Shown: positions 1-64,000 of the stretch, one piece after another
Layout of the letters: each line of letters opens with the position of its first letter
Numbering within the stretch: the first letter of the stretch is position 1
Source of the DNA: Pseudodesulfovibrio cashew
GTDB taxonomy: Bacteria; Desulfobacterota; Desulfovibrionia; Desulfovibrionales; Desulfovibrionaceae
Reading direction: 5' to 3'
Assembly: GCF_009762795.1 (NCBI RefSeq)
Contig: NZ_CP046400.1
Location: forward strand, 2,023,501 to 2,087,500
DNA length: 64,000 nt
The notes under the pieces: generated by a model
Databases searched by the model: none
What the model was told of the DNA's origin: nothing
Seen by the model: only the letters and a program-made list of their open reading frames with translations
Made by a program: the position numbers and the translations under genes

Positions 1-46
1 TCCACAAAGTTTTTTTCGAATCCTACATGGGAAACAAGAGGGTGCA

Positions 47-658
47 ATGAGTCTCGAGGATCTGCTGGAACATTTCAATAACGGCCTGCCCGTACAGGGC
101 GGCACCGATATGCACAGTCTGCTTGTCCGCTACAGCAATGAAGCCATGCGGGTTACCGCCGAATTGAACGGCTCATACCACGAGCCGGATGAAGTCCGCT
201 CGCTCATGTCGGAGCTTACCGGCAAGACCGTGGAAGATACGTTTACCCTGTTCCCTCCGTTTTACACTGATTTCGGCAAGAACATCACCATAGGCAAAAA
301 CGTTTTCATCAATTCGTGCTGCAATTTTCAGGATCAGGGCGGAATCACCATCAAGGATGGCGTTCTCATCGGGCATAAGGTCGTGCTTGCAACCATCAAC
401 CATGGTTACGCCCCGGAAAAACGCCAGTGGAACCACCCGGCTCCCATCATTATCGGTGAAAATGTCTGGATCGGTTCTAATGCCACGATACTTCAAGGGG
501 TGACCGTCGGCGACAACGCCATTGTCGCTGCCGGGGCGGTGGTGACCAAAGATGTTGCGCCGGGTACGATTGTCGGTGGGGTGCCCGCCAAATTCATCAA
601 GACGGTTGCCGATGCGGAAGAAGAAAAGGAAGCATCGAAACTTTCAACTGACGATTAG
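47..658 (+). CDS. Maltose/galactoside-type sugar O-acetyltransferase (left-handed beta-helix)
   Basis: This 203-residue protein belongs to the LacA/Maa/NodL branch of hexapeptide acetyltransferases, which move acetyl from acetyl-CoA to a sugar hydroxyl in the cytosol. A helical N-terminal region of about 60 residues precedes hexapeptide repeats; the stretches [25 protein letters not shown] and [20 protein letters not shown] are typical, as is the end [13 protein letters not shown]. The family's catalytic His is probably the one in TINHGY. Length matches LacA (about 203). An AGAGGG Shine-Dalgarno lies 8 bases before the ATG. The acidic tail after residue 185 is not part of the fold. The actual acceptor sugar cannot be told. 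It stands alone, with 241 bases before the next gene. Confidence 0.85.
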
Positions 659-899
659 GCAAACAGCCGAGCGGAGTAGGGCGGCAACGACAGGGGAGAT
701 GTAAGGGGGAAAGCAGGCCAGCAGGCGCATGATGTTTTTAAAGAACTAATCGCAGGTGAATCCTGCGGACCTGAGCGACCGCAGTTACAGGATCAAGGAG
801 GCAGTTTCTCCGGTTGAGGGGCCGGGAAGACAGTCCCTGGTCGAATCAGGACGCAGATGTGCTATACGATCTACAACCCCAATAGAAAAGGATGTCACC

Positions 900-1988
900 A
901 TGAACAAGATTCGAGTAGGTTTTATCGGCTTGAACCCGGACAGCCATTGGGCTTCGACGGCACATATTCCGGCCCTCAAATCGCTTTCGGATGATTTCGA
1001 GGTTGTCGGTGTCGCCAACTCCACCCTTGAGAGCGCGAAGCGGACTGCCGAGGCGCTGAATCTGAAACACGCCTTCGCTAACCCCCGGGAGCTTGTTGCT
1101 TCCGAAGAGATCGATCTCGTCGTAGTGACGGTCAAGGTCCCGTATCACTATGAACTGGTGAGCGCCGCACTCGAAGCGGGCAAGCACGTGCATTGCGAGT
1201 GGCCCCTGGGCAACGGCCTGGACGAGGCCCACAAGCTGACCGCTCTGGCAGCGGAGAAGGGCGTCGTGAACACCGTGGGTACGCAGATGCGTGCTGCCGT
1301 CGAAGTGAAATATCTGCGGCAGCTTGTTGCCGACGGCTATGTCGGCGATGTGCTGTCCACCACCCTGGTCGGCGATGCCGGAGGGTGGGGCCCCGAGACA
1401 GTTGCCGATCTTGCCTACCTCAACGACAAGTCCACCGGCGCGACAATGCTGACCATTCCGTTCGGTCACACCCTTGCGGGCGTGCGGGATGTGCTCGGCG
1501 AGTTCGCGGACATCTCCGGCCGCATGATCCTCAGGCGTGACCAGGTCCGGGTCACCGATACTGGTGAAACCCTGACCGCCACCTCCGAAGACCAGATCAT
1601 GGTCAACGGAGTCCTGGAAAGCGGTGCCGCCTTCTCCGCCCATTACCGTGGCGGCATGTCCCGGGGGACCAACTTCCTCTGGGAGATCAACGGCACCGAA
1701 GGCGACATTCAGGTCACCGCCGGTTTCGGCCACGGCCAGATGGCCCAACTGTCCATCTCGGGAGCGCGCGGTGAAGAGACTGGAATGCAGCCTCTGACTC
1801 CCCCTGCCGAAATGTACGACGGTCTTCCGGATGAGGTCATCCCGCGCAATGTCCGCGGAATTTACGCCCTGATAGCAAAGGACATCCGAAACAATACCCG
1901 TGAAGCCCCCAGCTTCGGGGACGCGCTCAGACTCCATGAGCTGCTCGATGCGATCGAACAGTCCTCGCAGCAGTGCGCCGGAAAGTAG
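900..1988 (+). CDS. Gfo/Idh/MocA family NAD(P)-dependent oxidoreductase
   Basis: The protein is 362 residues when started at the ATG preceded by AAAAGGA; an earlier in-frame start at 756 gives an unlikely 48-residue extension. The N-terminus has the Rossmann pattern VGFIGLNPDSHWASTAHIP and the family motif HCEWPLG (EKP-like motif with Trp), followed by a C-terminal alpha/beta substrate domain (VGDAGGWGP, THALAGVRD-like segment). Members oxidise or reduce sugars, inositols or related carbonyls with a nicotinamide cofactor. The usual EKP lysine is replaced by W (EWP), which in some members marks a non-classical active site, so the reaction is uncertain. It precedes the small redox gene run at 2075-7004 and overlaps no neighbour. 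Confidence 0.82.
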   Translation: MNKIRVGFIGLNPDSHWASTAHIPALKSLSDDFEVVGVANSTLESAKRTAEALNLKHAFANPRELVASEEIDLVVVTVKVPYHYELVSAALEAGKHVHCEWPLGNGLDEAHKLTALAAEKGVVNTVGTQMRAAVEVKYLRQLVADGYVGDVLSTTLVGDAGGWGPETVADLAYLNDKSTGATMLTIPFGHTLAGVRDVLGEFADISGRMILRRDQVRVTDTGETLTATSEDQIMVNGVLESGAAFSAHYRGGMSRGTNFLWEINGTEGDIQVTAGFGHGQMAQLSISGARGEETGMQPLTPPAEMYDGLPDEVIPRNVRGIYALIAKDIRNNTREAPSFGDALRLHELLDAIEQSSQQCAGK

Positions 1989-2074
1989 GAAACTTGTCAG
2001 GGTCCTCTCCTTTTCGGAGGATCGTGCAAAAATCCGATAGGATCATTCAAATGATTCTACCAGGAGTGGTTTAT

Positions 2075-2581
2075 ATGAGAAGAAGAAATCAACATACCCT
2101 GTTTACGGGATTATTCGTGGTGGGCCTTTTCGTCCTTGGCATCCTTGCCTGTGCCTCAAACGGCACAGCGGCGTCGGGGGACGAGAGCCGTCACGAAGGA
2201 GAAAAAAGCATGTCGGATAAAGGAACAAAAGTTAAACTGGTCATTGGCGAAACCATCATCCCGGCGGTTTTGAACGACAGCAAGCCCGCTCGGGCGTTGC
2301 TGGCGAAGCTGCCTTACTCCGTCAAGCTGCAACGCTATGAACACGACTACTGCGGCGTCATGAGCGAGACATTGCCCTATGACGCGGCAGAGCTGCGCAG
2401 CGGATGGAAGAACGGTGACATCGCCTTTGCCGTGAACGGAAACTACTTTGCGATCCTTTACAAGGACGAAGAGATTTCCCAGCAGTATGACGGCATGGTG
2501 ACCATGGGAGCCCTGGATTGCTCCCCGTCCGTCATGGAAACTCTTGCCGGGAGCATTTCCGTCAGTATCGAGCAGGACTAA
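2075..2581 (+). CDS. Exported cyclophilin-like domain lipoprotein
   Basis: This 168-residue protein starts at an ATG behind CAGGAG; upstream in-frame codons are unlikely. Residues 1-27 form a signal peptide with a lipobox (GILAC), so it is probably an envelope lipoprotein. From about residue 46 it has the compact cyclophilin-like barrel seen in small stand-alone proteins of anaerobes (VKLVIGETIIPAVLNDS, YCGVM, GDIAFAVNGNYFAILYKD). These are not proven prolyl isomerases; the role is unknown. An in-frame ATG at 2210 has its own AAGGAG Shine-Dalgarno and would give the bare domain in the cytosol. It opens a same-strand run of cupin, AhpD-like and flavodoxin-like genes. Confidence 0.75.
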   Translation: MRRRNQHTLFTGLFVVGLFVLGILACASNGTAASGDESRHEGEKSMSDKGTKVKLVIGETIIPAVLNDSKPARALLAKLPYSVKLQRYEHDYCGVMSETLPYDAAELRSGWKNGDIAFAVNGNYFAILYKDEEISQQYDGMVTMGALDCSPSVMETLAGSISVSIEQD

Positions 2582-2630
2582 AGGCAATTTTTTTGCCACT
2601 GAATAATCTCAACCAACAAGGAGTATAGAT

Positions 2631-3038
2631 ATGAGCAACGATTTCAAGGGAGAAGGAATCTTCCCCAAAGGCGCTCTGAATGAGGCATATGCCGCTTATT
2701 TCACCGGAACCAGCTATCTTGAAATGCTCTCCATGGAAGGCGTCGTTATCGGCAACGTCACTTTCGAGCCGGGCTGCCGCAACTTCTGGCACATCCACCA
2801 CAAGGGCGGCCAGATCCTTTTGGTGACCGGCGGACGCGGCTGGTACCAGGAGGCCGGCAAGCCGGCCCGGGCCCTCAAACCCGGCGACGTGGTCAACATC
2901 GCGCCCGAGACCAAGCACTGGCACGGCGCAGCCAAGGATTCCTGGTTCGCCCACGTGGCCGTGGAGGTCCCTGCCGAAGACAAGTCCAATGAGTGGTTGG
3001 AGCCGGTTTCCGACGAGGAATACGACGCGCTCGGTTAG
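2631..3038 (+). CDS. Cytosolic single-domain cupin
   Basis: A 135-residue cupin without a signal peptide. Metal-binding motif 1 is visible as HIHHKGGQILLVTGGRG (His, His and a Gln where Glu is usual) and motif 2 as PGDVVNIAPETKHWHGA with the third His. It resembles small cupins that accompany AhpD-like carboxymuconolactone decarboxylase proteins and alcohol/aldehyde genes; these are often called carboxymuconolactone decarboxylase-associated cupins, but the reaction is not established. The start is an ATG behind AAGGAG. An exported paralogue lies directly downstream at 3174, so a cytosolic/exported pair is present. Confidence 0.85.
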   Translation: MSNDFKGEGIFPKGALNEAYAAYFTGTSYLEMLSMEGVVIGNVTFEPGCRNFWHIHHKGGQILLVTGGRGWYQEAGKPARALKPGDVVNIAPETKHWHGAAKDSWFAHVAVEVPAEDKSNEWLEPVSDEEYDALG

Positions 3039-3173
3039 AGCGTTGGCAAGAATGTTCATATCTCCGCTTCCCACCGGCCACGGGGCTGGCGGGAAAAGCC
3101 GGACCTGAGCGGCGAGGTGCGCGTTGCGCCCGTCCGCGAAGAGCAATCCATGCCGACTATCAAGGAGTATGCA

Positions 3174-3638
3174 ATGAAGAAATTGATATTGATCATGGCA
3201 GTGCTGGCCTTTGCCGCCGCGGCATACGCGGAACAGGGGCAGGTCGTGTACCGGGAGGGAACACAGAAATCCTTCAAGGGCCCCGCCGAATATTTCACCG
3301 GCGAGGTGACCGTGGACATGCTGTTCCCGCCCAACGAGACCGCCCGGTATTCCGGCGCGTACGTCACCTTCCAGCCCGGCGCCAGGACCAATTGGCATTG
3401 GCATCCCGCCGGGCAGCACATGATCGTCACCGACGGCATCGCCCTGACGGGGACGCGGGACGGCAAGGTCATCGAGTTCAAGGAAGGAGAGACCGTCTGG
3501 TGCCCGGTCGGCGTCGACCATTGGCACGGCGCGACTCCCGACGCACCTATGACGCACCTGGTCATTTCCGGCAGCAAGGACGGTAAGGCTGTCGTATGGA
3601 AAGAGAAAGTTACCGACGAACAATACATGAAGCGATAG
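3174..3638 (+). CDS. Exported single-domain cupin, paralogue of the upstream cupin
   Basis: The 154-residue product has a clear Sec signal peptide (MKKLILIMAVLAFAAAAYA, cleavage after AYA) followed by the same cupin fold as the gene at 2631: WHWHPAGQHMIVTDG for motif 1 and PVGVDHWHGATPD for motif 2, so the metal ligands His, His, Gln/Glu and His are kept. The ATG at 3174 has AAGGAG eight bases upstream; the longer reading from 3117 is rejected. The mature protein should act in the periplasm. The pairing with a cytosolic copy suggests the same small-molecule chemistry on both sides of the membrane, which is inference. Confidence 0.83.
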   Translation: MKKLILIMAVLAFAAAAYAEQGQVVYREGTQKSFKGPAEYFTGEVTVDMLFPPNETARYSGAYVTFQPGARTNWHWHPAGQHMIVTDGIALTGTRDGKVIEFKEGETVWCPVGVDHWHGATPDAPMTHLVISGSKDGKAVVWKEKVTDEQYMKR

Positions 3639-3647
3639 GAGCGGACC

Positions 3648-4385
3648 ATGCGCATCAAGAAGTTACTTCCGTTATTGGCCGCGCTCGTCCTCGTTTTCGG
3701 TTTTGCGACAATAACGGAGGCAAGCAACATGAATAAGGAAACAACCCTGGACGCACGTCAACAGGCGATCGTCACTATCGCCGCCTACACCACCAGCGGG
3801 GACATCGAACAGCTCAAGCCCGCCCTGAACGAAGGGCTGGACGCCGGGCTGACAGTCAACGAAGTGAAGGAAGTCCTGGTTCAAATGTACGCCTACGCGG
3901 GTTTTCCCCGCAGCCTGGGCGGCATCTGGGCCTTCATGGGCGTGATGGATGAACGAAAAGAGAAGGGCATTCAGGACGAGGAAGGCAAGGGCGCGTCGCC
4001 GATTCCGGCCGATCTCGACAGGGACGCCTACGGCGAGCGGGTTCGCACCGATCTCTCCGGTCTCAAGGAGATTCCGACTACCAAGGCTCCGTACCAGGAG
4101 TTCTCGCCGATCATCGACACGTTCCTGAAGGAGCACCTGTTCGCTGACATCTTCGCTCGCGATATCCTGACCCATCAGGAGCGCGAACTGGCGACCATTG
4201 CCTGTCTGGCCAGCCTGGGCCGAGCCGAAGGGCCGCTCAACTTCCATATGGGCGCCGCCATGAACACCGGCCTGTCCGAAGGACAGATGCACGATTTCAT
4301 CAAGGTCCTTGATGCCCGCGTCGGCAAGAAGGAAGCCGAAAGCGCCAGGGAAGTGCTCGCCAGCGTGCTTGCCGCCCGCAAGTAG
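3648..4385 (+). CDS. Carboxymuconolactone decarboxylase (AhpD-like) family protein, exported form
   Basis: A 245-residue protein with two CMD repeats (about residues 40-110 and 160-240). The first contains RQQAIVTIAAYTTSG and VKEVLVQMYAYAGFPR; the second HQERELATIACLASLG. CMD-fold proteins include decarboxylases and AhpD peroxidase partners; AhpD's CxxC pair is absent here (ACLA has a single Cys), so thiol peroxidase activity is unlikely. Residues 1-25 form a signal peptide ending ITEAS. Immediately after it an in-frame ATG (3729) is preceded by GGAGG at 3716-3720 and would make a leaderless form. Start chosen at 3648 (AGGAG upstream). It fits an operon with the cupins, ten bases after the previous stop. 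Confidence 0.82.
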   Translation: MRIKKLLPLLAALVLVFGFATITEASNMNKETTLDARQQAIVTIAAYTTSGDIEQLKPALNEGLDAGLTVNEVKEVLVQMYAYAGFPRSLGGIWAFMGVMDERKEKGIQDEEGKGASPIPADLDRDAYGERVRTDLSGLKEIPTTKAPYQEFSPIIDTFLKEHLFADIFARDILTHQERELATIACLASLGRAEGPLNFHMGAAMNTGLSEGQMHDFIKVLDARVGKKEAESAREVLASVLAARK

Positions 4386-4480
4386 CCCGCAGCCCTTTGC
4401 AACAGCATACAACGGTGCGCCCGTCCTGAACGGGAAATTCCCCGCTTCGGACGGGCGTGCCATATCTTTGGTAATTCACG

Positions 4481-5014
4481 ATGAGCAAAAAGATACTTAT
4501 TATTTCGGCAAGTCCCCGTAAGGACGGCAACTCCGACCTCCTGTGCGACGAGTTCATGCGTGGCGCGCAGCAGAGCGGCCATGATGTGGAGAAGATCCGA
4601 CTCTCGGAACGGCACATCAACTACTGCACCGGGTGTTGCTCCTGCGTCAGCGGGGGCGGAAAATGCGTCCAGAAGGACGACATGAACGACATCTTTCCCA
4701 AGGTGCTCGCCGCCGACGTCCTGGTTCTGGCCAGCCCGGTCTACTTCCGTTCCTTCAACGGTCAGATGAAGACCTTCATGGACAGGATCTGCCCTATTTA
4801 CTCCAGGATCCACGACACCGAGGTCTACTTCATCGTGTCCGCCGCTGGAGGAAGCATCCCCGTGGAAAGCACCTTCATGAGCTTTCGGGTCTTCACCGGC
4901 TGCCTGGACGTCGAGGAGAAGGGAACCCTCGCTGTCACCGGCATCTGGGACGCGGGCGGAGTCAAGGGAACGCGAACCCTCAAAGAAGCATTTGAGATGG
5001 GCGTCAATCCCTGA
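4481..5014 (+). CDS. Flavodoxin-fold NAD(P)H-dependent FMN reductase, cytosolic
   Basis: This 177-residue protein has the FMN-phosphate loop ISASPRKDGNSD at the N-terminus, the Cys-rich segment CTGCCSC at about residues 48-54 and the ASPVYF isoalloxazine-contact segment, all hallmarks of the iron-sulfur flavoprotein/NADPH-dependent FMN reductase superfamily common in anaerobes. The four clustered cysteines do not match the spacing of a classical [4Fe-4S] ISF, so cluster binding is open. It probably passes electrons from NAD(P)H or ferredoxin to a small acceptor. A Tat-exported paralogue follows at 5066. No strong Shine-Dalgarno is seen before ATG 4481. Confidence 0.85.
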   Translation: MSKKILIISASPRKDGNSDLLCDEFMRGAQQSGHDVEKIRLSERHINYCTGCCSCVSGGGKCVQKDDMNDIFPKVLAADVLVLASPVYFRSFNGQMKTFMDRICPIYSRIHDTEVYFIVSAAGGSIPVESTFMSFRVFTGCLDVEEKGTLAVTGIWDAGGVKGTRTLKEAFEMGVNP

Positions 5015-5065
5015 TTGTTTCGGGAAGATGCCCTCCCACTGCCGAACTAACCGGAGAGAGTGCCG

Positions 5066-5761
5066 ATGTCAGGCGAACACGAAAAAGCGAAGAGTGGGCG
5101 GACGCCGGTTTGCCCCGAGCGCCGCGAGTTGCTCAAAGCCGGCGTGGCAATGGCCGTCGCCCCGGTGATAGCCGGGATGTCCGCCGTCGCCACGCCTTCA
5201 AGGGCGCAGGCCTCCGCCGACAGGAAGAGCAAGAAGGTGCTCATCATCTCGGCCACCCCCAGGGAGGAAGGCAACTCCGACATCCTCTGTGACGAATTCA
5301 TGCGGGGCGCCAGGAAAGCCGGGCACGCCGTGGAGAAAATCCGGCTGTCGGAAAAGGACATCAACTTCTGCACCGGGTGCTGTTCCTGCATCTCCGATCC
5401 GGGCGCATGCGTCCAGGATGACGATATGGCGGAGATATTGGAGAAAGCCCTGGCCGCCGACGTCATGGTCCTGGCCAGTCCGGTCTATTTTCTCACGTTC
5501 AATGCGCGGATGAAGAACTTCATCGACCGATTCTGTCCCATCTATACCATGATCCGAGATCTGGACGTCTATTTCATCGCCTCGGCGGCGGGCGGCCAAC
5601 GATCGGTGGACAGCGTCGTCCATGGCTTCAGGGTATTCACCGGATGTCTTTATGGAGCCAGGGAGAAAGGGGTTGTCGCGGCCACTGGTGTCTGGGACGA
5701 GGGCGGCATCAGGGGATCCCGCGTTCTTCATGACGCCTACCAAATGGGTTTTGATGCCTGA
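5066..5761 (+). CDS. Flavodoxin-fold FMN reductase with twin-arginine signal
   Basis: The 231-residue product is a close paralogue of the gene at 4481 (same ISATPREEGNSDILCDEFM and CTGCCSC segments) with about 50 extra N-terminal residues that contain a twin-arginine motif (ERRELLKAG), a hydrophobic stretch and an AQA cleavage site. Tat export fits a protein that binds FMN before secretion. GGAGAG at 5053-5058 is seven bases before ATG 5066; the GTG at 5060 is too close to it. A GTG after AGGAAGAG at the mature-domain boundary might be a weak internal start. Its partner electron donor in the periplasm is unknown. Confidence 0.85.
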   Translation: MSGEHEKAKSGRTPVCPERRELLKAGVAMAVAPVIAGMSAVATPSRAQASADRKSKKVLIISATPREEGNSDILCDEFMRGARKAGHAVEKIRLSEKDINFCTGCCSCISDPGACVQDDDMAEILEKALAADVMVLASPVYFLTFNARMKNFIDRFCPIYTMIRDLDVYFIASAAGGQRSVDSVVHGFRVFTGCLYGAREKGVVAATGVWDEGGIRGSRVLHDAYQMGFDA

Positions 5762-5772
5762 GCGCAGGAGGA

Positions 5773-6153
5773 ATGGAGATGAAGGACAGCCTGTCTCGTC
5801 GGGATTTCATGGTAAAAGGGACCGTGGCACTTGGTGCGGCGGTCGCGTTTGAAGTAAGCGGGCTTGGCGGCAATGCAGTGCGGGCCGCTGAAGCCCTGGC
5901 CACGCAAGGAGCAAAGGAGAAAACCATGCCTCATATCAGCGTCAAGCTCTGGCCTGGCCGGTCGGAAGAAGACAAGAAGCGGCTCGCCGAAGCCATTGCC
6001 GAAGACGTCGTCAGGATTACAGGGTGCAGTGAGTCGTCCGTTTCGGTCTCCATTGAGGATGTCCCGTCGGAAGAGTGGAAAGAGAAGGTCTATGATCCGG
6101 AAATCCGGGGCAAGGAAGAATCTCTGTACAAGAAACCCGGATACTCGATGTAG
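5773..6153 (+). CDS. 4-oxalocrotonate tautomerase-like protein with Tat leader and internal start
   Basis: The 126-residue reading frame has a Tat-type leader (SRRDFMVKG, hydrophobic core, VRAAEA) and then, from residue 52, a complete tautomerase domain starting MPHISVKLWPG. In the 4-oxalocrotonate tautomerase family the catalytic base is the N-terminal proline exposed after Met removal. In the long form that proline is internal. The ATG at 5926 is preceded by AAGGAG (5914-5919) at ideal spacing, so translation from there would give a free Pro1. Either both forms are made or the leader is a recent addition. The domain is about 75 residues, a little longer than bacterial 4-OT (62). Confidence 0.78.
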   Translation: MEMKDSLSRRDFMVKGTVALGAAVAFEVSGLGGNAVRAAEALATQGAKEKTMPHISVKLWPGRSEEDKKRLAEAIAEDVVRITGCSESSVSVSIEDVPSEEWKEKVYDPEIRGKEESLYKKPGYSM

Positions 6154-6161
6154 GGGGAGCG

Positions 6162-7004
6162 ATGAAAATCATTCTGAATCGTTTGATGATTGTCTTTGGA
6201 ATCGCCGCGTGCGCTCTCATGGCATGCCTCGATTCGGGCGCGCTGGCATCGGACGGTCATGCGCTGCCCCTGTCGTCCATGAAGGTTGAGATTTCCTCGA
6301 ATGGGAAGACGGCAACGTTTCAGCTCTATGATACGGCGGCAGCCAGGGAGTTTTACAACCAGCTGCCGCTCGAACTGGACCTGACCAATTTCCGCGATGC
6401 CCAGTGGATGTTCTACCCGCCCGAGAAGCTGAACGTGAAGGCGAACGAAGCCTATCACGACGGGAAGAAGGGAGAGCTGAGCTACTACGCGCCCTGGGGC
6501 GACGTCTTCATGCTCTACAAGGATTTTTACGCGGGCGATGAAATGCACCGGCTGGGCATCGGCCTGAGCGGCGTCGACGATATTGCCGCGATGTCGGGCA
6601 GCGCCGTCATACGAAAGATGGAACCACTTGCAGAAGAAAAGGAACAAACCATGCAGATCACTGTCACCGCAAACGGAAGCGCCATTGTATATGAACTCAA
6701 CGACAGCCAGGCCTCCAAGGACCTTTACGCCCAACTGCCTCTGGAAATAGAAGTCGAGAATTACGGCAGCAATGAAAAGATATTCTATCCCCCCAAGAAG
6801 CTGAACACCTCCAATACGCCCCTGGTCAAGGGGGCCCAGCCGGGAACCCTGGCATACTACGCTCCGTGGGCCGACGTGGTCATGTTTTACGGCAGCTTCG
6901 GCTCGGCTTCGGGGCTGTATGAGCTGGGGCACGCCGTGAAAGGGACGGAAAGGATTCGCTCCCTGGGAGGCACCATTCGCATCGAGGCTGGTTCGTCCCG
7001 CTAG
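6162..7004 (+). CDS. Exported tandem cyclophilin-like protein
   Basis: The 280-residue product has a signal peptide (IAACALMACLDSGALA) and two homologous cyclophilin-like domains: about residues 38-155 (VEISSNGKTATFQLYD, LPLELDL, YYAPWGDVFMLY) and 164-275 (ITVTANGSAIVYELND, LPLEIEV, YYAPWADVVMFY). The second domain begins at an in-frame ATG (6651) with AAAGGA just upstream, so it looks like an independent gene fused in frame or a second product. The ATG at 6162 follows GGGGGAG and lies eight bases after the tautomerase stop. The family function is unknown; members co-occur with cupins and flavodoxin-like reductases. Confidence 0.75.
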   Translation: MKIILNRLMIVFGIAACALMACLDSGALASDGHALPLSSMKVEISSNGKTATFQLYDTAAAREFYNQLPLELDLTNFRDAQWMFYPPEKLNVKANEAYHDGKKGELSYYAPWGDVFMLYKDFYAGDEMHRLGIGLSGVDDIAAMSGSAVIRKMEPLAEEKEQTMQITVTANGSAIVYELNDSQASKDLYAQLPLEIEVENYGSNEKIFYPPKKLNTSNTPLVKGAQPGTLAYYAPWADVVMFYGSFGSASGLYELGHAVKGTERIRSLGGTIRIEAGSSR

Positions 7005-7029
7005 GCTCCGTTCTCCTTCGAGGCAGTCC

Positions 7030-7046
7030 GACCCCTTCGTGGGGTC
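7030..7046 (+). terminator. Short GC hairpin after the small redox operon
   Basis: A perfect 6-bp stem (GACCCC/GGGGTC) with a TTCGT loop lies 26 bases after the stop at 7004. There is no T-run after it, so it is only a possible weak or Rho-assisted end signal, or an mRNA 3' stabiliser. Confidence 0.35.
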
Positions 7047-7193
7047 ATGACAAACGGCTTCCGGGTCCGCCGTGGTTCCATGCCGCGCGGCCGCGCTATG
7101 CTTTTGTCTACGGTTATACCGTCTCTCGCCGCAGGCACCCAAAGTGACGAGAGGGGGTATGCTCTCACACAATGATCATTTCGAGGTTTTTCA

Positions 7194-9759
<2,566 letters not shown>

Positions 9760-9840
9760 TTTTACAGGAGTCCGGCAGGGGCGATATCAGCCCCGGCCAT
9801 GCCGATACGTCTCGACCACAACAGACCAGGATAAATACAA

Positions 9841-11016
9841 TTGGATACCCTTCGAAAAAATATAGGCTTCATCGCGGCGACGCTGTCCATGCTGACGGCC
9901 TTTGCCGCGTCCGCCACCCCGATTCCGCTCTATGACGTCTATCGCCGCGCGGAAGGATTGACCTACGCGGATCTCGCCCTGACCGCAGTGGTGTACTTCA
10001 TCGGTGCCATCACGGCGTTGCTCATATTCGGCCGCATCTCCAATCATCTTGGGAGGAAACCGGTCACTTTCATCGCCTTTGCCCTCGCGGCCATGGCCAG
10101 CCTCATCCTGCTGGACGTGGACAGCGCGCTTCCGCTGATACTCGCCCGTCTGCTGCTCGGCCTGTCTTGCGGGTTGGCCTCCAGCGCCATCGCGGCCTAT
10201 GTCGTGGACAGCGCTCCGCCGTCCCTGAGTTGGCTGTCAGCAGTGATTGTGGGCAACTCCCCCATGGTAGGGCTGACCCTGGGCGCATTGTCGTCAGGCG
10301 TGCTTGTGGAGTACGCCCCGTACCCACGGATGCTTTGTTATCTGGTAGTTCTTGTCGAAGTGGCAGTGGCTGCCGTGCTGGTCTTTTTGGGCAAGGAGAC
10401 GGTAGAGCGCAAGCCAGGGCTGGTGGCCTCGTTTCGTCCGGCCTTTTCCCTGCCCCAGGCTGACCGGCGGCTGTACCCCATTTCCGCCTGTCTTTTCGTT
10501 TCAACGTGGGCTCTCGGCGGGTTCTTTCAGGCCTATGGGCCGTCCATAGCCGCAGACCAGCTCGGATCGCAGAGTACGATAACGGCAGCCCTCGTGTTTT
10601 CGTCTTTCCTGCTCCCCAGCGCCATCGGGGGCCCGCTCTCGGCACGGCTTTCCCCCGCCAGGGCGCAGCGTTACGGGATAACGGTCTTTGTCCTTGCGGT
10701 CGGTGGCATTCTTTACTCCGTACAGACGTCCATGATCGCCATCTTTTTTGTCATGAGCGCCATCGCGGGAGCGGCACAGGGGGTAGCGCTGACGGGAAGC
10801 ATCCGTTCCCTGCTTGACGGTATCGGCCCCCAGGATCGCGCCGGCGTTTTGTCTTTGATCTATGCGACGTCATACACCGGCGCCGCGGTAACCAGCTTCA
10901 TGGCTGGGCAGTTGTCCAAGTTCATGAGTATGTTTCAATTGCTGCTCTGCTACGAGGGGTTGGCGATCATCGCTTGCGTCATCACTCTCGTCTTTGCGCG
11001 CAATCCCCGGCACTAA
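9841..11016 (+). CDS. Major facilitator superfamily transporter
   Basis: A 391-residue MFS permease with 12 predicted hydrophobic helices. The loop 2-3 signature appears as GRISNHLGRKPV, and helix 5 as NSPMVGLTLGALSSGVL. The best start is a TTG at 9841, eleven bases after CCAGG; no upstream ATG is in frame, and the next Met (residue 17) would remove half of helix 1. It resembles sugar/drug efflux-type members (the start of helix 1 holds ASATPIPLYDVYR). Substrate unknown. It is followed after 64 bases by an MBL-fold lipoprotein gene on the same strand. Confidence 0.85.
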   Translation: MDTLRKNIGFIAATLSMLTAFAASATPIPLYDVYRRAEGLTYADLALTAVVYFIGAITALLIFGRISNHLGRKPVTFIAFALAAMASLILLDVDSALPLILARLLLGLSCGLASSAIAAYVVDSAPPSLSWLSAVIVGNSPMVGLTLGALSSGVLVEYAPYPRMLCYLVVLVEVAVAAVLVFLGKETVERKPGLVASFRPAFSLPQADRRLYPISACLFVSTWALGGFFQAYGPSIAADQLGSQSTITAALVFSSFLLPSAIGGPLSARLSPARAQRYGITVFVLAVGGILYSVQTSMIAIFFVMSAIAGAAQGVALTGSIRSLLDGIGPQDRAGVLSLIYATSYTGAAVTSFMAGQLSKFMSMFQLLLCYEGLAIIACVITLVFARNPRH

Positions 11017-11054
11017 ACCGGAAAAGGGCTTGTGCCGTCTCGTTGTTTCAGACA

Positions 11055-11068
11055 TGCAGTAAACTGCA
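11055..11068. promoter_or_regulatory. Perfect palindrome upstream of the MBL-fold gene
   Basis: TGCAGT-AA-ACTGCA is a perfect inverted repeat 12 bases before the ATG at 11081 and partly next to the Shine-Dalgarno (GGGAAAGAGG). It could be an operator or a small hairpin affecting translation. No regulator can be assigned. Confidence 0.3.
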
Positions 11069-11080
11069 GGGAAAGAGGAT

Positions 11081-12190
11081 ATGAAAGTGTTATATAAAGC
11101 CATGGTCATCGGTTGCCCGCTGATCGCATTGCTGGCGGTCTCCGGCTGTCTCTATCTCGGACAGGAAAAATTCGGGAGGCTCCCTCAGGGCGAGCGGCTG
11201 AAACGCGTATCCCAGTCGTCCAACTATCAGGGCGGCACGTTTCACAACCGTGAGCCCATCGTTGACGTTGTCGAGGGGGGAGGGGGACTCGGCCTGTGGC
11301 TGCAGTTCCTGCTGCGCGACGGAGACGGATTGACGCCGCCTGAGGCCATCCCTGTGGTCAAGACCGACCTCAAGGCACTCGCTCCGGAAGAGGACGTGGT
11401 GATCTGGCTCGGGCACTCCTCCTATTTCATCAGGCTCGGCGGCAAGACCGTTCTTGTCGATCCGGTCTTCAGCGATTACGCCTCGCCGGTGTCCTTCTCG
11501 ACGCGCGCATTCGAGGGCACTACCTTCTACACGGCGGAAGACATGCCGTACATCGACTACCTGCTCATTTCCCACGATCATTGGGACCATCTGGATTATG
11601 ATACCGTGGCCGCCCTCAGGCCAAAGGTCGGGCACGTGGTCACCGGCCTGGGGGTCGGCGAGCATTTCGCCAGGTGGGGGTTCCCGGACGGAATGGTGCG
11701 CGAAGCCGACTGGGATGATGCCGTTGAATTGGATGAAGGGTTCACCATCCACGTTTTGACCGCACGCCACTTTTCAGGGCGGCTGTTTGACCGCAACCGG
11801 ACCCTGTGGGTCTCGTTCGCCCTGGAGACGCCGTCGCGGCGCATCTTCTACAGCGGCGACAGCGGATACGGTTCCCATTTCAAGGCGATCGGGGAGCGGT
11901 TCGGCGGCTTCGATCTCGTGATGCTCGACAGCGGCCAGTACAACAGTCAATGGCCGTATGTGCACATGATGCCTGAACAGGCCGCCCAGGCGGCGGAGGA
12001 TCTGCAAGCCAGGGCCGCGCTGCCGTCGCATGCAGGCCGGTTCAGCATCGCGTTTCATTCATGGGACGAGCCTTTCAGGAGATTCGCCAAGGCGAGCGAG
12101 GGGAAGTCATACCGGCTCATCACTCCGAAGATTGGGGAGCAAGTCACCCTTGCCGGAAAGAAAAAGGCGTTCACCCGTTGGTGGGAGTAA
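11081..12190 (+). CDS. MBL-fold metal-dependent hydrolase lipoprotein (NAPE-PLD/UlaG-like)
   Basis: A 369-residue protein with a lipoprotein signal (LAVSGC, Cys near residue 23). The metallo-beta-lactamase fold begins around residue 105: WLGHSSYFIRLGGKTVLVDPVF, then the metal motif SHDHWDHLD, a later TARHFSGR, the Asp in YSGDSGYG and the C-terminal PSHAGRFSIAFHSWDEP. This arrangement matches the branch that includes N-acyl-phosphatidylethanolamine phospholipase D and UlaG-like lactonases. In gram-negatives a lipoprotein form would act on the periplasmic side, perhaps on lipid or a lactone. The residue after the lipid Cys is Leu, giving no Asp retention signal. Confidence 0.85.
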   Translation: MKVLYKAMVIGCPLIALLAVSGCLYLGQEKFGRLPQGERLKRVSQSSNYQGGTFHNREPIVDVVEGGGGLGLWLQFLLRDGDGLTPPEAIPVVKTDLKALAPEEDVVIWLGHSSYFIRLGGKTVLVDPVFSDYASPVSFSTRAFEGTTFYTAEDMPYIDYLLISHDHWDHLDYDTVAALRPKVGHVVTGLGVGEHFARWGFPDGMVREADWDDAVELDEGFTIHVLTARHFSGRLFDRNRTLWVSFALETPSRRIFYSGDSGYGSHFKAIGERFGGFDLVMLDSGQYNSQWPYVHMMPEQAAQAAEDLQARAALPSHAGRFSIAFHSWDEPFRRFAKASEGKSYRLITPKIGEQVTLAGKKKAFTRWWE

Positions 12191-12305
12191 TTTGTGTGCC
12201 ATGTCCCATTATCGACATGGAACTCTTCGTCTTTGCTTTGATAGTCCGGCCCCTTGTCGATGAAAGTGCGTAGCATGCATACGAATAGAACCCATGGAGA
12301 ATCTT

Positions 12306-13448
12306 TTGCAATACAGGAAAATGCCGGGTAGCCGCGATGCGCTTTCCATTCTCGGATATGGCTGCATGCGCTTTCCCATGGCTGATGGAAAGATTGATGA
12401 GGATCGTGCAATCGCCCAGATTCGTATGGCCATTGATGGCGGGGTCAACTATCTCGACACAGCCTGGTCGTATCACGACGGACAGAGCGAACCTCTGCTA
12501 GGCAGGGCGCTTGGGGAAGGCTACCGCAGGAAGGTAAACATCGCCACCAAGCTGCCGACATGGCTCGTCGAGAGCCGCAAGGACATGGATCGGTTCCTGG
12601 ATGCGCAGTTGGAGAGGCTTGGCGTCGACCATATCGATTACTATCTGATTCATGCTCTGTCCGGGGCCTCCTGGAAAGCTGTCGAACAACTTGGCGTCAG
12701 GGATTTCCTTGATACGGCCCAAAGGGACGGCCGTATCGTCAATCCCGGTTTTTCCTTTCACGGGCTTTATGAGGATTTCCGCACCATTGTGGACGCCTAC
12801 CCATGGAAGTTTTGCCAGATTCAATACAATTATCTGGATACGGATTTTCAGGCAGGCACAAGAGGGCTCGAATATGCGGCCTCCAAGGGATTGGGAGTGG
12901 TCGTCATGGAGCCCCTGCGCGGAGGCAATCTCGGCATGACCCCTCCTCCGGCCGTTGCCGAGATCTGGGATTCGGCCAAGACCAGGAGGCCCCCAGTGGA
13001 ATGGGCCTTGCGCTGGTTGTGGAACCATCCTGAAGTGACGGTGGTGCTCTCCGGCATGAATGAAGAAGAGCATATCCGGCAAAACACGGCCATCGCATCG
13101 GAGGCCGCGCCCGACTCGCTCACCGAAGAGGAGTTGGGGCTGGTTCAACAGGCTGCGGGGACATTTCGCAAGCTCATGCAGGTGGGGTGTACCGGGTGCG
13201 GATACTGCCTGCCGTGCCCAGAGGGCGTTCAGATACCCACCTGCTTCGATTTCTTTAACAAACTATACCTGTTCGGCGACACGGAAGAGGCGAAGTACAT
13301 GTACAACTCCTTTGCCCATGCCAACCGGCACCGAAGGTCGGGCTTTGCTTCGCAATGTGTGGCGTGTGGACAGTGTCTGGAAAAATGCCCCCAGGGTCTC
13401 AACATTCCTGAAGCGCTCAGCCGGGTGGCTGCTGAGATGGGAAAATAG
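12306..13448 (+). CDS. Aldo/keto reductase with C-terminal 4Fe-4S ferredoxin domain
   Basis: About 380 residues. The N-terminal two thirds is an AKR barrel (LGYGCMRFPM, YLDTAWSYHDG, IATKLPTW, YLIHALSG). The C-terminus carries two Cys clusters, CTGCGYCLPCPEG and CVACGQCLEKCPQG, giving two [4Fe-4S] centres. Family members (COG1453) use ferredoxin-like wiring rather than free NADPH alone, typical of anaerobes. The ATG at 12294 contains the GGAG that would serve as Shine-Dalgarno for a TTG at 12306; the paralogue at 30867 also begins with TTG after GGAG and aligns there, so TTG 12306 is preferred. The two paralogues are very similar over their whole length. Confidence 0.88.
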   Translation: MQYRKMPGSRDALSILGYGCMRFPMADGKIDEDRAIAQIRMAIDGGVNYLDTAWSYHDGQSEPLLGRALGEGYRRKVNIATKLPTWLVESRKDMDRFLDAQLERLGVDHIDYYLIHALSGASWKAVEQLGVRDFLDTAQRDGRIVNPGFSFHGLYEDFRTIVDAYPWKFCQIQYNYLDTDFQAGTRGLEYAASKGLGVVVMEPLRGGNLGMTPPPAVAEIWDSAKTRRPPVEWALRWLWNHPEVTVVLSGMNEEEHIRQNTAIASEAAPDSLTEEELGLVQQAAGTFRKLMQVGCTGCGYCLPCPEGVQIPTCFDFFNKLYLFGDTEEAKYMYNSFAHANRHRRSGFASQCVACGQCLEKCPQGLNIPEALSRVAAEMGK

Positions 13449-13528
13449 CGCGCCCCTGATCCTCGAGAGTGGATCGTTGCGGTCCGGTACTCCTGAAATG
13501 GGCCAGTCAAACCCGCAGCAGTCAGCTC

Positions 13529-15568
13529 CTAGCGGAAATCCGCAGGGCTGAGTCCGTAATTCTTCAGCCGGGAGTAGATGGTGACGCGCGATACCCCGAG
13601 ACTGTTGGCCGCTTCCCTCACGTTGCCGTTTACCCGTCGCAGGGTTTCGATCAGGTCATTCTTCTTTTGGTCCCGTATCGTGGGTGCCGCCTGTATCGGC
13701 GCATGGCGTTCGGGCACATTTTCCGTGGCCGTGTGTTTGTCCCTGACCGCCATTCTGAAGCTCTGAGGAAGATCTCCCAATTCGATATTGGGGCCTCGGG
13801 CCATTACGGCCACACGCTCCATGAGGTTCTCCAGCTCACGGACGTTGCCTGGCCAGTCGTATGATTCGATGCAGGCGAGCACTTCGGGTGAGATGGAGAT
13901 GGGGCCCTTGTTCAGCCCTTTCGAGGACTTGTTGAGAAAGAACTGCGCGAGATCGGCGATGTCGCCGAACCGGTCCCGCAGGGGTGGGACGTCGATAACG
14001 AGCACGTGCAGCCGATAATACAGGTCGCGGCGGAAGGTGCCGTTCTCCACCGCCTCGGCCAGGTTCCGGTGTGTGGCGGCGATCACCCGCACGTCCACCC
14101 GGCAGGCCTGCTTGCCGCCGACCCGGGTTACCTCGCCTTCCTGAAGGACGCGCAACAGGTTGACCTGTGCGCTCAGGGACATGTCTCCGATTTCGTCCAG
14201 GAACAGCGTGCCCCCGTCGGCCAGTTCGAATTTGCCGGGAGCGCCGGTCCTTGCCGCTCCGGTGAACGCTCCGGCCTCGTAGCCGAAGAGTTCGCTCTGC
14301 ACCAGGTCGCGGGGGATGGCCCCGCAGTTGACCACGATAAAAGGCTGGTTGCGGCGTGCGCTCTCGTTGTGGATGGCCTGCGCTATGAGCTCCTTGCCCA
14401 CGCCGCTCTCGCCGAGGACCAGGGTGGTCAGGGAGTTTTCCCCGGCCTTGCGCGCAACCTGCATGGCCTCCTGCATGGATACGGATTGGCCGATGATGTT
14501 GGAAAAATCATAGATGGCCTTGGCGCCGGTCAACTGGTTGGCCAAAGTGTGGGCGCGTCGGCGTTCGCTCATGGTGATGCACAGCCCGCCTTCGGGGGTT
14601 GGGGACGATGTGTACAGACTGCGCAGGAGTGTCCCGTCGGCAAGGCGCAGGACGATCTCTCCGTTGACGGTCCCCTTGCCCAGCGGAAACGGGGTCTTGT
14701 TCGAGTCCTCCCGTGTGGCTATTTGGGAGAAATCCGTTCCTTCCATGTCCGCGAAGACGTGCAGGAGTTTTTTGGCGGACCGGTTCATCATCCGGACCGC
14801 GCCCTGGTTGTCCAGGGCCACCACCGCCTCGCCCAGGATATCCATAACCGTCTGCTGTTCATGCAGCAGGCTGCGCAGGTTCATCTGTTCCGAGATGGCC
14901 TTGGCCCCTGCGATGACCAGTCCGAATGTGTGGTGATGGAACAGATTGCGCTCGATAATCAGCGACAGGGCGCCCACGTAGGCCCCGTTGTGAAAGACCG
15001 GAGCCGAGGCGCAGGCCCAGTCGTCGTAAAAGGAATTATAGTGCTCGCTTCCCAGCACGCAGACCGGGATTTTTTCCTCCAGGCACAGGCCCATGGAGGT
15101 CGTGCCGTCGATGGTCTCCCTACTGATCGCGCCTCGCTTCGGCGATAGCGTGTTTTCGCTGCTGCCCGTGCCGAGCACGTGCAGGTAGACACCATCCGTA
15201 TCCGTAAGCGTGATGAAGTTTTTCGACGGGCGGATGCTTTCCAGCAATTCTTCCATGATCCGCTTGGCGGTTTCGAGAAAAGCGCTGTTGCGTTGCAGAA
15301 TGGGGTAGAATTCGTCGGGAGAGAGAAAGGAGTTGTTTGCGCCGACATGCGGAACCTTGGCCGCCTTGGCACGCTTCCAGGAACGCAGGATGTAGGGCCG
15401 AACGCTATGAAGGGGAATCTCTTTCCCCTTGCGGTATGCTTCCCTGGTCTCCCTGATCTCTTTCCAGAATTCCGGGGACGGGCAGGCTTGCGTGGCGGGA
15501 TCGCCCACATCGGTAGATGAGTCCCAATTGTTTTCCGCAGGAAAAAAATCGAGCGTATATTCGTGCAT
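13529..15568 (-). CDS. Sigma-54-dependent transcriptional activator (AcoR-like: GAF, PAS, AAA+, Fis)
   Basis: A 679-residue enhancer-binding protein. The N-terminal region ([13 protein letters not shown], then a GAF-like domain to about 240) matches AcoR-type sensors; a PAS-like stretch follows ([15 protein letters not shown]). The central AAA+ domain has Walker A GESGVGKE, the sigma-54 contact loop GAFTGA, Walker [12 protein letters not shown] and an R-finger region. The end is a Fis-type helix-turn-helix ([23 protein letters not shown]). It probably activates the adjacent aor and mop promoters, both of which carry -24/-12 elements. A TTG at 15628 is an alternative start; the ATG at 15568 matches the domain boundary better. 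Confidence 0.92.
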
Positions 15569-15652
15569 GGTCTCAACCTGTATGTTTAGACTACGCACGA
15601 TATTGTCTCCCGCCACGCATTTGGTCAATACTTTACAGCGATTTTATTGTCA

Positions 15653-16354
15653 TTATGCCGGTTCCTGCACAGCAGCCCTCTGCTTCAGGCTGGCCAGGGC
15701 AAGGACGATTCCCAGGACGACGCCGAGGGCGGCGGCGAAGAGCACGCGTGCTTCGGGGGGCAGCATGAACGTAATGGTGTGGGCCGGAATCCAGAAGAAC
15801 GGAATGGTCTTCTTGAACACGAATCCCCAGAGCTGGTCCCAGTTCATCTGTCGGAGCAGACCGGAGATGTCAGGCGCGCTGAAGAAGCGGCCGAAGGAAC
15901 CGCCGGTCTCGCTGATGTGCATGTTGGCCACGCCATGGGCGATCATGAACAGCGGGGCGAACAGGAGGTTGTTCAGCGTGCTGATGCTGAAGGCGATACC
16001 GAGCTGAGTCCCGAAGGACGGCTCCGCAGTCAGATCCATGGAGAAGAGCTGGCCCAGAACCAGGGGGGTGCCGGTCGCGAAGATCACGAAGGCCACGTGA
16101 ATGACGATACCGATGAATCCCCAGACCAGGAACCTGGGTGCCAGGCCGAAGCCGGGACGAACGTAGCGCTTGTCGGTGATGCGCAGCCCCAGGGTTTCAC
16201 CCAGGGTACAGAGCACCGCGAATTTCATAAAACTCATGATGAACGGGTGGGCGACGGAAAATTGGCCCAACGGCTCAGTGATGGCAGGGACGAAAAAATA
16301 TATGCCGATGGCGGCAAGGACTGCCAGGGAGACGATTGCATCTGAAAGTTTCAT
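15653..16354 (-). CDS. Conserved integral membrane protein of unknown function
   Basis: A 233-residue protein with about five hydrophobic segments and a good Shine-Dalgarno (AAAAGGAGAG). I do not recognise the family with certainty. The C-terminal segment PFFWIPAHTITFMLPPEARVL faintly recalls Mpv17-type membrane proteins. It lies between the Fe-alcohol dehydrogenase gene and the sigma-54 activator, all on the same strand, so it may serve alcohol or aldehyde metabolism, for example as a channel; that is inference from position only. Confidence 0.6.
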   Translation of the reverse strand: MKLSDAIVSLAVLAAIGIYFFVPAITEPLGQFSVAHPFIMSFMKFAVLCTLGETLGLRITDKRYVRPGFGLAPRFLVWGFIGIVIHVAFVIFATGTPLVLGQLFSMDLTAEPSFGTQLGIAFSISTLNNLLFAPLFMIAHGVANMHISETGGSFGRFFSAPDISGLLRQMNWDQLWGFVFKKTIPFFWIPAHTITFMLPPEARVLFAAALGVVLGIVLALASLKQRAAVQEPA

Positions 16355-16376
16355 CAGGCTCTCCTTTTCTGGTGGC

Positions 16377-16404
16377 GCGGCAGGGCGGCGCTAGCCGCTG
16401 CCGC
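16377..16404 (-). repeat. Intercistronic GC-rich hairpin between adh and membrane protein genes
   Basis: GCGGCAG pairs with CTGCCGC, with further GC pairing inside. It lies in the 131-base gap after the alcohol dehydrogenase. There is no T-run; it may set the relative levels of the two cistrons by processing. Confidence 0.3.
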
Positions 16405-16485
16405 CGGGGGCTGGCTCCCGGCCGCCGCCCCGTGCGACGGCCGGGATGAGGTGCATTGGCAGAACGCCAACAGGTTAATGCGGTT

Positions 16486-17655
16486 TTACCAGCACTTGCG
16501 GTACAGTGCTTCGATCTCCGGGATGCTCGGAACCCTGGGGTTCGTGGGCGTGGAAACCTCGTTCAGCGCGTCCTTGGACAGGGCGGCGATATCGGCTTCG
16601 TTTATCTTGGCGCCGATGCGGGAGGCCGCATCGGAGATGCTGCTGGGGATGTTCACATCGTCGTTGAGGCGCTGCAGGGCTTCCACTGCGGCGTCTTCGG
16701 GGTTCGGGCCGAGGTCGGTCATGCCGCTGGCCAGGGCGATTTCCGCCAGCTTTTCCCGGCAGGCCAGCTTGTTGAAGTCGATGATCGTGGGCAGGAGCAG
16801 GGCGTTGGCGTCGCCGTGAGCGATATTGTAGAAGGCGCTCAGGGGGTGGGCCATGGAGTGAACCAGGCCCAGTCCACCGTTACTGAAGGCGATGCCGGCC
16901 ATGGTCTGGGCGTAGGCCATTTTTTCACGGGCCTCGATGTCATTGCCGTTGGCGACGGCCCTGCGGAGGTACTTGAAGATGAGCTTGATGGCGCCGATGG
17001 CCATGGCGTCGGTGTACTCCGAGGCGGCTACCGAGATGAAGGCTTCGACGGCGTGGGTCATGGCGTCCATGCCGGTGGCCGCAGTGATGAAGGGCGGCAG
17101 GCCGACCATGAGCTGCGGATCGATGATGGCCGCGTTGGGCAGGAGCTTGCCGTCCAGCAGCACCATCTTCCAGTGGTGGTCGCCCTTGGTGTTGGTGATG
17201 ACTGCGGCGCAGGTGGATTCCGAGCCGGTGCCCGCCGTGGTCGGCACGGCGATGTAGAACGGCAGCGGAGCCTTGAGCAGGCCCATGCCACGATATTCGT
17301 CGATGGTGCCGCCGCTGGTGGCGAGCACGCCACAGCCCTTGGCGGTGTCCATGGAGCTGCCGCCGCCCATGCCGATCAGGCAGTCGCAGCCTTCCTTCTG
17401 GTACATGGCGTAAGCCTCACCCACGTTGTCGTCTGTGGGGTTGGGAACCGTGCCGTCGTACAGGGCATAGGAAATGCCGGCTTCGTCCAGGATATCTTGG
17501 AGCCGCTTGGCCAACCCGACCTTGACGATGCCCTTGTCCGTCACAATGAGAGGTTTCTTCAAACCGTTGCCGGAAATGAGTTCCGGGGATTGGGCAAGGG
17601 AACCGGCGCCGGTGAACAGGATGTCGGCCATCTGGAAAGCGGTCACATTAGACAT
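16486..17655 (-). CDS. adh: Iron-containing alcohol dehydrogenase
   Basis: A 389-residue group III alcohol dehydrogenase. The NAD(P) loop GGGSSMDTAKG and PTTAGTGSE are present, as are the metal-binding histidines in AMTHAVEAF, GLVHSMAHPLSAFYNIAHGDANA. It interconverts primary alcohols and aldehydes with NAD(H) in the cytosol. It lies 91 bases downstream of the AOR gene on the same strand, so alcohol, aldehyde and acid can be linked: alcohol dehydrogenase makes the aldehyde, and AOR or Mop oxidises it. Start chosen at the ATG that aligns with the family N-terminus (residues FQMADILFTGAGSL). Confidence 0.93.
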   Translation of the reverse strand: MSNVTAFQMADILFTGAGSLAQSPELISGNGLKKPLIVTDKGIVKVGLAKRLQDILDEAGISYALYDGTVPNPTDDNVGEAYAMYQKEGCDCLIGMGGGSSMDTAKGCGVLATSGGTIDEYRGMGLLKAPLPFYIAVPTTAGTGSESTCAAVITNTKGDHHWKMVLLDGKLLPNAAIIDPQLMVGLPPFITAATGMDAMTHAVEAFISVAASEYTDAMAIGAIKLIFKYLRRAVANGNDIEAREKMAYAQTMAGIAFSNGGLGLVHSMAHPLSAFYNIAHGDANALLLPTIIDFNKLACREKLAEIALASGMTDLGPNPEDAAVEALQRLNDDVNIPSSISDAASRIGAKINEADIAALSKDALNEVSTPTNPRVPSIPEIEALYRKCW

Positions 17656-17746
17656 AAGAACCTCGTTTGTTGATGTTTTTGGGAACGGTTATTCCACAAC
17701 GCGGCAAGCTTGCAGCCCCTGCCGCGTGAACTAGCACAAGGGTGGG

Positions 17747-19453
17747 CTACATGGTCAACACCTGGCGCAACTCTTCGTCGGCCAGATCGAACACATGGCC
17801 CGTCTGCTCCAAGGGTTCCGTGTAAAAATAATCTGGCAGGCGGTCGTCCTTTTCGGTGAAACCGGCCTCCAGATTGAAACGTCTCTCAAGGGACAGGGTG
17901 TTCACGGCTATTCCCATGAGCCTGTCGATATCCCACTCGCCGCCGATCTTGGCGCCGACCATGTTGGCGAGCAGCTGGATGTTTGCCGGGTCCTCCATGA
18001 CCACGCCCGCGAAGAGGCAGAGGCCGAGACAGTCGAGCAGGGTGAAGCCGATCTGGCAATTGCGGGAATCCTCGATCTTGCCCGCCTTGTCGGCCGGGTC
18101 GCCGGGGCAGGAAACCGTGTTGCCCGCCGTGTGGTCGGCACCCATGGGCGAGGTGGCGTAGGTAATGCCCGTGCCCTTGAGGGCGCGGGGATCGTAAGCG
18201 GCCATGGACTGGCCCTTGACCACGGGAACGCGGGTCACGCCGAGCTCCTTGCCCGTCGCGGCCGCGCCGTTGCCCAGGATGCGCCCGAAGGGCGTGCCTT
18301 CGACCATCTCACCGACCAGCGCCAGGGCGTCATTGCAGTTGCCGAATTCGGCCTTGCCCGCTTCCATGGCCACTGCCAGAGCGCATCCCGTGTCCATGGT
18401 GTCCACGCCCAGGTCGTCGCAGGCCCTGTCGATGCTCGCAACCACATCGATGTCGTCGAGGCCGCAGTTGGCCCCGACAAGGCCGATGGTCTCGTACTCG
18501 AAGCCCGAGGTGAGATATTCGCCGGAGGCGTCATTGTAGATCTGCGAACACTGTATGATGCAGCCGCTGTGGCATTTGTGCGTCATCACACCGCCCCGCG
18601 GTCCCTGAAGTTCGGCGATTTTTTCACCGCTGATGGCCGAAGAGTGTTCAAAGCTCCCTGCCTTGTAGTTGCGGGTGGGGAGCACGCCCATGCCGTTCAT
18701 GGCTTCGACCAGCATCGGAGTGCCGAGGGCGGGAAGCCCCTGACCGGTGAAGGGATGCTCCTTGAGGGCCTTGACGTATTGGCGGCTGTTTTCGAGAAAT
18801 GTCTTCTTGTCCACGTACTCGGTCTGCTGCCTGGCGCCGGGCTTGATGACGATGGCCTTGAGCCCCTTGGAGCCCATGACGGCGCCGAGTCCGCCTCGTC
18901 CGGCGGCACGGCTGGGGTGACCTTCCATATCGGCCACCTGGATGCTGGAGGCGGCGTACCCGCGCTCTCCGGCGCAACCGATGGATGCCGAGCCGATGTC
19001 TTCGCCGAAGTCTGCGCGCAGGGCGTCGGACAGTTGGTAGTTGTTCATTCCGCGGTATTTGGAGGCGTCAATGAGTTGTGCCTCGCCGTCCGTAATCACG
19101 GCCACGTACCACGCGTCGTTTTCGGCTTTGCCTTCCACCACCAGCGCCTTGACGCCTGTCGCCATGAGCTTTTGCGCAAAGGTACCGCCGGCATTGGATT
19201 CCTTGATAGTCCCGGTGAGGGGGCTCTTGGCGCCTATGGACAGCCGCCCGGAACACGGGGCCGTGGTCCCGCCGAGTATGCCCGAACTGAAAATGAGCTT
19301 GTTGGAGGGGCCGAGAGGATCGCACGTGGGGGGTACTTCGTCGGTCAGGATGGCGGCGTTCAGTCCTCTTCCGCCCAGTGCAGCATATCGCGCGTCGACA
19401 GGGTCGCTGGAGGCGGTCAGCTGCGTCATGTTGATACGAATCATGGTTTCCAT
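17747..19453 (-). CDS. aor: Tungsten-type aldehyde:ferredoxin oxidoreductase
   Basis: A 568-residue AOR-family enzyme that oxidises aldehydes to acids with ferredoxin as acceptor, using a bis-pyranopterin W (or Mo) cofactor and a [4Fe-4S] cluster. Visible signatures: N-terminal GGRGLNAAIL, SGRLSIGAKSPLTG, the first cluster cysteines in CHSGCIIQCSQ and the distal one in DCLGLCLF, with the pterin-contact region GLDDIDVV and DPRALKGTGITYATSPMGADHT. It is somewhat shorter than archaeal AOR (about 605). GGGAGAA precedes the ATG. A near-consensus sigma-54 promoter lies about 90 bases upstream. Confidence 0.93.
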   Translation of the reverse strand: METMIRINMTQLTASSDPVDARYAALGGRGLNAAILTDEVPPTCDPLGPSNKLIFSSGILGGTTAPCSGRLSIGAKSPLTGTIKESNAGGTFAQKLMATGVKALVVEGKAENDAWYVAVITDGEAQLIDASKYRGMNNYQLSDALRADFGEDIGSASIGCAGERGYAASSIQVADMEGHPSRAAGRGGLGAVMGSKGLKAIVIKPGARQQTEYVDKKTFLENSRQYVKALKEHPFTGQGLPALGTPMLVEAMNGMGVLPTRNYKAGSFEHSSAISGEKIAELQGPRGGVMTHKCHSGCIIQCSQIYNDASGEYLTSGFEYETIGLVGANCGLDDIDVVASIDRACDDLGVDTMDTGCALAVAMEAGKAEFGNCNDALALVGEMVEGTPFGRILGNGAAATGKELGVTRVPVVKGQSMAAYDPRALKGTGITYATSPMGADHTAGNTVSCPGDPADKAGKIEDSRNCQIGFTLLDCLGLCLFAGVVMEDPANIQLLANMVGAKIGGEWDIDRLMGIAVNTLSLERRFNLEAGFTEKDDRLPDYFYTEPLEQTGHVFDLADEELRQVLTM

Positions 19454-19543
19454 AAGTTCTCCCTTTTCGAGTAACCTGTCTTGGAGAGGCGACGTTCCGG
19501 CTTCGTGTGCGCGGCGGGCCGCTCTCCTTTTGACTCCCCAAAA

Positions 19544-19559
19544 AGCAAGGGATATGCCA
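19544..19559 (-). promoter_or_regulatory. Sigma-54 promoter of aor
   Basis: On the minus strand the sequence is TGGCAT-N5-TTGCT, with GG and GC exactly 12 apart, matching the -24/-12 consensus TGGCAC-N5-TTGCA at 9 of 11 positions. It points toward aor, with a leader of about 80 bases. The activator encoded at 13529-15568 is the obvious candidate regulator. Confidence 0.75.
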
Positions 19560-19648
19560 AAATGGTAAAATAGTTTAACTATCTAAAATTATTACATTTA
19601 GTATCATGCTCAGTATAGCATGTTACGCTGACATGTTAATTCTATTGC

Positions 19649-19670
19649 TTACATGTAAATGACATGTAAA
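19649..19670. promoter_or_regulatory. Candidate enhancer (UAS) upstream of aor
   Basis: An ACATGT direct/inverted repeat arrangement (ACATGTAAATG followed by ACATGT) lies about 90-110 bases upstream of the -24 element, the usual place for an activator site. The 11-mer ACATGTAAATG recurs upstream of mop at 22714-22724. Another TGT-N7-ACA element (TGTTACGCTGACA) is at 19621-19633. Confidence 0.5.
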
Positions 19671-19718
19671 CCCATTTGAGCCTCCCCCTTACACTCGAAG
19701 TTGGTCGTTCCCCGGGGT

Positions 19719-19751
19719 GCGGGTCCGGGACCGCCTCGGCCCCGGACCCGC
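19719..19751 (-). terminator. Strong hairpin downstream of mop
   Basis: An 11-bp perfect stem (GCGGGTCCGGG / CCCGGACCCGC) with an 11-base loop lies 77 bases past the mop stop codon. There is no T-run on either strand. It probably marks the mRNA 3' end or insulates the aor upstream region; a true intrinsic terminator is less certain. Confidence 0.5.
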
Positions 19752-19827
19752 GTTAGACAGGTACACTTAAGGAATATTGCCAGGTTCATCAGACGCTCTA
19801 TGCAATCCCGCCTGTCGCGAGGTCGTC

Positions 19828-22569
19828 TCAGTGCTCATGCGGCATACCGGCGAGCACCTTCTCGGGAAGGGCGGGCAGGCTGGTGACGCGGGCGCCGCAG
19901 GCGTTGCGGATTGCGTTGGTAATGGCCACATGCGGACTGGCGATGGGGCCTTCGCCCACGCCGGCGGCACCGAAGGGCCCCCACTGACGCGGCGTCTGGA
20001 TGTACGTGATCTCCAGATCGTCGGGGATGGCCGAGATGTACGGGAATCCCGCTCCGATCATGGTGGAGTGCTTCTTGATGTCCTCGAAGTCCTCGGTCAG
20101 GGCCAGGCCTATTCCCTGGGCCATGCAGCCCCATATCTGGCCGTCCGTTGCGAGCTTGTTGTTGATCTTGCCGATGTCTGCAATGCAGGACATGCGGTCC
20201 ACGCTCACCTTGCCGGTTGCCTTCTCCACCGTGATCTCGGCCAGGTGGACCACATACATATATACAAGGAAGGGATTACCCAGTCCCGTATCCGGGTCGC
20301 AGGGCACGCCGGGGATGCTGTAGGAACCGTCGTAGCGCAGGGGTTTGTCTGCAGCGACCATCTCGGCGCAGGTCATATAGGTGCCGTCATCCTTGCGGGC
20401 CGCGCCCATCAGGGCTTCGCAGGCGACGCGGATGGCTCCGCCCACGACAACCTGGGAGCGGGATGCCCCGGCCGGACCTGCGGGTGGCTGCTTGGCCGAA
20501 TCAGGCCAGCTGAACCGAATCTTCTCGGGGGGGACGCCCATGGCCAGCAGGGTCTCGTGAGCCGTGCCGACGGCGCCGATGTCCGCGCCCTGGCCGTGGT
20601 CCTCCCAGGAGGCACCTACGGTGACGCCGTCGTCCTCGTCATATTGCACGAAGACCTCTGCCTGCTCCACGCCGTCGCCGCCGCTGCCATATACGCCCAG
20701 GGCGATGCCGACGCCCTTGGCGTGAGTCGGTGTGGAACCGGCTTCGGCGCGCTTCTTGGCTTCTTCGTACTTGGGCCTCAGCGCGTCCAGCATCTCGGGC
20801 AGCGGGTATACGTCCGGCTCCTGGCCGGTGGGGGTGGTGGAGCCGGGGCGGTAACAGTTGGCGTACCGGAACTCCAGGGGGTCCATGTCCAGTGCCAGGG
20901 CGAGCTCATCCACCAGGGATTCCCCTGCAAAGTGGGCCTGCGGTCCGCCGAAGCCGCGGAAAGCCGCGCCCCAGGCGTGGTTCGTGGCCACGGTGCGGCC
21001 CATGCCACGGATGCTGGGGATGTCGTATCCCGCGCCGATGAACTGAATGCCGCGCCCGGTGAGGACGTCGGCCATTTCGCAGTAGGGGCCGTGGTCCACC
21101 ACGTAGTCGTGTTCCAGGGCAACGATGCGCCCGGTCTTCTTGTCTGCGGCCATGCGGGCGTTGACGTGGAAGGGAGAGCGCTTACCCGTGTAGGTCATCT
21201 GCTGGTAATAGTCATAGCAGAGGGAGACAGGGCGGCCGGTGGCCAGCACGGCGACACCGAGCAGAGCCTCCATGGTCGGGCTCAGCTTGTAGCCGAAGGT
21301 CCCGCCCATGGGGTTGGCGGCCAGCGCGATCTGCTCGGGTTTCAGACCAAGTCCCTCGGCGATCATCATGGCGTGCAGGTGCACGGCGATGGACTTGGAA
21401 TGAATGTGGAGCAGATCGTCATCGCCCATGTAGGCGAAGCCCACATCGGGCTCGATGGGCATGTGCGGCTGGCGGCTGGATCGGTATTCGCCGGAAACCA
21501 CGGCCACGTCATCCTGATCGAAGATGGGTGCGGGGTCGTCGCCCTTGATGAGCGGCTGTTCGAAATAGATGTTGGGCGTGCCCGGGTGAATTTCGAGGGC
21601 GTCGTCGGCCATGGCCGCTGCGGCGCTCATGTAGGCGGGCAACTGCTCCAGGTCCAGGCGGACCTTGGCAGCGGCGGCACGAGCCTCGGCTTCGGTGTCG
21701 GCGCAAACGATGGCCACGGCGTCGCCGTATTGGAAGACCTTTTCATCGCAGAGGATGGGACGCTCCCAGCCGTCGCCCTTGTGTCTGGGGCTGCATGCCA
21801 GGCCGAAGATGCGGTTCTTGCCCTTGACGTCCTTGGCAGTGAGTATGCAATGGACGCCGGGCATGTTCTCGGCCTCGGACGTGTCGATGCCGTTTATCTT
21901 CGCGTGGCTGACCTCAGCCTGGACCAGCGCAAGGCGAAGGGTTCCCGCAGGCATCTTGAGGCCGAGGTCCGCTCCGTAGTCCAGGGTGCCGGTCGCCTTG
22001 GCCACGGCCGTGGGGCGGGGGTAGGAGCTGCCCCAGATGCGGCCGTCTTCGGGCATGACGAAGTCGAGGCTCTCGGCAGGGGCTTCACCCCGGACCACCT
22101 TGGCTGCTTCCATGACCGCGTCCACCAGCGGCTTGTAGCCGGTGCAGCGGCAGGCGTTCTTGTGCTTCCGGAACCAGTCGCGCACTTCTTCGCGCGTGGG
22201 ATTGTCATTCTCGTTGAGCAGCCCTTTTGCCGAGACGATGAAGCCGGGGGAACAGAATCCGCACTGGGCGGCCCCGTGCTTGACCCAGGCCTGCTGGAGG
22301 GGGTCGAGGTTGTCGGGCTGGCCTATGCCTTCAATGGTGATGATGCAGGCTCCCTCGGGAACCCGTTTCATCTTGGTGACGCAGGAACGGACGACCTTGC
22401 CGTTGAGCATGACCGAACACGCGCCGCACTGGCCCTCTCCGCATCCGACCTTGGTGCCGGTCAATTCCAGGTGTTCCCGGAGCACGGTGGCCAGGGTAGT
22501 GGAAGGAGAACTCAGTACATACTGTTCAATTCCATTTACGATCAATTTTTTCTGTTGCAGTTTTTCCAT
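19828..22569 (-). CDS. mop: Molybdenum aldehyde oxidoreductase (Mop, xanthine oxidase family)
   Basis: The 913-residue protein is a single-chain enzyme closely resembling D. gigas Mop (907 residues). Residues 1-75 are a plant-type 2Fe-2S domain (CGEGQCGACSVMLNG), residues 80-160 the second 2Fe-2S domain (QCGFCSPGF, CRCTGYKPL), and the rest the molybdopterin-cytosine-dinucleotide domains, with GRGIQFIGAG, AFRGFGGPQ and the catalytic Glu in GVGEGP near the C-terminus. It oxidises aldehydes to acids and passes electrons to flavodoxin or ferredoxin; there is no FAD domain. The start at 22569 follows AAAGGAG; the 59-residue upstream extension is rejected. Confidence 0.95.
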   Translation of the reverse strand: MEKLQQKKLIVNGIEQYVLSSPSTTLATVLREHLELTGTKVGCGEGQCGACSVMLNGKVVRSCVTKMKRVPEGACIITIEGIGQPDNLDPLQQAWVKHGAAQCGFCSPGFIVSAKGLLNENDNPTREEVRDWFRKHKNACRCTGYKPLVDAVMEAAKVVRGEAPAESLDFVMPEDGRIWGSSYPRPTAVAKATGTLDYGADLGLKMPAGTLRLALVQAEVSHAKINGIDTSEAENMPGVHCILTAKDVKGKNRIFGLACSPRHKGDGWERPILCDEKVFQYGDAVAIVCADTEAEARAAAAKVRLDLEQLPAYMSAAAAMADDALEIHPGTPNIYFEQPLIKGDDPAPIFDQDDVAVVSGEYRSSRQPHMPIEPDVGFAYMGDDDLLHIHSKSIAVHLHAMMIAEGLGLKPEQIALAANPMGGTFGYKLSPTMEALLGVAVLATGRPVSLCYDYYQQMTYTGKRSPFHVNARMAADKKTGRIVALEHDYVVDHGPYCEMADVLTGRGIQFIGAGYDIPSIRGMGRTVATNHAWGAAFRGFGGPQAHFAGESLVDELALALDMDPLEFRYANCYRPGSTTPTGQEPDVYPLPEMLDALRPKYEEAKKRAEAGSTPTHAKGVGIALGVYGSGGDGVEQAEVFVQYDEDDGVTVGASWEDHGQGADIGAVGTAHETLLAMGVPPEKIRFSWPDSAKQPPAGPAGASRSQVVVGGAIRVACEALMGAARKDDGTYMTCAEMVAADKPLRYDGSYSIPGVPCDPDTGLGNPFLVYMYVVHLAEITVEKATGKVSVDRMSCIADIGKINNKLATDGQIWGCMAQGIGLALTEDFEDIKKHSTMIGAGFPYISAIPDDLEITYIQTPRQWGPFGAAGVGEGPIASPHVAITNAIRNACGARVTSLPALPEKVLAGMPHEH

Positions 22570-22596
22570 GTGCGCAACTCCTTTTATGCTCACATG

Positions 22597-22612
22597 AGCA
22601 CAATGCGTGCCG
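22597..22612 (-). promoter_or_regulatory. Probable sigma-54 promoter of mop
   Basis: Minus-strand CGGCAC-N5-GTGCT keeps the essential GG and GC at the right 12-base distance. The match is weaker than at aor but the position (about 28 bases before the ATG) and the upstream shared motif at 22712 support it. Confidence 0.5.
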
Positions 22613-22711
22613 TTGGCGTTCTTGCAAGCTATCCATATTTTATAATTGGAGAAGTTGATATAGTGAGAATTTCTATGTAAAGCTGGAGGCCTTAACTGCT
22701 TTACGGTGTCT

Positions 22712-22730
22712 ATACATGTAAATGTACAGT
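22712..22730. promoter_or_regulatory. Candidate enhancer (UAS) upstream of mop
   Basis: The near-palindrome TACATGTAAATGTACA shares the 11-mer ACATGTAAATG with the aor upstream site at 19650-19660. It lies about 100 bases upstream of the -24 element, fitting binding of the AcoR-like activator. Confidence 0.5.
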
Positions 22731-22821
22731 TGACACTTTTCATCACGGGGTATGCATGAAGGTGTAACCGCTTAACGGCCCGGGGAGTTGGTGGTTCGGA
22801 GCGGCGAAAGAGGGTGGCTCC

Positions 22822-22884
22822 ATGGCTACACAGGGGGGATGTAGTCTGACTGGAACCTGTGGGACTTGTGGAACTGATTTATAA
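22822..22884 (+). CDS. Possible 20-residue Cys-rich peptide
   Basis: A short frame from ATG to TAA encodes a peptide with three cysteines, ending GTCGTCGTDL. AGAGGGTGG is 4-6 bases upstream of the ATG and could act as a Shine-Dalgarno. It sits between the divergent mop promoter region and the allE terminator, where no other gene lies. There is no homologue I recognise. The composition (Gly, Thr, Cys only in the last half) is unlike random GC-rich sequence, but a 20-codon frame can easily arise by chance, so this is tentative. Confidence 0.25.
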   Translation: MATQGGCSLTGTCGTCGTDL

Positions 22885-22905
22885 GGGTGAACAGCTGCCT
22901 TCAGG

Positions 22906-22958
22906 CAAAGAAAAACCGCCCCCGCCGCGCATGAGTCTTCGGGCGCGGCGGGGGCGGT
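22906..22958 (-). terminator. Intrinsic terminator of the ureide operon
   Basis: A 16-bp perfect GC stem (22915-22930 with 22943-22958) is followed on the minus strand by TTTTTCTTT, the classic Rho-independent form. It begins 15 bases after the allE stop codon and ends the seven-gene operon running from 29025. Confidence 0.92.
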
Positions 22959-22972
22959 CGTTTCAGGCTGGA

Positions 22973-23752
22973 CTAGATCGCTTCGTCGCGGTGGCAGTCC
23001 TTGGAGTAGATATACTCCATGCGTTCCAGGCCGGTGCCGTAGCAGGCCTGCTTGCAGAAGGGGGCGATCCAGATGAAATCGCCGGACTCGACGGGCAGCC
23101 AGGCCTCGTCGAGGAGGTAGAGGCCCTGGCCCTGGTAGACGTACATGCCGTGCTCCTGGACGTGGGTCTCCACGAAGGGATGGCAGCCGCCGGGCAGGAA
23201 GGCGAGGGTGTGGAAGTTCATGTCAAAGGCCTCGTCAACAGGCAGCAGGTCGCGGACGAAGACGTTCTCCATCTGGTCGTAGTAGCTCTCCTCGATTTTG
23301 CGGATGGAGCCGCAGACCACCCAGGGCTGTTTCATGGCCGGGTCGGGGTGGGGGATGAAACGCTGCTTGTAAAGGAGGATGGTGACCGGGGCGTCGCCCT
23401 TTGAGGCGAAGTCGATCCCCTTGCCGGGCGGGGAGTAGATGTAGCCGCCCGCGGTCAGGGTCTCGGTTTGGCCGTCCACGGTGACGTCCAGGGAGCCCTC
23501 GCCGTCCATGACGAAGAGGAGCGTCTCTATGTTTTCGGCCTGGCCGTAGGGCATGGTCGTCCGGCCCTCGGTGGAGACCGTGCCGACCATCTGCACGAAG
23601 TTGGCCCCGAGCTTGGGCGAGGCCAGGATGGACAGGGCGCAGCCCGTGATGCCGGGGACCACGTTGATGACGCGCCCCTCGGTGGTGATGACGGCATATT
23701 TTCCGGGCTCGTACGAGGACCGGTTTTTCAGGAATCCTTCGGGATAAGGCAT
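22973..23752 (-). CDS. allE: (S)-ureidoglycine aminohydrolase
   Basis: A 259-residue bicupin. It resembles E. coli AllE (YlbA, 261 residues) along its length: ILASPKLGANFVQ, GGYIYSPPG, FDMNFHTLAFLPGG, ETHVQEHGMYVYQGQGLYLLD and the C-terminal IYSKDCHRD. The Mn-binding residues of the C-terminal cupin (Glu, His, His/Gln in the ETHVQEHG region) are present. The enzyme releases ammonia from (S)-ureidoglycine to give (S)-ureidoglycolate, the step after allantoate amidohydrolase. It is the last gene of the operon. Confidence in the family is high because the AllE fold and motifs are distinctive. Confidence 0.92.
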   Translation of the reverse strand: MPYPEGFLKNRSSYEPGKYAVITTEGRVINVVPGITGCALSILASPKLGANFVQMVGTVSTEGRTTMPYGQAENIETLLFVMDGEGSLDVTVDGQTETLTAGGYIYSPPGKGIDFASKGDAPVTILLYKQRFIPHPDPAMKQPWVVCGSIRKIEESYYDQMENVFVRDLLPVDEAFDMNFHTLAFLPGGCHPFVETHVQEHGMYVYQGQGLYLLDEAWLPVESGDFIWIAPFCKQACYGTGLERMEYIYSKDCHRDEAI

Positions 23753-23794
23753 GCAATACCTCGTGGTATCATTCGTCGGCCTGCTTGATGGGCC

Positions 23795-23828
23795 GGCGGC
23801 AGGGGGGAGGTCGTTTCCCCCTGCCGCC
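23795..23828 (-). repeat. Intercistronic hairpin between KARI-like gene and allE
   Basis: A 12-bp stem (GGCGGCAGGGGG with CCCCCTGCCGCC) lies in the 87-base gap between the two genes. It lacks a T-run, so mRNA stabilisation or processing is more likely than termination. Confidence 0.5.
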
Positions 23829-23839
23829 AGGATAGTCTG

Positions 23840-24835
23840 CTATTTGCCGAACTTCTCGCGCCAGATTTCGCCGGTCTGCTCCATGTCGGAGTCGGCCCAG
23901 GTGCGGCGCATGCGGTTCAGGGTCGGCATGCCCAGGGAGAACTCCTGGAGCCAGTTGCGGGCGAAGATGCCGCGCTCGGTTTCCTCGAAGATCTCCTGCA
24001 TGGCCTCCTCGTTGATGACGCGGGGGCCGCTGTGGCGCACCGCGAACTCGCAGGTTCGGCTCGCCCGGGAGGTAAGATACGCCTCGATGCCCACGGCGTC
24101 GATATCGTCGATGATGGAGCGGATGGAGCGGATCGCCTTGGCGTAGGCAAAGGAGCGGGGGTACCCGTTCTTGACCATGATGTTGTACATGGTGCGCATC
24201 AGGTGGATGGTTCCGCCGTACAGCACCTGCTCCTCGTAGTTGTCGCCCTCGGTTTCGTGCTGAAAGGTCATGTCCACCACGCCGACACGGGTGGAGCCCA
24301 CGGCCTTGGAGATGGCCAGGGCGGTCTCACGGGCGTTGCCGCTGACGTCCTGGTCCACGCTGACACAGCCCCAGATGCCGGAGCCGTCCTTGAACTTCTG
24401 GCGGGTGACCGGGCCGGGGCCGTTGGGCACGAACAGGACCACGTCGATGTCCTTGGGCGGCTTGATGGTGCCGTAGAGCACGGCGAAGCCATGGGCGAAA
24501 CTCAGGGTCTGGCCGGGCTTGAGGTGGCCGTGGATGGACTCGTAGTAGACCGAGGGCTGGGCCGGGTCCTGGAGCAGGATGTGGACGATGTCCGCCTTTT
24601 CCACGGCTTCCTCGATGGGATAGACCGTGAAGCCGTCGGCCTCGGCCTTGTCCCAGCTGGAGTGGCGGGTGCGGTCGCCCGCGCCGACGATGATGTTCAT
24701 GCCGGACTCGCGCATGTTCATGGACTGGGCGCGGCCCTGACTGCCGTAGCCGATGACGGCGATGGTCTTGCCTTCCAGGATGCTCAGGTCCACGTCCTCG
24801 TCACGGTAGATTTTCTCGAATTCGATTTCGCTCAT
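23840..24835 (-). CDS. Ketol-acid reductoisomerase-like protein lacking isomerase residues
   Basis: The 331-residue protein has class I KARI architecture. Residues 1-185 form the NAD(P) domain (IAVIGYGSQGRAQ, FAHGFAVLYG, VDQDVSG), then the knotted helical domain (ETEGDNYEEQVLYGG). Against remembered KARI sequences, the first metal-ligand pair (Asp and Glu of TDLFGEQ) is kept as GDNYEEQ. The second pair (the Glu residues of YFE..HELK) is replaced in YAKAIRSIRS, and the active-site Lys of APK is Asn (VPNGPG). It therefore probably does not make branched-chain amino acids and may be a plain 2-hydroxy/2-keto acid oxidoreductase. It sits between allC-like and allE genes in one operon. Start follows AAGGA. 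Confidence 0.85.
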   Translation of the reverse strand: MSEIEFEKIYRDEDVDLSILEGKTIAVIGYGSQGRAQSMNMRESGMNIIVGAGDRTRHSSWDKAEADGFTVYPIEEAVEKADIVHILLQDPAQPSVYYESIHGHLKPGQTLSFAHGFAVLYGTIKPPKDIDVVLFVPNGPGPVTRQKFKDGSGIWGCVSVDQDVSGNARETALAISKAVGSTRVGVVDMTFQHETEGDNYEEQVLYGGTIHLMRTMYNIMVKNGYPRSFAYAKAIRSIRSIIDDIDAVGIEAYLTSRASRTCEFAVRHSGPRVINEEAMQEIFEETERGIFARNWLQEFSLGMPTLNRMRRTWADSDMEQTGEIWREKFGK

Positions 24836-24866
24836 GTTCTATCCTTCTTTATCTGTATTGTGTCGT

Positions 24867-26126
24867 TTACTCCGGAGCGGCGTAGGTCACGCTCTCGGGA
24901 TCGTTGGCGGTCTTGAGGATGCAGTTGAGGAGCACGTCGGCCCCTGCGGCGCAGTCGGCCCAGGAGGTCTCCTCGACCTCGGCGTGGCTGCGGCCGCCGA
25001 TGCTGGGCACGAATATCATGGCGCTGGGGGCGAACTGGTTGATGTACACGGTGTCGTGGGACGCCCCGGAGACCATGTCCAGCGCGGGCAGGTCCAGCTC
25101 CCCTGCGACCTCGTGGATCAGGGAGACCAGCTCCGGGTGGAACGGGGCGCGCTCCACGGCCCAGGTCTGGCGGATCTCCACGGTGCAGCCCGTGGCCTCG
25201 GCGTTGGCCCGGATGGCCGCCTCGATCTCCTCGCAGACGCGGTCGGTCTCGGTTTCGTCCCAGCCCCGGATGTCGATGGTGAAATGGACGTGGCCCGCGA
25301 TGACGTTGCGCGAGTTGGGGGAGGGGTGCACCTCGCCCACGGTGGCGACCACGCCGTCCGAGGCCAGACCGATGTCGAAGACCCGCCCGGCCATGCGCGA
25401 GAAGGCGTAGATGGCGTCCTGACGCTCGTCCATGGGCGTGGGCCCGGCGTGGTTGGGCACGCCCTGGATCTCCACGTCGTACCAGCGCAGGCAGACGATG
25501 CCCTTGGGCACGCCGATGGTCTTGCCCCGGCGCTCCAGCACTGGTCCCTGCTCGATGTGGTATTCGAAATTGGCGTGCAACGGCCTCGGGTCGAAGTCGT
25601 CCCCGCCCTTGTAGCCGATGCGCTCCAGCTCCGCCCCGAAGGTCAGGCCGTCGCGGTCGGTCAGGCCGTACATGGCCTCGCGGTCCAGCTTGCCCGCGAA
25701 CACGCCCGAGCCCGTGGTGCCGGGAGTGAAGCGGCTGCCTTCCTCGTTGGTCCAGTTGACCACGATGAGGTCCCGCTCCAGGGTCACGCCCGCATCATTC
25801 AGGGCGCAGACCGCCTCCAGCCCGCCGATGATGCCGAGGATGCCGTCGAAACGCCCCCCCTGCGGCTGCGAGTCGCAATGGGACCCGGTCATGACCGGCG
25901 CCAGGGCACGGTTTCTGCCCGGCCGAATGAAAAACATGTTGCCCATGCGGTCGATCCGGGTCTCGCACCCCGCTTCCTCGAACCACTCCCTGAGCCGGTC
26001 CCGCGCGTCGCGGTCCTCGTCGCTCAATGCCAAACGGGTCACCCCGCCGTTGGCCGTGGCCCCGAAAGCCGCGATCTCCGTCAGAAACCGCTCCAGCCGC
26101 TCGGGGTTGGTGTGTATCGCGTTCAT
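24867..26126 (-). CDS. allC: Allantoate amidohydrolase / N-carbamoyl amino acid hydrolase family
   Basis: A 419-residue M20-type amidohydrolase. Two-metal site residues are visible in GSHCDSQPQGGRFDG (His, Asp), TNEEGSRF (Glu), HIEQGP (His) and GRSHAEVEE (His). The family also contains L-carbamoylases and beta-ureidopropionase, which cannot be separated by eye. Allantoate amidohydrolase is preferred because allE lies in the same operon: AllC turns allantoate into (S)-ureidoglycine, ammonia and CO2. The upstream ABC importer would bring in a small charged ureide. It ends 31 bases before the KARI-like gene start. Confidence 0.82.
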   Translation of the reverse strand: MNAIHTNPERLERFLTEIAAFGATANGGVTRLALSDEDRDARDRLREWFEEAGCETRIDRMGNMFFIRPGRNRALAPVMTGSHCDSQPQGGRFDGILGIIGGLEAVCALNDAGVTLERDLIVVNWTNEEGSRFTPGTTGSGVFAGKLDREAMYGLTDRDGLTFGAELERIGYKGGDDFDPRPLHANFEYHIEQGPVLERRGKTIGVPKGIVCLRWYDVEIQGVPNHAGPTPMDERQDAIYAFSRMAGRVFDIGLASDGVVATVGEVHPSPNSRNVIAGHVHFTIDIRGWDETETDRVCEEIEAAIRANAEATGCTVEIRQTWAVERAPFHPELVSLIHEVAGELDLPALDMVSGASHDTVYINQFAPSAMIFVPSIGGRSHAEVEETSWADCAAGADVLLNCILKTANDPESVTYAAPE

Positions 26127-26146
26127 GGTCTTCCTGCTGTTGTAGG

Positions 26147-26875
26147 TTAGTCGATGGCCCTGATGAACGAGGCCAGTTCCGGGGTCGACGGGTCGGCAAA
26201 GAGTTGCTTGGGGTCGCCCTGCTCGTGGACCTTGCCCTGGTGCATGAAGATGAGCTTGTTGCCGACCTCGCGGGCAAAGCGCATCTCGTGCGTGACCATG
26301 ATGAGGGTCATGCCCTCCTCGGCCAGTTTGCGCACGACCTCCAGGACCTCGCCCACGAGCTCCGGGTCCAGCGCCGAGGTGATCTCGTCGCAGAGAAGGA
26401 CCTTGGGCTGCATGGCCAGGGACCGGGCAATGGCGACGCGCTGCTGCTGGCCGCCCGAAAGCTGGTCGGGGTAGGCGTCGAACTTGTCTCCGAGGCCGAC
26501 CCGGGAGAGCATCTCCTCTGCCAGGGCCCGGACCTCTTGTTTCCCCATCTTCTTGACCTGTTGGGGGGCGAGCATGACGTTCTCCCCTGCGGTCAGGTGC
26601 GGGAACAGGTTGAACTGCTGGAACACCATGCCCACCTTGAGGCGCAGGTCCCTGAGGTCCTTTTCCATGCCCGTCCTGCGGTCGCCGTCGATGATCAGTA
26701 TGCCGTCATCGAAGGATTCCAGGCCGTTGATGATCCTGAGCAGGGTGCTCTTGCCGGATCCGCTGCGGCCTATAATGGCCACGACTTCGCCTTCCTTGAC
26801 CTTGAGGTCGACTCCCTTGAGCACCTCGTTGTCGCCAAAACTCTTGTGAATGCCCTCAGCGGCTACAAGCGGCAT
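26147..26875 (-). CDS. Polar amino acid-type ABC transporter ATP-binding protein
   Basis: A 242-residue ATPase of the GlnQ/HisP type. Walker A is GRSGSGKST, the Q-loop MVFQQFNLFP, the signature LSGGQQQRVAIARSLA, Walker B KVLLCDEITSALD, and the switch His in VTHEM. It drives import through the two adjacent permeases. It overlaps the upstream permease gene by 20 bases (translational coupling). The transported substrate is probably a ureide or amino acid, judged by the downstream enzymes. Confidence 0.95.
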   Translation of the reverse strand: MPLVAAEGIHKSFGDNEVLKGVDLKVKEGEVVAIIGRSGSGKSTLLRIINGLESFDDGILIIDGDRRTGMEKDLRDLRLKVGMVFQQFNLFPHLTAGENVMLAPQQVKKMGKQEVRALAEEMLSRVGLGDKFDAYPDQLSGGQQQRVAIARSLAMQPKVLLCDEITSALDPELVGEVLEVVRKLAEEGMTLIMVTHEMRFAREVGNKLIFMHQGKVHEQGDPKQLFADPSTPELASFIRAID

Positions 26876-27512
26876 GGAGCCTCCTTTCTATCTGTCTGGC
26901 CAGGGCCGACAGGGGAAAACAGATGATGAAGTACCCAACAGCGACCAGGCCGTACACGAGCAGCGGTCTGAACGTCGCGTTTGAGATCATGGAACCCGTC
27001 TTGGTTATTTCCATGAAACCGATGATCGAAGTGACTGCGGTCCCCTTGACGACCTGGACGGAGAATCCCACGGTCGGGGGGATGGCGATGCGGACGGCCT
27101 GCGGCAGGATGACGAAGCGCATCTGCTGCCATCGGCTCAGGGCGAGGCTCTCTCCGGCTTCCCATTGGCCGTGGGCGATGGATTCGACGCACCCTCGCCA
27201 GATTTCGGCCAGGTAGGCGCTGGTGAATAGCGTCAGCCCCAGGGCTGCGGTCAGCAGCGGCGAGATGTCTACGCCCAACAGCCCGATGCCGAAAAAGATC
27301 AGGAAGAGCTGCATCAGCAGCGGGGTGTCCTGGAAGAATTCGATGTAGGCCTTGGCCAGCCTGGCGAACAGGGGGCGGGGCGATATGCGGGCGATGAGCA
27401 CCATCAGGCCGACGATGCCGCCGGAAATGAAGGCGATCAGGGAGAGCGCCACGGTCCACGCGCCGCCGACAAGCAGGTGCCGGATGATGTCCCAAAGGGA
27501 AAATTCGATCAT
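26856..27512 (-). CDS. Amino acid-type ABC transporter permease (second)
   Basis: A 218-residue HisMQ-type permease with five hydrophobic helices and the EAA loop GESLALSRWQQMRFVILPQAVRIAIPP. The N-terminus has the typical GGAWTVALSLIAF and FFQDTPLLMQL segments. It starts inside the stop of the first permease (ATGA overlap at 27509-27512), so the two are made as a pair and form a heterodimer in the inner membrane. Confidence 0.93.
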   Translation of the reverse strand: MIEFSLWDIIRHLLVGGAWTVALSLIAFISGGIVGLMVLIARISPRPLFARLAKAYIEFFQDTPLLMQLFLIFFGIGLLGVDISPLLTAALGLTLFTSAYLAEIWRGCVESIAHGQWEAGESLALSRWQQMRFVILPQAVRIAIPPTVGFSVQVVKGTAVTSIIGFMEITKTGSMISNATFRPLLVYGLVAVGYFIICFPLSALARQIERRLHAACSR

Positions 27513-28177
27513 GCCGTCCTCCCGTCGATGTAGCGCCGTCCTATTTCATGCAGGAACTTGCGGACCGCCAAGGCCAGCAAGAGATACATGAGCGTGCTGA
27601 ATGCGTAGATCTCGAATGCCCGGAAGGTCCGGGACTGGATGAGATTGGCCGCATAAGTCAGCTCCTGCGCCGCGACCTGGGAGCAGACCGCCGAACCGAG
27701 CATGACGATGATGACCTGGCTGCACAGGGCCGGCCAGACGTTTTTCAGGGCGGGCCGGAGAATGACGAAACGGAAAGTCTGCCACCTGCTCAGGGCCAGA
27801 GATTCGGCCGCTTCCAGTTGTCCCCTCGGGACGGACATGACCCCTGCGCGGATGATCTCGGTGGAATACGCGCCGAGATTGAGCGCCATGGCCAGGAAAG
27901 AGGCCTCCCAACCGCTCAGCTTCACACCCATGGCGGGCAGGCCGAAGAAGATGAAATAGAGTTGGACGAGGAAGGGAGTGTTTCGGATGCACTCCACATA
28001 TACCGTATAAACGGGATACAGCACCCTCAGCTTCCAGGCCCGGGAGACCGCGCCCAGGATGCCGGCCGCGATCCCGATCGCCGACCCGAGTCCGGTCAGC
28101 AGAAGGGTCATCAGCGCTCCTTCGACGAACACTTCCCAGTTGCTGATGATCGGCTCTATGGAAAATTGATAGGACAT
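27509..28177 (-). CDS. Amino acid-type ABC transporter permease (first)
   Basis: A 222-residue HisMQ-type permease: NWEVFVEGALMTLLLT, CIRNTPFLVQLYF and the EAA loop AAESLALSRWQTFRFVILRPALKNVWPAL. The start at the ATG of MSYQF (28177) follows AAGGCG; the longer reading from 28261 runs into the binding-protein gene. A strong hairpin in the 50-base gap upstream probably lowers read-through from the binding-protein gene, giving the usual excess of binding protein. Confidence 0.92.
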   Translation of the reverse strand: MSYQFSIEPIISNWEVFVEGALMTLLLTGLGSAIGIAAGILGAVSRAWKLRVLYPVYTVYVECIRNTPFLVQLYFIFFGLPAMGVKLSGWEASFLAMALNLGAYSTEIIRAGVMSVPRGQLEAAESLALSRWQTFRFVILRPALKNVWPALCSQVIIVMLGSAVCSQVAAQELTYAANLIQSRTFRAFEIYAFSTLMYLLLALAVRKFLHEIGRRYIDGRTA

Positions 28178-28192
28178 TGTTTGCGCCTTGGC

Positions 28193-28218
28193 GGGGCGGG
28201 AGGCCAGCCTCCCGCCCC
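28193..28218 (-). repeat. Intercistronic hairpin after the binding-protein gene
   Basis: A 12-bp perfect stem (GGGGCGGGAGGC with GCCTCCCGCCCC) with a two-base loop. Its place between binding-protein and permease genes is typical of an mRNA-stabilising or attenuating hairpin. Confidence 0.6.
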
Positions 28219-28227
28219 GGATGGTTG

Positions 28228-29025
28228 CTACAGGTTTTCGGGCAGGGGGTTGTGCAGCCACTTCTCGGAGATCTTGCCGAGGGAGCCGTCCTTCTTGGCG
28301 TCGGCGATGATGGCGTTGACCCGGGCCATGAGCGCGGGCTGTTCCTTGGCCAGACCGACGTAGCAGGGGGAGTTCTTGATCATGAATTTGGTCTCAAGCA
28401 TCTTGGCGGGCTTCTTCTCGTTGATGGAAGCGGCCACGACGTTGCCGGTAGCGACCAGGTCCACCTGGCCGGACTGGTAAGCGGTGATGGTGGAGCTGTT
28501 GTCCTCGAAGCGTTTGATAACGGTGGACTTGGGGGCGATCTTGGTCAGCTCCAGGTCCTCGATGGAGCCGCGGGTAACGGCGACGGTCTTGCCTTCCAGG
28601 TCGGCTGCGCTGCCGATCTTTTCGTCAGCGGTGCCGAAGACGCCGTTGAAGAACGGGGCGTAGGCGTCGGAAAAGTCGATGACCGCAGCGCGCTTGGGGT
28701 TTTTGCCCAGCGAGGAGATGACCAGGTCCACCTTGCCCGTGGTCAGGTAGGGGATGCGGTTGGTGCTGGTGACCGGGACCAGCACGACCTTGACGCCGAG
28801 CTTGGAGGCGATCAGCGAGGCCATGTCGATGTCGTAGCCGATGGGCTGCATGTCCGAGCCCACGGAGCCGAACGGCGGAAAGTCCTGGGGAACGGCGACC
28901 TTGAGGACGCCGGAATCCTTGACCTGGGCCAGGGTGTCGGAAGCCATGGCAGGGGCCGCCGTAAGAACGGCGGTCAGCGCAAACGCGAGCGCCAGGGTGC
29001 AGATGGTGCGAATTGTGGTTTTCAT
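28228..29025 (-). CDS. Periplasmic solute-binding protein, polar amino acid type (SBP family 3)
   Basis: A 265-residue family 3 binding protein with a Sec signal (LTAAPAMA, cleavage before SDTLAQ). Typical segments: VLKVAVPQDFPPFG, PIGYDIDMASLIASKLG, LTTGKVDLVISSLGKNPKR and GKTVAVTRGSIEDL. It captures the imported compound in the periplasm; the downstream allC/allE genes suggest allantoate or a related ureide rather than a standard amino acid, but this cannot be read from the residues. The ATG at 29025 has GGAGAG upstream. It is the first gene of the operon and faces the divergent FadR-type regulator. Confidence 0.93.
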   Translation of the reverse strand: MKTTIRTICTLALAFALTAVLTAAPAMASDTLAQVKDSGVLKVAVPQDFPPFGSVGSDMQPIGYDIDMASLIASKLGVKVVLVPVTSTNRIPYLTTGKVDLVISSLGKNPKRAAVIDFSDAYAPFFNGVFGTADEKIGSAADLEGKTVAVTRGSIEDLELTKIAPKSTVIKRFEDNSSTITAYQSGQVDLVATGNVVAASINEKKPAKMLETKFMIKNSPCYVGLAKEQPALMARVNAIIADAKKDGSLGKISEKWLHNPLPENL

Positions 29026-29071
29026 GTTCTCTCTCCAATTGATGTTACGGTAAAACGGTGTTTTTGACCAG

Positions 29072-29084
29072 CCGGTAAGACCGG
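29072..29084. promoter_or_regulatory. FadR/GntR-type operator near the binding-protein gene
   Basis: CCGGT-AAG-ACCGG is a perfect 5-3-5 inverted repeat in the leader or promoter of the transporter operon. It has the same centre and arm length as the site at 29257-29271, as expected for the GntR-type regulator encoded next door. Confidence 0.7.
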
Positions 29085-29256
29085 TAAGTCTTTGGTGGTA
29101 CATATTGCTGATATTGTCAATGTGGAAAATTAATTCTCTAAAAATTTATATTAAATTTACAAAAAAAGGAAAACTAGCGATAAAACTACAATAATGTAGA
29201 GCATAAAAAAAGAAGTGGACAGAATATTACTGCCTGTGGTTTAGATGGGTAGGTAG

Positions 29257-29271
29257 ACTGGTAAGACCAGT
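29257..29271. promoter_or_regulatory. FadR/GntR-type operator near the regulator gene
   Basis: ACTGGT-AAG-ACCAGT is a perfect 6-3-6 inverted repeat, matching the TGGTNNNACCA pattern known for FadR-subfamily regulators. It lies 86 bases upstream of the regulator start, suggesting autoregulation. Confidence 0.7.
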
Positions 29272-29356
29272 TGACCGGTGGCTCGCGTGCGAGTAATCAA
29301 AAATACGCGAAGGTTCGAGTGATAATGACCAGAATGTACAAGAAGGGAGCGGGCGC

Positions 29357-30037
29357 ATGTCGCGATCTGATGAAGCAGTGGAAAGCATCGAGGCCATGAT
29401 CGCGGAAAATGGCTGGACCGGAGGAGTCCAGTTGCCTTCCCAGCGCACGTTGGCCGAGAAGCTGCCGTTCAGCAGGCCGACCATTCGCGAGGCGCTGGTC
29501 GCCCTGGAGACCATGGGGCGGGTGGAGATCAAACCCGGCAAGGGAGCCTTCCTGGTGGACAAGGATTCCCCGGCCCCGATCAGGGCAGTCTGGTCGGATC
29601 GCCTGACGCTCTCCGGCCGCGAGTCGCAGATGTATCAATTCCGATATGCCATCGAACCTGCCATCGCCGGGCTGGTGGCCGTCAACGCAACTGCGGCGCA
29701 GATCGAGGATATGACCGTCGGAGTCGAAGCCATGCGCCTTGCCGTCGGAGAAAAGGATCACGCCGAGTTTTCACGGCTGGACTTCGCCTTTCATTCCCAG
29801 ATGATAGAGGCGGCCAATAACCGCTTCTTCACAGAGGCTCTGACGCCTTTCTTCGGCTTGTTTTTCGAGAGCCAGAAACTCCCGCTGGAATATGACGAGA
29901 GCGTGGAGGATACGGTACGCGAGCATGAGGAAATCATCCGGCATATTCGGGCTAGGCGCTCGGCCGAGTCGCGGCACGCCATGGAACAGCACATCAAGGG
30001 CGTGGCCAGGCGGGCCGGGGTGAATCTCGTCGAGTAG
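29357..30037 (+). CDS. GntR family transcriptional regulator, FadR subfamily
   Basis: A 226-residue regulator. The N-terminal winged helix has LPSQRTLAEKLPFSRPTIREALVALETMGRVEIKPGKG, and the C-terminal all-helical FCD ligand domain has metal-type His residues (FAFHSQMIEAANNRFF, EHEEIIRHI). FCD regulators bind carboxylic acids. Its divergent position and the two palindromes in between strongly suggest that it controls the ureide operon, probably as a repressor relieved by a pathway acid. Start follows AAGGGAG. Confidence 0.93.
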   Translation: MSRSDEAVESIEAMIAENGWTGGVQLPSQRTLAEKLPFSRPTIREALVALETMGRVEIKPGKGAFLVDKDSPAPIRAVWSDRLTLSGRESQMYQFRYAIEPAIAGLVAVNATAAQIEDMTVGVEAMRLAVGEKDHAEFSRLDFAFHSQMIEAANNRFFTEALTPFFGLFFESQKLPLEYDESVEDTVREHEEIIRHIRARRSAESRHAMEQHIKGVARRAGVNLVE

Positions 30038-30120
30038 GAGAATGGGAACCGGTTGAACACAATTTTCTGTCCATAGGGTCGATGGAAAGCAGGCCGCCGG
30101 GAGCGGCCGAAGGAGTTCTC

Positions 30121-30567
30121 ATGAGTAATCCGATCAAGATCGGCATTGTAATCTGTGACCGCTACCGGAGCTGCGCCGGGGGCAAATGCCTTCGCGCCAT
30201 GCGGGAGCGGGAAGGCGCGTTCTCGGCATATGAAGGAAAGGAAGTGGAGTTGGTGGGATACACATCCTGCAACGGTTGTCCCGGCGGCAACGTCGAGTAT
30301 CTCGGTGACGAGATGGTCAAGAACGGCGTCGACGTCATTCACCTGGCGACAGGCTTGATCGTCGGCTACCCGCCCTGTCCGCACATAGGTACCTTCAAGT
30401 CGTTTCTGGAAGACCGCTACGGGATCAAGGTTGTGGTCGGGACCCACCCCATCCCGGAAAAGTATCTGACCACCCATACGAAGCTTGGCTCCTGGGAAGC
30501 CCCGGAGTGGCAACCTGTCCTTTCCGCAGCCATGTCGGACGAGGCGACCCGCAAGGCATACGATTAG
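30121..30567 (+). CDS. CGGC-domain protein
   Basis: A 148-residue protein with the CGGC domain, rich in conserved cysteines: VICDRYRSCAGGKC near the N-terminus, SCNGCPGG in the middle (the name-giving motif in permuted spacing) and PPCPHIG later. Members are common in anaerobes and are thought to bind metal or iron-sulfur; the function is not established. The start at 30121 follows AAGGAG. It may share a transcript with the FadR-type regulator (83-base gap). Confidence 0.78.
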   Translation: MSNPIKIGIVICDRYRSCAGGKCLRAMREREGAFSAYEGKEVELVGYTSCNGCPGGNVEYLGDEMVKNGVDVIHLATGLIVGYPPCPHIGTFKSFLEDRYGIKVVVGTHPIPEKYLTTHTKLGSWEAPEWQPVLSAAMSDEATRKAYD

Positions 30568-30593
30568 CCGAGGCTTCGATTTTCCAGCGAAAA

Positions 30594-30628
30594 AGGACCT
30601 GCCGTTGTTGCAAACAGCGGCAGGTCCT
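30594..30628. terminator. Bidirectional hairpin after the CGGC gene
   Basis: A 16-bp stem with one G-T pair (AGGACCTGCCG...CGGCAGGTCCT) and a three-base loop lies 27 bases after the stop. On the minus strand it is followed by TTTTT; on the plus strand T-richness is weak (GCGTTTTG). It separates the regulator region from the following aldo/keto reductase and lar genes. Confidence 0.65.
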
Positions 30629-30866
30629 ATGCGTTTTGCGGTCATGTTTGGGCGAAGCATCCGGTCGGAGGTGCCAACACGGGCCGTGCGCAGATGTTTT
30701 TGCCAGGAGTACGAGACATTATCGCTTTTCTTTTGCCGACCGTAGGATTAGGCAAAAATCTGCCATGAACAGGCAGGCACTTACTTTCTTTCACTGATAT
30801 GTATGCTGCACGCGATCGGTTGAACCCGGTGGCTTCAAGAAGAAAATATTCAATAAGGAGAAAATA

Positions 30867-32012
30867 TTGCTTTACAGAACAATGCCTAAGAACGGCGACA
30901 GACTTTCCGCTCTGGGATTCGGCTGCATGAGGCTGCCCATGACTGATGGCAAGATAGACGAGGAACGGGCAATCGCCCAGATTCGCCGGGCCATTGATGA
31001 CGGCGTGAACTACCTCGATACCGCCTGGCCCTATCACAACGGAGAGAGCGAGCCGCTGCTCGGCAAGGCCCTGCGGGACGGCTACCGCGAGAAGGTCAAG
31101 ATCGCCACCAAGTTGCCGACCTGGATGATAAAGAGCCGGGAAGACATGGACACGTTCCTGAATGCCCAGTTGGAGAAGCTCGGCACCGACCATATCGATT
31201 ATTACCTCATTCACGCGTTGTCCGGTCCGTCCTGGGAGACCATTGAAGCGCTCGGCGTCAAGGATTTCCTGAAGAAGGCACAAATAGACGGCCGCATCGT
31301 CAATCCGGGGTTCTCGTTCCACGGCCTGGCCGAGGATTTTGCACCCATCGTGGACGCGTATCCCTGGATTTTCTGCCAGATTCAGTACAATCTTCTGGAC
31401 ACTGAGTTCCAGGCTGGTACCAAGGGATTGGAGTATGCGGCCTCCAAGGGTATGGGCGTCGTCGTCATGGAACCCCTGCGCGGCGGCAACCTTGCGCTGC
31501 CTACACCGCCGCAGGCCGTCGCCGATATCTGGGACCTGGCCGAAACCCCGCGCACCCCGGTGGAATGGGCATTGCGTTGGGTGTGGAACCACCCCGAGGT
31601 GACCGTGGTCCTCTCCGGCATGAACGACGAGGAGCACATCCGCGAGAACATGGCCATCGCCGAGGTTGCCGAGGCGGATTCCCTTAGCCGGAACGAGTTG
31701 GACCTGACACGGCGCGTGGCCGCCACCTACCGCAAGCTCATGCAGGTGGGATGCACCGGCTGCGGGTACTGCATGCCGTGTCCGGCTGATGTCCAGATTC
31801 CCACTTGTTTCGATCTGCTGAACAAGGCACACCTGTTTGATCAGGCGGAGGGAAAGAGGATGTACGGCGTCTTCGCAGCGGGCGCGGTGCTCCAGCGCAA
31901 GCCCGGTTTCGCCTCCCAGTGCGTGGAGTGCGGCATGTGCCTGGAGAAGTGTCCCCAGAGGATCAACATCCCCGAGGTGCTCAAGCGGGTTGTCGCAGAG
32001 CTTGAGGGATAG
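30867..32012 (+). CDS. Aldo/keto reductase with C-terminal 4Fe-4S ferredoxin domain (paralogue)
   Basis: A 381-residue paralogue of the gene at 12306: LGFGCMRLPM, YLDTAWPYHNG, IATKLPTW, YLIHALSG in the AKR barrel, then CTGCGYCMPCPAD and CVECGMCLEKCPQ as two 4Fe-4S motifs. The start is TTG, seven bases after AAGGAG; there is no better codon. It probably reduces a carbonyl with ferredoxin-linked electrons in the cytosol. It lies 75 bases upstream of larC and may be cotranscribed with the lar genes, although no functional link is known. Confidence 0.9.
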   Translation: MLYRTMPKNGDRLSALGFGCMRLPMTDGKIDEERAIAQIRRAIDDGVNYLDTAWPYHNGESEPLLGKALRDGYREKVKIATKLPTWMIKSREDMDTFLNAQLEKLGTDHIDYYLIHALSGPSWETIEALGVKDFLKKAQIDGRIVNPGFSFHGLAEDFAPIVDAYPWIFCQIQYNLLDTEFQAGTKGLEYAASKGMGVVVMEPLRGGNLALPTPPQAVADIWDLAETPRTPVEWALRWVWNHPEVTVVLSGMNDEEHIRENMAIAEVAEADSLSRNELDLTRRVAATYRKLMQVGCTGCGYCMPCPADVQIPTCFDLLNKAHLFDQAEGKRMYGVFAAGAVLQRKPGFASQCVECGMCLEKCPQRINIPEVLKRVVAELEG

Positions 32013-32087
32013 GGGCAACGTACTGTCGTTCGTGAGGATACGAGCTGCTCTGTTCGGCGCGGTTGATTCCTGCATAACCGAAGGAAC

Positions 32088-33455
32088 ATGATGAAAATAC
32101 TGTATTATGATTGCTTTTCCGGCATCAGCGGAGACATGAATCTGGCGGCCATGATCGACCTTGGCGTGGAGCCGGATCACTTGCGGGCCGAGCTGGATAA
32201 GCTCGGCCTGGGAGACGAATTCGAGCTGGTCGTGACCAGGGACGCGCGCAACGGCATTCACGGCACGCGCGTGGACGTCCGCCTCGCCGGAGAGCCTCAT
32301 GAACACGGTCATGCTCACGGACACGGCGATGGTGCTGCCAACGACCATGATCATGAGCAGCACCATGCGCACGGCCACACCCATGGCGATCAGGCGCATG
32401 AACACACTCACGGCGAGCACGTGCACGGGCATCATCATGCCCACGACGCGCACGGCCATGCTCACGGGGAGGGCGGCGACGCACACAAGGCGCACGCCCC
32501 GCACCGCGATTTTGCGGCTATCCGCACGATCATCGCGGCCAGCACTTTGGACCACGCAGTCAAGGAGACCAGCCTGCGCATTTTTCGCAGAGTGGCCGAG
32601 GCCGAGGCCAAGGTGCACGGCAAGTCGGTGGACGAGGTCCATTTTCACGAGGTCGGGGCCACTGACTCCATCGTGGACATCGTGGGCGCGGCCATCTGCT
32701 ACCATAGCCTGGGCGTTGACGCGGTCCTGGCTTCCCCTGTGGAACTGGGGAGCGGGTTTGTGCGGTGCGCCCACGGAGTCATCCCGGTGCCTGCCCCGGC
32801 CACGGCGGAGATCCTGCAAGGCATTCCGACCACACGTGGCGGCACGGACATCGAGGCCACCACGCCCACGGGCGCGGCCATCCTCGCGGCGCTGGTGGAC
32901 GAGTTCACCGTCGCCCCTGCCATGACGGCCACGGCCACGGGCTACGGCATAGGCCACAAGGAGACCGCGCGGCCCAACCTGCTGCGCGTCCACCTGGCCG
33001 ACGCCGAGTTGTCCGGGGGACCCCGCACCAGCCGGGCTCGTCTGTTGCAATGCAACATCGACGACATGACCGGCGAGCTGCTCGGCGGCGTCATGGACCT
33101 GCTCATGGAAGAAGGGGCCATGGACGTCCACTTCGCGCCCATTGTCATGAAGAAGAATCGCCCGGCCACCATGGTTTCCGTGCTGTGCGACGAGGACGAG
33201 GAGCCCCGCTTCAAGGAACTCCTGTTCCGGCACACCACCACCCTCGGGGTTAAGTCCTTTTCGCTGGAAAAGACTGAACTGGAGCGGCGGTTCGAAAAGG
33301 TGGAGACCCCGCTCGGTCCCGTGACCATGAAGAGGGCGTTGTTGAACGGCGAGGTCCTGCATTCCAAGCCGGAGTTTGAGGAGTGCCGCGAGATAGCCCG
33401 GAACAGAGGCATTCCGTTGGTGAAGGTTTACGACATCATCGGTGGATCGGAATAG
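32088..33455 (+). CDS. larC: Nickel-pincer cofactor nickel insertase LarC
   Basis: The 455-residue protein inserts nickel into the pyridinium bis-thiocarboxylate precursor, the last step of nickel-pincer nucleotide synthesis. The N-terminus YYDCFSGISGDMNLAAMIDLG and the segment VHFHEVGATDSIVDIVGAA are family hallmarks. Residues 71-139 are a low-complexity segment with 27 histidines, probably a nickel store. The C-terminal part (CNIDDMTGELLG onward) carries the CTP-dependent metal-inserting domain. Unlike Lactobacillus plantarum, where larC1 and larC2 are joined by a ribosomal frameshift, here the frame is continuous. AAGGA precedes tandem ATGs at 32088 and 32091. Confidence 0.95.
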   Translation: MMKILYYDCFSGISGDMNLAAMIDLGVEPDHLRAELDKLGLGDEFELVVTRDARNGIHGTRVDVRLAGEPHEHGHAHGHGDGAANDHDHEQHHAHGHTHGDQAHEHTHGEHVHGHHHAHDAHGHAHGEGGDAHKAHAPHRDFAAIRTIIAASTLDHAVKETSLRIFRRVAEAEAKVHGKSVDEVHFHEVGATDSIVDIVGAAICYHSLGVDAVLASPVELGSGFVRCAHGVIPVPAPATAEILQGIPTTRGGTDIEATTPTGAAILAALVDEFTVAPAMTATATGYGIGHKETARPNLLRVHLADAELSGGPRTSRARLLQCNIDDMTGELLGGVMDLLMEEGAMDVHFAPIVMKKNRPATMVSVLCDEDEEPRFKELLFRHTTTLGVKSFSLEKTELERRFEKVETPLGPVTMKRALLNGEVLHSKPEFEECREIARNRGIPLVKVYDIIGGSE

Positions 33456-33465
33456 GAGACGCGGC

Positions 33466-34296
33466 ATGCCCCTCACTGAAAAACAGAAACAACAATACGC
33501 CGCACTGCTTGCGGAATTGCGCGAGATGGAGCGTGTCCTCGTGGCCTTCTCAGGCGGTGTGGACAGCGCCCTGTTGCTGCATGCCGCCCAGCGAGCACTG
33601 GGTGACAATGTCCTTGCGGTGACGTTCGCCACGCCCTATTCCCCGAAGGAAGAGATAGCTGGCGCCGTGGACTTGGCCAAGGCCCTCAAGGTGGAGCACA
33701 GGCTTGTTGAAACGGACATTCCCGAGGAGATTCGGGACAATCCGCCAGAGCGTTGCTATCTGTGCAAGAAGCTTCTCTTTGGTCGGCTGGTCGACATGGC
33801 CGGGGAAGAGGGCATCAAATACATTCTCGACGGCAGCAATGTGGATGATCTGGACGACCACCGCCCGGGCCGCCGGGCCGTCAAGGAACTGAACGTGCGC
33901 AGCCCGCTGCTTGAGGCGGGGCTGACCAAGCAGGACATCCGTGATCTATCGCTGGAGCTCGACCTGCCCACCTGGAACAAGCCCGCCGGGGCGTGTCTGC
34001 TGACGCGCCTTCCCCACGGCACCGCCATCCGGGAAGAGGAGCTCGAGCGTATCGACAGGGGCGAGGAGTTCCTGCGGTCACTCGGGTTCACCCACGTGCG
34101 CCTGCGCATCCATGGTTCCGTAGCCCGCATCGAGTTGCCTGCAAGATCCATCTCCTCCTGCGTGAACTCCACGTTCCGCGAGCGGATCAACCGGCGGCTC
34201 AGGGAACTGGGATACCGCCACGTGGCCGTGGATCTTGCCGGATACAGCATGGGCAGCCTGAACGAGCCGGCTACCAAAGCCGGATCGAAGGAGTAA
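33466..34296 (+). CDS. larE: Nickel-pincer cofactor sulfur transferase LarE
   Basis: A 276-residue PP-loop ATP pyrophosphatase (AFSGGVDSALLLH) that adenylates the precursor carboxylates and adds sulfur. It has CYLCKK and a later Cys in GACLLTRLP. Three cysteines in this arrangement match the LarE type that holds a [4Fe-4S] cluster and can act catalytically, rather than the L. plantarum type that sacrifices its single Cys. Cluster type is inferred from family knowledge. The start at 33466 follows AGGAGA and lies ten bases after the larC stop. Confidence 0.93.
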   Translation: MPLTEKQKQQYAALLAELREMERVLVAFSGGVDSALLLHAAQRALGDNVLAVTFATPYSPKEEIAGAVDLAKALKVEHRLVETDIPEEIRDNPPERCYLCKKLLFGRLVDMAGEEGIKYILDGSNVDDLDDHRPGRRAVKELNVRSPLLEAGLTKQDIRDLSLELDLPTWNKPAGACLLTRLPHGTAIREEELERIDRGEEFLRSLGFTHVRLRIHGSVARIELPARSISSCVNSTFRERINRRLRELGYRHVAVDLAGYSMGSLNEPATKAGSKE

Positions 34297-34302
34297 CGAT
34301 AT

Positions 34303-35046
34303 ATGACAAGTGACGCTTTAACCAAGCTGTTGACGGATATCAGGGACGGAAAGGTCTCCGTGGAGAACGGGAGCGAACTGCTGCGCGACCTCCCTTACAT
34401 GGACCTGGGGCACACGAAGTTCGACCTGCACCGCTCCCTGCGCAATGGTTTTCCCGAGGTGGTCTACGGCGAGGGCAAGACCCCGGAGCAGGTGGGGGAG
34501 ATCTTCTCCCGCATGGGCGATCACCACAATATCCTCGCCACCCGCGTGTCCGGGGAAATGGCCGCTCACGTACTGTCCGTCTGTCCCGACGCGGAGTACA
34601 ACGCCCTGGGCCGCGCCCTGACCCTTGCCCGGAAGCCCATCGAATATCGGGAAGGGGAGATCGCCATCGTCACCGCCGGGACATCGGACCTGCCCGTGGC
34701 CGAGGAGGCCCGCGCTACCTGCGAGATGCTGGGCAGTCACGCCACCATCCTGTCCGATGTGGGTGTAGCGGGAATCCACCGGTTGCTGGACCGCCTCAGC
34801 GATATCCGCAAGGCCCGCGTCATCATCGTTATCGCGGGCATGGAGGGCGCCCTCGCCAGCGTGGTCGGTGGGCTGGTTTCCCAACCCATCGTGGCCGTGC
34901 CCACCTCCGTCGGCTACGGCGCGTCCTTCTCGGGGCTGTCGGCCCTGCTCGGCATGCTCACCTCCTGCGCCAGCGGCGTCACCGTGGTCAATATCGACAA
35001 CGGCTTCGGCGCGGCCTGCGCGGCCTGTAAGATCAACAATCTGTAG
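34303..35046 (+). CDS. larB: Nickel-pincer cofactor carboxylase/hydrolase LarB
   Basis: A 247-residue LarB. The C-terminal half resembles PurE ([39 protein letters not shown]-like, [17 protein letters not shown]). LarB carboxylates nicotinic acid adenine dinucleotide at C5 and hydrolyses the phosphoanhydride to start cofactor synthesis. The ATG follows AAGGAG, six bases after the larE stop, so larC-larE-larB form one operon. larA, the lactate racemase that uses the cofactor, is not in the window. Confidence 0.94.
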   Translation: [247 protein letters not shown]

Positions 35047-35082
35047 CGGGCCGGAGGACGGAAGCCGCATTCGGAACACCTC

Positions 35083-35937
35083 TTATTCGTTTGGCGTGGT
35101 TGGTTCGGCAGACAGCCGGTGAAACTCCCTGGCCAGGAATCCGGCCGTGTCGATCAGTCTCGGAGAGGGCCTGATTACCAGGGAGGGATCGATCGCCACG
35201 ACTTCCGCGCTGTCCAGAGGGTACTGCCGCATCCACTCCGGGATGCTTCCCGAGTGGGCGGCAAACAGGATAATATCCGGCTTGAGCCAGATAACCGCCT
35301 CCCGGGAGAGACCCTGCCACGCCTTGCCATCATCCAGACCCAGCGGGTTTCCGCCGGCGCAGCGCACCATGTCGGCTATGAACGAGCCCGGTCCTGCGGC
35401 ATAGAGCGGCGAAACGGAAATGATGGTCAGCACGCGGGGGTGCCCGGCCTTGTTGCCGAACCTGCGGATGGATTCCAGCCTCTCGGAGTACTGCCGCTTC
35501 AGACGGAGGGCCTGTTCCTCGACACCGAGGAAGGCCCCCAGCTCGCCGATGGAATCGAGCATCCGGTCCAGCCGCGATGCGTTCGTCAGAAACATCGGGA
35601 TGCCGAGCCGGGCGAGCGCTTCCACCAATCGGGGCGAAGTGGCTTCGGACAGCCCCACGCACAAGTCCGGCCGGAGTGCCACTATCCGCTCCAGCTCGGG
35701 GCTCATGTATTGCCCCACTGTGGGCAGCCCTGCGGCTTCGGCGGGATAGTCGCTGTGCTCGGTTGTCCCGACGACACGTTTACCCACTCCCATTGCATAG
35801 AGGATTTCGGTGACGCTTGGCGCCAGGGATACTATCCTTCGGGCCGCCCGGGTCGTTTCACCCCGGCTGTCGCAGGGGAGGGCGAGAGCCGCAAGCAGGG
35901 CTAAACAGCCCAGAGTTTTCCCAAGTCTTCCCTTCAT
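35083..35937 (-). CDS. btuF: Cobalamin-type periplasmic binding protein (BtuF-like)
   Basis: A 284-residue class III binding protein with a Sec signal peptide (LALLAALALPCDSRG). Typical segments: RRIVSLAPSVTEILYAMGVGKRVVGTTEHSDYP, LERIVALRPDLCVGL, YAAGPGSFIADMVRCAGG. This family serves iron-chelate and cobalamin ABC importers. The upstream BtuB-like receptor and cobalamin riboswitch on the same strand make vitamin B12 or another corrinoid the likely ligand. No BtuC or BtuD gene lies next to it. The start at 35937 follows AAGGAAG. It lies about 130 bases past the receptor stop. Confidence 0.87.
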   Translation of the reverse strand: MKGRLGKTLGCLALLAALALPCDSRGETTRAARRIVSLAPSVTEILYAMGVGKRVVGTTEHSDYPAEAAGLPTVGQYMSPELERIVALRPDLCVGLSEATSPRLVEALARLGIPMFLTNASRLDRMLDSIGELGAFLGVEEQALRLKRQYSERLESIRRFGNKAGHPRVLTIISVSPLYAAGPGSFIADMVRCAGGNPLGLDDGKAWQGLSREAVIWLKPDIILFAAHSGSIPEWMRQYPLDSAEVVAIDPSLVIRPSPRLIDTAGFLAREFHRLSAEPTTPNE

Positions 35938-36066
35938 ATTGCTTCCTTCATAGTCTGCAGGCGTGTCCACAAGGCAATGCTCTCATGGAGGCCGGTCAAA
36001 TTCCCGGCACAAGTCCGTCCCGGTATCGAAAAGAAAGACCGCGCCCGTCGAGCGGGCGCGGATTGG

Positions 36067-38034
36067 TCAGAAGTCGTAGTTCACCCCAAGCTTCAGGCTT
36101 CTGCCCGGCATGGTGTAGTCGTCGACGCAGTCGTATTTCGTGTCGAGCAGGTTCTGCACGTCCACATAGGTGCTGAGCCCGGCGGCGGGCTTGAAGGTCA
36201 GGCGGGTCCCGAACACGGCGTAGCCTGCCATGGTCTTGTACTCGGACGGCGTGGTCTTGAAGCTTTGCACCTTCTGATCCCCGACGTAGACCACGTTCAG
36301 ATCGTGCACGAACCGTTCGCCCAACTCCGTGGTCAGCCCTGCGGTGACACTCAGCCTGGATATGTACAACGGTATGTCGGTCCCACGGGCGTTGTTCAGG
36401 GCGTCGTCCCTGTTCTTGCGGTCAAGGTAGTAGATTCCGTTGAGGTAGGGCCGGAAGGCGATCCGCACTCCCTTGTAATCCGTCTCATGGACTGAGCGGA
36501 TGTTTCCTTCCAGGGCGGTCAGGTCGACGCCTTCAATGTTTTCATAGGTGTAATTGGGGAATGTCCCCGTGCTCGTGATGGTGTCCTTGCTCCTGGTATG
36601 GAACAGCGTCAGACCGGCCGTGACGTCGGCAAGATAGAAGTCCGCTCCGACTTCGCCCGTGATGGCGGTTTCCGCCTTCAGGTCGGGATTGCCGCTGTAA
36701 GTCGCGCCCCAGGTTGTGGTATAGGAGCCGGCCAGCTCTTCCGCTGAAGGAGCGCGGAAGCCCGTGCCCACGGCGGCTCGGAGGCCCAGCCACTCTGCGG
36801 CGTCGTACACCGCTCCGCCCCGCCAGCTGATATGCGAGAACTTCCTGGAATCCTCGGAAACGGTGAGGGAGGGTGTCTCCTTCATCTTCATGTTGTAGTC
36901 ATCCAGGCGGCCGCCGAGATAGAAGATGAAGTCGCCTGCGGTGATGCGTTGTTCCGCCAGCAGCGCGTAGTTGTCGTAGCGGGTGTTGGGTCCCCAGACG
37001 CTTTCCCGTTGCTTCTCCTCGATCCTGTCATACTCGATTCCAACGAGGAGGCTGCCGAACTCACCCGTGGTGATGTCCACCCCGCTCCTCAATCCGCCGG
37101 AGATGGTGTCGATTTCCGTGTCGTGTTCGTTCCAGACATAGCCGCTCCGCACGGCGTAGCCTCGCGCATACCAGCCCGTCCGGGCTTGGCCGCGATCCGT
37201 GGTCCAGTCAAAGGCGAGCCGCTGGTACTCGGTCTCGCTGTTATCCGTGGCGCTTGGGTAGCGGCCGGAGCCGGGCGACCCCTTGTCCGCGTAGTTCCAG
37301 ATGGCGGCCATATGGAGACGGCGGTCTTCGGCCTGGCGGTATGTCAGGCTTGCGGCTACTCCCCGGTCGGTCAGTTGGGAGTTCTCGATTTCGTCTCCGC
37401 CTCCGGTGGTGTAGCTTCCCTGCCGCTCTCCGTGGGCAGCGGCAGCGTAGCCGAGGGTGTCACCGTCAGTTGCGCCGGAGACGCTCGCGGCAAGCCGGTA
37501 TTGGCCGAAGGTCCCGACCTCTGCCCCCACGTTTCCGGAGAGCCCTCCCTTGCCCCGGCGGGTGATGATGTTGATTACGCCGCCCATGGCCGAGCCGCCA
37601 TAGATGACGGACCCCGGACCGCGCACGACCTCGATACGGTCCACGTTGTCCACCGGCAGGGAGCTGACGCGGCCTGTCCCGGCCCGCATGCCGTCAACGA
37701 GGATCAGCGTTCTGCTCTTCAGGTCGGTCCCGACCATGCTGTTGCTCCGGAAGCCGCGAATGCCCACCGAAGAGTAGTCCTGGCCGTACTTGTGGAAATG
37801 GCCGGGGACATACTTTGCCAGCACGTCGGAAATGTCCTTTGCGTCCGACTTCCGTATGTCTTCCGAGGAGATGATCTGGACCTGGACCGGGACTTCCCTG
37901 TCCGGCATCGGGGTGGACGTGGCGGTGACCACGATCTCCGGCATTACGCCGGCCGACGCCGTTGGGACGGGGACCTCCGCCCAGGCTGTTGAAGTTGAGA
38001 TGAGAAATGCCAGCAGCATCGCTACGACACGCAT
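36067..38034 (-). CDS. btuB: TonB-dependent outer-membrane receptor, BtuB-like
   Basis: A 655-residue receptor. After a signal peptide (STSTAWA), the TonB box region is followed by the plug domain (VVTATSTPMPDREVPVQVQIISSEDI, RTLILVDGMRAGTGRVSSLPVDNVDRIEVVRGPGSVIYGGSAMGGVINI), then the beta-barrel ending in Phe (LKLGVNYDF). BtuB-type receptors take up cobalamin across the outer membrane. The cobalamin riboswitch directly upstream supports corrinoid rather than siderophore. AGGAGG lies eight bases before the ATG and is part of a hairpin. Confidence 0.92.
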   Translation of the reverse strand: MRVVAMLLAFLISTSTAWAEVPVPTASAGVMPEIVVTATSTPMPDREVPVQVQIISSEDIRKSDAKDISDVLAKYVPGHFHKYGQDYSSVGIRGFRSNSMVGTDLKSRTLILVDGMRAGTGRVSSLPVDNVDRIEVVRGPGSVIYGGSAMGGVINIITRRGKGGLSGNVGAEVGTFGQYRLAASVSGATDGDTLGYAAAAHGERQGSYTTGGGDEIENSQLTDRGVAASLTYRQAEDRRLHMAAIWNYADKGSPGSGRYPSATDNSETEYQRLAFDWTTDRGQARTGWYARGYAVRSGYVWNEHDTEIDTISGGLRSGVDITTGEFGSLLVGIEYDRIEEKQRESVWGPNTRYDNYALLAEQRITAGDFIFYLGGRLDDYNMKMKETPSLTVSEDSRKFSHISWRGGAVYDAAEWLGLRAAVGTGFRAPSAEELAGSYTTTWGATYSGNPDLKAETAITGEVGADFYLADVTAGLTLFHTRSKDTITSTGTFPNYTYENIEGVDLTALEGNIRSVHETDYKGVRIAFRPYLNGIYYLDRKNRDDALNNARGTDIPLYISRLSVTAGLTTELGERFVHDLNVVYVGDQKVQSFKTTPSEYKTMAGYAVFGTRLTFKPAAGLSTYVDVQNLLDTKYDCVDDYTMPGRSLKLGVNYDF

Positions 38035-38042
38035 GAAAAAAA

Positions 38043-38067
38043 CCTCCTGTTGCAGCGTTACAGGAGG
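38043..38067 (-). terminator. Riboswitch expression-platform hairpin with T-run and embedded Shine-Dalgarno
   Basis: CCTCCTGT pairs with ACAGGAGG, followed by seven Ts and then the btuB ATG. The 3' arm is the btuB Shine-Dalgarno. The structure could stop transcription or hide the ribosome site when cobalamin is bound. Confidence 0.7.
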
Positions 38068-38099
38068 CTCCGAGGGGGTATAATGAGAAAACCGACCGG

Positions 38100-38330
38100 G
38101 GCCCAAAGGGCGGCGGATGTGTTCTCAGGCTTTGCCTCGAAGCCTTCAAAATCCACCTTTTGGGCTGGTCTCCCGGCTCGAGGATTATCCTACCGGCCGC
38201 GCCTTCCCAGGAATTTCCCAGTGGCTGCGTGCGGCTTTCGTCCCCTCTCACGGTTGCGGGCCAGCGTCGGTTTCTCACCGAACTTCCCAATTATCCCTGC
38301 AAGGCAGGGACCCGAAAGGTATGTATGGAA
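38100..38330 (-). ncRNA. Cobalamin riboswitch
   Basis: On the minus strand the leader shows the conserved cobalamin-aptamer elements in order: GGTGAGAAACCGACGC-type J region with GGCCCGCAACCGTGA, then AAAGCC and GCCACTGG, GGGAAGGC, and the B12 box AGCCGGGAGACCAGCC (38162-38177). It lies between a promoter at about 38385-38409 and btuB, and would turn off btuB when adenosyl- or other cobalamin is abundant. Exact ends are approximate. Confidence 0.93.
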
Positions 38331-38384
38331 TAGCCACGGGCTCGAACATGTGAACATGCTAGAGCCCAACGAAGATGGGTAGTT

Positions 38385-38409
38385 ATTCAATATACCGGAC
38401 GGCTGTCAA
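38385..38409 (-). promoter_or_regulatory. Sigma-70-type promoter of the btuB leader
   Basis: A consensus TTGACA (minus strand, 38404-38409) is 17-18 bases upstream of ATAACTA, which resembles a -10 box. It stands about 60 bases ahead of the aptamer. Confidence 0.55.
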
Positions 38410-38433
38410 GCTGTGTGGCTTCCGGCAATGAAA

Positions 38434-38465
38434 CAGGGCCTGGAGGGGTGTCCTTCCAGGCCCTG
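38434..38465. terminator. Convergence-side hairpin upstream of the btuB promoter
   Basis: An 11-bp stem (CAGGGCCTGGA with TCCAGGCCCTG) in the gap between the small membrane protein gene (which ends at 38668) and the btuB promoter. No T-run. Its likely job is to end transcripts of the minus-strand cassette at 38668-42136. Confidence 0.45.
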
Positions 38466-38667
38466 CCGCGATCTTTGCGTAAAGAATACTGTGATACCCG
38501 GTGGCGCAACGGACCCCTTTCGCGTGGCTCGGATCGGGAGCTATGCCGCGAGACGGTTCGCTCGGCGCTTCCGACGACTTGAGAGGTGCCGTGGCGTTGA
38601 ACGGGGAATCGCGCCGTCGGACCCGGCCCGGCATGTCGGCGAACATGGTATCTTGTGCGGCGGAACG

Positions 38668-38889
38668 TTATTCCCCGTTGCCGTCCTGCTGGTCCTGCTT
38701 GCGGCGGCGCATCATCCTCTTGATCGGGTACCAGAGGAAACCGAAGATAGCCGCCACCACCGCCGCGACCAGCGCGAGAAAGGAGCCGATGGCCGACAGC
38801 CCGGCCCCCGGGCCTATGTAGGCCTCGGCAACGGCGGGACAGCCTATCAGGAACAGGACGAAACAGACGCTTAGAAGTATGGCGGTCAT
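38668..38889 (-). CDS. Small membrane protein with YIGPGAG motif
   Basis: A 73-residue protein with a signal-like N-terminal helix (LLSVCFVLFLIGCPAVAEA) followed by YIGPGAGLSAIGSF, a second hydrophobic helix (FLALVAAVVAAIFGFLWYPI) and a basic tail (KRMMRRRKQ). Small proteins with this motif recur in proteobacteria beside exported enzymes; function unknown. It is the last gene of the cassette, 70 bases after the ASST-like gene, and may anchor or assist it. Confidence 0.65.
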   Translation of the reverse strand: MTAILLSVCFVLFLIGCPAVAEAYIGPGAGLSAIGSFLALVAAVVAAIFGFLWYPIKRMMRRRKQDQQDGNGE

Positions 38890-38959
38890 GGGATTACCTC
38901 ATGGTTTGGATATGCTGGCACAAGCATATACGTTAATTTGTCCGGCTTGTCTTCCGGGT

Positions 38960-40216
38960 CTACCTGCCGAAGATCGTGTTGAATTGGGCCGGAAGACGCT
39001 GAACTCCGTCCAGGGCTCCCAGGATATTCTCCCCCGCCACGTTGTGGTAATCCCACACGATTTCCCCACCCGGCGCGACTTCGAAGGCGCGGCCGCCCCG
39101 AGTCTCGGTGATGAGCAGGTTTCCGTTGGGCAGCCATTGGTGCTTGCCCATTATGTCGGTGAAGAAGGGGGTCGCATCTGTTCCCTCGTAGATGGTCTCG
39201 GTCTTGCCCGAGGGTGCGTGCTCCAGCACTATGCGGCTGGATGGATGAGCCGCGCCCGTAATGTTGTTGTTGTCGAATACGGAGAAACTGTTTCCGTCGA
39301 CGAAGTCGGGGTCGTGCTGCCGCACGTACTTGCCGATGGAGGCGTATTTGACCTTGCCGTCGGGCGTGAGCACCAGGATGGCGTTTGGGTTGCGCAGGGA
39401 GATCATGACATCTCCGTGACGGAAGAAACCTTCCTTCATGTGGCGGGGAAAGACCTCCACGTCGTTGAGATGGAGGGTGTCGCCGGACACGGTAGTGTCC
39501 ATCTGCTTGGTGGTCGCCATGGTCAGCAGCCCGTACAGGCCATTATCCTTGAGCACGTCGAACAGCTTGATCTCTCGAAGAATTTTGCCTTCCGTGGAGA
39601 CCTTGATCGCGGTGTATTCCACGAAGTCCGCACGGTAGTTGGGGAAGCCCGGCAGCGGTTCGGTTCTATCGATCATCCCCGGCACCCAGAGGTTGCCGTC
39701 GTCGTCCGTGTAGATGGTGTGGTGGGTCTGGTAGGGGAGCCGCCAGACCACGTGGCCGTCCTTGGCCAGTCTGACCAGGCCGAGGTATTCATAGTTGAAG
39801 ATCAGGTCGCCTTCGGGTGTGAGCACGGCCCCGTCGATGGTCGTGCCGGGGCGGGTCTTCGGCTTGCGGTTGCCGACGTGGTCCGCGTCCGGCCAGATGC
39901 TGAACCAGTCAACGTCCCAGCGGTGCAGCTCCTTTCCGTCCATGTCGACGATCTTGGCTGTGAGGGTCTTGTCCGGCCCCACTCCGGTGACCAGGTTGAG
40001 ACCTTTCATCGTGCGTGAGGGGTCATTGACGGTCTGTACCCTAGAGGTGTCCGCCTTGACGTAAAACCAGGGGTGAAGCTCGTCGCCGATGGCTACGATG
40101 GCATCCCTGAGCTGGTGGTAGGGAAAGAGCTTTCCCACGCCGGCCAGAAAGCCGTATCCAAAGGAAAAGAACATGAGGGAGAGGAAGAAGAGAATGAGCG
40201 GAATGTTCTTTTTCAC
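38960..40216 (-). CDS. Arylsulfotransferase (ASST)-like membrane-anchored protein
   Basis: A 418-residue protein with an N-terminal anchor (IPLILFFLSLMFFSFGYGF) and a beta-propeller of the arylsulfotransferase family: GKELHRWDVDWFS, HHTIYTDDDGNLWVPG, HLNDVEVFP, HGDVMISLRNPNAILVL and GKHQWLPNGNLLITETRGGRAFEV. Classical ASST uses a catalytic His to move sulfate between phenols in the periplasm; several His residues occur at propeller positions (HHTIY, HLND, GKHQW) but the catalytic one cannot be fixed by eye. Start is GTG behind AGGAG. It follows the DUF362 gene after 37 bases. Confidence 0.8.
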   Translation of the reverse strand: MKKNIPLILFFLSLMFFSFGYGFLAGVGKLFPYHQLRDAIVAIGDELHPWFYVKADTSRVQTVNDPSRTMKGLNLVTGVGPDKTLTAKIVDMDGKELHRWDVDWFSIWPDADHVGNRKPKTRPGTTIDGAVLTPEGDLIFNYEYLGLVRLAKDGHVVWRLPYQTHHTIYTDDDGNLWVPGMIDRTEPLPGFPNYRADFVEYTAIKVSTEGKILREIKLFDVLKDNGLYGLLTMATTKQMDTTVSGDTLHLNDVEVFPRHMKEGFFRHGDVMISLRNPNAILVLTPDGKVKYASIGKYVRQHDPDFVDGNSFSVFDNNNITGAAHPSSRIVLEHAPSGKTETIYEGTDATPFFTDIMGKHQWLPNGNLLITETRGGRAFEVAPGGEIVWDYHNVAGENILGALDGVQRLPAQFNTIFGR

Positions 40217-40253
40217 GTATGGGCTCCTGTGTCGGTGTACGCGGCTGTAAAGG

Positions 40254-41267
40254 TTACAGCCGGATACCCTGTTGCGCCTCTATGGTGTCTATGAGCTGGA
40301 AGTCCCGCCGGTGGGCGGCGATGGCTTCGCCTCGTTGCTCGATGTTGCGCTCGGCTGCGGTCCCCAGCCAACCCGAGGCCGCTGCGATGTAGGGAATCTT
40401 CAGCGGATCGATGCCCATGAGCCGGGCGCAGGTGGAGTCCACGGCTGCGGGGTTGCGCCCCATGACCACCAGGCCGGATTGCACCGGCGTTCCCATGATC
40501 GGGCCGTCCCCTTCCATTCCCACGATGCCGTCGACGATGGCGAAGGCGGGCTTCACCGTGGCGTTGATGTCGAGGATGGAGTTTATGATCCCTGCGTGGT
40601 GCAGGACGTTTTTCGGCCAGCCGTACACACTGCCGGGCATGACGCCGAAGAGGTTCTTCATGGTCAGGGTCACCCCGGCCAGGTGATGGGTCTTCATCTT
40701 GGCCACGGACACCACCAGGTCGGCAGCGAGCAGGGGGTCGGGCAGGAAGAGGTCGCCCAGAGTGGACCGGTTGGCCGGATTGGGGGTCGCCCGGAACGGG
40801 GAAAAATTGAAATCGGCGAACGCGATGTGGTCTTCCTGCAGGATGTCACCCACTCCCGTGGTCTCCAGGCAGTGGTAGGTGTCCCGCCTATGGCCCGGTC
40901 CTTCGCCCACGGCCACGGATGCCGCGCCCAGTGTCAGGAAGGCCTCGATGCAGGCCCGCAGGAAGAGCGGGTGGGTGTTGATCTGGCCCGCGCCGGTGTG
41001 CGGTTCGACCAGGTTGGGCTTGAGCAGCACTCGCTTGCCCCGGATCTCCTCGGGCGTCACGCCTAGTTCACGGAATCCGTTGAGGAGCGCGCCGAGCATG
41101 TCCCGGTCGTAGCCGGGAACCGAAGCGGTGAAGACCTGCTCCTTTTTCTCGAAAAGGTACTTGGCCCAGCGCACCACGGGAATTCCGATCCCCGCGAGGG
41201 CCACTCCGGCGGCCGCCGCCATGAGCAGCTCCCTCCGCGAGAAGGTCTTTTTCGATTTGCCGCTCAC
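40254..41267 (-). CDS. DUF362 protein with twin-arginine signal
   Basis: A 337-residue protein with a Tat signal (FSRRELLMAAAAGVALA) and a DUF362 domain: RVLLKPNLVEPH, NTHPLFLRACIEAF, GEGPGHRRDTYHCLE, DLVVSVAKMKTHHLAGVTLTMKNLFGVMPG. It lacks the C-terminal ferredoxin motif seen in some family members. The Tat signal suggests export with a cofactor or as a folded protein. Function unknown. The GTG start overlaps the stop of the upstream toroid gene (GTGA at 41264-41267), a sign of coupled translation. Confidence 0.85.
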   Translation of the reverse strand: MSGKSKKTFSRRELLMAAAAGVALAGIGIPVVRWAKYLFEKKEQVFTASVPGYDRDMLGALLNGFRELGVTPEEIRGKRVLLKPNLVEPHTGAGQINTHPLFLRACIEAFLTLGAASVAVGEGPGHRRDTYHCLETTGVGDILQEDHIAFADFNFSPFRATPNPANRSTLGDLFLPDPLLAADLVVSVAKMKTHHLAGVTLTMKNLFGVMPGSVYGWPKNVLHHAGIINSILDINATVKPAFAIVDGIVGMEGDGPIMGTPVQSGLVVMGRNPAAVDSTCARLMGIDPLKIPYIAAASGWLGTAAERNIEQRGEAIAAHRRDFQLIDTIEAQQGIRL

Positions 41268-42136
41268 GCCGCACCTCCCGGGAGGGAAAAGGGGTCTTCC
41301 GCCAGACAGGCCGCCAGCAGGCCGATGAGGGTTGATTCGAACGGGCCATATCGTTCCTGGAGTGCAAAGGACTCCGCCACCTTGGATTCGACGTCAGCCG
41401 GACGTCGTCCGAAGGCCGAGAGCCCCATGATCGTCCAGCTCAGGGAAAGCGGCGTGCGCAGGCCGGGATACTCCGACTCCAGGTAGGCCAGGCTGTCTGC
41501 GGCCTCGTCCCCTGACATTTCGTTGCGCAGGGCGCATAACGCGATGCCGGTGCATTCGGGCATGGGCAGGAGGACCGAACCGTAGATTTTGGGGTTGCCG
41601 TAGTTCCAGCCGCCGTCCGGCAGTTCCCGGTCGCGCAGCACGGCCACGCCTTCGCGTACTGCCGGGTGCGTCGCCAATCCCTCGCCTGTCAACGCCAGGA
41701 GGGCCAGTGCCGTGGGTTCGACCCAGGAGTGGGTTTCGTCAATCCAGGGCCAGCCCTGCAGCGTTGCGTCGTGGCCTACGACGTCGGAGAGCCCTTCGAT
41801 GCTGGTTCCTCGGTGGGTCAGCAGAAATTCCTTGGCTTTACCTCGTGGCTCGGCCAGGGCCGGGTCTTCGCGCCAGGCCAGCAGGGTCATGGAAGTGGGC
41901 CACACCGCCCGGGGCGTCTGCGGGCTCAGGGGGATGCGCCCGTCCGGCAACTGGCGCTCCGCAAGCCCGCGCCGGAGCTGTTCCGTGAGCTCCGGGTCCA
42001 CGCCGTGCGCGGCCAGGCCCAAGGCGGTCCAGGCCATGGCGTCAGGCCTGTCCCAGGTTGCTGGGACCGCTGAGTTCCGCTCCAGGGCGCGGCGGCGCAA
42101 TGTCTCGATAAGGGCGGTGGTGATGTCTTCGGGCAT
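41264..42136 (-). CDS. Alpha/alpha-toroid (prenyltransferase/squalene cyclase-like repeat) protein
   Basis: A 290-residue all-helical repeat protein with squalene-cyclase/prenyltransferase-type repeats: WDRPDAMAWTALGLAAHG, QLPDGRIPLSP, VEPTALALLALTGEG, ELPDGGWNYGNPKIYGS and LSWTIMGLSAFGRRP. The DxDD protonation motif of class II terpene cyclases is not seen, so it may be a binding protein or a different enzyme. No signal peptide. The ATG at 42136 is preferred over the TTG at 42157. First gene of the cassette with DUF362, ASST-like and the YIGPGAG protein. Confidence 0.75.
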   Translation of the reverse strand: MPEDITTALIETLRRRALERNSAVPATWDRPDAMAWTALGLAAHGVDPELTEQLRRGLAERQLPDGRIPLSPQTPRAVWPTSMTLLAWREDPALAEPRGKAKEFLLTHRGTSIEGLSDVVGHDATLQGWPWIDETHSWVEPTALALLALTGEGLATHPAVREGVAVLRDRELPDGGWNYGNPKIYGSVLLPMPECTGIALCALRNEMSGDEAADSLAYLESEYPGLRTPLSLSWTIMGLSAFGRRPADVESKVAESFALQERYGPFESTLIGLLAACLAEDPFSLPGGAA

Positions 42137-42357
42137 CCTGTTCTCCACTGTCTTCAACTAAACATAAATGAATTGTATTGTCAGGGAAAAATTGTCCAGG
42201 GATCTGGCAATAGTATTTTATCCAATGATTTAAGTGGGAAGATTTGAGCTGCTGTGGAAGTCTAATGGCCTTTTGGCAATGGGGGTTACGTGCTATGCGT
42301 GAATGTGAGATGGTGAAGTGTACTCTGTGAGTCCCCTACCCGTGGCAGAAGGAAAGT

Positions 42358-45300
42358 ATGGACGCATCGTCAAAGGATCGTGAAATATTGCGACTGGAAC
42401 AGCGGGTCGCTTCATTGGAGCGTGAGCTCGTCAGGTCCCAATCCAGATGGCACAACGTGCTCGAGCATATTCCCCAGGTGGGGATATTGCTGGACGAGAA
42501 GGGCCGGATTCTCTTTGCCAACAGGTATTTTCTGGAACTGACCGGATGGACTTTGGAAGAGGTCCGTTTCAAGGATTGGTTCACGCTCTTTCTGCCCGAG
42601 GCCATACGCGATGATGTCCGAAATGTCCTGCTTCGTACCATTCGGGAAGAGAGCATCGGCTCCCATTCCCTGAACAGAAATGACATCCTCACCAGAGACG
42701 GCTCCAAACGTACCATTTCCTGGTTCAATATCTTGAATCGAGGCCCGGAAGGTACTGTCTCCGGCATTGTTTCTTTCGGCATCGACCTGACTTCTCAGGA
42801 GGAGGCGAGAGCTGCCCTTCGCCGTGGGGAGGAACGGCTGGCCCTGGCCCTGGATGCGGCCAACGACGCGGTGTGGGACTGGAACATCACCACCGGAGAG
42901 GTCTATTTCAACGCGCGCTGGTTCACGATGCTGGGCTACGAGCCGGATGAGATGCCCCATTCCTACGAAACATGGAAGAACTTGGTCCACGAAGACGACC
43001 TCAGGGACATGAAGGACGTGCTTCTGCGGGAACAGCGGCCGGGCGGGGCCTTCGAGCACGAACTGCGCATGCGGACCAAGAACGGTGAGTGGAAGTGGAT
43101 TCTCACCCGAGCCAAGACCATTATCTCGGAGGACGCACCTGGTGAGGTGCGGATGATCGGCACCCATTCAGACATCAATGACCGCAAGCGGGGCGAAGAC
43201 GACCTGAAGCGGGCCATGGAGGCAGCCGAAAGCGCCAACCGGGCCCTTCAAGTCAATATGGCGCACCTCCGTGCGTTGCTGGAGAATATCCCCGAGCTGG
43301 TATGGCTGAAGGACGGCGACGGCAATTTCATATTTTGCAACAAGCGGTTTTCCAGGTTGTACGGAGCCGAAGAGGCGGAGATCGTGGGCCGGAAAGACTA
43401 CGACTTCGTGGACCGGGAGACTGCGGACGCCTTCCGCCGGGACGATCTTGCTGCCATCGAGGCGGGCCGGCCAAAGGTCATCGAGGAAACGGTAACCTAT
43501 AAGGATAACGGCCACAGGGAGGAACTCGAAACCCTTAAGACGCCTCTTTACGATGACGAGGGGAATTTGCTCGGCGTTCTGGGCGTGGCCAGGGACATGA
43601 CCCAGAGGAATCGGATCGCCAGGGAACTCAAGGAGAGCGAGCTGCGGTTCAAGGCGTTGCACAACGCTTCTTTCGGCGGAATCTTCATTCATGACAATTC
43701 GATCATCATCGACTGCAATCAGGGACTTGCGGATATGACCGGTTACGGTACGGACGAGTTGATCGGCATGGACGGGATGTTGCTGATTACGCCATCCTAC
43801 AGGGAAATGGTCATGGAGAATATCCGTCGCAAAGGCGAAAATGCCTATGAGGCGGTGGGAATCAGGAAAAACGGAGAGGAGTATCCCGTTCGTATCGAAG
43901 GACGGAGTATCCCCTACAAGGGGAGGCCGGTTCGCGTCGTGGAGTTTCGGGACATAACCGAGTCGAAGCGGGCCGAGGCCGAACTGAGGGACAGCGAACT
44001 GCGGCACAGGGTTATTTTCGAGAACTCCCCGCTCGGCATGGTCCGTTTCGGCGAGGACGGCCGCATCCTCGACTGCAATGACAATTTTTTGGAACTGATG
44101 GGTGCGCCCCGCAGTGTTGTGGTCGGCTTCAACCCGTTGAAAAGCATCTGTAGGGAAATGCGCCAGGCCATGGAGAAGGCGTTGAGAGGCGAGCCTTCGT
44201 CCTACGAAAACTACTATACTTCCGTGACCGGAAACAAGACGAGCTATCTCCTCGCCCAGTTCAACCCGGTCAACATCGGACAATCACCCACGGAAGTCAT
44301 AGCCACCGTTGAGGATTTCAGCGAGCACAAGAAGGTGCGCGACGATCTGCGCGCGGCCAAGGAGCAGGCCGAGGCCTTCAGCCGTTCCAAGACGGAATTC
44401 CTGACCAACATGAGCCATGAGATCCGGACCCCGCTCAATGGCATCCTGGGGATGCTGCAACTGCTGCAGACCACCGGGCTGGACGGCGAGCAGTCGCGCT
44501 ACGTGAACGATGCCATGTATTCCTCCAGGCGGCTGACCCGGCTGCTTACGGACATTCTGGATCTTTCCAGGGTGGAGGCCGGAAAGCTGGTGGTGCAGCA
44601 TCTCCCGTTCGATTTGGAGGAGAGCTGCCGCCAGGTCTTCGAATTGTATCGTCTGACGGCCAACCAGACCGGGGTGGACCTGCGCTACGAGCCCGGCGAA
44701 TCGCTGCCCGAGACCGTCATGGGGGACGCCATCCGCCTGCAACAGGTGCTCACCAACCTGATCGGCAACGCCTTCAAGTTTACCACGCACGGGTCAGTGA
44801 CCCTTTCAGTGCACCGATTGCCATATGCGCCACCGGACCATTGCCGCCTGTTGTTCATGGTGAGCGACACCGGCAGCGGCATCCCGTCCGACAAGGTGGA
44901 TTCCCTTTTCGACGCTTTCACTCAGGTGAGCGAGGGCTATACGCGCGACCATCAGGGGGCCGGACTCGGGCTGGCCATCTGCCGCCAACTGGTTCACCTC
45001 ATGGGTGGCTCCATGGCCGTGGAAAGCGACGAAGGGGCCGGTACGGTATTTTATGTTTCCATTCCCTTCCTCCTAGGCGAGCCTTTGCCCTTGACGGCGA
45101 GCGCCGTACGCAGGGAGCCCCGCGGCCGGGGATTGCCTTGCCATCTGCTGCTCGCCGAGGATGAGCGGGTCAACAGGCTGGTCACCCGGCGGCTGCTGGA
45201 AAAGGCCGGACATTCCGTAACCACCGTGGAAAACGGGCAGAAGGCGCTTGAAGCACTCGAGAAAGATCGGTTCGACGCGGTGCTCATGGACATCCAGATG

Positions 45301-45513
45301 CCGGTCATGGACGGCATGGAGGCCATGCGAGCCATCCGCAGGGGCGAGGCAGGAGAAGAAAACCGTGACATCCCGGTTATTGCGGTGACCGCATACGCCA
45401 TGGTCGGCGACCGGGAGAAGTTTTTGGAGGCGGGCATGGACGGGTACGTGGTCAAGCCCATCGAGCTTGAGGCGCTGGAGGCCTATCTGGACAAGCTGTC
45501 CGTCGAGACGTAG
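42358..45513 (+). CDS. Multi-PAS hybrid sensor histidine kinase
   Basis: A 1051-residue soluble hybrid kinase. After a short coiled coil come about five PAS domains (around residues 28-140, 155-275, 305-420, 430-545 and 555-665), then HisKA ([15 protein letters not shown], phospho-His), HATPase (N box [34 protein letters not shown]) and a C-terminal receiver ([12 protein letters not shown], phospho-Asp in [12 protein letters not shown]). There is no transmembrane segment, so it senses cytosolic signals such as redox, oxygen or ligands. No output partner lies beside it. The start follows AGAAGGAAA. Confidence 0.95.
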
Positions 45514-45562
45514 CCCCGCCTCCCCCCGGCCTTTGCCGCCGAGGGGAAGGGGCCTGGTTTTA

Positions 45563-46180
45563 CTAGTAGGTCTTGAGGATGATTTCTCCGCAGGACTGTC
45601 GCCACGCCTTGGGGAGGATCTCCAGGCCCGGCTTTGCGTGTCCCACGGCGATGAGCATGGAAATCCAGTAGTTGTCGGGAATGTCGAAGGCCTCGCGCAC
45701 GGCCTCATGGTCGAAACCGTCCATGGGGTGGGTGTGCAGCCCCTGGTCGCTGGCGGCGTACATGAGGGACATGGCGAACAGCCCGGCATTCTTGTTGGCG
45801 AAGGCCTGGCTGGACTCCGCGCTGGTGCCGTACAGGCCCTTGGTCGCGTTGATGAACCAGTCCCGCTGCTCCGGCTGCAGGTCGTTGGCGAAATGCTTTT
45901 CCAGGGTGTCGCACCCTTCCTTCCATCCATCCCGGTCGGCCAGGATCATGAGCACGACCGGTGCCTCGGTTATCTTGGGCTGGTCGAAGGCCAGCTTTCG
46001 CAGGGCGGCCTTCTTGTCCGGATCGCGGAGAACCACGACCTTCCAGGGCTGGAGGTTGAAGCTGGACGGGGCCTTGGCCGCCTCTTCCAGGATCGTGCTT
46101 ACGGTTTCCTCGCTGACGTCCCTGTCGGGGTCGAAGAAGTTGATGGCCCTGCGGTTTTCGAGAATTTGCTTGAAGTCCAT
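45563..46180 (-). CDS. Nitroreductase family flavoprotein
   Basis: A 205-residue nitroreductase. FMN-binding segments are ILENRRAINFFDPD (Arg residues contacting phosphate), EEAAKAPSSFNLQPWKVVVL, and GLHTHPMDGFDHEAVREAFDIPDNYWISMLIAVGHA. Enzymes of this family reduce nitro compounds, quinones or flavins with NAD(P)H. The start at 46180 follows AAAAGGAAC. A Fur-box-like element lies 123 bases upstream. Confidence 0.92.
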   Translation of the reverse strand: MDFKQILENRRAINFFDPDRDVSEETVSTILEEAAKAPSSFNLQPWKVVVLRDPDKKAALRKLAFDQPKITEAPVVLMILADRDGWKEGCDTLEKHFANDLQPEQRDWFINATKGLYGTSAESSQAFANKNAGLFAMSLMYAASDQGLHTHPMDGFDHEAVREAFDIPDNYWISMLIAVGHAKPGLEILPKAWRQSCGEIILKTY

Positions 46181-46302
46181 ATTGCGTTCCTTTTGAGCTT
46201 GGGTTGGCTGCGGTTTCAGTGTGGCCTGGCCGCGATGTTTTCCGGGCACGGGCTCCTGCCGCGCTGGTTGGTTTCTTGTTCACGCCGTTGGACGGCGGAG
46301 TA

Positions 46303-46321
46303 GTTAATGATAATTGATAAC
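46303..46321 (-). promoter_or_regulatory. Fur-box-like element upstream of the nitroreductase gene
   Basis: GTTAATGATAATTGATAAC matches the 19-bp Fur consensus at 14 positions by direct comparison and has tandem GATAAT-like hexamers. It is AT-rich in otherwise GC-rich DNA. Iron control of the nitroreductase is plausible but not shown. Confidence 0.45.
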
Positions 46322-46361
46322 CATCTTTGCAGGGTGACGCAACCGGGGAATGGAGATTTTG

Positions 46362-46409
46362 CCGAAGCGGACAGGCTCTGGTCCGGAGTGGACCGCCTGC
46401 CCGCTTCGG
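46362..46409. terminator. Long inverted repeat at the end of the signalling operon
   Basis: CCGAAGCGG-A-CAGG pairs with CCTG-C-CCGCTTCGG, and the loop itself folds (GGTCC/GGACC). It lies 100 bases past the last stop codon of the operon (46509). A short T-poor tail follows, so strength is uncertain. The rest of the 328-base gap (46181-46508) shows only the Fur-like site. Confidence 0.55.
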
Positions 46410-46508
46410 TACCGGCACGGACGGGTTAGTCCGCATTCCGCCGCCTCAGGGGGGACGGCTGGCGCTTGTGACTCCGTGACGGTAGACGGGGAGGAGAAGC
46501 GGCGAAAC

Positions 46509-48035
46509 TTACGAGTGCTCCCCTTCCGTTTCGATCGAATCGGGCACGTCGAGGACCGGCTGCAGGAACAGGGTAACCGTGGTGCCCTTGCCGGGCTTGC
46601 TGGTCAGGCTCACGGACCCGCCGTACTCCTCGATTATCTTCTTGATCATGGCCAGGCCGAGACCGATGCCGTTCTCCTTGGTCGAGTAGAACGGGCTGAA
46701 CACCTTGTCCTGCTCCTGTTCGTTCATGCCCACACCCTCGTCTCCGACCCGGAGCGCCACTTCGCCGCCTTCAAGTCGAAGGTCCAGGGACACTGCGCCA
46801 CCGGCGGGCATGGCCTCGATGCTGTTCTTGATCAGGTTGACCACGCATTGCTTGATGGCGTCCGGGTCGCCGTGAACAGGGGGCAGGCTGCCTTCGTCCG
46901 TGACCTCGAAGCGATAGCCCCGCTTGCCGTAGCCAACGGACATGAGCTCCGCCGTGTCGCGGCAGATGGCCAGGGCGTCTGCCGGACCGTGGGCCGTCTG
47001 GGAAGGACGCGCGAAGCGCATCATGTTGGCGAGCATCTTGTCCAGCCGCATGGTCTCGTCGACGATGATCCGGACCTTCTCCCGCTCCTTTTCACCCAGG
47101 CCCGGGGACTTGAGCAGGGCATTGGCGAACCCGCCCACGGCGAACAGCGGGTTGCGGATCTCGTGGGCCAGATATGTGGACATCTCGCCGATGATGGCGA
47201 ACTTGTCCCGCTGCTGCTGGTATTTCTCCCGGTGCGTACGCTCGGTGATGTCGCGGTGCATGACCATGACATGGGACATGTTTCCCCGGATGTCGAAGAT
47301 GGGATAGGCGTAGAGCCGGTAGTACTGCAGCAGGCCGTCCTCGTTGATCCGGGTGACCAGAGCCTCTTCCTTCCGTTCGCTTTGCAGGGTCTTGTGATAG
47401 GGGCAGGCCGGGTCGAGCCGGTTGCAGAAATCCGCTCCATCCCTGAGCCTGAGCGCCTGCCAGCAGGGCTTGCCCAGCAGCTCCTTGCGCGTCGACCCGG
47501 CCCGCTGCCAGACGATGCGGTTGAGGTCCACGATGTTGCCGCTCTTGTCGAGCAGGAGGATGTCCTCCCGGATCTCGTCGATGATGGACTGGAGCAGGGT
47601 GCGCTGGTGGTCGAGGTTGTTCATGTAGTTGCCCTTGACCAGGGCCATGTCGTGGAGGCCGCACAGGAACACCACCTCCCGGTGGTCCAGCAGGGAGACG
47701 TGGGGCGGCAGGGACCGCCTGATGCGCGAGCTGACCGCGTTGTCCCCGGTGATCTCGATGATCAGGTTGATCTCGGGGTGGTTGGCGAGCATCTCCTCGT
47801 GGGTCTCGTAGACCGGGCTGCATGTCTCGCAATAGGCCTTGATGTCGCTCCGCCGTCCGGCGTTGCTGAAGGCCACCAGGCGCATGTCGGGCAGGAATTC
47901 CCGGAACGCCTCGTTGTAGATCATGTCCACCAGAACCTTCAGGGCGGAGCCGCTGCCCACGATGCCGATATCGAAGGGGCCGAGGGTGCCGTTCCAGTAG
48001 CATATCCCCAGGGTGTCATGGGAGAAGTCGGTCAT
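46509..48035 (-). CDS. Sensor histidine kinase with N-terminal Rossmann-like and PAS domains
   Basis: A 508-residue soluble kinase. Residues 20-125 look like an NAD-binding Rossmann fold: FDIGIVGSGSALKVLVDMI, then MRLVAFSNAG, INLIIEITGD and VSLLDHREVVFL in the spacing of a dehydrogenase nucleotide domain. A PAS domain follows (LLLDKSGNIVDLNRIVW) with a Cys-containing insert (CWQALRLRDGADFCNRLDPACPYH). Then HisKA (LAHEIRNPLFAVGG) and HATPase (NLIKNSIEAMP, GIGLGLAMIKKI). It may sense NAD(H) redox state. Last gene of the operon; start after AGGAGG. Confidence 0.9.
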   Translation of the reverse strand: MTDFSHDTLGICYWNGTLGPFDIGIVGSGSALKVLVDMIYNEAFREFLPDMRLVAFSNAGRRSDIKAYCETCSPVYETHEEMLANHPEINLIIEITGDNAVSSRIRRSLPPHVSLLDHREVVFLCGLHDMALVKGNYMNNLDHQRTLLQSIIDEIREDILLLDKSGNIVDLNRIVWQRAGSTRKELLGKPCWQALRLRDGADFCNRLDPACPYHKTLQSERKEEALVTRINEDGLLQYYRLYAYPIFDIRGNMSHVMVMHRDITERTHREKYQQQRDKFAIIGEMSTYLAHEIRNPLFAVGGFANALLKSPGLGEKEREKVRIIVDETMRLDKMLANMMRFARPSQTAHGPADALAICRDTAELMSVGYGKRGYRFEVTDEGSLPPVHGDPDAIKQCVVNLIKNSIEAMPAGGAVSLDLRLEGGEVALRVGDEGVGMNEQEQDKVFSPFYSTKENGIGLGLAMIKKIIEEYGGSVSLTSKPGKGTTVTLFLQPVLDVPDSIETEGEHS

Positions 48036-48078
48036 GCGAAGCCTCCTGGGCTGGTTGTGAAGGTGCGGGAGCGGGGCG

Positions 48079-48510
48079 TCATGTGCCTGATTCCTGAATG
48101 AGTTGCGTCACGCCTATTTCGCCGTGGCGCAGCCGTTTCCGTTCCAGAGCCCGCCGTATGGCCTGGATGATCTCCTCCATGGACGCGGGCTTGAGCAGGT
48201 AGTCGAACACGCCGTCCCGCAGCAGTTGGGTGGCCCCCTTGATGGAGGCGTGTCCGGTCAGGCAGATGGTCTCCACGTCGAACCCCTGGGTCCTGATCTC
48301 CTCGAAGACCTCCCGCCCCGAAAAGCCGGGCATGCGCATGTCCAGCAGGACCACGTCGTAGCTGCCCGCCGCGAGCTTGTTCACCGCGTCGAGCCCGTCG
48401 GCGGCCTCTTCCACGGTGCACCCCTCGTTGCGCAGAAGCCTGGCCAGGGTGGTGCGGAACCGTTCCTCGTCGTCAATGACGAGAATCTTTCCCTTGATCG
48501 TCATAGGCAC
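48079..48510 (-). CDS. Single-domain response regulator (REC)
   Basis: A 143-residue protein that is almost entirely a receiver domain: ILVIDDEERF (acidic pocket), phospho-Asp in VVLLDMRMPGFSG, Thr/Ser switch in CLTGHAS and Lys in LLKPASM. The tail after residue 125 is short and has no DNA-binding fold. It overlaps the preceding kinase gene by ten bases, so kinase 48501-49436 is a likely partner. It must signal by protein contact. Confidence 0.94.
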   Translation of the reverse strand: MPMTIKGKILVIDDEERFRTTLARLLRNEGCTVEEAADGLDAVNKLAAGSYDVVLLDMRMPGFSGREVFEEIRTQGFDVETICLTGHASIKGATQLLRDGVFDYLLKPASMEEIIQAIRRALERKRLRHGEIGVTQLIQESGT

Positions 48511-49436
48511 CTCTTCGGGGTCAGGGGGATGCGGGCCGTGAACACGGCGCCCTTGCCGGGCGCGGAGTCCACCGTGATGTCGCCCCCCAGTTGATTGATG
48601 ATCCGCAGGCTGACGGGCAGGCCGAGGCCCGTGCCCTCGCCCGGCGGCTTGGTGGTGAAAAAAGGGTGGAATATCCGGGCCATGTCCTCCGGTGCGACCC
48701 CCGGGCCACTATCCCGCACCTCGGTGCAGGCCATACCATCCCGGACAAAGGTGGAGATCGCTATTTCACCGTCCCGACCCACGGCCTGCACCGCGTTGAT
48801 GAGCAGGTTGAGGAAGACCTGGCGCAACAGGGGCGGGTCGGTCTTGACCTCGGGCAGCCGCGCATTGAGCCGTCGCACCACACGGATGTTTCTGGGGACG
48901 GTTTCGCGCTCCACCAGGGTGAGCATGTCCTCAGCCAGCCGGTTGATGTTCGCGTACTGGCAGACCGGCTTGCGGTTGCGGGCGAAGTCCAGCAGCTTGT
49001 GAGTGATATCCGAGCAGCGGCGCACCTGGGAGAGGATGACCTCGATGCCTTCGCGAATCTCCTTCATCTCCTCGGAGTCGGAGTTCGGGACGTCGTCGAG
49101 GTCCGCGCGCATCAGTTCCGCCTCCTGGAGGATGATGTTCAGCGGGTTGTTGATCTCGTGGGCGATGCCCGACGAGATTTCCCCCAGGGCAAGGACGCGC
49201 TGGGAGTGGATGAGCTGCTTGCCGAGGTCTTCCTGTTCCGCGGCCGCGTCCACGAGCCAGCGGGTCGTGGTCCGCAGCAGCAGCCACAGGCCAGCGGCCA
49301 TGAGCACCGCTACGGCGGTGAGAAAGGCGTGCTCCCTGAGGGGGCGGGCCCAGGCCAGGGCCGCCAGTGCCAGCCAGGTGGCGGGGTAGGCGTACTGCCC
49401 CGCCCGGACCACGCGTCTCGCTTTTGCCAGGTTCAT
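48501..49436 (-). CDS. Membrane sensor histidine kinase
   Basis: A 311-residue kinase with two N-terminal membrane helices (YPATWLALAALAWA, FLTAVAVLMAAGLWLLL) and almost no periplasmic part. HisKA has SSGIAHEINNPLNIILQEAEL; HATPase has NLLINAVQAVG, DSGPGVAPEDM and GTGLGLPVSLRII. It starts inside the stop of the preceding REC gene (ATGA at 49433-49436), so the two are coupled. It may sense a membrane or intracellular cue. Confidence 0.93.
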   Translation of the reverse strand: MNLAKARRVVRAGQYAYPATWLALAALAWARPLREHAFLTAVAVLMAAGLWLLLRTTTRWLVDAAAEQEDLGKQLIHSQRVLALGEISSGIAHEINNPLNIILQEAELMRADLDDVPNSDSEEMKEIREGIEVILSQVRRCSDITHKLLDFARNRKPVCQYANINRLAEDMLTLVERETVPRNIRVVRRLNARLPEVKTDPPLLRQVFLNLLINAVQAVGRDGEIAISTFVRDGMACTEVRDSGPGVAPEDMARIFHPFFTTKPPGEGTGLGLPVSLRIINQLGGDITVDSAPGKGAVFTARIPLTPKRCL

Positions 49437-49831
49437 GCATTCTCCCTGCGCTCGCGGCGGAGTCCCGCGTGTTCGCGGGCCGCCCGGATGCGCGTGAGCA
49501 GGTCGTCGATGGAAAAGGGCTTGAGGATGTAGTCGTAGGCCCCGAGGTTCATGCCCTCGATGCCGGACTGCATGGAGCCGTGCCCTGTGAGCATGATCAC
49601 CTCCACCTCCCTGAACCGCTTTCTTATCTCCTTCAGGGTCTCGATGCCGCTCATGCCGGGCATGCGCACGTCGAGAATGACCACGTCCACCCGCGCCTCT
49701 TCGAGAAAGTGCAGGGCCTCCTCGCCGCTGGCGGCTACGTCCACGTCCACATTGCGCTTGGACAGTCTCCGTTTGATCAGTTTCAGGAAATCGGGTTCGT
49801 CGTCCACGACGAGCACTCTTATTCTAGGCAT
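49433..49831 (-). CDS. Single-domain response regulator (REC)
   Basis: A 132-residue receiver-only protein: RVLVVDDEPDF, phospho-Asp in VVILDVRMPGMSG, MLTGHGS and YILKPFSIDDL. No output domain. It overlaps the Cache kinase gene by 13 bases and the following kinase gene by 4, so it may receive phosphate from either. Confidence 0.94.
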   Translation of the reverse strand: MPRIRVLVVDDEPDFLKLIKRRLSKRNVDVDVAASGEEALHFLEEARVDVVILDVRMPGMSGIETLKEIRKRFREVEVIMLTGHGSMQSGIEGMNLGAYDYILKPFSIDDLLTRIRAAREHAGLRRERRENA

Positions 49832-51504
49832 GGGTCCTCCTGGCAGCCGGGGAAGTGGGGGCAGGCGAGGGGAAGCCGGATCGTGAATTCGGTGCCCGAG
49901 CCGGGTGCGCTGCGCACGTTGATGGTGCCGCCGAGCTTGCTCAGGGTGCTGTAGACTATGGAGAGGCCGAGCCCGGTTCCCTCGCCCGTGGCCTTGGTGG
50001 TGAAGAACGGGTCGAACACCTTGTTCAGGTTCTCCCTGGCTATGCCTTCCCCGGTGTCGGCGATATCCATGGCGATCCCGTTCCCGTCCCTTCTGGTGCT
50101 CAGCGTTATGGCTCCATTTTCGTCTATGGCGTCTATGGCGTTTTCCAGCAGGTTGAGGATGACCTGCTGCAACTGGTTCGAGTCGGTGGTGATCAGGGGC
50201 AGCTCCGGGTCAAGGCGGCAGCTCACCTCGATGTTCCGGTGCCGGGTCTCGTTTTCCAGGAACGAGATCGTCTGGTTGGCCAGCATATTGACGTCCACGT
50301 CCTCGTTGAGGGGCTCCATGCGCCTGGCGAACCCGAGCATGCGGTGGGTCACCGTGCGCGCCCGCTCCACGTGGCGGTCGATGTCGCCCAGAGCCTCTTG
50401 CAGATCGTCCACGGCCTCGCCTTCGCCCAGCTCTCCGTCGTTGATGATGTCCCGTATCCACCCCGCGCTTTCGCGGATGATGGAGAGCGGGTTGTTGACT
50501 TCGTGGGCCACCCCGGCGGCCAGCTTGCCCAGGGAGGCCATCTTGCTCGACTGCATGACCGCCGCGTCCATGGCGGCGCGCTCCCGGTCCGAGGCCTTGA
50601 GCCGCCTCACCACCGAGGTGACGGTGACGTAGGCTCCGAAGAAGATCATCAGTGCACACGCCGCGAACAGGCTGAAGACCAGCGACCGGGTGCGCAGCAG
50701 GGGCGAGAGCTCCTCCGCCGGGTTCTCGGTGATGACCAGCCGCCAGTTGGTGTGAGCCAGGGCGGTTGTCCCGGCGATGAACTCAGTGTCGCCGTCCTCC
50801 CACCTGAGGACCTCGATACCCTCGGTCCCCTGCGCGGCCGGGATGGCCGCTCTGGACAGGACCTTGCCGCCGGTGCGCGAAGGGGTCTGGAGTTCGTTCT
50901 CCGCGTTGACCAGGAAGGCGTCGCCGAAAAGCCCGGTGCGCACGTTGCGGACCAGCGAAGCGAATGCCTCGGAGTCGATGGTTGCCCGGAGAATCCAGGT
51001 CCTGCCCGCCTCCTGCCGCTTCACCGCGATGATGAAGTGCGGAAAGTTGCGGAAGCCCATGAACACGTCGCTGATGTACAGCCCCTTGAGCATGACCTGA
51101 TGGAACCACGGCTCGTCGCCGTAGTTGACCTCCTTGAGGTCGAAGGGGCCGCAGTATGCCTCATGGCGGCCGTTTCGGTCGATGACCCCGAGGTCGATGA
51201 AGGAGCGCGACGCCTTGTGCACGGCGGCGAAGACCGTGTCCAGGTATGCCTGGTCCGTTATCTGGGAGAAGGTGTGCAGGTCGGCCAGCATCCTGAGCTG
51301 GACCACCCGCTCGTTGAGAAACATGTCGATGGCGTCGCGCTTGTTGGCGACCATGAGCTTCAGGTTGCCGGTCAGCTTCTCCTCGTAGGTCTGCTGGAAT
51401 TCCGAGTTGATGACATAGCCCAGCGCGAACAGCGGGATGAGCGAGAGCCCCAGTGTGATGAGGACCAGATTCCACTTCAGTCTGGCGTAGGATGCGGCGT
51501 TCAT
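49819..51504 (-). CDS. Cache-domain sensor histidine kinase
   Basis: A 561-residue kinase. One membrane helix (LVLITLGLSLIPLFALGY) precedes a periplasmic double-Cache-type domain (about residues 35-275; YGDEPWFHQVMLKGLYISDVFMG, WILRATIDSEAF), then a second helix, HisKA (LAAGVAHEVNNPLSIIRESAG) and HATPase (NLLENAIDAID, GTGLGLSIVYSTL). The periplasmic domain should bind a small ligand, perhaps the DASS transporter's substrate. The ATG overlaps the stop of the PEP-synthase-like gene (ATGA). It is paralogous to the kinase at 62021 over its whole length. Confidence 0.94.
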   Translation of the reverse strand: MNAASYARLKWNLVLITLGLSLIPLFALGYVINSEFQQTYEEKLTGNLKLMVANKRDAIDMFLNERVVQLRMLADLHTFSQITDQAYLDTVFAAVHKASRSFIDLGVIDRNGRHEAYCGPFDLKEVNYGDEPWFHQVMLKGLYISDVFMGFRNFPHFIIAVKRQEAGRTWILRATIDSEAFASLVRNVRTGLFGDAFLVNAENELQTPSRTGGKVLSRAAIPAAQGTEGIEVLRWEDGDTEFIAGTTALAHTNWRLVITENPAEELSPLLRTRSLVFSLFAACALMIFFGAYVTVTSVVRRLKASDRERAAMDAAVMQSSKMASLGKLAAGVAHEVNNPLSIIRESAGWIRDIINDGELGEGEAVDDLQEALGDIDRHVERARTVTHRMLGFARRMEPLNEDVDVNMLANQTISFLENETRHRNIEVSCRLDPELPLITTDSNQLQQVILNLLENAIDAIDENGAITLSTRRDGNGIAMDIADTGEGIARENLNKVFDPFFTTKATGEGTGLGLSIVYSTLSKLGGTINVRSAPGSGTEFTIRLPLACPHFPGCQEDPCLE

Positions 51505-54098
51505 GACCGTGCCCCCTCCCCATGTTCGGGCAGGCTCGCGAGGACGGCCTCGATGTCCCGCTCGTATTGTTCGGCGTAGCGGGCGGCCGCCTCGGAGCCG
51601 CCCATGGCCATGTCCGTCTGCCGGGTGTGCATGAGCAGGTAGCCGATCATTGCCAGGGCCTGCTCCGTGCCTTGGCGCGAGGCCCCTTCCAGCCTGGCGT
51701 AGAGCGCGTCGTCGTGGACTTCGGCCAGGAAGCCGCGCTTTTCCATGACTCCTGCCACCAGCCTTGCGCGGGCGTGTCGCCGGGCCATGTCCGCTCCGCC
51801 GCCCTTGAACTGGAACAGGGCGTAGTTGCCGCCCGGATCGTCCCCGGCAAACCCCTCGACGGTGCAGAAGTGGAAGCCGAAACGGGACTGGAGGTTGCAG
51901 TAGTGGGCGCCCACGATGAAATAATTGCGGTCGCCCATGGGATTGCGCGCGCCCGCTGCAAGGGCCGGGTTGCCCGCCGCCGAGGTCAGCACGGACAGGA
52001 ACCCCTCGGCGCTGGGCGGGGGAGGGCCCTGCCACTTGACGGCGGTCATGCCGTGCCAGACCGCGCGCATGGCGTTGGAGCGGATGTCCTCCAGACGGAT
52101 GACGCCGCTGCCGTCCGGGTCGGCGGTGCCTCCGCCGATGTCCACCAGCCAGTAGCGCATGACCCGTCCGTCCTCCAGCTTGCGGGCGTTGGCCGTGGGG
52201 CCGCATCCCTTGGCGAACATCTCGGCCACGCCCTTTTCATGGCAGAAGCGGGTGATGTCGTGCAGGGACGCACACTTCTCCGGCCGAAAATCGGGTGACT
52301 CCGGGTCGGTCAGATTCAGGGGGACGATGTGCGCGAGCACGCGCTCCAGAGCCATGGCCACCTCCGAAGCGCGGCGAGCGCGCCTGGCCGGAGCCCTGTC
52401 CAGCACGCCCTGGCGTCTGCCAAGGTAGACCGCGCCGTTGCCCACCGTGACCGTGCCCACGCCAGAGAGCCGCTCCACCGCATCCGGCGCGCCGATCAGG
52501 GCGGGGATGCCGAACTCCCTGGCCACGTTGGCCAGGTGTCCCACCGGGCTGCCGTGCTCGGCCACCAGGGCCGAGGCCCGTGGCAGCAGTGCCGACAGCA
52601 TCGGCTTGGCATACCTCGCCAGCAGCACGCCTCCCTCGGGGAAGGCGAACATGTCCTCTGTGCTGTCCACGAGGAAGACGTACCCTGCGGCTGCGCCGGG
52701 ACAGGCCGTGACCGCGTCGGTCAGCAGCGCGAACGGGAGGTCGCCGTCCCAGGCAGGGGGCGGAGCGGCCCCGGTTTCCTCCTCGCCATGAAGGTCCGGG
52801 GCCCGCTCCAGGGTCAGGGGGCGGCACTGCAGGATGACTATGCGATCGTTGCGCGACAAGGCCCATTCGATATCCTGCGGGTGCCTGAAATATGTTTCGA
52901 TGCGCTTTGCCAGGGTGGCCAGGCGAACGGCTGTCTCGTCCCCGATGGCAGGGGCCACGCTCTTTTCTCCGTAGAGCTTCTCCTTGCGGACCCGGCTCCC
53001 GCCCACGGCCACGTAGCGGACACACTTTTCCGCGATTTCCCTGTCCCGTATGCTCAGGGTTTTCCTGTCCACGGTCCAGGAGTCCGCCTGGGAGCTGCCG
53101 TCCACGGCGGCGCAGGGCAGGCCGGACACGGCGATGACCGTAATGTCGTCGCCCGCGCCCATGGGGGAGCGGGTGTAGATCACTCCGCCCGCCACGGCGT
53201 CGACCATTTCCATACAGCCCACGGCCATGGCGGTCTCGTCTTCGCGCAGTCCCCGGTTGAGCATGTAGGTCATGGCCGTGGCCGAGTAGAGGCTGGCCAC
53301 CACGGAGCGGTAGGCCTCCATGACGCGGTCGGGCCGGACCCCGAGCTCGGACCGGAACTGGCCCGCGAAGCTCGCCCCCGCCGAATCCTCGCCCAGGGCG
53401 CTGCTGCGCACTGCCAGGCGTACCTTGCCCAGCCTCTCGCATTGCGTCTGGATAGCCTCCTTGATCTCGGACGGGATCGGGGTCATGTCGATGGCCGCGC
53501 GGATGGCCTCCTCCAGGGCGCGGAGCTCCTCCAGGTCGCGTCCGTCGTGGATCTGGATCAAGCGGCTGATCTCGTCCCCGAGTCCGGTCCGTTCCATGAA
53601 CAGACGGAAGGCCGAGGCCGTGATGGAAAATCCCTTGGGCACGGTCACGCCCAACGCGGCGCGGATTTCGCCGAGCAAGGCCACCTTGGACCCTGTTTCG
53701 GCCAGGTCTTCGGCGCGGACCCGGTCGAGGCCGATCACCAGCGGTCCGGGGGTCGGGGCCGTAGGACCGGAGATGCTTTGGTCCATCTCCCGGACAATGG
53801 CGTTGAACACGTCCCGGAGCGCCTCGTACTTTCCAGGGGACATGAGGCAGAGGCGTTCGATCATCTGGCGAACGCCCGTGGCCGCCTTGAGGCTCTGGGC
53901 CTTGACGTGGGCGATGCCGAAGGCGCACTCCGAGCGAGCCTCCTCGCTCATCTCCGCCATGGTCTCGAGGGCGGTGTTGTTGGCGGCGAGCAGCAGGCGG
54001 AAATTTTCGGACTTGGCCAGGAACCGCTGAGCGGCCTCGCTCCGTCCCTCGGGGCTGCGGCGGATGCAGTTGAACAGCGTCTTGAGTGCCTGCTTCAT
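51501..54098 (-). CDS. PEP-synthase-like protein (ATP-grasp plus phospho-His domain) in a signalling operon
   Basis: An 865-residue protein. Residues 1-90 are helical and unknown. Residues 100-430 are the pyruvate phosphate dikinase/PEP-synthase ATP-grasp domain (LGEIRAALGVTVPKGFSIT, AVRSSALGEDSAGASFAGQF, GGVIYTRSPMG, DIEWALSRNDRIVILQCRPL). A swivelling phospho-His domain lies near residue 520 (EHGSPVGHLANVAREFGIPALIG). The PEP/pyruvate-binding TIM barrel is missing; a different C-terminal region of about 260 residues takes its place. Such proteins occur next to two-component genes in Desulfovibrio. It may be an ATP-dependent phosphotransfer protein rather than a PEP synthase. Confidence 0.85.
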   Translation of the reverse strand: MKQALKTLFNCIRRSPEGRSEAAQRFLAKSENFRLLLAANNTALETMAEMSEEARSECAFGIAHVKAQSLKAATGVRQMIERLCLMSPGKYEALRDVFNAIVREMDQSISGPTAPTPGPLVIGLDRVRAEDLAETGSKVALLGEIRAALGVTVPKGFSITASAFRLFMERTGLGDEISRLIQIHDGRDLEELRALEEAIRAAIDMTPIPSEIKEAIQTQCERLGKVRLAVRSSALGEDSAGASFAGQFRSELGVRPDRVMEAYRSVVASLYSATAMTYMLNRGLREDETAMAVGCMEMVDAVAGGVIYTRSPMGAGDDITVIAVSGLPCAAVDGSSQADSWTVDRKTLSIRDREIAEKCVRYVAVGGSRVRKEKLYGEKSVAPAIGDETAVRLATLAKRIETYFRHPQDIEWALSRNDRIVILQCRPLTLERAPDLHGEEETGAAPPPAWDGDLPFALLTDAVTACPGAAAGYVFLVDSTEDMFAFPEGGVLLARYAKPMLSALLPRASALVAEHGSPVGHLANVAREFGIPALIGAPDAVERLSGVGTVTVGNGAVYLGRRQGVLDRAPARRARRASEVAMALERVLAHIVPLNLTDPESPDFRPEKCASLHDITRFCHEKGVAEMFAKGCGPTANARKLEDGRVMRYWLVDIGGGTADPDGSGVIRLEDIRSNAMRAVWHGMTAVKWQGPPPPSAEGFLSVLTSAAGNPALAAGARNPMGDRNYFIVGAHYCNLQSRFGFHFCTVEGFAGDDPGGNYALFQFKGGGADMARRHARARLVAGVMEKRGFLAEVHDDALYARLEGASRQGTEQALAMIGYLLMHTRQTDMAMGGSEAAARYAEQYERDIEAVLASLPEHGEGARS

Positions 54099-54120
54099 CT
54101 TACTCTCCCTTGGCCTCGGA

Positions 54121-54504
54121 CTACCCTTGTGCGCGCTGCCGGGCGCGGACCGCGTCCAGGACCTTGAAATAGAGTTCATCGGTCCCCACGGGCTTGAGCA
54201 GGAAGTCGAAGGCCCCGATGTCCATGCCCTCGATGAGGGTGGCGCTGTCCGCGTGGCCGGTCAGGATGATGACCGGCAGGTCCGGCTTCTCGGCCTTGAT
54301 GCGCCTGAGCGTCTCGATGCCGTTCATGCCGGGCATCATGACGTCCAGGATTACGGCGTCGAACTCTTCCTCGCGGACTTTTTCCAGAGCCTCAAGACCG
54401 CTCGAGGCCACGGTGATTTCGGCATTGCGGCGGGCGAAGCGCCGTGAATAGGCCGTGAGAAAGTCGCTTTCGTCGTCGACCAGCAACAGGTGTATCTTCT
54501 GCAT
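54121..54504 (-). CDS. Single-domain response regulator (REC)
   Basis: A 127-residue receiver: LLLVDDESDF, phospho-Asp in VILDVMMPGMNG, ILTGHAD and LLKPVGTDEL. The start at 54504 follows GGGAGACAGG; the 39-residue upstream extension is rejected. It lies 22 bases before the PEP-synthase-like gene and may be its partner. Confidence 0.93.
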   Translation of the reverse strand: MQKIHLLLVDDESDFLTAYSRRFARRNAEITVASSGLEALEKVREEEFDAVILDVMMPGMNGIETLRRIKAEKPDLPVIILTGHADSATLIEGMDIGAFDFLLKPVGTDELYFKVLDAVRARQRAQG

Positions 54505-54617
54505 GTCCTGTCTCCCGGTTGGACCAGCCCTTCCGGAGCCGGGGGCCTGGGGGTGCCCCCGGCCGGGAGGGGAGGGTAAGGAGTTTGCACGCCCGTTTCC
54601 CTTGAAACGGGCCATCC

Positions 54618-55166
54618 TCACTGGAAAAGGGGTTTCAACTCCAGGGCCAGCGGGGCCGCGCTCCAGAAGAAGAGGAGCAGGAGCACCGCGGTCACCATCA
54701 CAAGGAGGGCCGCCTTGAGCTTGCCGATTCCAGCGCTCTTGACCAGGCCTATGCCCACAAGCAGGGCGCGGATCGGCTCCATGACGATGGCCAGGCCGGG
54801 GATCCAGGAGACGACCATGACCGCGCCGCTCGCATAGGCGTAGATGTTGAACACCTTGCCGTAGGGGACTTTTCCCTGCCCGCTCATGCCGAGCAGAATG
54901 AAGGTGATCATCGCGCCGAAGGCGGGCATGAGCACGGCGTTGGCCAGCATGATCGAGCCCATGGCCAGGGAGTTTTCATAAAAATAGGTCATGCTCACCG
55001 TGCAGTAGAAGAGGGCGGACACCATGAGGAAGAACCTGGCCCGTCTGGAGTCGGTCTCCACGGCGGCCCGCTCGAAATGGGCGGATGGCGAGCGCATGAC
55101 CTCGAAGAGGGTGTCGAAATATTCCCTGATGCCCATTCTGAAACCGGTGGTCTGTGTGGCTTCCAT
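54618..55166 (-). CDS. Yip1-domain membrane protein
   Basis: A 182-residue protein with five hydrophobic helices preceded by a cytosolic N-terminus (GIREYFDTLFEVMRSPSAHFE), typical of bacterial Yip1-family proteins (LANAVLMPAFGAMITFILLG, NIYAYASGAVMVVSWIPGLA). Role unknown; its place between the transporter and signalling genes suggests it belongs to the same system. AGGAGG lies directly after the stop of the 49-residue ORF, so translation is probably coupled. Confidence 0.78.
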   Translation of the reverse strand: MEATQTTGFRMGIREYFDTLFEVMRSPSAHFERAAVETDSRRARFFLMVSALFYCTVSMTYFYENSLAMGSIMLANAVLMPAFGAMITFILLGMSGQGKVPYGKVFNIYAYASGAVMVVSWIPGLAIVMEPIRALLVGIGLVKSAGIGKLKAALLVMVTAVLLLLFFWSAAPLALELKPLFQ

Positions 55167-55178
55167 GTCGATTCCTCC

Positions 55179-55328
55179 TTAGAGTATCGCGGCGGCGTAT
55201 TCGACGGCTCCCCATAGGAGCATCGCCACGGTCAGGACAAAGAGAATCCGTCTCTCGGTCCGTTTGGAAAAGTAGGTCACTCCGGATTCGTGGACGAAGG
55301 TTCTGCCTTTTTCGTTCGTGCGTTTCAT
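55179..55328 (-). CDS. Small membrane protein (49 residues)
   Basis: An unlisted short gene: ATG preceded by GGGAGG, 49 codons, TAA. The product has a basic, soluble N-terminal half (MKRTNEKGRTFVHESGVTYF, then SKRTERR) and one transmembrane helix (ILFVLTVAMLLWGAVEYAAA). The TAA is immediately followed by the AGGAGG of the Yip1 gene. Both boundaries fit translational coupling inside the operon. It may be an accessory subunit of the DASS transporter, like small membrane subunits of other transporters; that is inference. Confidence 0.75.
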   Translation of the reverse strand: MKRTNEKGRTFVHESGVTYFSKRTERRILFVLTVAMLLWGAVEYAAAIL

Positions 55329-55400
55329 GTCGTTTCCCTCCCTGTTGGTCCCGGCGGCCTGCCGGTACGGGCCGCCGGGACTGGTTGCGCTTCAGCCTCG

Positions 55401-57251
55401 TCAGAACGAGGGCAGGTTGTTGAATCCGATGCCGCTCCAGTAGACCGCCGTCAGAATGACGATCAGGATGTTGGCCACGAACCACATGGGAATCCCTACC
55501 CGGACGTAGTCCTTGGGCTCGAGATAGCCGGAGGCGTAGACGATGGCGTTGGGCGGTGTGCCGATGATCAGGCAGTAGGCGAAGGAAGACGCCACCGCCG
55601 TTGCCATGGCCATGAAGGGCAGGAAGGTGGTGCCGGGATGCACGATGCTGGCCAGGTTCAGGGTGATGGGACCGACCGCGGCGGCTGCCGGGCCGTCGGC
55701 CATCAGGTTGGTCAGCACTGCGGTCAGGCCGTTGGAGGTGAGCATGAGCGGGATGCCCTGGCTCATGCCCAGCGGGGCCAGCAGGTCGATGACGGACTGG
55801 GCCAGCCAGTAGGCCGCGCCGGTCTTGTCCAGGGTGTGGCCGAAGATGATCGCGCCCGCGTACAGCCAGACAACGCCCCAGTCGACCTTCTCCTGGTAGT
55901 CACGCCAGTTGACCACGCCCGCCAGCAGGTAGGCCACTGCGCCCGCGACCGCGATGACGCCGATGCCGAGGCGGATGGGGTAGATGCCGGCCTGGTAGAA
56001 GGCCTTTTCCGTGAACCAGCCGAAGACCATGACGACGAAGATGATCATGGCCCAGATCTGGTGCTTGTTCCACTTGCCCATCTTGCCGATCTCCCCTTCC
56101 AGGTGGCGCATTGCCGGGGCCAGGGAGGTGATTTTCGGCTTGAAGATCATGTTGGTGACCACCCAGGTCAGGGGGATCATCATGATGACGAAGGGCATGC
56201 AGTAGCCGATCCACTGGGCGTAGCCGATGTCCATGCCGAACATGTCGCTTAGGTAGGTCATCATGATGACGTTGCGCGCGCCGCCCGAGGGAGCGCCCGG
56301 TCCGCCGATGTTGCAGGCCATGGCGATGGTGATCATCAGCATCTTGGCCAGCTCCTTGTCCTCGGGCACCTCGTTGGTCAGGCTGTTCTGGTAGAGCAGC
56401 ATGCCGATGGGCAGGAACATGGCGGCCAGGGCGTGGTCGGAGATGAACGCGGCCAGCGGGCTGATGACGATGAAGAAGATCAGGGTGATCCAGCGCACGT
56501 TGGGCACGGCCAGTTTCTTGAACATGAGCAGACACATGCGCTTGTCCACGCCGGTCTTGACGAAGGCGGCGGCGAACATGAGCGAACCCATGATGAACCA
56601 GCAGGCGTCGGACCAGTATAGCCCGGCCACTTCGGTCCGGCCGACCACGCCGCTGAAGACGAGGATCAGGCCGATGGAGAAGGCCACGCCGGGCAGGGGC
56701 ATGCATTCGGTCATGAAGCAGAAGACCACGAAGACCACCAGGGCGATGGCCACCTTGATCTTCCACATGCCCGCGTCGGCGCTCTTCTGGTCGCCCTTGG
56801 ACAGGTCGTCATACCGGAGCCCCTTCATCCGCAGGTCGAAGGCGCTCTTCATGGTCTTCAGGTAGGTCTCTGCCGAGACGTTGTCCCTGATGTTGTCGTA
56901 AGCCCGCTGGAAGTTGGCTGAATCCACCGGGATCTTATATTTTTTCGCCCACTTGGCGTTACGCTTCATGAAGCGTTCCTTGGTCAGGGCGCCCATGCGC
57001 ATGTTCTGTTCCATCATGCGCGCGGTCAGGATCTGCCACTGGTCGCAATCGGCGCTCTTCTTGGCGAAGAGCTCCTGGCACAGGTAGTTGATGACGATCT
57101 TGGGTCCCACCGAATACTGCATGCCCACGGTCTTCATGCCCTGGGGCGTGGGCAGCATCAGGATCACCGTGAATATTACCACCGGGATGATGAGCAGTTT
57201 CCAGTTGACGAACTTGTCGTAACCGGTCGCTTTCTTTTTTTCTTGAGCCAT
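55401..57251 (-). CDS. DASS (SLC13) family anion/dicarboxylate transporter with large N-terminal loop
   Basis: A 616-residue inner-membrane transporter. Family segments include FMTECMPLPGVAFSIGLILVFSG, SPLAAFISDHALAAMFLPIGM, LTNLMADGPAAAAVGPI and CLIIGTPPNAIVYASGYL. It should import dicarboxylate, sulfate or another anion with Na+. Between the first helix (residues 19-35) and the second (about 170) it has a hydrophilic stretch of about 130 residues (SADCDQWQILTARMMEQNM and after), absent from standard members. The linked Cache kinase and receivers probably respond to the same substrate. Confidence 0.9.
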   Translation of the reverse strand: MAQEKKKATGYDKFVNWKLLIIPVVIFTVILMLPTPQGMKTVGMQYSVGPKIVINYLCQELFAKKSADCDQWQILTARMMEQNMRMGALTKERFMKRNAKWAKKYKIPVDSANFQRAYDNIRDNVSAETYLKTMKSAFDLRMKGLRYDDLSKGDQKSADAGMWKIKVAIALVVFVVFCFMTECMPLPGVAFSIGLILVFSGVVGRTEVAGLYWSDACWFIMGSLMFAAAFVKTGVDKRMCLLMFKKLAVPNVRWITLIFFIVISPLAAFISDHALAAMFLPIGMLLYQNSLTNEVPEDKELAKMLMITIAMACNIGGPGAPSGGARNVIMMTYLSDMFGMDIGYAQWIGYCMPFVIMMIPLTWVVTNMIFKPKITSLAPAMRHLEGEIGKMGKWNKHQIWAMIIFVVMVFGWFTEKAFYQAGIYPIRLGIGVIAVAGAVAYLLAGVVNWRDYQEKVDWGVVWLYAGAIIFGHTLDKTGAAYWLAQSVIDLLAPLGMSQGIPLMLTSNGLTAVLTNLMADGPAAAAVGPITLNLASIVHPGTTFLPFMAMATAVASSFAYCLIIGTPPNAIVYASGYLEPKDYVRVGIPMWFVANILIVILTAVYWSGIGFNNLPSF

Positions 57252-57284
57252 GTGTAACCTCTGCGTGTTGGACTTCCGTTAAAT

Positions 57285-58184
57285 TCAGCTGGCCGAGATG
57301 ATCTTGGCGATCTCGTAGAAGAGTTCCTGTTCCCGCACGATGCCGACGTCCGTGCCGTTGGCGCGGACGAGCATGCGCCTGGCCGGGAGCGTGACCATGG
57401 TGTTGGCCGCGTCCATGAGGTTGGCGTTGGCGTCGATCTCGTGGATGGTGTCGGACATGAGGTCCCTGACGGGCTTGCGCATGATTTCCTTGACCCGGGA
57501 GGTGAACAGCCCCTGCCAGAACATGGCGGAGTATTGGAGGCTGTCGGCCATGGACGGCTTGGGTGCGGAGAGGTAGTCGGGCCGGACCGCGTCGATGAGG
57601 TCCAGGGGGCTGAGCAGGCCCGCCACGCTGCCGTCGGTGCGGGTGACCACCACCGAGCGGTGCCCGGTGTCCATGAGCCTGTCCGTGGCCAGCAGGTGAC
57701 GCATGGCCTTTTCCAGGGCCTTGATGGCGTCCTTGACCGTGCTGTCCAGGGGGATCTGGGTGTACCGCTCCAGCGGAATCATGATGTCGGCCACCAGCTT
57801 CTCGACGTAGGCGGCCTTGGTGGCGTAGTCGTGGGCGTCCTGTATCTTGGCGCCGAGCAGGTCCACGTCGCACGGCTTGGCGAGGTAGTCGAACGCGCCT
57901 GTCTCGTAGGCTTTCTTCGCGCCGGGGACGTCGCCGTGCCCGGTCAGCATGATCACCGGCAGGTCCGGGTGCTTGGCCTTGATGAGCTTGAGGGTGTCGT
58001 GCCCGTCCAGTCCGCCCATCTTGACGTCAAGGATGACGACGTCCGGCCCTTCGCCCAGTTTGTCCAGCGCCTCTTCCCCGCTGGCCGCCAGGATCGTGTC
58101 GAATCCCTTTCTGGCCAGTATTTTCGCGGTAGTGGTGCGGAAGCGTTCCTCATCGTCTACCATGAGGACCTTGATTTTAACCAT
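57285..58184 (-). CDS. Response regulator with C-terminal CBS pair
   Basis: A 299-residue protein. The N-terminal receiver has VLMVDDEERF, phospho-Asp in VVILDVKMGGLDG, MLTGHGD and LAKPCDVD. The C-terminal half (about 150-299) has two CBS motifs (LLATDRLMDTGHRSVVVTRTDGSVAGLLSPLDLIDAV; VRDLMSDTIHEIDANANLMDAANTMVTLPARRMLVRANGTDVGIV). CBS domains bind adenine nucleotides, so the protein may join phosphorylation and energy status. AAGGAGG precedes the ATG. No DNA-binding domain. Confidence 0.94.
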   Translation of the reverse strand: MVKIKVLMVDDEERFRTTTAKILARKGFDTILAASGEEALDKLGEGPDVVILDVKMGGLDGHDTLKLIKAKHPDLPVIMLTGHGDVPGAKKAYETGAFDYLAKPCDVDLLGAKIQDAHDYATKAAYVEKLVADIMIPLERYTQIPLDSTVKDAIKALEKAMRHLLATDRLMDTGHRSVVVTRTDGSVAGLLSPLDLIDAVRPDYLSAPKPSMADSLQYSAMFWQGLFTSRVKEIMRKPVRDLMSDTIHEIDANANLMDAANTMVTLPARRMLVRANGTDVGIVREQELFYEIAKIISAS

Positions 58185-58202
58185 TTCAACCTCCTTGAGT
58201 TG

Positions 58203-58640
58203 CTATCGCTGTTGTCTCCGTCCGCCGGCGGCTTCGGCCATGCGTGCAGAGCGGATCTTTTGTTTCTGGAGCGTGACCTTGGCAAAGGCCTCTTCCGCCT
58301 TGCCCAGGAAATCCTTCATGCTCACGGGCTTGATGAGATAGTCCAGTGCGCCGAGCTTGAGCCCTTCCACTGCCGTCTCCATGGTCGCGTGTCCGGTGAG
58401 GATGATGACTTCGATGAGCGGGTAGGTTTTCTTGATGCGCTGGAGTGTCTCCATGCCGTCCATGCCGGGCATCTTGAGATCCAGGAAAACCACGTGCACC
58501 TCGTTGGCATCGAGCACCTCCAGAGCTTCCCGCCCCGATGAGGCCGTCAGCGCCTGAATGCCGATCTTTTCGAAGAGTTTTTTCGTGGTGCTGAGCAACC
58601 GCTCCTCATCGTCCACCAGAAGTATTTTCAACTGTTCCAT
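58203..58640 (-). CDS. Single-domain response regulator (REC), first gene of the operon
   Basis: A 145-residue receiver: ILLVDDEERLL, phospho-Asp in VVFLDLKMPGMDG, ILTGHAT and LIKPVSMKDFL, then a short basic tail. It opens the twelve-gene operon, about 45 bases downstream of the predicted sigma-54 start point. Confidence 0.94.
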   Translation of the reverse strand: MEQLKILLVDDEERLLSTTKKLFEKIGIQALTASSGREALEVLDANEVHVVFLDLKMPGMDGMETLQRIKKTYPLIEVIILTGHATMETAVEGLKLGALDYLIKPVSMKDFLGKAEEAFAKVTLQKQKIRSARMAEAAGGRRQQR

Positions 58641-58986
58641 GGTCTCACCGTTTGTTGGATCTGCGGTTTATCGATCTGTTGTCGAACTCGACTTAGCAAC
58701 CGGTGTGCCAAAGTTAATTCATTGATTTAATGGGATATATTCTTGCAAATTGCTATGCGTGATCTGTTTGCCAGATTCAATATCGGGCAAAGGAAGCGCC
58801 TCGAAGCGACGTTCGGGGGGCGTGTGTAGCGGGCGACCTCAAGGCGGAACTGATTGGTGGCAAAGGGTTTATGGGCCGGAGCGCGGGAAAGGCATGCGGG
58901 CGCATGATACGGGGCATGCTTGTTGCTTGACGTTCATACACTTGGGTCCAATTGCGCGAATGCGCACAGCATTGAGGAGAAATGCC
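58641..58986. other. Divergent intergenic region ahead of the large membrane protein gene
   Basis: The 346 bases contain the sigma-54 promoter on the minus strand, an AT-rich patch (58711-58755) and the leader of the plus-strand gene. A plus-strand frame open from 58750 is low in coding character and is treated as leader. No other signal was recognised. Confidence 0.5.
58695..58710 (-). promoter_or_regulatory. Sigma-54 promoter of the signalling/transport operon
   Basis: Minus-strand TGGCAC-N5-TTGCT matches the -24/-12 consensus at all but the last base, with exact spacing. It is about 55 bases upstream of the first REC gene. The operon itself has no AAA+ activator, so the activator must come from elsewhere. 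Confidence 0.85.
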
Positions 58987-61900
58987 TTGTCCCTGCCATC
59001 CCTTTATTACGACGAGAATGATTACAGGCTGCTCGAGATTCTGGGCGATGTCTTCAACCGGGGAGTGGACCGCTCCCATTTCAAGACCATCCTGATGCCG
59101 TACCTGCGGCCCCACGGGATCAAGGAACTGGCCGCGGATCGTGGTCTGCGCATGGCCTATGCCATCCTCCAGCTGCTGGAGTCGCTGAAGTCGAATCAGG
59201 CCTCGGATAGACTCAAGGCGCTCATCTCCCTGCGTGACGAGACCCTGACCGCGGCGCGCGGGGCGATGCGCAACAATCGGGCAAGGGTGCTGGTCCAGAT
59301 AATGAAGGAATTGATCCGGGCCGAGGGCGACAGCCGCAGGCAACTGGAGCTGGCCCACGACTTTCGCCGGGCCGCAGCCGGAAAGGTGGGATTCCTGCGG
59401 AAGCAACTCGAGAAATATCACCTGCTCGAGATGCCCGAGGAGTGGAACCAGGTCACCTTCGACGACAGGGTGCACGACGCCAACAGCAAGGGGCGGAAGA
59501 CGCCGGCACATCTGGTCATGGACGCGTGGATCAAGGGTATCCGCTTTCTCACGGTGGTCTATTATGATGTCATGGACCCGGCAGTGGCCGGGGAGTTGTT
59601 CGCGGCGGGCCGGATTCTCGGCGTGACCGTCAGGCTGGGTATCGAATACCGTGCCTTGTTCCGGGGACGGTTCGTGAAGGTCGTCTGGTGTCCCGGAGGG
59701 TTGCGGGATGAAAGCGACGTGGAGGCCTTCTTTCGGCAGCAGGGGGTCAGCCGATTGATGAAGTTGGGCAGGGAGGTCCGCGCCTACCGCAGCCGGTACG
59801 TGCACGCCGTCATCGCCAACTTCAATGGTCGTCACCGGGAGGCCGTGCTCCGGGAATTCGGGGTCGAATTACCGCCCGTGGACCGCGCGGCCTTTGCCCG
59901 GTCGGCTGGGGAGGGTGAGCCTACCCTGCAGCAACTGGGTGATTATATTCACCGTTCGGCAATGCCTCTCTTCCGCAAACGGGTGGAGGAGCTACGGCGG
60001 GAGTATGCTCAGGCTGATGTGTCGGCACGTGAGGGCATCGCCATGATGGTGGAGTCTTTGGACGCACTGGACGCGGACGCCCTCATCGAACGTTATCTCG
60101 CTCCGGCTGAGAACCGGAATATGCCTGATCCTGACGCGCCGCACGGGGGCGATGATCCCGAACTGCTGAGGCTGTCGCCTTCGGAGTTGACCGCCAGGCT
60201 GCGTTCGGCCTGCCACTCCAGCCAACTGACGCTCATCCTCTCCGGGCTTCAGTTGGAAGACGTGCTGGAAATCCTGCTCGAATGCGAGGGACGGATCACC
60301 CATCTCGAGGTCTTTAACATCAAGAATTTTACCCGGCTTCAGGCGCAGCGGCGCAGGCCGTTCAGCGTCCTGCAACAGGCGCTGAACGAACAGAACGCGG
60401 TGTTGCTCAAGCGTCTGATCCGGCAATGCATGGACCGTCTGCGCAGGGAGGAAACTCCCGGGCATTTCGAACGGTTGCGTTCCCTTGAACGGGTCCTCGT
60501 CCGGTTCGACGACCTGCTAGGCCATTACAAGCGAGTGACGCTCAGGACGCGGATCGGCAGCGGGTCCACAGGACGGGCCTCGCGCACCCACGGCATGGGA
60601 TTCGCCGTGGTCGACACGCTGCCCCCGCGCGCCCAGCGGGAGGTCCGGCTGGAGCGGGCCGAGGACCGAGTTCCGGTGGAGGGCGTTGTGGTCAGGTCCC
60701 TGGAATTCGGCCCTTTGAGGGCGGGAACCGGACTGGCCGGGGCCGCATCGCGGCTGTTCTGCCGCCTGCCCTGGGGGCGCAACCTGGCGTGTCGCCCGCG
60801 CACGCGCTGGCATGTGGGCGGCTACCGGGTGACCGGCGAAGAGGGCGGCAACGTCGTCGCGCTGGGCGGCGTGAGCCGGGACGGCAACGGGTTTCGCCTT
60901 GCCGGGAACGGCACTGCGCGCCGTACGCGTCCGTCGCCGGAGCGGATCAATTCGAGCCTGAAAAACGCGTTCAAGGTGGCCTGCGGCTTCGTTCCTGCCT
61001 TTCTGACCTTCTACTTCACCAAGGAGTGGTGGGTGCTGGCCTATCTCGGTGGGGTCATCTGGTTTGCCATAACCGGTCTTCGCAACGTCATTCAGTCCGT
61101 GCTCGGTGGCGGGGGGTTGCGACGGTCGCCCTATCTGGCCTGGAACGACTACGTCAACTGGGAGCGCATCGCCGATTCATTGCTGTACACCGGCTTCTCC
61201 GTGCCCCTGCTCGACTGGCTATGCAAATCGGTGTTGCTGGACTCGACGCTGGGCGTCACCGTGGCCACCAGCCCGCTGTTGCTTTATACGGTCATGGCCC
61301 TGACCAACGGGGTCTACATCTCGAGCCACAATCTGTTTCGGGGGTTGCCCCGGGAAGTTGCGGCGGGGAATTTCTTCCGCAGCGTCCTCTCCATTCCCGT
61401 GGCCATGCTTTTGAGCGCACTGCTGGGAACGGTCCTGGGAGCCGCCGGTGTGGCGGACGTGGCCGCCGTGCTCCAGCTCTGGGCCGCGGTCATTTCCAAG
61501 CTTTCGTCGGACTGCGTTGCGGGCGTCATCGAGGGGCTGGCCGACCGGCGGTACAACATCGCCATGCGCCGCTGGGACTATGCCGAAAAGATCAAGCAGG
61601 TCTTCGAGGTCTTTTCCCGTCTGGAAATAGCCTTCCCGACCATGGACATGGTCTGTGTCCTGAACAAGCCGCAAAAGTTTCTTGACCTGTCGCGTGAGTG
61701 CGGTGTGGACCTCGTGCCCGAGGTCATCGCCAACGCCCTGGATCTCTTGTATATCAGAACCTACAAGCCCCGCGCCCGCGAGGCCCTGCGTCAGGCCCTG
61801 GCCGCCATGACCGGCGACGAGGCGGCGGTGTTTGTCGCCTCGCAGCAGATCCTCGCCCGGGAGCGGCGCGTGGCTACCTTGTTCGTGAACGGGTTGGTGG

Positions 61901-62016
61901 GCCGCAATTTCTCCGGCGCGCTTTCATTCTATCTTCTGAACTATCGAACCTACCTCAAGGATCTCGAGAAGATGGCCATGGTTGCCGACCGGGAGCGGTT
62001 GGAGGAAGTCGTTTAG
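58987..62016 (+). CDS. Large membrane protein of unknown function
   Basis: A 1009-residue protein that I do not recognise. The first about 640 residues are hydrophilic and rich in helix and charged residues (KALISLRDETLTAARG, FRRAAAGKVGFLRKQLEKYH), then come about 6-7 hydrophobic segments between residues 720 and 880 (CGFVPAFLTFYFTKEWWVLAYLGGVIW, VLSIPVAMLLSALLGTVLG), and a cytosolic tail of about 130 residues. TTG at 58987 has GAGGAG seven bases upstream; ATG 58960 has none. It loosely resembles the large proteins loosely named 'site-specific recombinase' (COG4389), but no recombinase catalytic residues are seen. It is divergent from the signalling operon. Confidence 0.7.
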   Translation: MSLPSLYYDENDYRLLEILGDVFNRGVDRSHFKTILMPYLRPHGIKELAADRGLRMAYAILQLLESLKSNQASDRLKALISLRDETLTAARGAMRNNRARVLVQIMKELIRAEGDSRRQLELAHDFRRAAAGKVGFLRKQLEKYHLLEMPEEWNQVTFDDRVHDANSKGRKTPAHLVMDAWIKGIRFLTVVYYDVMDPAVAGELFAAGRILGVTVRLGIEYRALFRGRFVKVVWCPGGLRDESDVEAFFRQQGVSRLMKLGREVRAYRSRYVHAVIANFNGRHREAVLREFGVELPPVDRAAFARSAGEGEPTLQQLGDYIHRSAMPLFRKRVEELRREYAQADVSAREGIAMMVESLDALDADALIERYLAPAENRNMPDPDAPHGGDDPELLRLSPSELTARLRSACHSSQLTLILSGLQLEDVLEILLECEGRITHLEVFNIKNFTRLQAQRRRPFSVLQQALNEQNAVLLKRLIRQCMDRLRREETPGHFERLRSLERVLVRFDDLLGHYKRVTLRTRIGSGSTGRASRTHGMGFAVVDTLPPRAQREVRLERAEDRVPVEGVVVRSLEFGPLRAGTGLAGAASRLFCRLPWGRNLACRPRTRWHVGGYRVTGEEGGNVVALGGVSRDGNGFRLAGNGTARRTRPSPERINSSLKNAFKVACGFVPAFLTFYFTKEWWVLAYLGGVIWFAITGLRNVIQSVLGGGGLRRSPYLAWNDYVNWERIADSLLYTGFSVPLLDWLCKSVLLDSTLGVTVATSPLLLYTVMALTNGVYISSHNLFRGLPREVAAGNFFRSVLSIPVAMLLSALLGTVLGAAGVADVAAVLQLWAAVISKLSSDCVAGVIEGLADRRYNIAMRRWDYAEKIKQVFEVFSRLEIAFPTMDMVCVLNKPQKFLDLSRECGVDLVPEVIANALDLLYIRTYKPRAREALRQALAAMTGDEAAVFVASQQILARERRVATLFVNGLVGRNFSGALSFYLLNYRTYLKDLEKMAMVADRERLEEVV

Positions 62017-62020
62017 CGCT

Positions 62021-63748
62021 CTAGCCTTCTGCCGTCCGGGTGCGCAGCCCGGGGATGAGAATGGTGAACGTGCTGCCTTCCCCCTTGCGGCTCTCAACCG
62101 AGAGCTCGCCGCCCAGGGAGTCGATGATGCTGTGGCAGACGGAGAGCCCCAGTCCGGTTCCCTTTCCCGGCGCCTTGGTGGTGAAGAAGGGCAGGAATAT
62201 CTTGCTCATGCTCTCCCTGCTCATGCCGCTTCCGTTGTCGGTTACAGTGATGACCGCGTTGTCGCGTTCGTCCCGTCCGGCGGCGACGCTGATGACCCCA
62301 CCGCTTGCTCCATGGCGGTCCACCACTGCGTGGATGGCGTTGTTCAGGAGATTGATCATGACCTGCTGCAACTGGCCCGGGTCCGCCTCGACCATGGGCG
62401 TCGCCGCGTCCACCTCGCAGCGCAGGTCGATGCCGTGCACCGTGGCCTTGTTTTCCACCATGGCGCCCACCTTGGGCAGGTATCCCGCGAGGTCGATGGG
62501 TTGCAGCTGCGGAGCGTCCTGACGGCCGAAGCGGAGTATCTCCCGAGTGATGGCGGCGCACCGGCTTATTTGCAGCTGGAGCTGTTCCGCTATCTCGTTC
62601 AGTTCGGTAAATGATGCTTCGTCACCTTTGCCTTCGCCGATATCCCGGACCGTCAGCTCGAGAAGGGCCAGTTCGGTCTTCATGATCTGGAGCGGGTTGT
62701 TGATCTCATGGGCGAATCCAGCGGCCATCTCCCCGAGTTCGGCCAGCCGGGCGGCCTGGAGCAACTGCGCTTCAAGCTTGCCCACGGTTTCGGCCTGTTC
62801 GTGGAGAGTATCGGACAGCTTGCGGCTGACCACGAAGGCGAGGACCAGGATGACGCCCCCGCCACAGAGCAGGACCAGCAGCACCGTGTAGGCGGCCAGG
62901 GCCGTGGAGTGAAAGGCCTCTTCTTCCTTCTGGCGGACAATGAGCCGCCACTTGCCGTCGTTGAGCAAGTTGGAGGCATAGAGATAGCTGTTTTCACCGT
63001 CCTGGCCGGTGAAGGTCATGAGTCCTCCGGATTGTGTCGGGTAATGCTTCGTATCCCGTTCCAGCAGTGCGCCGCCGGACCTCCGCCGGGTCTGGAACCG
63101 TCCCTCGGTGTTGATGATGTATGCCTCGCCCGAGTCGCCTATGCTCACGTCGTCCACCATGGCTCCGAACACGTCGGAGTCGATGGTGGCCCGCAGGACC
63201 CAGGCCTGTGAACCGACGCGCCGGGCCACGGCCACCACCAGATGCGGGATGTTGCGGTAGCCGAGGAAAACGTCGCTGACGAAATAGCCGTTTTTCAGGG
63301 TTTCCCGATACCATTCGGCGGTGGCGTAGTCCCTGCCTGCCAGGGCGTAGGGCCCGTTGTAGGCGGCCTGTTTGCCTGACGGGGCGATGAGTCCCGCGTC
63401 CTTGAAGACGCCGCCGTCCCCGGGAAGCATGGCTTGGAGCGTCTTCTTGGAGGTGTTCTCGGTCAGCAGCTCCGCCGGGATTCGGTTCAGGACTGCTTCC
63501 AGATCGCTCTGCCGTTCCCGGAGAAAGGCGTGAATGAGCTTCTTGTGGTCCACGGCCACGCGGGAAATGGCCGACACCGCCGAGCGTCTGGCCGTATCCG
63601 CGAAGAAATAGAACCCGAGAGCGGCAGAGAGTATCAGCGGCACCGCAGGGACCAGGAGCATGCTCGAAAAGAGCAGACGGTGGATCTTGCGAAACAGGGT
63701 TGCCTTGTCCATGGAGGCTCTGCCAGATTCTTTTGCGCGGTTTGTCAT
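62021..63748 (-). CDS. Cache-domain sensor histidine kinase (paralogue)
   Basis: A 575-residue kinase: membrane helix (LLFSSMLLVPAVPLILSAALG), periplasmic double-Cache-type region (about 50-295; YATAEWYRETLKNGYFVSDVFLGYRN, WVLRATIDSDVF), second helix (TVLLVLLCGGGVILVLAF), HisKA (MAAGFAHEINNPLQIMKTE) and HATPase (NLLNNAIHAVVD, GTGLGLSVCHSII). It is related to the kinase at 49819 from end to end. It converges on the large membrane protein gene, their stops being only four bases apart. ATG 63748 is the listed start; the Met at 63712 is an alternative. Confidence 0.93.
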   Translation of the reverse strand: MTNRAKESGRASMDKATLFRKIHRLLFSSMLLVPAVPLILSAALGFYFFADTARRSAVSAISRVAVDHKKLIHAFLRERQSDLEAVLNRIPAELLTENTSKKTLQAMLPGDGGVFKDAGLIAPSGKQAAYNGPYALAGRDYATAEWYRETLKNGYFVSDVFLGYRNIPHLVVAVARRVGSQAWVLRATIDSDVFGAMVDDVSIGDSGEAYIINTEGRFQTRRRSGGALLERDTKHYPTQSGGLMTFTGQDGENSYLYASNLLNDGKWRLIVRQKEEEAFHSTALAAYTVLLVLLCGGGVILVLAFVVSRKLSDTLHEQAETVGKLEAQLLQAARLAELGEMAAGFAHEINNPLQIMKTELALLELTVRDIGEGKGDEASFTELNEIAEQLQLQISRCAAITREILRFGRQDAPQLQPIDLAGYLPKVGAMVENKATVHGIDLRCEVDAATPMVEADPGQLQQVMINLLNNAIHAVVDRHGASGGVISVAAGRDERDNAVITVTDNGSGMSRESMSKIFLPFFTTKAPGKGTGLGLSVCHSIIDSLGGELSVESRKGEGSTFTILIPGLRTRTAEG

Positions 63749-63939
63749 AATAAATTCTTTTTTTATAATATTTTATAAAATCACGCAAAACTTATGTGCA
63801 AGACTGCGTGTCCGTGTTGTGTTTAGCAAGCCGCATGCCGGAAAAGGTTTGACAAAGGGGTTGCGCGGCGATAACCGCACAATATGGGCGGGTTTTCGGA
63901 GCGCCTCGTTCCGGTCCCGGTCCGCATAAGGAGAATGCC

Positions 63940-64000
63940 ATGGCCGCTACGATCCCGCCGGAAGAATCCAAACGCTCCGAAAGGTTCCGTGCCGTTCCTA
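63940..64000 (+). CDS. Start of a protein-coding gene, cut by the window end
   Basis: An ATG with AAGGAG six bases upstream opens a frame that stays open to the window end; the first residues are MAATIPPEESKRSERFRAVP. Only 20 codons are visible, so no family can be named. A TTGACA at about 63852 upstream could be part of its promoter. Confidence 0.5.
   Translation, partial: MAATIPPEESKRSERFRAVP

Follow-up and report, generated by a model that had tools for sequence, protein, structure and literature searches.

A ketol-acid reductoisomerase homologue in ureide gene clusters as a probable replacement for the ureidoglycolate dehydrogenase AllD

Why should an operon for ureide breakdown encode a homologue of ketol-acid reductoisomerase (KARI) at the place where the ureidoglycolate dehydrogenase AllD, or a lyase, would be expected? 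The question is raised by a locus of Pseudodesulfovibrio cashew, lying in a stretch of 64,000 nucleotides that was analysed as a whole (the window). The original prediction described a single minus-strand operon, and all seven of its genes, from the binding protein through AllE, are present (Table 1). The hairpin predicted at the end of the operon was also recovered, with a T-run and a stem that is perfect over 16 bp; the terminator scan did not list it because that scan allows loops of 3-8 bases only. As for the missing step, the gap extends well beyond the operon: in the one-contig, 3.91-Mb genome to which the window belongs, no gene of the AllD family (PF02615, Ldh_2) or of the AllA family (PF04115) is found at E 0.001.

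Table 1. Features of the ureide operon and its surroundings (positions in the window)
Feature	Position	Strand	Evidence
KARI-like protein (331 aa), proposed (S)-ureidoglycolate dehydrogenase	23840..24835	-	Pfam KARI_N/KARI_C, residue survey, tree, predicted fold
AllE, (S)-ureidoglycine aminohydrolase (bicupin)	22973..23752	-	TIGR03214; 1rc6/1sef homologues; ExHxxxH...Q motif
AllC-like M20 amidohydrolase (allantoate amidohydrolase subfamily)	24867..26126	-	NF006769
ABC transporter ATPase, polar amino acid type	26147..26875	-	profile matches
ABC permease	26856..27512	-	profile matches
ABC permease	27509..28261	-	profile matches
Periplasmic binding protein, family 3; likely start 29025	28228..29103	-	PF00497
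GntR/FCD regulator, divergent from operon	29357..30037	+	profile match
Intrinsic terminator: 16-bp stem, 12-base loop, T-run	22915..22958	-	hairpin check
allC-KARI-allE-terminator block, second copy elsewhere in genome	22906..26126	-	99.0% identity

The AllE protein scores 320.9 bits against the curated model TIGR03214 (cut-off 200), and its ExHxxxH...Q motif, which we take to be the metal-ligand set of AllE, is present in the window protein and in 39/39 AllE matches of related loci. The AllC-like protein is above the cut-off of the subfamily model NF006769, named "allantoate amidohydrolase" (492 bits, cut-off 452), and below that of TIGR03176, the equivalog model of E. coli AllC (262.6 bits, cut-off 597.75). 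The binding protein, whose signal peptide looks better to us when translation starts from the ATG at 29025, probably forms a ureide importer with the permeases and the ATPase; because the operon has no allantoinase, the imported ureide is most likely allantoate. The divergent regulator gene adjoins the operon in the same way in the related loci L012, L013, L016, L152, and L158.

The same genome contains a second allC-KARI-allE-terminator block, 3221 bp long and aligned without gaps, which sits after racemase and allantoinase genes. In other words, the three genes have been duplicated as a unit, terminator included. A canonical KARI is kept elsewhere in this genome, and the KARI-like copy is therefore not needed for valine.

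To see what travels with the KARI-like gene, loci were found by a scan with the C-terminal half of the protein only, with no selection for neighbours, and the neighbour genes in the fetched stretches were called by tblastn (E <= 1e-6). The 44 loci bear at least eight phylum labels. The fetched stretch contains AllE in 39 of them, AllC in 33, and AllB in 29, while carbamate kinase, as homologues of AllK, is found in six. Queries with E. coli AllD, AllA, AllF, AllG, and AllH matched 0/44 loci at this threshold (AllF and AllH were sought in the fetched loci only). Among the five loci without AllE, two are truncated by a nearby contig end and two are on contigs of 3.1 and 5.9 kb; the fifth, L018, has allB and allC and no allE on a 30-kb contig. 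As anticipated, the KARI-like proteins form a clade of their own that is linked to allE and allC, and allD is beside the KARI-like gene in none of the loci examined. The association with allE stands in 39/44 loci but not as an invariable rule, as L018 and seven genomes with a lone allE (see below) demonstrate.

The known enzymes were sought on the scale of genomes as well. Of the 42 scan loci, 21 were traced to whole genomes, and some Ldh_2 gene occurs in 11 of these, at 16 places, which speaks against a replacement of AllD; none of the 10 places scanned passes an AllD cut-off, but one, in G402, has the AllD models as its best fit (323 bits, cut-off 356). PF04115, for which G109 and G335 were added to the count, is found in 0/23 other KARI-like genomes. 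Twenty-three KARI-like genomes have two KARI_N matches each, and the second copy is canonical in all 17 that were typed. On plasmids, a tblastn search with the KARI-like protein returned 118 records, all with less than 60% identity (about 37-41% among the 20 matches listed).

By profile and by fold, the protein belongs with the KARIs. It passes TIGR00465 (290.9 bits, cut-off 226.15), falls just below PRK05479 (326.1 bits, cut-off 336), and matches Pfam KARI_N and KARI_C with 199 and 85 bits. Its predicted model (pLDDT 88) has only KARIs among the 50 PDB matches listed, and it aligns with solved KARI structures over the full length at 33-41% identity. In a tree calculated without L049, a fragment of 139 aa, the KARI-like clade is split from canonical KARI with support of 100/100.

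As described in an excerpt of PMC8615647, the ligands of the dinuclear Mg site of KARI are Asp191, Glu195, and Glu231, with Glu227 nearby (MtKARI numbering). In the KARI-like clade, Glu231 of the second Mg is replaced by Ser and Glu227 by Lys in 45/45 aligned members. The active-site lysine of KARI, presumably Lys130 of the P. aeruginosa enzyme, is Asn in 44/44 members, and canonical KARIs keep Lys, Glu, and Glu at the same three sites (18/18). Invariant throughout the clade are the glycines that bind the nucleotide, the catalytic His, and the two acids of the first metal site (Asp191 and Glu195); a Ser is also retained, and new invariant Lys/Arg residues appear, with Lys233, Arg236, Arg239, Arg260, and Arg267 among the invariant positions. 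It should be mentioned that the list of invariant columns omits L049, that the residue survey omits L086-L091 (the refetched KARI-like genes of L014, L050, L055, L054, L035, and L053), and that the counts of 45 and 44 exclude the KARI-like genes of the family survey described below, eight of which were inspected and all carry the Asn, Lys, and Ser motifs (8/8). Because the glutamate of the second Mg, the neighbouring glutamate, and the active-site lysine are all replaced, acetolactate isomerisation by this clade is, judging from the alignment, unlikely. The cofactor loop is variable in both length and sequence (alignment A2), and we therefore make no call between NAD and NADP.

From these observations we propose that the KARI-like protein is probably an NAD(P)-dependent 2-hydroxyacid dehydrogenase that converts (S)-ureidoglycolate into oxalurate and replaces the unrelated AllD; we infer its substrate, direction, and cofactor from context. 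Its ancestor would have been an ordinary KARI. In the second half-reaction of KARI, a hydride passes between NADPH and the C2 atom of a 2-keto acid, and the conversion of ureidoglycolate into oxalurate is this step reversed, at the same carbon. The spatial arrangement at C2 is shared by (2R)-dihydroxyisovalerate and (S)-ureidoglycolate. The paired Mg ions and the lysine are needed for isomerisation, and would therefore have been free to be lost in the KARI-like clade. In the window operon, AllC and AllE would turn an imported ureide into (S)-ureidoglycolate and release ammonia, after which the KARI-like enzyme would oxidise this product of AllE; the sister operon would follow the same route, starting from allantoin. 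A KARI with the inhibitor hydroxyoxamate is deposited as PDB 6bul, according to the title of that entry, and oxalurate is N-carbamoyl-oxamate. No report on KARI with hydroxyoxamate was found in the open-licence literature. In titles and abstract openings of the papers listed from the same literature, we found nothing linking KARI or ilvC to ureide breakdown, and a paywalled report is possible; in the portion of PMC5041015 available, reductoisomerase and ureide terms co-occur in the reference list only and no link is made.

Does AllE, in turn, call for the KARI-like gene? A draw of 392 Planctomycetota genomes had a KARI-like match at E <= 1e-115 only in the centre genome itself (1/392) and was therefore unusable as a reverse survey, and the 288 genomes of the window's taxonomic family were taken instead; in both sets, the best 5-7 first candidates per genome were scored, so that misses are possible. 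The KARI-like gene was found in 14 of the 288 genomes and AllE in 25, and all 14 fall inside the 25 (hypergeometric P about 2e-17, a value that treats related genomes as independent). Two genomes of the family have AllD near AllE and no KARI-like match: G884 carries allC, allE, allD, allF, allG, and allK together, and G960 carries divergent allE and allD genes on a 3.9-kb contig, its KARI-like absence being limited by a completeness of only 54%. In seven other genomes, allE stands alone and the KARI-like gene is missing, with 3' remnants of the latter still present in four of the seven; AllE can therefore serve without the KARI-like gene. In G1014, which has the KARI-like gene, AllE is broken into two pieces.

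Carbamoyltransferases of the ATCase/OTCase family are found in 9/44 KARI-like loci, and the three that were scanned are below every curated cut-off; together with carbamate kinase, their presence in the clusters of some anaerobes fits oxalurate as the product. In the window's genome, the idea of an AllFGH lying elsewhere was rejected for AllG, PF06545 being absent, and the two genes of the carbamoyltransferase family are an ordinary OTCase and an ordinary ATCase, above the curated cut-offs. Thus, with AllG and the carbamoyltransferase family examined, no known oxalurate consumer was found there. We suggest tentatively that the lower ureide pathway may exist in a second form that was assembled independently: KARI, an enzyme of valine synthesis, would have become a (S)-ureidoglycolate dehydrogenase, and an ATCase-like protein, recruited from pyrimidine synthesis, would in certain anaerobes have become an oxamate carbamoyltransferase that phosphorolyses the product and feeds carbamate kinase for ATP. 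Both AllD and AllFGH would then have been replaced by unrelated enzymes.

Could the KARI-like protein instead reduce glyoxylate, or another small 2-keto acid, with ureidoglycolate decaying by itself to glyoxylate and urea and the glyoxylate being removed as glycolate? This decay is spontaneous, as stated in an excerpt of PMC3793230; Streptomyces KARIs are promiscuous reductases, according to the part of PMC4353338 available; and no lyase, AllG, or unusual carbamoyltransferase was found in the window's genome. We nevertheless regard this reading as unlikely: a catabolic pathway would have to wait on a slow spontaneous step, and both the occurrence of AllD near AllE in two sister genomes and that of carbamate kinase and carbamoyltransferases in the clusters of some anaerobes would be left unexplained.

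That the protein acts as an imine reductase, forming glycine or hydantoate from a ureidoglycine-derived imine, seems quite unlikely, since AllE, which removes ureidoglycine by converting it into ureidoglycolate, is present with its motif intact in 39/44 loci and a glycine decarboxylase cluster in just two. These two are L018, where AllE is missing from the contig and the glycine-decarboxylase genes directly follow the KARI-like gene, which hints at other chemistry in that locus, and L052, which likewise carries glycine-cleavage genes; an imine substrate would also be in keeping with the reduction of pyrroline-5-carboxylate, itself an imine, by Streptomyces KARIs (PMC4353338, in excerpt).

A non-redox function, as a ureidoglycolate lyase or as a scaffold that channels the unstable intermediates between AllC and AllE, would agree with the absence of AllA from the window's genome and of PF04115 from the other KARI-like genomes, and with the duplication of allC, the KARI-like gene, and allE as one unit; the disappearance of the metal site and lysine and the new invariant Lys/Arg residues could also mean lost catalysis. 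Against this, the glycines, His, and first-site acids that are invariant in the clade would be superfluous for a scaffold or a lyase, and we consider such a function very improbable. That the protein is an ordinary KARI, present in the operon by chance, is hardly credible, and the residue survey and the tree led us to reject this idea. The protein does pass TIGR00465, and an automatic pipeline would probably label it ilvC, but no aligned member of its single clade, which spans many phyla, keeps the lysine or either glutamate of the second-metal region, and a canonical KARI is found elsewhere in the window's genome.

As a probable (S)-ureidoglycolate dehydrogenase, the protein resembles several known systems in part. 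It shares the fold of class I KARI (IlvC, EC 1.1.1.86), with its Rossmann and knot domains, but is without the second-metal glutamate and active-site lysine and sits in ureide clusters. With AllD (EC 1.1.1.154) it shares the proposed reaction and the place beside allC and allE, whereas its fold is unrelated to the Ldh_2/L-sulfolactate dehydrogenase-like fold. Of the oxamate branch of allantoin breakdown in E. coli (AllB, AllC, AllE, AllD, AllFGH, AllK), the clusters share AllB, AllC, AllE, and sometimes AllK, and the KARI-like protein and, in 9/44 loci, the carbamoyltransferases may replace AllD and AllFGH. The closest precedent among KARIs may be the Streptomyces paralogues; in the excerpt of PMC4353338, those of S. 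coelicolor and S. lividans are 97% identical to their partners, and all rescued ilvC mutants. Both cases are duplicated KARIs with a changed substrate range, a range that we infer for the KARI-like protein; unlike the Streptomyces paralogues, its clade is divergent and the second metal site is gone.

If the proposed function is true, a biosynthetic bifunctional enzyme has become a catabolic dehydrogenase through the dismantling of one metal site, which would be a clean natural case of the two half-reactions of KARI being separated. The ATCase-like partner would be a candidate oxamate carbamoyltransferase outside AllFGH. The automatic label "ketol-acid reductoisomerase", which misstates the capacity for branched-chain amino acids, would be corrected for these genes. 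Finally, a gap in purine nitrogen recovery, where AllE is present and neither AllD nor a lyase is beside it, would be filled in sulfate reducers, Planctomycetes, Spirochaetes, and Chloroflexi.

The seven minus-strand genes of the ureide operon, their order and the terminal hairpin are all present as described in the original prediction. The product of the ketol-acid reductoisomerase (KARI)-like gene has both Pfam domains of this family, KARI_N at 199 bits and KARI_C at 85; it reaches the cut-off of TIGR00465 and narrowly misses that of the PRK05479 KARI equivalog. AllE, the (S)-ureidoglycine aminohydrolase, scores above its curated cut-off and contains an E-x-H-x3-H...Q motif, presumably the metal site, after plant UGLYAH. 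The AllC-like protein passes one allantoate amidohydrolase subfamily model and misses the E. coli AllC equivalog cut-off. Because the operon has an importer and no allantoinase, the imported substrate is probably allantoate. A molybdopterin aldehyde oxidoreductase gene (NF045668, 1552 bits; window 19828-22746, minus strand) lies immediately 3' of the operon terminator, and a small CGGC-domain protein is encoded 3' of the GntR regulator (30082-30567, plus strand).

The KARI-like protein is probably an NAD(P)-dependent (S)-ureidoglycolate dehydrogenase that forms oxalurate in place of AllD. In MtKARI, Glu195 and Asp191 hold the first Mg and Asp191 and Glu231 the second, Glu227 lying further off (PMC8615647). 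In an alignment of 18 canonical sequences with 45 KARI-like ones, of which one is fragmentary, Asp191 and Glu195 (MtKARI numbering) are retained throughout; Glu227 has become Lys and Glu231 Ser in all 45 KARI-like sequences, and both are Glu in all 18 canonical ones. The KARI lysine, which we take to be Lys130 of P. aeruginosa, is Asn in 44 of 44 KARI-like sequences, and all 18 canonical ones keep it. The His and Ser that we assume to be catalytic are retained in the KARI-like sequences, which also have new invariant basic residues (Lys233, Arg236, Arg239, Arg260, and Arg267, window numbering). The distinct clade that had been predicted was recovered: in a tree built from 44 KARI-like sequences and 18 canonical ones, a branch of length 1.84 with support of 100/100 sets the former apart. 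KARIs alone appear among the 50 PDB matches listed for the predicted structure (pLDDT 88).

KARI first isomerises acetolactate, for which the two-metal site is needed, and then reduces a 2-keto acid at C2 with NADPH. The KARI-like protein keeps the first-site acids, the His and the nucleotide fold and lacks the second site and the lysine, so it would be expected still to transfer hydride at C2 of a 2-hydroxy/2-keto acid but no longer to isomerise. The conversion of (S)-ureidoglycolate to oxalurate would be a hydride step of that kind. The KARI product is (2R), and a ureido group in place of the side chain swaps the CIP ranks, so that (S)-ureidoglycolate matches this product spatially and no change of hydride face would be required. 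Oxalurate is N-carbamoyl-oxamate, and PDB 6bul is, by its title, a KARI structure with a hydroxyoxamate inhibitor. Among the titles and abstract openings covered (broader matches in part), we found no link between a reductoisomerase and ureide breakdown. The prediction places a known reaction on a known fold, a pairing of which we found no description.

The genome, a single contig of 3.91 Mb with a listed completeness of 100%, has one canonical KARI gene (Lys, Glu and Glu kept) and two KARI-like genes; a fourth KARI_N match covers only 66 residues (29 bits). The second KARI-like operon runs GntR/FCD regulator, ABC importer (TOBE-type ATPase), racemase (Asp/Glu/hydantoin racemase family, PF01177, 199.6 bits), allantoinase (TIGR03178, 399 bits against a cut-off of 358), AllC, KARI-like protein, and AllE; the racemase may act on allantoin. 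A 3221-bp block, from the allC start to just beyond the terminator, is present in two genomic copies with 99.0% identity and no gaps, so the allC-KARI-allE module has been copied as a unit. The KARI-like proteins of the two copies are identical, and AllE differs at one residue and AllC at four. Searches of the whole genome for the AllD family (PF02615), for AllG and for a ureidoglycolate lyase of family PF04115 gave no match, and each of them detected the E. coli positive control.

To leave the neighbours out of the search, genome_contigs, which covers 84,980 species with one genome each, was scanned with the C-terminal halves of three KARI-like proteins. The scan gave 64 pattern matches, 42 of them encoding relatives; relatives without both peptide patterns escape it. 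With L012 and L013, both from the window's family (Desulfovibrionaceae), these make 44 loci, whose gene content was read by tblastn with queries from the window and E. coli. AllE was found at 39 of the 44, AllC at 33, allantoinase (AllB) at 29, and carbamate kinase at six; AllD, AllA, AllF, AllG, and AllH were found at none. The neighbourhood survey thus ties the KARI-like gene to allE and allC without allD, as originally proposed. Among the loci without AllE, L029 and L033 have a contig end close to the KARI-like gene, L045 and L049 are short contigs (3.1 and 5.9 kb) that also lack AllB and AllC matches, and L018 has allB and allC, while the remainder of its 30-kb contig holds no AllE. In L018 the KARI-like gene is directly followed by genes for two glycine decarboxylase subunits (L018:4749-8742).

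Putative uricase ORF clusters occur at 14 of the 44 loci and putative HIUase clusters at 16, with one member of each confirmed, mostly in Planctomycetota and Spirochaetota, so several loci look like urate-to-ureidoglycolate clusters. One protein (L025:2862-4580) fuses AllC with an OHCU decarboxylase (TIGR03164) domain, as confirmed by family scan; length only suggests a similar fusion for long AllC ORFs in L020, L024, and L040. An ArgE/DapE-family M20 hydrolase, identified by scanning, is encoded upstream of allE (L052:5745-6962; same ORF cluster in L032, L053, and L054) and perhaps replaces AllC in Chloroflexota loci without an AllC match. In Pirellulaceae, the gene after the KARI-like one encodes a YgeY-like M20 hydrolase that scores below the cut-off (L042:7455-8657; same cluster in L044, L045, L047, and L049), a possible oxalurate hydrolase.

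Genes for alternative routes of ureidoglycolate consumption were sought across whole genomes. The PF04115 lyase is absent from all 23 further KARI-like genomes. An Ldh_2 gene is present in 11 of 21, in a family that also takes in malate and sulfolactate dehydrogenases; none of the 10 Ldh_2 places scanned, of 16, passed an AllD cut-off (E. coli AllD scores 713 against 356). The Ldh_2 gene of genome G402 is ambiguous, with AllD models as its best fit at 323 bits, below that cut-off. All 23 genomes have two genes with KARI_N, and the second copy is canonical in the 17 genomes for which it was fetched.

As to the fate of oxalurate, its conversion in E. coli by AllFGH and the carbamate kinase AllK yields oxamate, carbamoyl phosphate, and ATP (PMC11326118). 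Carbamoyltransferase-family genes are found in the cluster at nine of the 44 loci (Clostridia, Synergistota, Chloroflexota, and one Spirochaete), by alignment ATCase-like in six and OTCase/acetylornithine-carbamoyltransferase-like in seven. Three were scanned and fell below all curated cut-offs. The ATCase-like loci are those tabulated and L019, L052, and L054, and five of the six contain carbamate kinase.

ATCase-like carbamoyltransferase genes in KARI-like clusters
Feature	Position	Basis
ATCase-like carbamoyltransferase	L017:1325-2338	scanned, below curated cut-offs
ATCase-like carbamoyltransferase	L046:7243-8235	scanned, below curated cut-offs
ATCase-like carbamoyltransferase	L053:2896-3894	by alignment

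These ATCase-like proteins are candidate oxamate carbamoyltransferases unrelated to AllFGH, and the cluster carbamoyltransferases and carbamate kinase fit oxalurate as the KARI-like product. The window's genome has two carbamoyltransferase-family genes only. Both pass curated cut-offs, one as an ordinary OTCase and the other as an ordinary ATCase, so no known enzyme for using oxalurate was found there.

Among 288 genomes of the window's family, 14 have the KARI-like gene and 25 have AllE, and all 14 are inside the 25 (P about 2e-17, related genomes being taken as independent); in one of the 14, G1014, the AllE gene is in two pieces. Neighbourhoods were fetched for the 11 AllE genomes without the KARI-like gene. 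G884 groups allC, allE, allD, allF, allG, and allK; in G960 (54% complete) a 3.9-kb contig carries allE and allD in divergent orientation; in G961 a divergent AllE accompanies an AllB-like gene; and in G1075 the AllE locus is fragmentary, lying where a contig ends. The other seven have a lone AllE, preceded in four by KARI-like 3' remnants: G994 (L144), G1024 (L147), G990 (L141), and G1031 (L143), the last two of only 18 and 25 residues. The KARI-like gene has therefore been lost more than once, and AllE can persist afterwards, which is evidence against strict interdependence of the two. Because AllE survives the loss of its partners, it may have a further role.
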